Positions 1 to 21,418 of a stretch of 21,418 nt of DNA are shown piece by piece. A program made the position numbers and the translations under genes. This DNA comes from Candidatus Auribacterota bacterium (lineage in GTDB: Bacteria > Auribacterota > JAFGBW01). Position 1 is the first letter of the stretch. Every line of letters starts with the position of its first letter. The notes beneath the pieces were generated by a model. It was not told the DNA's origin. It worked only from the letters and a program-made list of their open reading frames with translations, and made no database searches. The stretch covers positions 1 to 21,418 of the forward strand of contig JAFGBW010000025.1 in the NCBI GenBank assembly GCA_016932965.1, given 5' to 3'.

Positions 1-1
1 G

Positions 2-1096
2 CAGTGGTCTAATCAGGTATCAACTTTACATTCAGCCCTGGATGATATCCTGGCCATGCAGAATGCCGGTTTTACGCTGAAAAAAGACACCCTCGATAAA
101 ATCATGGCATGGGAGCAAAAGATGCGCCGTTATGATTCAGCCCATGCCAGAATAGCTCAAATCATCCGGAACCACCGTTACTATGCGAGAAAACACTTTG
201 TTTTGCATGATTGGGAACAACGTGATGCATCGCATAAACCCGCCTTGTCTGTTCTTTCCCGTTTAACGACTTCGCAGGCTGTAGAATCGTTTGCCCGAAA
301 ACATCAGGGAGTCCCTGCCCTGAGGAAATATGTTTTGATCCGAAAACTGGAGCTGGTCGTAGAAGACAAATACATGCTGAGGCAAATGCTGGAATGGTTG
401 AATCTTCTGCTTCCTCCGAATGAAGTGGAAGCGGCCGAAAATAATCCGATGATACAACTGTGTCTGCGTGATGAGGTTTCTGTCTGCCTGCATGGAGCAG
501 AGGACACACTCCAACTTTTATTGACTTTCGCAGTCCATACTCGTGTCCGTGGACAGGGAAACCAGCGCCGATTTATGATCGAGTTCAACGAGTTGTTCAA
601 AAAAATCGCGGTTCATTTCCAGGACCAATTCGACCGGGAAAAAATCCAGGGCTTAATGGCCCTCATCGGATACCAGATCCGTAACACGTCTTCCTTCATG
701 ACCCTCACCAGCCTGAATCATTTTGTGGATTTTCTCTTTGATGTATCTACAAATATCCAGTCAAGACATCATTCACGCACTTTCACTCTTCCCCAGCTGC
801 TTTCTGCTTTGACTGCGCTCAATTCGCTGATTTTCGATCCGGATTCTTTGAATACGGAAATCATCAGTTTGCAGATGATATTGGACGGCTGCATCGACGA
901 CTTTGAAAGCATGGAGGATGTGGTGGCCGCCATGTATATCCTCTGGGAGGCTCAAAAAGGGAATGATTACATCCTGCTGGATCAAAGGGGTGTGGACGCA
1001 GCCATGTTATCTGCTCAACTGAAAACCAGAAGAGAATCAAGAGAACAGCCCCGGCCTGAACAGGTGGAACTAGATCCTACAGTTAGAGCCGCTTAA
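2..1096 (+). CDS. Unrecognised helical protein, 5' end cut by the window
   Basis: The reading frame is open from base 2, eighteen codons before the first ATG at 56, so the gene probably begins outside the window and only its 3' part (at least 364 residues) is visible. I do not recognise the family. The visible part looks soluble and almost wholly alpha-helical. It is rich in charged and aromatic residues, with no membrane segment, no signal peptide in view, no nucleotide-binding loop and no Cys/His metal site. Several leucine-rich amphipathic stretches (for example the LRQMLEWLNLLLPP region) suggest a helical-repeat or scaffold-like fold. The C-terminal 25 residues are charged and probably disordered. 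Translation ends at TAA 1094-1096 and no clear terminator follows. An internal start at 56 is possible, but no ribosome binding site precedes it. Confidence is high that it is coding and nil on function. Confidence 0.75.
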   Translation, partial: QWSNQVSTLHSALDDILAMQNAGFTLKKDTLDKIMAWEQKMRRYDSAHARIAQIIRNHRYYARKHFVLHDWEQRDASHKPALSVLSRLTTSQAVESFARKHQGVPALRKYVLIRKLELVVEDKYMLRQMLEWLNLLLPPNEVEAAENNPMIQLCLRDEVSVCLHGAEDTLQLLLTFAVHTRVRGQGNQRRFMIEFNELFKKIAVHFQDQFDREKIQGLMALIGYQIRNTSSFMTLTSLNHFVDFLFDVSTNIQSRHHSRTFTLPQLLSALTALNSLIFDPDSLNTEIISLQMILDGCIDDFESMEDVVAAMYILWEAQKGNDYILLDQRGVDAAMLSAQLKTRRESREQPRPEQVELDPTVRAA

Positions 1097-1277
1097 CAAT
1101 CTATCGAGGCGCTGAGGCGCGGGAAGGTATTGAGAATTAAGAATTGGAAATGGAGAATCCGATACTACTCCTGCAGAGAAAAAGACTCAATAACTCCCAA
1201 CTAACAACGGTCAACCAGCAACGACCAACCATTCACCATTCCAACTCATGATTCAACATTTTTTCTAATAATTTTTC
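1097..1277. repeat. Low-complexity intergenic tract (A/G-rich then C/A-rich)
   Basis: This gene-free stretch starts with a short tandem (GAGGCGCT GAGGCGCG around 1114-1129). An A/G-rich segment of degenerate 'gaattaagaattgg' words follows (about 1133-1160). A C/A-rich segment (about 1192-1258) then carries many CCAAC and CAAC words. The word CCAACTAACAAC at 1197-1208 recurs with one change at 7179-7190, so the tract probably belongs to a dispersed family. I see no open frame or stable hairpin in it. Confidence 0.5.
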
Positions 1278-1306
1278 TTGTTTTTACCATTTCTTCATTA
1301 TATAAA
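1278..1306 (+). promoter_or_regulatory. Sigma-70-type promoter for the small basic protein
   Basis: TTGTTT (1278-1283) and TATAAA (1301-1306) are separated by exactly 17 nt, matching the consensus at 4/6 and 5/6 positions. The start would fall near 1313, giving a leader of about 37 nt before the ATG at 1350. Confidence 0.5.
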
Positions 1307-1349
1307 GTCCCACTTTTACAAAGAATTTACTATATTAAAGGAATCATCC

Positions 1350-1508
1350 ATGTCTCAACACAAAAGTTTAAAAATGTCAGGCGGCGGATTGCAGAAGAAA
1401 AGGTCTGTCTTAAAACGATGGGAACGGATTGACGAATTAAGAAAACAAGGCCGTTATCAGGATGGCGCCCCGGTTCAGCACCTGCCGAAAACAAAAGCAT
1501 CAGCTTAA
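1350..1508 (+). CDS. Small basic protein of the PVC type (TIGR04137-like)
   Basis: This 52-residue, strongly basic protein begins MSQHKSL, has a central KKRSVLKRWERIDELRKQGR block and ends with HLPKTKASA. That pattern (M-S-x-H-x-S-L at the start, RSVLxRxERI in the middle, LPKTK near the end) is what I remember of the 'small basic protein' family of Chlamydiae, Verrucomicrobia, Lentisphaerae and relatives. Its function is not firmly known, and its size and charge suggest RNA or ribosome binding. I chose the ATG at 1350 because it gives the family N-terminus and follows AAAGGA (1337-1342) at 7 nt. A longer frame from a TTG at 1278 would run through the promoter and is unlikely. The last 9 nt overlap the stop end of the opposite-strand gene. 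Composition matches its neighbours. Confidence 0.75.
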   Translation: MSQHKSLKMSGGGLQKKRSVLKRWERIDELRKQGRYQDGAPVQHLPKTKASA

Positions 1509-2351
1509 CTCATTTTTTCCGATCAGATTTCTGACCAACGCATTCTGCTGAAAAAAGTGATTGATCCATTCGGATTGAATTTTCAGATAAGACGATGCTG
1601 AGACTTTGTTTTCTGTCTGCAGGATCTCGAATTCATCACAGGAGAGTCCCATCCATTCTCCCTCTTTTGAAAGATAAATGAGCATCCTTTGCTTTCCTAT
1701 TTCGCATCCATACCCTTTAGCCCCTATCCCGTTTATTTTTTTCACATGATCAGAAGGAGTGAAATGAAACGATTGATGGGTAATGGGATTATCCCATCTT
1801 ATTCTGTCCAATCCTTCGGAAGAAAAAAAAGATTCTCTCTTGGATACGGAATCAAAGATATATATGGGATTAAACAGATAAAATCCTTTCATGGGGACCT
1901 CGACCGGCTGTTCATTCAGGGACAGGGTATGAATCCGGACGATCAGCTTCTCATTGAGCCACTGCCCCGAGCAATGAAGAAGTTCCCGGGAAGAAGAGGC
2001 GGTCTTACTGCCGACTGTGAGAAAAAAATGCTCAACCCATTTGGAGGTGCCGGCGTATGCATTCAGACAAATGGTGAAAGTATAAGGCGTCCCCTGGAAC
2101 TCGCAATTCAACAGCAAATCCAGATAGAAGCTGGTTTGCTCGCCAATGGTGTATAAAGAAAATAAGGAACCAATGGCTTTTTCCCTGTTCATGATGACAA
2201 AATAACGTTCCTGAAATGCCTGATTTTGAAATGAAGACGCATTCATTTTTCCAGAGAGAGAGTCTTTTTCCCTTAAAATCTCGTATCTCAGATCCATAAC
2301 AGAAGTTCCAAGCCATGCGGAGGTAAAAAACAGAAAAAGGATTTTTTTCAT
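1500..2351 (-). CDS. Exported protein of unknown function, 283 aa
   Basis: The N-terminus MKKILFLFFTSAWLGTSVMDL has two lysines followed by a hydrophobic core of about 15 residues, so it is probably a Sec signal peptide or a single N-terminal anchor. No lipobox cysteine is obvious. The mature part looks beta-rich, with many alternating hydrophobic and aromatic residues (for example FYLDLLLNCEFQ and GFYLFNPIYIFD) and a few dispersed cysteines. I do not recognise the family, and no catalytic motif is evident. An envelope or periplasmic location is the most that can be inferred. It converges on the small basic protein and shares 9 nt with its 3' end. It is divergent from the ligase-like gene at 2516, with 164 nt between the two starts. 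Confidence 0.7.
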   Translation of the reverse strand: MKKILFLFFTSAWLGTSVMDLRYEILREKDSLSGKMNASSFQNQAFQERYFVIMNREKAIGSLFSLYTIGEQTSFYLDLLLNCEFQGTPYTFTICLNAYAGTSKWVEHFFLTVGSKTASSSRELLHCSGQWLNEKLIVRIHTLSLNEQPVEVPMKGFYLFNPIYIFDSVSKRESFFSSEGLDRIRWDNPITHQSFHFTPSDHVKKINGIGAKGYGCEIGKQRMLIYLSKEGEWMGLSCDEFEILQTENKVSASSYLKIQSEWINHFFQQNALVRNLIGKNELS

Positions 2352-2473
2352 ATCATTTCAGAAAGTGATGTGGTGAGGTTCAACCGGACCCGTCTTAATC
2401 TGGATTGATCATCGGCCAAATCTATCTTGTTTGCCAATAATAGACTATGATAAAATTTCATTTTATTTCATCA

Positions 2474-2503
2474 TTCATCTATGAAAAAACCGTATTATAT
2501 AAA
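2474..2503 (+). promoter_or_regulatory. Weak promoter candidate, near-leaderless
   Basis: TATAAA (2498-2503) lies 18 nt after a poor -35 (TTCATC, 2474-2479). The 12-nt word ATTATATAAAGT at 2494-2505 is identical to the one over the -10 at 1297-1308. A start near 2510 would leave only about 6 nt before the ATG at 2516, where no Shine-Dalgarno sequence is visible. Confidence 0.35.
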
Positions 2504-2515
2504 GTATAGAGTTAA

Positions 2516-4468
2516 ATGATATCCGGTGTACATTTCATCGCCCGCGCAAGAAAATCTTTTTCAAGGATCGCTTTTGCCTTATTGCTTTTATTCACCTTCC
2601 TGGCACCGTTAAAGTTTGGATTGCCCTACACCTACAACATCGATCAGAGCGTACCCCAGAACCTGTCTGAAGCTGTATTTTTTTCATGGCCCGCTGAATG
2701 GGGCGTGCTTCTTCTGGGCCTCATCGCTTTTTTTGTCCTTCTTTCAATCAAATGGGAAAATAAGCGTATAAGAGAATATTCTCTTCCTGACCTGATGGTG
2801 ATTTTCTGGATCTTATCTGTTTTGATCAGTTTTATTTTTCATGGAGCCGGAAAAGGGGGGTTGCAGACATCGGTTTTGTTCTGCAGTTACGGTCTGTATT
2901 ATTTTTTGATTCAATCATTGTCTTCCGGACCCAAACGGCGTTTTTTATTATTCATGACCGGAGTCGTTTCTCTTGTCATCTGCGCGGCCTATGGATTTTA
3001 CCAGCATCATGAGGGACTGGATGAAACATTGCGACGGGCCACTGAATTGAATCTGCCCGAGCTGGAGAACCCTGTTTTTCTCAGCCGGCTGAAATCAAAA
3101 AAAATATTCTCCACCTTTATCTATTCGAATTCGCTGGCTGGCTATCTGATTTTATGGATCCCGCTTGTTTTTGCTTCGGTAATCAACCGAAAAACAAGAA
3201 AATATTTTTTCCTGAGCCTTCTGACAGGAGGAGGAGTTTTTCTCTGCATTTTAACTTTGCTGATCCAAAAATTCCAGTACATCCCGGTTTATCTGCTTCA
3301 TCTGGCCCTTTTCCCGTTTTCCATATTATATCTTCTTGTCCTGACCCGTTCAAAAGGCGCCCTGATCACGCTTATTCTATCTTTATTCGCCGTTCTGTTC
3401 ATCCAGATATACAGAAAAAAAAGCCGATGGGGGTGGGGCCTCCTGTTCCTGCTGGTTTTATCGTGTCTGGTTTCCAGGCTACCCTATTTTTCGCGCTTCA
3501 TGCCTTCCATGAAAGTCAGGATCGAATACAACACCGCCACCCTCGATATGATCAGACAAGCCCCGTTATTGGGTAACGGCCCGGGTTCCTACGGAACGCA
3601 ATACATGCACTTCAAACGCCCGGGAGCGGAAGAAGTGCAGTTGGCGCATAATGATTTCTTTCAATTGTGGGCCGAATGCGGTTTTTTTTCATTTCTTTTC
3701 TTTCTTTGTCTGCATCTTTTTATTTTCAGGGATCTCATCCTGATGAATCGCGGAAGCCATGCAGGTTTTCATCACGATGCCCCATCCGAATCATCCACTG
3801 TGCAGATTTTCAATCCCTGGGCCCTTTTTTTGGCTTTCACTTGCTCTCTGATCCATCATTTTGTGGATTTCGATTTGTATGTCCCTGCGCTTGGCTATGT
3901 TCTTTTTTATTTTTTCAGCTTTGCGGCCATTCAGGCAAATGAAACAAAAAAACAGTATTTTATTTTAAAAAAAGGAACCCTATTGGGAACTCTTATCCTG
4001 GCATTAACAGCGTTGTTCTGCATGATTGCCTTATTGATCAGAGTGTCTTTGAGTTTATCCTATCATGAGATTGGAATGAGAATGATTCAAAACGGAAAAT
4101 GTGAAAAATCAATCCCCTTTATCAAAGAAGCCATCTGTCAGTATCCCTATTCGATCGCCTACCATGTCCACCTGGCTGACTGCCTGACTTATCTTGAAGA
4201 ATATCAGGAGGCAGAAAAATATTATTTAAAAGCACTGGACATATCCCCCGACCATGCAATGACCTGGTATAAATACGCTTCCTGTTTGATCCGGAAGGAC
4301 CAAAAAACAGGCTCTCCCCGTGCCAATAAAGTATTGACGGCTTTGTCTAATGCCAGTAAATACTATCCCGCCAATGAGGAAATCAGAAAGCAGCTCCGTC
4401 ACTGCCAAAACTGGTTGAAACAAAAATTCCACCCTGATTCTGCCCATGCTGAGCCAAATTCAGATTGA
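2516..4468 (+). CDS. O-antigen ligase / polymerase-like membrane protein with TPR tail
   Basis: This 650-residue protein has about a dozen hydrophobic segments (the first near 18-35, the last near 486-510) and a soluble tail. Features match the Wzy_C/WaaL ligase superfamily. SNSLAGYLILWIP stands near 204-216 and an RSKGAL motif at 278-283. The long outer loop (about 324-390) contains ATLDMIRQAPLLGNGPGSYG and ends in AHNDFFQLWAECG, where His378 matches the loop histidine important in WaaL. Residues from about 516 to 590 form tetratricopeptide repeats (CEKSIPFIKEAI..., YQEAEKYYLKALDISPDHA). Such ligases transfer undecaprenyl-linked glycans or polymerise them at the outer face of the inner membrane. 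The acceptor cannot be read from sequence, and protein glycosylation is also possible. No other polysaccharide gene is near. The start at 2516 has no ribosome binding site. The 3' end overlaps recN by 23 nt. Confidence 0.82.
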   Translation: MISGVHFIARARKSFSRIAFALLLLFTFLAPLKFGLPYTYNIDQSVPQNLSEAVFFSWPAEWGVLLLGLIAFFVLLSIKWENKRIREYSLPDLMVIFWILSVLISFIFHGAGKGGLQTSVLFCSYGLYYFLIQSLSSGPKRRFLLFMTGVVSLVICAAYGFYQHHEGLDETLRRATELNLPELENPVFLSRLKSKKIFSTFIYSNSLAGYLILWIPLVFASVINRKTRKYFFLSLLTGGGVFLCILTLLIQKFQYIPVYLLHLALFPFSILYLLVLTRSKGALITLILSLFAVLFIQIYRKKSRWGWGLLFLLVLSCLVSRLPYFSRFMPSMKVRIEYNTATLDMIRQAPLLGNGPGSYGTQYMHFKRPGAEEVQLAHNDFFQLWAECGFFSFLFFLCLHLFIFRDLILMNRGSHAGFHHDAPSESSTVQIFNPWALFLAFTCSLIHHFVDFDLYVPALGYVLFYFFSFAAIQANETKKQYFILKKGTLLGTLILALTALFCMIALLIRVSLSLSYHEIGMRMIQNGKCEKSIPFIKEAICQYPYSIAYHVHLADCLTYLEEYQEAEKYYLKALDISPDHAMTWYKYASCLIRKDQKTGSPRANKVLTALSNASKYYPANEEIRKQLRHCQNWLKQKFHPDSAHAEPNSD

Positions 4469-6107
4469 AAATATTGGAATCATCGAAAGTTTAAACCTGG
4501 ACCTGAATGCCGGATTGAACGTTTTAACCGGCGAAACAGGTGCAGGCAAATCCATCATCATTTCTTCCTTTTCCCTCATCCTGGGTGAACGGATCAAACC
4601 CCAGGAAACGATCAGAACCGGTCGTGAATACGGTAAGGTGTGCGCGCTGTTTCATTTGAATGAATCGCATCCGGCTGTATTGCATCTGGTGAATCACGGG
4701 ATTGGAGTCAGGGAAGGGGAGATCATGATCCAGAGAGAAGTCAACCTGAACGGTAAAAACAAATGCTGGATCAACGGCAGCATCGTGTCTATCGGCATGT
4801 TGAAGGAGCTCGGCGACCTCTTGGTCGACATTCACGGCGCCCATGATCATCAGAAACTTTTAACCCCATCGACCCATCTGGATTATCTGGACAGGTACGC
4901 GAAAACAGAAGGGGAGTCCAGGCTTTATTTCTCGCTTTATGAGCGGTGGATGGAGAAAAAAAATCAGCTGAATGAAATCATTAAAGACGAATCCGCTCTC
5001 AGAGACAAGCTTGAATTTTTGAAGTTTCAGATCAATGAATTGTCTTACCTGGAACAACTGGATTCTTCGGAAGAGGAAATTGAAAGGGAATTCGAAATCC
5101 TGAATAATGCAAGCCACATCAAAGAGCTTTGTGTCCGTGCCCTGGAGACCGGCTCCGATTCCGAAGGATCCCTGATCAATAATCTTAAAAAATTCAAGTC
5201 ATATGTCCGAGATCTGTCGGAAGTGGACCCGTCATTTTCGGATATCCTTGATGAGTTGGAGAGTCTTTCCATTTCTCTGGCGGAAGCATGCGCTAAAATC
5301 GGAAGTTTCAACCAGTCCATTCAACCTGATGCCGGACGGCTTCAGAAGCTGGAAGAAAGATGGATCACCATCAAAAAACATGAGAAAAAATACGGGAAGA
5401 ATCTGGAGGAGTTGAAAAAGCACTTTCACACGTTGAAGGAGCAACTGGAGCTTGTTGAAAACCCGCCAGACACGGAAACGATCCGGAACCAGATCCGCAA
5501 TCTGGAACAGGAGCTGGAAGCGGCAGGAAAGGATCTGACAGCAAAAAGAAAATCTGCGGCGGCGAAATTAAAAAAAGATATTGAAAAGGAGTTAAAAAGC
5601 CTGGGAATGGAGCATGCCAGAATCATCATTGATTTTGAATCCATATCTTTGTCTCCCAAAGGGGCGGACAAGATTGAATTCTTACTGATCACGAATCCAG
5701 GAGAAAAAGAAAAACCCCTGGTTCAGATAGCGTCGGGAGGGGAATTATGCCGTATCATGCTGGCTTTCAAGGCCATTTTCGCCAGCCTCGATGACATTCC
5801 TATTTTGATATTCGATGAAATCGATTCCAACATTGGAGGCGTGACATCGGTTGCAGCCGCAAAGAAAATGATCTCGATTGCCTCCCAAAGACAGGTCATC
5901 GTGATCACCCACCAGGCACAGATCGCATCCAGAGCCAACACACATTTTGCCGTTGTAAAAATTCAGAACAAAACCGAAACTAGAACCGTTGTCAGGGAAC
6001 TGTCTCATGAGGAAAGGATCGAGGAAATTTCCAGAATGCTGGGCGGGGTCCAGATCACAACGGTAGTCAGAAAACACGCTAAAGAAATGTTAGAACAGAA
6101 CTGTTAG
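4446..6107 (+). CDS. recN: DNA repair ATPase RecN
   Basis: RecN is an SMC-like ATPase that acts at double-strand breaks together with RecA. The 553-residue length equals the usual one. The N-terminus MLSQIQIENIGIIESLNLDL is typical. Walker A is GETGAGKS (29-36), and the family motif DIHGAHDHQKLL is at 128-139. A central coiled coil (about 165-385) is broken by a short neck. The ABC signature is IASGGELCRIML (428-439), Walker B ILIFDEID (453-460), and the H-loop ITHQAQIASRA begins at 487. The ATG lies inside the end of the ligase-like gene, in another frame and without a ribosome binding site, so translation is probably coupled. Its stop codon overlaps the Shine-Dalgarno sequence of purC. All ATPase motifs are intact. 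Confidence 0.96.
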   Translation: MLSQIQIENIGIIESLNLDLNAGLNVLTGETGAGKSIIISSFSLILGERIKPQETIRTGREYGKVCALFHLNESHPAVLHLVNHGIGVREGEIMIQREVNLNGKNKCWINGSIVSIGMLKELGDLLVDIHGAHDHQKLLTPSTHLDYLDRYAKTEGESRLYFSLYERWMEKKNQLNEIIKDESALRDKLEFLKFQINELSYLEQLDSSEEEIEREFEILNNASHIKELCVRALETGSDSEGSLINNLKKFKSYVRDLSEVDPSFSDILDELESLSISLAEACAKIGSFNQSIQPDAGRLQKLEERWITIKKHEKKYGKNLEELKKHFHTLKEQLELVENPPDTETIRNQIRNLEQELEAAGKDLTAKRKSAAAKLKKDIEKELKSLGMEHARIIIDFESISLSPKGADKIEFLLITNPGEKEKPLVQIASGGELCRIMLAFKAIFASLDDIPILIFDEIDSNIGGVTSVAAAKKMISIASQRQVIVITHQAQIASRANTHFAVVKIQNKTETRTVVRELSHEERIEEISRMLGGVQITTVVRKHAKEMLEQNC

Positions 6108-6120
6108 GAGGCACAAAATC

Positions 6121-7011
6121 ATGAACAAGGGATTATCGGATGTCATACTGGGAAATTTGAAACCGATCAAGCAAGGCAAGGTCAGAAACGTATATGATCT
6201 GAATGATTGCTTTCTCTTTGTGGCAACGGACAGGATTTCCGCCTACGATTATATTCTAGGTTCGCCGATCCCGGACAAGGGAAAAATATTAAATCAACTC
6301 TCTAAATTCTGGTTTCAGTTTTTGTCCTCCATAACTGAAACCCATTTTCTTGAGGATGATGTTTTAAAATACCCCGAATCCCTTCAGGCGTTTGAACCTC
6401 TTTTACAAGGACGCAGCATGCTGGTGAAAAAGGCGGAAGTGATACCGGTTGAATGCGTGGTACGTGGTTATATTTCCGGCTCAGCATGGCAGGAATACAA
6501 ACAATCCGGGACAATCAATGAAAGTAAAATTCCGAATGGCCTCATTGAATCGGAGAGGCTCGAAACCCCTATTTTCACGCCTGCAACCAAAGCCTCTTCA
6601 GGACATGATGAGAATATCCCTTTTGAAAAAATGGTGGAACTGATCGGAAAAGAAAAAAGCACCCTCATGCGGGAAAAAAGTCTTTCTATTTATAATGCGG
6701 CAAGAGATTATCTAGACAAAAGGGGGATCATTCTGGCTGATACCAAATTCGAATTCGGGCTGATTCAGGGAGACATTCTCCTGATCGATGAGGTGCTGAC
6801 CCCCGATTCCTCCCGTTTCTGGCCTAAATCAAAATATACTCCGGGGAAAAGCCAGGAAAGCTATGACAAGCAGTTTGTCCGTGACTACTTAAACAGAATC
6901 AAATGGGAAAAAAAACCGCCGGCACCGGCTCTCCCGGAAGAGATCATCCATAAAACTCGGGACAAGTATCTCGAAATATTTAAGATCATCACCGGAAAAG
7001 AACTGGAATAA
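6121..7011 (+). CDS. purC: Phosphoribosylaminoimidazole-succinocarboxamide synthase
   Basis: SAICAR synthetase condenses CAIR with aspartate using ATP in purine biosynthesis. At 296 residues it is the longer, yeast-like form rather than the short form of about 240 residues. Visible motifs are QGKVRNVYDL (18-27), ATDRISAYDYI (35-45), PVECVVRGYISGSAWQEYK (109-127), FTPATKASSGHDENI (152-166), DTKFEFG (207-213) and LIDEVLTPDSSRFW (221-234). These cover the nucleotide- and substrate-binding segments of the family and none is missing. AGGAGG at 6106-6111 lies 9 nt before the ATG and overlaps the recN TAG, so the gene is very likely co-transcribed with recN. No other pur gene is in the window. Confidence 0.96.
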   Translation: MNKGLSDVILGNLKPIKQGKVRNVYDLNDCFLFVATDRISAYDYILGSPIPDKGKILNQLSKFWFQFLSSITETHFLEDDVLKYPESLQAFEPLLQGRSMLVKKAEVIPVECVVRGYISGSAWQEYKQSGTINESKIPNGLIESERLETPIFTPATKASSGHDENIPFEKMVELIGKEKSTLMREKSLSIYNAARDYLDKRGIILADTKFEFGLIQGDILLIDEVLTPDSSRFWPKSKYTPGKSQESYDKQFVRDYLNRIKWEKKPPAPALPEEIIHKTRDKYLEIFKIITGKELE

Positions 7012-7053
7012 TCTTTTCTAGCAAAAACGCAAATTGAGACAGGATGGAAAATA

Positions 7054-7201
7054 GTTGTTGGTTGCGAGTTGTTGGTTTTTGGGTGTCAGTAAAACATCCT
7101 TCGTTGCTGATCGGAATGACTCAAAAAGGACTCCCGCAAGAGATCCGGAAGGGGCAGAGAGACAAATGCATCAAACCGCCAACTACCAACCATGAACCAA
7201 A
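7054..7201. repeat. Degenerate inverted-repeat element in the purC downstream gap
   Basis: A G/T-rich arm (7054-7080, repeated GTTGTTGGTT words) and a C/A-rich arm (7179-7201, CCAACTACCAACC...) are imperfect reverse complements about 100 nt apart. Between them lies 'catccttcgttgctgatcgg' (7096-7115), a word type often seen in degenerate intergenic repeats of environmental genomes. Two short frames across the region (about 60 codons on each strand) have repeat-like composition and are not genes. Confidence 0.45.
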
Positions 7202-7232
7202 GACTGATATCCATCAACCCTATTAAAAAAAC

Positions 7233-7261
7233 TTGACTTTCCCGAATGGATAACATAAAAT
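7233..7261 (+). promoter_or_regulatory. Good sigma-70-type promoter for the 65-aa zinc protein
   Basis: TTGACT (7233-7238) and TAAAAT (7256-7261) are 17 nt apart, each matching 5 of 6 consensus bases. This is among the best promoters in the window. Transcription would start near 7268, leaving an A/T-rich leader of about 48 nt that ends in the purine-rich ribosome binding site. Confidence 0.65.
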
Positions 7262-7315
7262 GCAACAAATTTTTATTTTTAAATTTCTATATCAATTTTA
7301 GAGGAGGAAGGTACA

Positions 7316-7513
7316 ATGGCTGACCTTGAAGAATTGATTAAAATCAATAAAAAGAAACGTGAAGCCGGTCTTCCTGATGTTCGGATCGTGATGCGGAACT
7401 GCCTCTGCTGCAGGAAATCTTTTGCTGCCATTGGCAGGCATGAACGCATATGCAAAGAATGCAAGTCCGGCGTGATTAAACGAGGCACAGGAATCAGGGG
7501 GGATGTCGTTTAA
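7316..7513 (+). CDS. Small Cys4 zinc-ribbon-like protein, 65 aa
   Basis: The protein has a charged, lysine-rich N-terminal helix (about 1-18, LEELIKINKKKREAG). A compact metal site follows: C29-x2-C32, then C46-x2-C49, inside NCLCCRKSFAAIGRHERICK. The pattern 'CLxCxxxFxxxGxxxRxCxxC' is what I associate with small zinc-finger proteins annotated only as hypothetical. Cys31 is an extra cysteine in the first knuckle. A basic, glycine-rich tail (VIKRGTGIRGDVV) closes the protein. DNA or RNA binding is plausible but not shown. AGGAGG at 7302-7307 lies 8 nt before the ATG, and a strong promoter precedes it, so high expression is likely. The gene stands alone between purC and the convergent kinase gene. 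I cannot give it a name. Confidence 0.78.
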   Translation: MADLEELIKINKKKREAGLPDVRIVMRNCLCCRKSFAAIGRHERICKECKSGVIKRGTGIRGDVV

Positions 7514-7522
7514 TTGCATCGA

Positions 7523-7574
7523 TTCCGGTTTTACCGGAACGACGATGATCATCCTTTCACGGCGCGAAGCCGTG
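7523..7574. terminator. Two hairpins between convergent genes, possible bidirectional terminator
   Basis: TTCCGGT (7523-7529) pairs perfectly with ACCGGAA (7533-7539) across a TTT loop. CACGGC (7558-7563) pairs with GCCGTG (7569-7574) across a GCGAA loop. The second hairpin lies in the last codons of the kinase gene. Neither has a run of T after it on either strand, so intrinsic termination is uncertain, but the place between two converging genes suits it. Confidence 0.4.
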
Positions 7575-8559
7575 CCCAGAGAGAACTAGCGTCAGAGCGT
7601 TCGCTAGGGTCCAATTTCATGCAATCAGCTATGATTTGAATCAACTCAGCAGGCAGGTTGGGATTGAAATCAGTCAAATTCTTGGGCGGTTGAAATATTT
7701 TTGTTTCCAGGTCCGGTGTGGGATAGGGAAACTGGGCAGAAGCCATCTTATAAAGGCATATCCCCAATGCATAGATATCGCTCTTGCCTGTGACAGCACC
7801 GCCCTGGAGCTGCTCAGGAGAAGCATAATGAGGGGATCCAATCGCTCCGCGGCCTTCCTTGATATCAGAATTGAGCATTTTTACCACTCCAAAATCAATG
7901 ATCTTGGCCACATCCTTTGTGGTAATAAAAATATTGGATGGTTTGATGTCCCTGTGTACGATGCCGTTCGAATGACAATGCTGAAGCGCCCTGGCAACCT
8001 GTGTTCCGACTTTGAGTATCTGGCGGGTCGGAAGTATCCCGGTACGGACCAGCATGTTTTCCAAAACTTCTCCTTCCAAAAATTCCATGACATAATATAA
8101 AAAACCTTCGTTGGCAGATTCATAAATCCTCACGATATTAGGATGATTCATTTTCTGAATAGCCTGGCATTCCTGAAAGAAAAACTTGATCGCTTTGGGG
8201 TCCTGATGCAGACGCGGAGAAATGGTCTTGATGGCTACTTTTCTTCCTGTTTTCTTTTCCATTCCGGAAACGATAATGCCCATCCCTCCCGAGGCGATGA
8301 CCTGGATGTTGTTGAATTTAACAGAAATGGTGCTAAACATCGTTTCGCGGAAATTAGAATAGGTTTCCCTCAATTGAGGATTTTTACCGAGTTCAAAAGC
8401 AGTGGTAGGGCCTTCCGCCAAACCAAAACCGACACCTGCCGGCCTTCTTTTTCTAAATAAAACCAGAATAAACAGAACAAATATCAGGCCTAATAGAAAA
8501 ATGAGAACATATAATTCCTTGTATTCACGGAAAGAATCAAACAAATGAAACAGTGTCAT
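7549..8559 (-). CDS. Membrane-anchored Ser/Thr protein kinase
   Basis: This 336-residue protein has one transmembrane segment (about 17-35), a linker of about 45 residues, and a cytoplasmic Hanks-type kinase domain (about 83-334). The glycine loop is SGGMGIIVSG (90-99). The ATP-binding lysine is Lys111 in VAIK. The catalytic loop is HRDIKPSN (202-209, Asp204 and Asn209), the metal-binding motif DFG is at 222-224, and the activation segment ends GSPHYASPEQ (241-250). Every catalytic residue is present, so the kinase should be active. It transfers phosphate from ATP to Ser/Thr of unknown targets. It has no PASTA, WD40, TPR or other sensor domain, and almost nothing lies outside the membrane. 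No phosphatase or FHA gene is visible nearby. It is convergent with the zinc-ribbon gene and divergent from gpsA. A GAGGAA sits rather far upstream of the ATG, so the start is fairly but not fully certain. Confidence 0.93.
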   Translation of the reverse strand: MTLFHLFDSFREYKELYVLIFLLGLIFVLFILVLFRKRRPAGVGFGLAEGPTTAFELGKNPQLRETYSNFRETMFSTISVKFNNIQVIASGGMGIIVSGMEKKTGRKVAIKTISPRLHQDPKAIKFFFQECQAIQKMNHPNIVRIYESANEGFLYYVMEFLEGEVLENMLVRTGILPTRQILKVGTQVARALQHCHSNGIVHRDIKPSNIFITTKDVAKIIDFGVVKMLNSDIKEGRGAIGSPHYASPEQLQGGAVTGKSDIYALGICLYKMASAQFPYPTPDLETKIFQPPKNLTDFNPNLPAELIQIIADCMKLDPSERSDASSLWARLRAVKG

Positions 8560-8824
8560 GATAAAGCTCGTTCCTCGCTAGATGTTCATGTTCTTCTAGT
8601 TGAATTTTAAAAAAAAGGCAAGAGAACAAATATACAGGAAAATCTTTAAATCCGGAATCATTTTTTCTCATTTCAATTCATGCCCTTTGTGATGCAACAT
8701 CATTCACCTCTCAAGTTGAATTCGCCGGTCGGAAACCCTTTTACATGCGAGGGAGCATGCCGAACAAAGCGTTTCGAAGTATCGTGTTGAGCGGATATCC
8801 TGTGTGGTGTGCTTCAATTCTCGA
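8560..8824. other. Gene-free region between divergent kinase and gpsA
   Basis: This is the bulk of the 356-nt gap between two divergent starts. The kinase-proximal half (8560-8700) is A/T-rich and probably holds that gene's promoter, though I see no convincing -35/-10 pair. From about 8706 to 8815 the G+C content rises, and there is a 5-bp hairpin (CATGC 8744-8748 / GCATG 8755-8759, loop GAGGGA). I could not match it to a riboswitch, 6S, SRP or tmRNA pattern. A 60-codon minus-strand frame (8704-8886) has no ribosome binding site or family features and is left out. Confidence 0.4.
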
Positions 8825-8853
8825 TTCCCAATCTGATGCATATAAGATATACT
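8825..8853 (+). promoter_or_regulatory. Possible gpsA promoter
   Basis: TTCCCA (8825-8830) and TATACT (8848-8853) are 17 nt apart, with 4/6 and 5/6 matches. The leader to the ATG at 8916 would be about 55 nt. This is moderate evidence only. Confidence 0.35.
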
Positions 8854-8915
8854 GCGGTCATGATGGAAACTGAATGGAACTTTCATGTTAGAACCGATTC
8901 TGATTTAATAAAGTC

Positions 8916-9917
8916 ATGGCAAACAAGATAGCTATATTAGGAAGCGGAAGCTGGGGAACTGCATTGGGTTCTCTGCTAAAAGGTAACGGTCATCCAGTTG
9001 CACTATGGGATTACTATCCGCAGGTACTGGATTACATCCGGAAAAACGGGCATCCGAAATTTCTTCCAAATTTAACTATGACAGCCGATGAATTCCAATT
9101 CTGTTATGATATTAAAGACGCGCTTGCGGCATCAGATTATATTATCACAGCTATTCCAACACAGAATTACCATTTGCTTTTTGCTGAAATCGGTCAATCC
9201 CTGCCCAAGGACACAAAAATCATCAATTGCTCGAAAGGAATCGATGTCAAAACAAAACATCTGATCTATCAGATGTTTCAGGAGGAATTGCAGTGTTTTC
9301 ACAAAGATAATTACGCCGTGTTATCAGGACCGAGCTATGCTGAAGAGGTGGTGAAACAGATTCCCACAGCGATTGTTGTCGCCAGCCATAATCCAATTCT
9401 TGCTCTGGAAATCCAGAAATTACTCTGCAATTCCTGGTTCAGAGTTTATTCTAACGGCGACGTACTAGGTGTGGAACTTTCAGGAGCGGTAAAAAATATC
9501 ATTGCCATTGCCTCAGGCATTTGTGACGGAATCGGATACGGTGTGAATACCAGGGCAGCTTTGATCACACGCGGCAATGCGGAAATCATGCGTCTGGGAA
9601 AAGCCATGGGAGCTAAATCTGATACGTTTATGGGTTTAGCTGGAATAGGGGACTTAATGCTAACAGCCATGTCGGATCTCAGCAGGAATTACCGTCTGGG
9701 ATTCATGATAGGAACAGGAAAAAAAATGGAGGACGCCCTTAATGAAATCGGTATGGTGGTTGAAGGTGTTGAAACAGTCAAATCCACCAAACAACTTGCA
9801 AAACAATACGGCATCGAAATGCCGATAGTGGATAAAGTATTTCAAACCTTATTCGAAGACCTTTCTCCTCATCATGCGGTCATTGAGCTAATGACCAGGG
9901 ACTTGAAATCCGAGTAA
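8916..9917 (+). CDS. gpsA: Glycerol-3-phosphate dehydrogenase, NAD(P)-dependent
   Basis: GpsA reduces dihydroxyacetone phosphate to sn-glycerol-3-phosphate, the first committed step towards phospholipid synthesis, in the cytoplasm. The 333 residues match the family length. The dinucleotide-binding loop GSGSWGTALG is at 9-18. The conserved NCSKGID and LSGPSYAEEV segments follow in the N-terminal domain. The catalytic-lysine region is VELSGAVKNIIAIASG, and the substrate-binding segment is GLAGIGDLMLTAMSDLSRN. The family usually has Cys where this protein has Ala in 'LTAMSD', which is a mild difference. The ATG at 8916 gives the expected MANKIAILGSG start but lacks a clear ribosome binding site. 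No plsY, plsX or other lipid gene is adjacent. It converges on the receiver-domain gene. Confidence 0.96.
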   Translation: MANKIAILGSGSWGTALGSLLKGNGHPVALWDYYPQVLDYIRKNGHPKFLPNLTMTADEFQFCYDIKDALAASDYIITAIPTQNYHLLFAEIGQSLPKDTKIINCSKGIDVKTKHLIYQMFQEELQCFHKDNYAVLSGPSYAEEVVKQIPTAIVVASHNPILALEIQKLLCNSWFRVYSNGDVLGVELSGAVKNIIAIASGICDGIGYGVNTRAALITRGNAEIMRLGKAMGAKSDTFMGLAGIGDLMLTAMSDLSRNYRLGFMIGTGKKMEDALNEIGMVVEGVETVKSTKQLAKQYGIEMPIVDKVFQTLFEDLSPHHAVIELMTRDLKSE

Positions 9918-9921
9918 TGAT

Positions 9922-9941
9922 CGGAGTTTCCAAAATCTCCG
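9922..9941. terminator. Weak hairpin after gpsA
   Basis: CGGAG (9922-9926) pairs with CTCCG (9937-9941), with two further A-T pairs beyond a T-T mismatch and a CCAA loop. It lies 5 nt past the gpsA stop, in the 94-nt gap before the convergent receiver gene. No T-run follows, so it is a weak terminator candidate. Confidence 0.3.
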
Positions 9942-10011
9942 TCAATAAAATAGCGAGTAATTATTTTCTTATAATATACGCTGCAATAAGTTAGGATCAA
10001 TACCTGAGAAA

Positions 10012-10863
10012 TTACTCTATTTCAAAAGTAGCGATATTTTCATCACCGTTTTTTGGAGGAATTGGCTTACTTTCATCAGTCTGCATGTTACTGAATGCGG
10101 ATTTTAAAGCAGCAATTTCTTTGAGTAAATCCTCTTTTTCCTTTTCCAGCTGCTTGATTCTTTTAATTAAAACAGAAGCCGGGATTTCTATTTTCTCAGT
10201 TTTCGGGCCAGATCCGCCTAAGGTTGCAGCATCCAGACCAGTCATGACTTTTTCAACTGAAGGAGGTGCTGCAGGAGGCTGTTCTGCCTGTGTCTTGTGA
10301 AAAACCGGCTGTTCTGCCGGAGCTGATACTGTTTTAGAAGACTGAACAAGAGGCTGGACGGGCTTGGAAGGCCGCGACAATGGCTGCAAAGGCTTGGGAG
10401 TCGTTTGTAACGGTATCTTCTCAGCGGGTTTTATCTGAGCCGGAGGTTCAGCCTGATGAGCAGGTGGAGCAGCAGTTTCACAAGGTATAATAATCTGAGA
10501 AGTCAAAATATCAGCCAGTTTGCCTTCCAGTAACTTTAATTCAATCGGTTTATTGATGATTCCGTTGAATCCGTCATTTAAAAATTCATTGACCTTGTCA
10601 TCTGAAGTATAACCCGTAAAAGCGTATATTTTACAGGTCGGCCACTTACTTCTGATCAATTTGACCGCTTCATTGCCTTTCATAAATGGCATGTTGATGT
10701 CCATGAGAATGAGATCATACTGCTTGGCAAGGGCCTTATCCAAAGCAATGACCCCGTTTTCAGCCAGTTCAAATACGAGGGACGGGTGGCTAGAAAAATA
10801 TTCGCTTATCGTGAAACGGAATACATCGTCATCATCAGCAAATAAAATGGTTTTTTTCATCAA
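10012..10863 (-). CDS. Receiver-domain protein with proline-rich linker and C-terminal coiled coil
   Basis: Residues 1-122 form a CheY-like receiver. The acidic pocket lies in Asp10-Asp13, the phosphoacceptor is Asp55 in LILMDINMP, the switch threonine is Thr83 in AFTGYT, and the conserved lysine is Lys105 in NKPIE. All key residues are present. From about 128 to 225 there is a long disordered linker rich in Pro, Ala, Gln and Lys. Residues about 229-260 form a short heptad-type coiled coil (VLIKRIKQLEKEKEDLLKEI), followed by an acidic tail. There is no DNA-binding, GGDEF or other output domain. It probably passes its phosphorylation state to a partner through the coiled coil. Similar layouts occur in motility or polarity scaffolds, but the partner is unknown. 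No histidine kinase gene is in the window. A/T-rich, weakly structured sequence lies upstream. Confidence 0.88.
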   Translation of the reverse strand: MMKKTILFADDDDVFRFTISEYFSSHPSLVFELAENGVIALDKALAKQYDLILMDINMPFMKGNEAVKLIRSKWPTCKIYAFTGYTSDDKVNEFLNDGFNGIINKPIELKLLEGKLADILTSQIIIPCETAAPPAHQAEPPAQIKPAEKIPLQTTPKPLQPLSRPSKPVQPLVQSSKTVSAPAEQPVFHKTQAEQPPAAPPSVEKVMTGLDAATLGGSGPKTEKIEIPASVLIKRIKQLEKEKEDLLKEIAALKSAFSNMQTDESKPIPPKNGDENIATFEIE

Positions 10864-10931
10864 CTAAATTTTACTTAAAAAAAAGAATAGTGCAAAAACA
10901 AAAAAATCATTGAGTTTATACAATGTCGGAT

Positions 10932-10951
10932 AATATTACTTATGTAATATT
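10932..10951. other. A/T hairpin upstream of the receiver-protein gene
   Basis: AATATTAC (10932-10939) and GTAATATT (10944-10951) are perfect inverted repeats around a TTAT loop. On the plus strand a T-rich run (TTATTTTTTAA) follows. It lies 69 nt upstream of the minus-strand receiver gene start. It could be an operator-like dyad or a weak structure, and there is too little to decide. Confidence 0.35.
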
Positions 10952-10980
10952 TTATTTTTTAATAAATTAAACCTTATCCA

Positions 10981-11009
10981 TTGTGGTAACGCTAGTTAAG
11001 TTGTATAAT
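10981..11009 (+). promoter_or_regulatory. Promoter-like element pointing into the uvrA 3' end
   Basis: TTGTGG (10981-10986) and a perfect TATAAT (11004-11009) are separated by 17 nt on the plus strand, although both flanking genes run on the minus strand. The downstream stretch (about 11016-11160) holds no gene. It ends with a small hairpin (GGAG 11142-11145 / CTCC 11150-11153) followed by GATTTT. A short non-coding or antisense transcript of about 145 nt is possible, but the -35 is poor and the region is A/T-rich. Confidence 0.3.
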
Positions 11010-11159
11010 GATTGTCAGGAATTATGCAATCTCTGCGTTTTACAAATCGTGCATCAATTTGAAAAATCAGACTGTGAAAATGGAAATGGGCAACTGTGAA
11101 TTTTAGAAAAAGAGAAAAATAACAGGGGGAAATCCAGTATAGGAGTTACTCTCCGATTT

Positions 11160-14015
11160 TCATTTTGGACACGAATGCCCTATCTGTAGGGCTTTTTTCA
11201 GATATTTACCCGTGTAGGATGCGGGATGTTTGATGATTTTTTCAGGAGGGCCTTCAGCGACGATCTTCCCTCCCTGATCTCCCCCTTCCGGACCCAAATC
11301 AATAATATGATCAGCAACTTTGATCACGTCTAAATTATGCTCGATGACGATCACCGTATTTTTCTGGTCCACGAGTCTGTTTAAAACATTTAATAATTTT
11401 TTTATGTCGTCAAAATGCAAACCCGTTGTAGGTTCATCGAGAACATACATTGTTTTTCCTGTTTGAATCTTGCATAACTCCCTGGATAATTTGATTCTCT
11501 GGGCTTCTCCTCCGGATAAGGTAGTGGAACTCTGGCCTAAGGGAATATAATCCATTCCCACATCCATGAGCGTTTTTAATATGGTTTTTATTTTCGGATA
11601 AGCATCAAAGATCTGACAAGCTTCAACAATAGACATATTCAGGACATCGGAAATGCTCTTGCCTTTATAAAGTATTTCCAACGTGCTGTCATTGAAGCGC
11701 CTGCCTTTGCAGATTTCACATTCAACATGGATATCCGGAAGGAAATGCATTTCCACCAGTATGAAACCTTCACCCTGGCAGGTCTCGCACCGTCCCCCTT
11801 TTACGTTAAATGAGAAACGGCCTGGATGGTAGCCGCGCACTTTGCTTTCAGGCAGATTGGCAAACAATTCCCGGATGAGATCGTAAACTTTGGTATACGT
11901 AGCCGGATTGGACCTGGAACTCCTGCCAATCGGTTTCTGATCTATATTGATTATCTTATCAATCTGTTCGAGACCTTCGATCTTTTCATGGACACCCACT
12001 GGGATAATGCTTTTGTTCAGCGCACGAGTCACTGCCGGAATCAGTATCTGGTTGATCAAGGATGATTTTCCGGCGCCGGATACGCCGGTAATACACACTA
12101 GCTGATTCAGAGGAATGTTCAATTTGTGAATATTCAGATTATTCTCCCTGGCCCCGAATATCGTGATGACCTTGCCGGAACCAACGCGTCTTTTTTTAGG
12201 CACCGGAATGGTATTGATTCTGGATAAATAGGTTCCGGTCAGGCTCTTTTTGTTGCTGATGATGCTTTTAACCGGACCGGATGCCACTATCTTTCCGCCG
12301 TTCATTCCTGCGCCCGGCCCAAAATCAACAATATGGTCAGCGTTTCGGATGGTCTCCTCGTCATGTTCAATGACAATCACCGAATTCCCGATATCCCTCA
12401 GGTGTTTTAATGAATTCAGGAGTCTGGTGTTATCCCTTTGATGCAATCCGATGGAAGGCTCGTCCAGAATATACATGACGCCGGACAGCTCCGAACCGAT
12501 CTGACTGGCCAGCCGGATCCGCTGACTTTCACCGCCTGACAAGGTACCGGTCCTTCTGTCAAGAGTCAGGTATTCCAGACCTACGTTCATTAAAAAACGG
12601 ACCCGGTTATTGACCTCTTTAATCAATTCGTCAGCAATCAATTTATCGTTTCCCTGAAGTTGGATCCGATGAAGAAATTGTTCGAGTTCCGATACGGTCA
12701 TCTGACACAAGTCCACAATACTTTTTCCGGAAACATACACATGAGTGGATGTCTCCTTCAACCGGTTTCCCCTGCAACGAACGCATTGCATTTCACGCAT
12801 GAATTGTGCGTACCACAGCCGGGCAGCTTCGGATTTGGTTTCATGATAATTCTTTCTGATCTTATTGACGACCCCCTGGAATGCCGCGGAGTAGCTCCAT
12901 TCATTCCTTTCCTCCCTGCTTACGAATTTAACATGGATCTTGTTTTTACCGGTTCCGTATAAAATGACATTCTGATGCTCCTTTGGAAGGTTTTTCCAGG
13001 CAGTGTCCTTGTCAATATGAAAACTGGAAATCAGGCTGGATATCACCGCACCGTCCCAGCCTTCACCCTGAAGGATCCTGTCATTCCAGACCTGCAGAGC
13101 CCCCCCACTGATACTCAAATCAGGATCAGGAATGATGAGATTAGGATCCACCTCTATGGTATAACCCAGCCCATGACAGTCCTCACACATCCCGAGAGGT
13201 GAATTGAAGCTGAAATGCTGCGGGGAATATTCATGGTAAGAAATACCGCACTCAACACAGGCAAACTTGGTTGAAAAAACGGTTTTTACATGATCTGTAT
13301 CTGATTCCACGGAAAGAAAATCCCTTCCGTATTTCAGGGCAAGCTCTACGGATTCTGTCAATCTTGAATTCGTCACCGTCTGAAGAGGGATCCTGTCTAT
13401 GACCAATTCAATGTTGTGCTTTTGTTTTTTATTCAAAACAGGAAAAGGATCTGACAATAAAATGTCATGCCCATCCACCTTCATCCTGGAAAAACCGTCT
13501 GTTTTGAAACCTTCAAATATTTCCCTGAATTCCCCCTTTCGGTTTTGAGCAACCGGAGCCGATATCAGAATTGTCCCTTTCATCTGATTTTTAATCTGCC
13601 TGACAATGTCTGAACTGGATTGTCTGGAGACTGTTTTTTTACATTGAACACAATGCTGTTTTCCAATTCTGGAATACAGAACTCTCAGATAATCGAATAT
13701 CTCCGTCACGGTACCTACAGTAGATCTTGGGTTTTTTGATGTGGATTTCTGTTCAATGGAAATTGCAGGAGAAAGTCCCTTGATATACTCAAAATGCGGT
13801 TTAGGCATTTGTTCCAGAAATTGTCTGGCATAGGCAGAAAGAGATTCAACATATCTTCGCTGGCCTTCTGCATATAAAATATCAAAAGCCAGGGACGATT
13901 TTCCAGAACCTGAAACCCCAGTAAAAACAACCAGTTTTTTCTTGGGTATTTCCAAGGAAACATTCTTCAGATTATGCTCCCTCGCCCCTTTGATTGAAAT
14001 AAATGAAGGTTCCAT
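11160..14015 (-). CDS. uvrA: Excinuclease ABC subunit A
   Basis: UvrA is the damage-recognising ATPase of nucleotide excision repair. It loads UvrB on lesions as a dimer. The 951 residues match the family. The first ATPase half has Walker A GVSGSGKS (33-40), signature LSGGESQR (492-499) and Walker B YILDEPS (515-521). The second has Walker A GVSGAGKS (644-651), signature LSGGEAQR (833-840) and Walker B YVLDEPT (857-863). Both structural zinc sites are intact: C253-x2-C256 with C277-x2-C280, and C743-x2-C746 with C766-x2-C769. An extra pair C122/C125 lies in the [11 protein letters not shown] segment, as usual. No Shine-Dalgarno sequence is visible before the ATG. No canonical LexA box (CTGT-N8-ACAG or GAAC-N4-GTTC) was found upstream. 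No uvrB or uvrC gene is near. Confidence 0.98.
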
Positions 14016-14170
14016 ATCTTTGATCAGCCAAAAATATACTTAACTAGTTTTTTTCCTTGATGACCTATCGTCATTTTTATGAGGAAAAGACGATTAAAAC
14101 ATTACAATAAAAAAAGATGATGTGTTCATTATGTGCAAAATCAAAGCATTATATCATCCTTTAAATGGAA

Positions 14171-14314
14171 TTCACCACGAAGAGCACGAAGATTTTTTAT
14201 GAGAAAAAAATATTTATTTTGTACATGAAAATTTTTTCTGTTCACACACTTCCATGGAAATGACTTTTCCATCATGATTATTTTTTTTCGTACTCTTCGT
14301 GTCCTTCGTGGTGA
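14171..14314. repeat. Long inverted-repeat element with TTCACCACGAAG arms
   Basis: The left arm TTCACCACGAAGAGCACGAA (14171-14190) and right arm (14295-14314, CTTCGTGTCC then TTCGTGGTGA) are reverse complements at 18 of 20 positions. They enclose about 100 nt of A/T-rich sequence with an inner palindrome TTCCATGGAA (14250-14259). There is no open frame. Degenerate relatives of the arms are at 15327-15355, 17076-17107 and 20874-20985. The rest of the 349-nt gap between tatC and uvrA is A/T-rich and otherwise featureless. Confidence 0.7.
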
Positions 14315-14364
14315 TAAAAATTAAATTTCGTTTTTACTCAGAATCAGGGTAAACGGGACAAGCT

Positions 14365-15117
14365 CTAACTATTTCCCTTTTTACCGATCCAATTGAGAAG
14401 GGTATTTAAAATCAAGCCTAATTCAAATAAAAGAATTAACGGGAAAGCCATGATGCATTGAGATACCGGATCCGGAGGAGTCAATATAGCGGCAATGATG
14501 AAACAGACCACCATCACATGCTTTCTGTAGTGTTTGATGATTTCAGCACGGATCAGACCGGTTTTGATGAGGCAAAGGACAATAAGGGGTGTTTGAAAAA
14601 TGCATGCAAAGATCAGAATAATGCTTTGAGTCAAATGGATTTGTTCCTTGAGAGAAACCGCCAGTTTGACAGGCAGTTCGGTTTCGATAAAAAACGGATT
14701 GGATACAGAAGAGTATTCCGCCAGGAATCTAAAGCCCGCCGGCATCAATAAAAAATAGGCGGTCAGGATCCCAAGATACAGGAAAAGAAGGCTGGAAAAG
14801 AAAACAACGGAAAAATATTTTTTTTCGCGCCCGTAAAGGGCTGGTTTGAGGAATGCCCATGCCTGCCAATACAGATAAGGAAATGTCAGAAAGATTGAAA
14901 AGAAAAACACGGTTTTTAAATGAATAAAAAATTTGTCTGTGAATTTCAACAGGATGATCCCCCCCCCTGTTTCCCTGATGATCGCATTGATCTGTATCAG
15001 ATAAACATTCAGGAGGTCGTCTTTAAAAAACCATAAGATGATAAAACAAACAGTAATAAAAAAGACCGAGCGGAGGATCCGACTCCTGAATTCTTCCAAA
15101 TGGTCGAAAAAATTCAT
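14365..15117 (-). CDS. tatC: Twin-arginine translocase subunit TatC
   Basis: TatC is the polytopic receptor of the Tat pathway. It binds RR signal peptides of folded, often cofactor-bearing, proteins. The 250 residues have six hydrophobic segments. Family landmarks are the N-terminal FFDHLEEFRSRI, the FLKPALYGREKK stretch after the second membrane segment, and LTPPDPVSQCIMAFPLILLFE before the last. The ATG overlaps the tatA stop as ATGA (15114-15117), so the two are translationally coupled. The protein is complete and ends at a TAG. It is the last gene of the minus-strand block that includes two likely Tat clients. Confidence 0.96.
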   Translation of the reverse strand: MNFFDHLEEFRSRILRSVFFITVCFIILWFFKDDLLNVYLIQINAIIRETGGGIILLKFTDKFFIHLKTVFFFSIFLTFPYLYWQAWAFLKPALYGREKKYFSVVFFSSLLFLYLGILTAYFLLMPAGFRFLAEYSSVSNPFFIETELPVKLAVSLKEQIHLTQSIILIFACIFQTPLIVLCLIKTGLIRAEIIKHYRKHVMVVCFIIAAILTPPDPVSQCIMAFPLILLFELGLILNTLLNWIGKKGNS

Positions 15118-15299
15118 TTTTTATCTTCTGATTTCTGTTTCGAATCCCCTTCTGAATCAGGACTGGAATTCAATTCTTTTTTAAAAATTCTTATCCCCTG
15201 CGCAATGGATCTGGCTATTTCCGGCAGGCTTTTGGCTCCGAAAAGGAGCAATATAACGATTCCAATGACGATCAGCTCTGAAGTTCCTATGCCAAACAT
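15114..15299 (-). CDS. tatA: Twin-arginine translocase subunit TatA
   Basis: This 61-residue protein has one N-terminal membrane segment (MFGIGTSELIVIGIVILLLF). The conserved FGAKSLPEIARS hinge and amphipathic helix follow, then an acidic/lysine tail. These are TatA/E features, and the shortness and the FGxxxLP motif favour TatA over TatB. It forms the translocation assembly recruited by TatC. GGGAGG (15307-15312 on the opposite strand) lies 7 nt before the ATG, a strong ribosome binding site. No tatB gene is adjacent, so this protein may serve both roles. Confidence 0.93.
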   Translation of the reverse strand: MFGIGTSELIVIGIVILLLFGAKSLPEIARSIAQGIRIFKKELNSSPDSEGDSKQKSEDKK

Positions 15300-15326
15300 A
15301 GTTAAACCTCCCTTTTTTTATTTTTT

Positions 15327-15355
15327 AATCACAAAAAACACAAATCACACGAATG
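15327..15355. repeat. Degenerate CACGAA-type repeat fragment
   Basis: The A/C-rich stretch of ATCACAAAAAACACAAATCAC words ending in ACGAATGA resembles a decayed single arm of the TTCACCACGAAG family. It lies in the 104-nt gap between the iron-sulfur gene and tatA. Confidence 0.3.
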
Positions 15356-15403
15356 ATTTTCTTCGGTTACCCTTTGAAAACAATAAAATAATTCTTATTC
15401 ATC

Positions 15404-16939
15404 TCAAAACGGAAAATCATCTCTGGCATTATAATTGACAGGTTGGTCTATTTTTTTTCTTATCAGGGCAGTCTCATGTATGGCATTTCCATTCACAAGG
15501 ATCGCTTTCTCAGGTAGAGCAGGACAGGCATACTGGCACGCCCCGCATCCGATGCAATAGGAATCATCCACAATCGGTATCATCAAACCGTTTTCAAAGG
15601 GAACCATACGGACTGCATGCGTGGGACAGATTTCCGCACAGGCGCCGCAGTCGGTTTTATTCGTAACCACAATACATTTTTCAGGATAAAAATAAGCCTT
15701 CCCCATTTGGACAGCCAATTTCTCTGATTTTGATATTTTTTCTATGGCGCCCGTAGGACAAATCAAAGAGCATTTGAAACATTCGTAGTTGCAGAAACTC
15801 CTGTTGTAATTCATCTTGGGCTGGAAAATGCCGTTAATTCCATAATCAAATAAGGCCGGTTCTAATACATTGGAAGGACAGATACCGATGCATAAATGAC
15901 AGGAGATGCAGTTTTGAGTCAAATGTTCCAGACTCCTGGAGCCCGGAGGAGACACCGGACTTTGTTTAACGGCAGAAAGCGAAGCAGCATGGGATTTGCC
16001 GGGTTTTAAAAAAAATAAAAACGAAGCCAAATTAAGAAGTACGGATTGAATAAAAAAACGCTTTCCGAGGCTGAAAGGAGCTTCATGAATGTTTTTTGGG
16101 GCCATTTTGTATTGAATACAATGACTGGGACACACTCTTAAGCAATTAAAACAGGAGATACATCTGGAATTGTCCGCTTCTTGTGTTAAAAGATCAATGC
16201 AGGATGCCTTACAGATTTGCACGCACTTTTTGCATTGGATACAGCGTTCCTTATCCAAAGATATTTTAAATAAGGCATGTCTGGAAATGAGTCCCAGAAG
16301 CGAACCAACGGGGCACAATGTGTTGCAGTAAAGCCTGCCCCAGCCTGCAGTCATGATGAGGAGCAGAAAAAAATACATGAGGGCAAACAGAAATGACGCT
16401 ATGTTTAACGTTGGATACTTGGTTTGAAACAGTAAATATATTTTATGGGTCTCCAGAAGCGAACCCAGTGCATTATTGATCCCGATCATCACGGGACGAA
16501 ACAAGGTGATCATGATTTTTCCGAAATCTGCAAAAGGATCCAATAAATTATAGATCAGCATGTTTGAAAATATCAATGCCCACAAAGCGATGATTAAGAA
16601 CACATACCTTATTCTGAACGGTGGCCGATACGTAAAGGTTCTTTTCTTAAAAAAAGATTCCAGTCTCAACAAGATGTCCTGAAGAATGCCTATCGGGCAG
16701 CAAATGGAGCAATAAATCCTTCCAAAAAGAAAAGTGATGATTAAAATCAAAAGAAAGCCCGATGACAAAAGAACGGCTGAATTCTTGAAATGAATAACAG
16801 AAGGCATGAATTGAAAAAAAAGAACAAAATCTTTTATCTTAAATACAAAAAATTCATAGAAATCAATAAAGAGAATAGAAAGGCATAAAAAAAAGAATAG
16901 CGCGCTTAAAACTCTGACAATTTTTAGATGCTTATTCAT
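15404..16939 (-). CDS. Fused NapH/NapG-like 4Fe-4S membrane protein with internal Tat-like signal
   Basis: Residues 1-290 resemble NapH: four or more membrane segments (about 8-26, 55-73, 112-130, 182-199), the C-x3-CP motifs GRIYCSICCP (73-82) and GRLYCNTLCP (201-210), and two 4Fe-4S motifs (C233/236/239/243 and C260/263/266/270). Residues 291-511 resemble NapG. KRFFIQSV (293-300) is followed by a hydrophobic segment to about 311 and KSHAAS. Four more clusters follow: C344/347/350/354; C383/387/390/394; C422/431/434/438, preceded by MGKAYFYPEKC as in NapG; and C462/465/468/472. NapH passes quinol electrons through the membrane to periplasmic NapG, normally a separate Tat-exported protein. 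Here both are in one chain, with KR in place of RR. No nitrate reductase gene is present, so the true acceptor is unknown. A polyferredoxin without export is the alternative. Confidence 0.85.
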   Translation of the reverse strand: MNKHLKIVRVLSALFFFLCLSILFIDFYEFFVFKIKDFVLFFQFMPSVIHFKNSAVLLSSGFLLILIITFLFGRIYCSICCPIGILQDILLRLESFFKKRTFTYRPPFRIRYVFLIIALWALIFSNMLIYNLLDPFADFGKIMITLFRPVMIGINNALGSLLETHKIYLLFQTKYPTLNIASFLFALMYFFLLLIMTAGWGRLYCNTLCPVGSLLGLISRHALFKISLDKERCIQCKKCVQICKASCIDLLTQEADNSRCISCFNCLRVCPSHCIQYKMAPKNIHEAPFSLGKRFFIQSVLLNLASFLFFLKPGKSHAASLSAVKQSPVSPPGSRSLEHLTQNCISCHLCIGICPSNVLEPALFDYGINGIFQPKMNYNRSFCNYECFKCSLICPTGAIEKISKSEKLAVQMGKAYFYPEKCIVVTNKTDCGACAEICPTHAVRMVPFENGLMIPIVDDSYCIGCGACQYACPALPEKAILVNGNAIHETALIRKKIDQPVNYNARDDFPF

Positions 16940-17143
16940 TTCTCTGTTTACCTGCAGCGGGCGAAAGTTCCACTCATTCGTTTTTCTTAACCCCTTTTGA
17001 AAGATTTGGCAGAGGGGGGTTGATAGTTTTTTGATATTAATTGAGAATGATACAGCCTGATATGTAGACTATTTTATTCGTGTAATCCCTGATATCCGTG
17101 GTTTGCAGTTATACTGAAATCTCGATCCTCGATTCTAACTTCT
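16940..17143. repeat. Gap with degenerate repeat words between two minus-strand genes
   Basis: AACCCC (16989-16994) and GGGGTT (17016-17021) form a 6-bp inverted repeat around an A/T-richer core. At 17076-17107 'attcgtgtaatccctgatat' and 'ccgtggtttgcag' look like one decayed arm of the CACGAA family. 'ctcgatcctcgattc' follows at 17121-17135. No gene is visible. The gap may contain a promoter for the iron-sulfur gene, but none is clear. Confidence 0.35.
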
Positions 17144-18067
17144 TTACATCTTAATCCGGCTGATGTTGAGATTATCCAGATTCATTACGCCGACACCCAT
17201 TTCATTGGCGATTTGAATATAAGGGATGTCCTGGGGTTCCGCACCGAATATTTTTGCGGCAGCGGCGTCTCCCGCAACCATATCGCGGGACAGGATCAAG
17301 GTTTTCAGAGTGGAAACATCGGATTCCGACCCCCCTCTTGGACCGTTTCTCATTAAAACCCTGTATGCATCAATCACATTCAAATCAGGTTTCTTGAAGA
17401 GGCAAAAATCAGCAATGCATTGATGGAGATCGTTCCGGTGCCAAAAATGGCGGTCCCAGACAATGCCCATCAAATTCTTCATCGCTATCGTCAATCTCGC
17501 TGACCCGTGATGTTTTAATACCGGCATATTGATAAAGACATCGGAATCCAGGATCAATTCATGCACAAGGGCATCTTTTAAAATTTTTGCACCGGGTATT
17601 TCAACCGGACGATAATATTTTTTATCATTAGCCGGAACGACATGTGCCCCTGCTTCTTTGGCCGCTTTTTCAATACCGCTGTTTCGATAGGTTGACTGCC
17701 AATGATCACAGGTGTTGTCAAAAACACTGACCTCTTTTGCACCGGCCTGAAAACAATGCTTAATGACTTGAGCAACCAGCAATGGATTGGTATTTCCCGC
17801 TTTTTCAGGAGAAACATCCCATCCCATATTGGGCTTGATCACGACCGTTTGATTTTTTTTAACAAAAGTCTTCATGCCGCCCAGTATTTTAATGGCCGCA
17901 TCAAACATCTGATCCGGTTCACCACCTTTAACCGCAACCACATCATACGGATTCACGGAGGAGTCTTCTTCCTGGGAATGAAGATTCCTCAGGGATTTAA
18001 AAGAAAACATGGATCCGTAAAACAACAGATAGCCTATGAGAGATTTCAGAAAATGCCTTCTGTCCAT
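17144..18067 (-). CDS. DUF362 protein with a twin-arginine signal
   Basis: The N-terminus MDRRHFLKSLIGYLLFYGSM is a textbook Tat signal: RR at 3-4 within D-R-R-H-F-L-K, then a hydrophobic stretch. The remaining 270 residues match DUF362: VVIKPNMGWD (75-84) near the start of the domain, then VSVFDNTCDHW, VFINMPVLKHHG (177-188), TIAMKNLMGIVWDRHFWHR and the closing DMVAGDAAAAKIFG. The family is often linked to iron-sulfur proteins, and many members carry a C-terminal ferredoxin domain. This one has none, and the neighbouring gene could supply the clusters. Its reaction is not established. GGAGG at 18073-18077 (opposite strand) lies 5 nt before the ATG. Export of a folded protein to the periplasm is the best inference. 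It lies 59 nt downstream of tRNA-Pro on the same strand. Confidence 0.9.
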   Translation of the reverse strand: MDRRHFLKSLIGYLLFYGSMFSFKSLRNLHSQEEDSSVNPYDVVAVKGGEPDQMFDAAIKILGGMKTFVKKNQTVVIKPNMGWDVSPEKAGNTNPLLVAQVIKHCFQAGAKEVSVFDNTCDHWQSTYRNSGIEKAAKEAGAHVVPANDKKYYRPVEIPGAKILKDALVHELILDSDVFINMPVLKHHGSARLTIAMKNLMGIVWDRHFWHRNDLHQCIADFCLFKKPDLNVIDAYRVLMRNGPRGGSESDVSTLKTLILSRDMVAGDAAAAKIFGAEPQDIPYIQIANEMGVGVMNLDNLNISRIKM

Positions 18068-18126
18068 TCCTGCCTCCAGTCTTGAGGAAGAAAATTTGTT
18101 GATCTGATGAATGATAGGTAAAAATA

Positions 18127-18200
18127 TCGGGGTGACTGGATTCGAACCAGCGACCTCACGACCCCCAGCCGTACGCGCTACCGGGCTACGCTACACCCCG
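18127..18200 (-). tRNA. tRNA-Pro (anticodon GGG)
   Basis: Read on the minus strand, the 7-bp acceptor stem CGGGGTG/CACCCCG has the C1-G72 pair usual for bacterial tRNA-Pro. A D-arm (GCGTAGCCCGGTAGCGC) follows. The anticodon stem TACGG/TCGTG includes two G-T pairs and carries loop CTGGGGG, with anticodon GGG at 18164-18166. The T-arm is GCTGG TTCGAAT CCAGT, and the discriminator is A. CCA is not encoded. It reads the codons CCC and CCU. No terminator is seen before the DUF362 gene 59 nt downstream. Confidence 0.96.
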
Positions 18201-18413
18201 ATGATTTTTGTTGCTTACATAGCATATTCCGCATAGGGCATGAAAGAAAAAATTGCATCAAGTTTTTCAACGGACGAAATTTAAAAATGTTTTGACAAAA
18301 CCAAGGGGAGAAATTACGGTGAATCCCTAATCCCTGATTAAAATAAATATTAAAAGGTAAAATGCTCTTGATTCCATATTCTTACCTTCTCAATCTTATC
18401 ATAAGGAGTACGC

Positions 18414-19163
18414 ATGTCCGGTCATAGCAAATGGGCCAGCATCAAGCATAAGAAAGCAGCTGTAGACGCTAAACGCGGCAATCTTTTTACCAAGATCATC
18501 AGGGAAATTTCCGTGGCTGCCAGAAACGGCGGGAGTGATCCAGTAGCCAATCCTTCGCTGAGAACCGCTATCGCCAAAGCAAAAGAGGCGAACATGCCGT
18601 CAGACAATATTCAGAGGGCGATCAAAAAAGGGACCGGGGAACTGGAAGGAGTTACCTATGAAGACCTTCAGTTTGAAGCATTCGGTCCCGAGGGGATCGG
18701 AATTTTGATCAAGGCTCTTACGGACAATAAAAACAGGACCTCTTCTGAGATTAAAACCATCCTTTCGAAAAGAGGCGGCAGCCTTGCGGCGCAGGGAGCT
18801 GTTGCCTACATGTTCAAACGGAAAGGGTATTTTGAAATCCCTTTTGATACGATCAAGGAAGATGACCTGTTCATGCTCGTCACGGATGCCGGAGCTGAAA
18901 ATTTTTCAAAAGAGGATGATGCCTATTATGAAGTGACCTGTACTCCGGAAAATTTCGAGAATCTCCGGTCCGCTATGGAAAAATGCGGAGTCAAATGTTC
19001 CAAAGCAGAAATAGCCCCGATTCCGGATACCCGTATCCCGGTCAATGATGCAGCTTCGGCAAAAAAACTCATGGAGATGATCGATGCTCTTGAAGAGCAC
19101 GATGACATACAAAATGTTTATGATAATTCAGATATCCCGGACGCAATCATGGCACAAATATGA
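18414..19163 (+). CDS. yebC: YebC/TACO1-family protein
   Basis: The 249-residue protein starts MSGHSKWASIKHKKAAVDAK, the hallmark of the family. The conserved ARNGG, AKEANMPSDNIQRAIKKGTG, FEAFGPEGIGILI and TDNKNRTSSEI segments follow. All three domains are present. Members were first described as transcriptional regulators, and more recent work links them to translation of difficult sequences such as proline runs. Both are family knowledge, not visible here. AAGGAG (18403-18408) lies 5 nt before the ATG. It leads an operon with ruvA and ruvB, and its last 4 nt overlap the ruvA start. The ruvC gene that often sits between them is missing. Confidence 0.95.
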   Translation: MSGHSKWASIKHKKAAVDAKRGNLFTKIIREISVAARNGGSDPVANPSLRTAIAKAKEANMPSDNIQRAIKKGTGELEGVTYEDLQFEAFGPEGIGILIKALTDNKNRTSSEIKTILSKRGGSLAAQGAVAYMFKRKGYFEIPFDTIKEDDLFMLVTDAGAENFSKEDDAYYEVTCTPENFENLRSAMEKCGVKCSKAEIAPIPDTRIPVNDAASAKKLMEMIDALEEHDDIQNVYDNSDIPDAIMAQI

Positions 19164-19774
19164 TCGTATTTTTAAAAGGGATCCTCGTGCTTAAAACGCC
19201 GGCATGGATCGAAATGGATGTCAATGGGGTAGGATTCGGCGCTGCCATCCCCCTTTCCACCTACGATGATCTTCCTGAACCCGGCCAGAACATCACGTTA
19301 TATACTTACCTGCATGTCAGAGAAGATGCGTTGTCTTTATATGCCTTCCGAACGTCTTCAGAAAAGGAAATGTTCTGCCTGCTTTTGACTGTTTCCGGAA
19401 TCGGCCCAAAAATAGCCCTGACAGCCTTGAGCGCCCTCAGTGAGAAGGATATCCATAATGCCATAGTCATGGAAGACGCAAAACGGCTTTCTTCCATTCC
19501 CGGCATCGGCAAAAAAACCGCGGAGAGGATCATCCTGGACCTCAAGGATAAAATTCAGAAAAAAATCCGTCAGCACCCTATCAGGACTTCTCCCAAAGAC
19601 TCTGATCAACAGCTTCAAATGGAGGATGATGCAGTTTCAGCGCTGGTCACGCTCGGTTATGATTATCCCGTATCCAGCCGCATCATTCAAAAATGCCTGG
19701 AGGAAAAACAGACCCGATGGACGACTGAAACCCTGCTGCGGAATGCATTGAACACCCTGATGACAAAAAAATGA
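19160..19774 (+). CDS. ruvA: Holliday junction branch migration protein RuvA
   Basis: RuvA binds the four-way junction as a tetramer and loads the RuvB motor. Residues 1-63 are the OB-fold domain ([20 protein letters not shown]...). Two helix-hairpin-helix motifs follow: [16 protein letters not shown] (78-93) and [19 protein letters not shown] (110-128). A flexible linker (about 136-155) leads to the small C-terminal RuvB-contact domain. The 204 residues match the family. Four-nucleotide ATGA overlaps at both ends (with yebC and ruvB) show tight translational coupling. Confidence 0.96.
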
Positions 19775-20802
19775 AAAAAAAGCAGCGTAACATTGATAGC
19801 ATGAAAGTAGACACCCGGCTTGATCCGGCCCTGAGACCGGTCACCCTGGATGAATTCGTGGGACAGAATAAAATCAAAGAGCAGCTTTCCATCACCATTG
19901 AAGCCGCCAAAATGCGTGAAGATGTCCTTGACCACATTCTTTTTTGCGGCCCTCCCGGCCTTGGAAAAACAACGCTTGCATACATCATGGCCAACATGAT
20001 GCATGCCGGTATCAAGACCACATCCGGCCCTGTGATCGACAAACCGGGTGATCTGGCAGGGCTTCTGACCTGTCTTCAGGACGGGGATGTGCTTTTTATC
20101 GATGAAATCCACCGGCTGAATCATGTCGTAGAGGAATACCTGTATTCTGCCATGGAAGACGGGGTCATCGACATTTTGATCGATAAAGGCCCTAGTGCCC
20201 GTTCCATCAAGCTGAACCTTTCCAGATTCACCCTCATCGGGGCTACGACAAGAACAGGACTGTTGACCGCTCCGTTACGGTCCCGTTTCGGCATGATCTG
20301 CCATCTGGATTATTATCAAACCGGTGACCTCCAGAAGATTGCTTCAAGAAGCGCGGGAATTTTAGGCCTTTCGATCGATGAAGGCGGCGCTTTGGAAATC
20401 GCTAAACGGTCCAGGGGAACAGCGAGAGTGACGAACAATCTGTTAAAAAGGGTCCGGGATTATGCCTTGGTAAAAGGTCATTCCCTGATTACTCAGGAAG
20501 TTTCGGAACAGGCACTGGAGATGCTCAATGTGGACCATAAAGGCCTGGATGAAATGGATAAAAAAATCCTGAAAGTCATCATTGAGAATTATTCCGGAGG
20601 CCCGGTGGGAATCAACACCCTTTCCGTTGCGGTCAGTGAAGAACCGGATACCATTGAGGAAGTCTATGAGCCCTTTCTGATCCTGGCCGGTTTTTTAAAA
20701 AGGACCCCGGCCGGCCGCTGCGTCACTGAAGCCGCCTGGAAACACCTGGGATTCAAACATGGCGGTGCAGACTATCCGCTGTTCGAACAGATGAAATCAT
20801 GA
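19771..20802 (+). CDS. ruvB: Holliday junction helicase RuvB
   Basis: RuvB is the hexameric AAA+ motor of branch migration. The 343 residues carry the [20 protein letters not shown] start of the domain (21-40), Walker A GPPGLGKT (60-67), Walker [12 protein letters not shown] (107-117), and sensor 1/arginine-finger region [20 protein letters not shown] (155-174). The C-terminal winged helix contains [18 protein letters not shown]. The ATG overlaps the ruvA stop. A second ATG ten codons on (19801) is possible, but neither has a clear Shine-Dalgarno sequence, so coupling favours the first. The gene is followed by a 218-nt gap before recA. Confidence 0.97.
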
Positions 20803-20873
20803 AATCATCCAAGCCGCTAAAAAATAACCGTTGATGAAATCCAAAGTAGAAAGTAATGTAATTTTCAAATTAT

Positions 20874-20985
20874 TTCACCCTGAAGACGCATGAAAAAAGT
20901 GATTCGTTTATCTGCAGCCCTTTGTGGCTGAATGATATATCCGGGAACATTTTTCTGATTCTTCTCAATGTGATTCGTGGTGAAG
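20874..20985. repeat. Second, more decayed TTCACC...GGTGAA inverted-repeat element
   Basis: The left side TTCACCCTGAAGACGCATGA (20874-20893) and right side GTGATTCGTGGTGAAG (20970-20985) are degenerate reverse complements, like the arms of the element at 14171-14314. A 13-codon frame at 20890-20931 inside it is probably chance. It occupies most of the ruvB-recA gap. The rest of the gap, 20803-20873, shows nothing. Confidence 0.5.
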
Positions 20986-21020
20986 AGGGTATAGATTTTT
21001 AATTCAAAGGGGATATGATT

Positions 21021-21418
21021 ATGACAAGCAGTCCAAATAAAAGTACCGAAGCTCCAGTAAAAGAAAACATAAAAGCATCCGGAAAAAATCCGGATGCTTC
21101 AGATGCCCATAAGCATGAATCCGACAATAAAGAGCGCACTCGTTTGATTCAAAACGCTGTTTCAACCATAGAAAAGCAGTTCGGAGTAGGCTCCATCATG
21201 CAGCTGGGTTCTGATCATTACGTAAAAGTATCTGCCATTTCCACGGGCTCTCTTGCTCTGGACATGGCAACCGGTATCGGCGGGATGCCCAAGGGGAGAA
21301 TCGTTGAAATATTCGGCCATGAATCCTCCGGTAAAACCACTCTGGCGCTTCATGTGGTGGCGAATGCTCAGAAATCAGGCGGAGTCGCAGCTTACATCGA
21401 TGCGGAACATGCAGTGGA
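21021..21418 (+). CDS. recA: Recombinase RecA, 3' part cut by the window
   Basis: RecA forms the filament that drives strand exchange and induces the SOS response. The visible 132 residues show [20 protein letters not shown] (43-62), the [11 protein letters not shown] strand, [16 protein letters not shown] with Walker A at 99-106, and [10 protein letters not shown]. Walker A reads GHESSGKT where GPESSGKT is usual. Compared with E. coli RecA there is an extra N-terminal stretch of about 33 residues, hydrophilic and poorly ordered. I chose ATG 21021 over the in-frame ATG at 21015 because AAAGGGG (21006-21012) lies 8 nt from the former and only 2 nt from the latter. The gene continues beyond the window. 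Confidence 0.96.
21073..21099. other. Perfect 11-bp hairpin inside the recA N-terminal extension
   Basis: AAGCATCCGGA (21073-21083) and TCCGGATGCTT (21089-21099) pair perfectly around an AAAAA loop. The shape is that of an intrinsic terminator or attenuator stem, but only TTC follows, not a T-run. It is translated as part of the non-conserved extension of RecA. Confidence 0.8.

Follow-up and report, generated by a model that had tools for sequence, protein, structure and literature searches.

A NapH-NapG-like polyferredoxin with a lysine-arginine Tat-like signal at its internal junction, encoded beside tatA, tatC and a DUF362 gene in Candidatus Auribacterota

That the twin arginine of Tat signals is nearly invariant is one of the central facts about the pathway. 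In the stretch of DNA analysed here, called the window (21,418 nucleotides; Candidatus Auribacterota bacterium, contig JAFGBW010000025.1), a predicted membrane protein carries a Tat-like motif in the middle of its chain, with lysine at the place of the first arginine. The locus raises the questions whether such a motif can hand the second half of a membrane protein to the Tat pathway, and which partner this half would serve. The gene is part of a compact cluster on one strand, in the order DUF362 - polyferredoxin - tatA - tatC, and related clusters were found in other phyla too. The features discussed below are as follows.

14365 to 15117, minus strand: TatC, 250 aa, the single copy detected in the genome (PF00902, 5e-56; TIGR00945, 157.2 bits against a cut-off of 132.7)
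15114 to 15299, minus strand: TatA-like protein, 61 aa (open reading frame; its profile groups with TatA reading frames beside tatC in relatives)
15404 to 16939, minus strand: polytopic polyferredoxin (NapH-NapG-like fusion), 511 aa (open reading frame; two Fer4_5 plus Fer4 domains; NapH and MauM/NapG profiles below cut-off)
15470 to 15949, minus strand: residues 331-490, PPG linker plus the NapG-like part with four clusters (MauM/NapG profile match 318-482; invariant cysteines)
16007 to 16057, minus strand: helix 5, residues 295-311, marginally hydrophobic, with basic but no acidic residues behind it (AF2 helix 293-310; hydrophobicity scan)
16058 to 16063, minus strand: K293-R294 (AAG CGT), the basic pair in the internal Tat-like motif; most homologues have RR here
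16070 to 16939, minus strand: NapH-like part, residues 1-290, with four membrane helices, two CxxxCP and two 4Fe-4S motifs
17144 to 18067, minus strand: DUF362 protein with the N-terminal Tat-type signal MDRRHFLKS and a LarA N-domain fold (PF04015, 8e-53; AF2 pLDDT 92.6; VIA Z 18.9 to LarA)

The polyferredoxin gene starts with ATG, and Pfam assigns two Fer4_5 and several Fer4 domains to its product. A first reading of the DNA from sequence only had divided the protein into a NapH-like part of about 290 residues and a NapG-like part with four 4Fe-4S motifs, and both halves were borne out. The first contains, besides its membrane helices, the motifs C77-x3-C81-P and C205-x3-C209-P and two Cx2Cx2Cx3C motifs (233-243 and 260-270), and its best match to the NCBIfam NapH profile covers residues 184-278 (3e-24). 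It is joined via LGKRFFIQSVLLNLASFLFFLK to the second, which holds four clusters after the junction (C344-354, C383-394, C422 with C431-438, C462-472) and matches the MauM/NapG profile over residues 318-482 (5e-14). All motif cysteines are invariant in an alignment of 52 sequences. Neither profile cut-off is reached, with 85.8 bits against 213 for NapH (TIGR02163) and 52.5 bits against 178.9 for MauM/NapG (TIGR00397). The AlphaFold model is confident overall (pLDDT 88.9), with a helix of moderate confidence at 293-310 and a linker (315-323) below 50. Single-sequence and profile searches of solved structures returned ferredoxin pieces only, and Foldseek with the whole model gave matches only to ferredoxin domains, with no NapH fold among them. 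The protein is a diverged homologue of published NapH-NapG fusions.

Such polytopic polyferredoxins were described as NapH-NapG fusions by Tooke et al. in 2017 (PMC5449189), who had searched genomes for proteins in which a Tat motif precedes the final helix. In the PFD of the delta proteobacterium MLMS-1 (Q1NSB0), export of MBP and AmiA reporters placed after helix 5 needs Tat, and changing RR to KK abolishes export in E. coli. The handover from Sec to Tat was ascribed to the low hydrophobicity of helix 5 and to the positive charges behind it (PMC5449189). The switch from membrane insertion to Tat export, which the sequence-only reading had considered a notable topology, is very likely real, but it has been in the literature since 2017, reporter tests in a homologue included. 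The window protein resembles the MLMS-1 PFD as a NapH-NapG fusion with a Tat motif right before a marginally hydrophobic helix 5, with basic residues after this helix and four clusters outside. It differs in its pair, KR instead of RR, and in its gene cluster, which encodes TatA, TatC and DUF362, none of them mentioned in the parts of the paper cited. Polytopic actinobacterial Rieske proteins (Sco2149) and Sco3746 follow the same Sec-to-Tat handover logic (PMC5449189), although their redox domains are unrelated to the polyferredoxin.

Both handover features are present in the window protein. Its helix 5 is clearly less hydrophobic than helices 1-4, and the 15 residues behind it include three basic and no acidic ones. 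Compared with helix 1, helix 5 also has the lower hydrophobicity in 100 of 108 homologues, the window protein included, on an approximate position-independent scale. The dual-targeting reading draws support from these two features of helix 5, which were named for release from Sec (PMC5449189), and by analogy with the MLMS-1 homologue, in which Tat dependence was demonstrated (PMC5449189), helix 5 of the window protein may depend on Tat as well. The predicted cytoplasmic loops are enriched in basic residues, which together with the reporter tests on the homologue (PMC5449189) supports the location of the NapG-like part outside the cytoplasm that had been proposed from the positive-inside rule.

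The junction of the window protein reads APFSLGKRFFIQSVLLNLASFLFFLKPGKSHAAS; a literal twin arginine before helix 5 is absent, the pair being KR at 293-294. A protein search at E 1e-35 or better gave polyferredoxin matches in 76 of 384 genomes, a search of genome contigs for relatives returned distant partial matches only, and a set of 110 loci was assembled from the 384-genome search, searches around the closest relatives and fetched neighbourhoods. In the aligned junction of these 110 homologues the pair is RR in 86, KR in 10, RK in 8, RA in 3 and another in 3; arginine at the second position (residue 294 in the window) is kept in 96, and PPG follows the junction in 108. The conserved position of the basic pair, the hydrophobic segment and PPG are more than a coincidence and support an internal Tat-like signal at the junction, as the first reading had suggested, and given that most homologues have RR, KR is a local variant. 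In a polyferredoxin tree calculated with the junction columns left out, KR is found in four unconnected positions (the window; L084 and L176-L179, which form a family group; L167-L169; L129). Two close relatives, L086 and L173, have the strongly degenerate junction KRKTIKKLA(FF) where their congener L174 has RRKTVKKLA, which is a recent loss of the first arginine.

It could be argued that KR is a decayed, non-working signal, that helix 5 is cytoplasmic or re-entrant, and that both ferredoxin parts form one cytoplasmic relay. The loss of export upon change of RR to KK in the homologue (PMC5449189) and very degenerate junctions in relatives, such as KRKTIKKLAFF in L086 and L173, point in this direction; according to a review, even the conservative Lys substitution is poorly tolerated in Tat signals (PMC7317946). 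However, the window protein still has R294 and an otherwise intact junction, KR has come up in some four lineages, usually next to a tatC gene, and the precedent drawn from TtrB is sound, as TtrB has a natural KR signal and SufI tolerates a change of either arginine to lysine (PMC1182353). We therefore regard a decayed signal as unlikely. A second alternative is suggested by KSHAAS, which stands behind helix 5 with roughly the spacing expected for signal peptidase: a cut at this AxA-like site would turn the fusion into the precursor of a free periplasmic NapG-like protein. The letters highlighted in the first reading are indeed there, but they are not informative: the stretch after helix 5 carries a strict AxA in only 25 of the 110 homologues, and a looser form in 73, while none of the set has given up the fusion. 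This makes cleavage quite improbable, and because the site is not conserved, helix 5 probably stays uncleaved as a membrane anchor. Hardly credible is an insertion of helix 5 by Sec as an ordinary helix with export of an unfolded NapG-like part and loading of its clusters outside, since the segment, although fairly rich in Phe and Leu, is clearly weaker than helices 1-4 on a hydrophobicity scale that is approximate, and we know of no 4Fe-4S loading system outside the cytoplasm; the homologue, moreover, is Tat-dependent (PMC5449189).

We favour, with a probability of roughly 0.68, a dual Sec-Tat membrane polyferredoxin that is exported by the TatA/TatC of its own cluster and wired to DUF362. 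Helices 1-4 would be inserted by Sec/SRP with the N-terminus inside, so that two 4Fe-4S clusters stay on the cytoplasmic side. Helix 5 would be too weakly hydrophobic, and the stretch behind it too basic, for commitment to Sec, and would instead act as a tethered internal Tat signal (SLGKRFFIQS). The four C-terminal clusters would be loaded in the cytoplasm before export, after which the cluster TatA/TatC would recognise KR and the next Phe and deliver the folded NapG-like part to the periplasm, helix 5 remaining as an uncleaved anchor. The finished protein would be a transmembrane electron carrier, like NapGH from quinol, to or from DUF362 and not a nitrate reductase. We infer that KR works with the window TatC; the partnership with DUF362 and the direction of electron flow are likewise putative.

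In cluster-motif order and in the architecture of both parts, the protein is similar to the NapG and NapH quinol dehydrogenase of E. coli and Wolinella. In contrast to these, it is a single chain, its profile scores are far under the cut-offs, and its genome has neither Nap nor a PF00384 enzyme. The molybdopterin oxidoreductase family PF00384 had no match in the window genome, which is 92.6% complete, and the polyferredoxin is therefore not part of a Nap system; the earlier remark that no nitrate reductase gene is visible holds genome-wide. The likely role of the polyferredoxin is to connect the quinone pool with a DUF362 partner in the periplasm by electron transfer, the DUF362 step being suggested by gene order. 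The most economical reading would be a NapGH-like transmembrane electron wire serving a periplasmic DUF362 oxidoreductase.

The DUF362 gene is located directly upstream of the polyferredoxin gene, and its product starts with MDRRHFLKSLIG, a standard Tat signal. DUF362 adjoins the polyferredoxin gene in 54 of the 77 loci in the first set examined, nearly always with a Tat signal; no DUF362 is nearby in the other 23, some of which are at contig ends. In some groups, Tat-exported Fe-S aldo/keto reductases take its place, and DUF6599 proteins are a further alternative neighbour. The window genome has three DUF362 genes. The profile for Tat signals (PF10518) was too weak for counting Tat substrates, as it gave the DUF362 protein of the window 13 bits, under the cut-off. 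Single-sequence and profile searches yielded no credible solved-structure match for DUF362. In the fold comparison, its model gave Z 18.9 against the N-terminal LarA domain, with an rmsd of 2.6 across 207 residues, a score well clear of the next unrelated entries; DUF362 and this domain both belong to Pfam clan CL0471 (PMC11770544). In contrast to the LarA family, however, the protein corresponds to about half of LarA and is predicted to be exported by Tat, and its genome lacks LarC. As LarC (PF01969) had no match in the window genome, a LarA-type nickel-pincer enzyme is unlikely here, and its absence from many other genomes with the polyferredoxin-DUF362 pair indicates that the nickel-pincer cofactor is no general requirement. 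We found no literature linking DUF362 with TatC or ferredoxin.

The tatA-like and tatC genes lie downstream of the polyferredoxin gene. A tatC gene on the same strand within 3 kb of the polyferredoxin gene occurs at 25 of the 110 loci, in the order DUF362-polyferredoxin-tatA-tatC or tatA-tatC-DUF362-polyferredoxin. It adjoins 20 of 24 non-RR polyferredoxins versus 5 of 86 with RR (Fisher 1e-13 without tree correction). After correction for the tree, about nine independent pairs were left, of which about four pointed in the same direction and none in the opposite one (median p 0.125). The association of non-RR signals with a neighbouring tatC is thus suggestive, though not significant after phylogenetic correction. 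Low G+C content was considered as a cause of Lys for Arg and rejected, as the linkage persists in loci below 45% GC (without tree correction). The TatC tree broadly parallels the polyferredoxin tree. Among the papers searched, none described the KR variant, a cluster of tatA, tatC and DUF362 with a polyferredoxin, or a loss of TatC Glu103 together with the second signal arginine; while the fusion is known, the altered export tag and its pairing with a dedicated exporter seem to be new.

The near-invariance of the twin arginine was explained by a cryo-EM structure from E. coli in 2026, in which the first signal arginine contacts E15 of TatC via water and the second forms a salt bridge with E103 (PMC13323110). 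In the window TatC, the equivalents E9 and E98 are both kept, and E15 and E103 equivalents are also kept in the TatC linked to KR polyferredoxins. A sister clade shows a different pattern (G001, a same-order relative of the window genome, and L186-L191, L194, L195 and L197). Its polyferredoxin motif is [ST]RKxF or TRAxF, its DUF362 signals are also [ST]RKxF where a readable start is present, and its linked TatC has Q, K, R, H, A, P or L instead of Glu at position 103. Given that E103 salt-bridges the second arginine (PMC13323110), a joint loss of both is as expected of a matched change. The association of the second arginine with E103 (Fisher 4e-8) has a p value that overstates the evidence, since essentially one clade is involved. 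There are exceptions: L192, L196 and L100 pair a TatC lacking E103 with an RR polyferredoxin, L100 being sister to G001 in the polyferredoxin tree and having V103 and the DUF362 signal SRINF. At the level of genomes, E103 is lost and RR kept in two (G563 and G557). In five clade genomes a second, unlinked TatC retains E103, mostly with Ala at the Glu15 position (L224, L220, L223, L212 and L226, versus the cluster TatC without Glu103 of L187, L188, L190, L191 and L197). A matched change of tag and receptor in this clade is, at the level of sequence, a lead that rests largely on one clade.

It is possible, if somewhat doubtful, that polyferredoxin, DUF362 and TatA/TatC form a co-inherited module whose dedicated TatC has a relaxed or shifted specificity, with a KR branch, including the window, that keeps Glu15 and Glu103 and an RK/RA branch in which mostly both substrates have changed alongside a TatC without Glu103. 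If true, tag and receptor would have changed to match each other in nature. The operons look like a natural experiment on the E. coli structure (PMC13323110): the first arginine is replaced by lysine with E15 and E103 kept, and in the sister clade the polyferredoxin, and usually DUF362 too, no longer has the second arginine, and the co-inherited TatC no longer has E103. Their chief value lies in the ready-made collection of natural non-RR substrates that they offer together with TatC proteins of their own, and they also point to a widespread, unexplored periplasmic electron-transfer system of polyferredoxin and DUF362.

Several variations of the locus were observed besides. Very divergent second TatCs without Glu15 and Glu103 occur in L229, L230, L233 and L234. 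One genome encodes two distinct polyferredoxins (L080 and L081), only one of which is adjoined by DUF362. DUF6599 (PF20244), a family whose function is not known, is represented by 18 reading frames in the locus set and recurs beside DUF362 and polyferredoxin (L032, L035, L045, L089, L090, L096, L104, L106 and others); it may be a third component. In one genus of the same phylum (L036, L037, L040-L043, L046 and L047), the polyferredoxin is shorter, with about 451 aa, and is followed by one or two aldo/keto reductases in place of DUF362, which have a Tat signal, are lipoprotein-like and contain 4Fe-4S domains.
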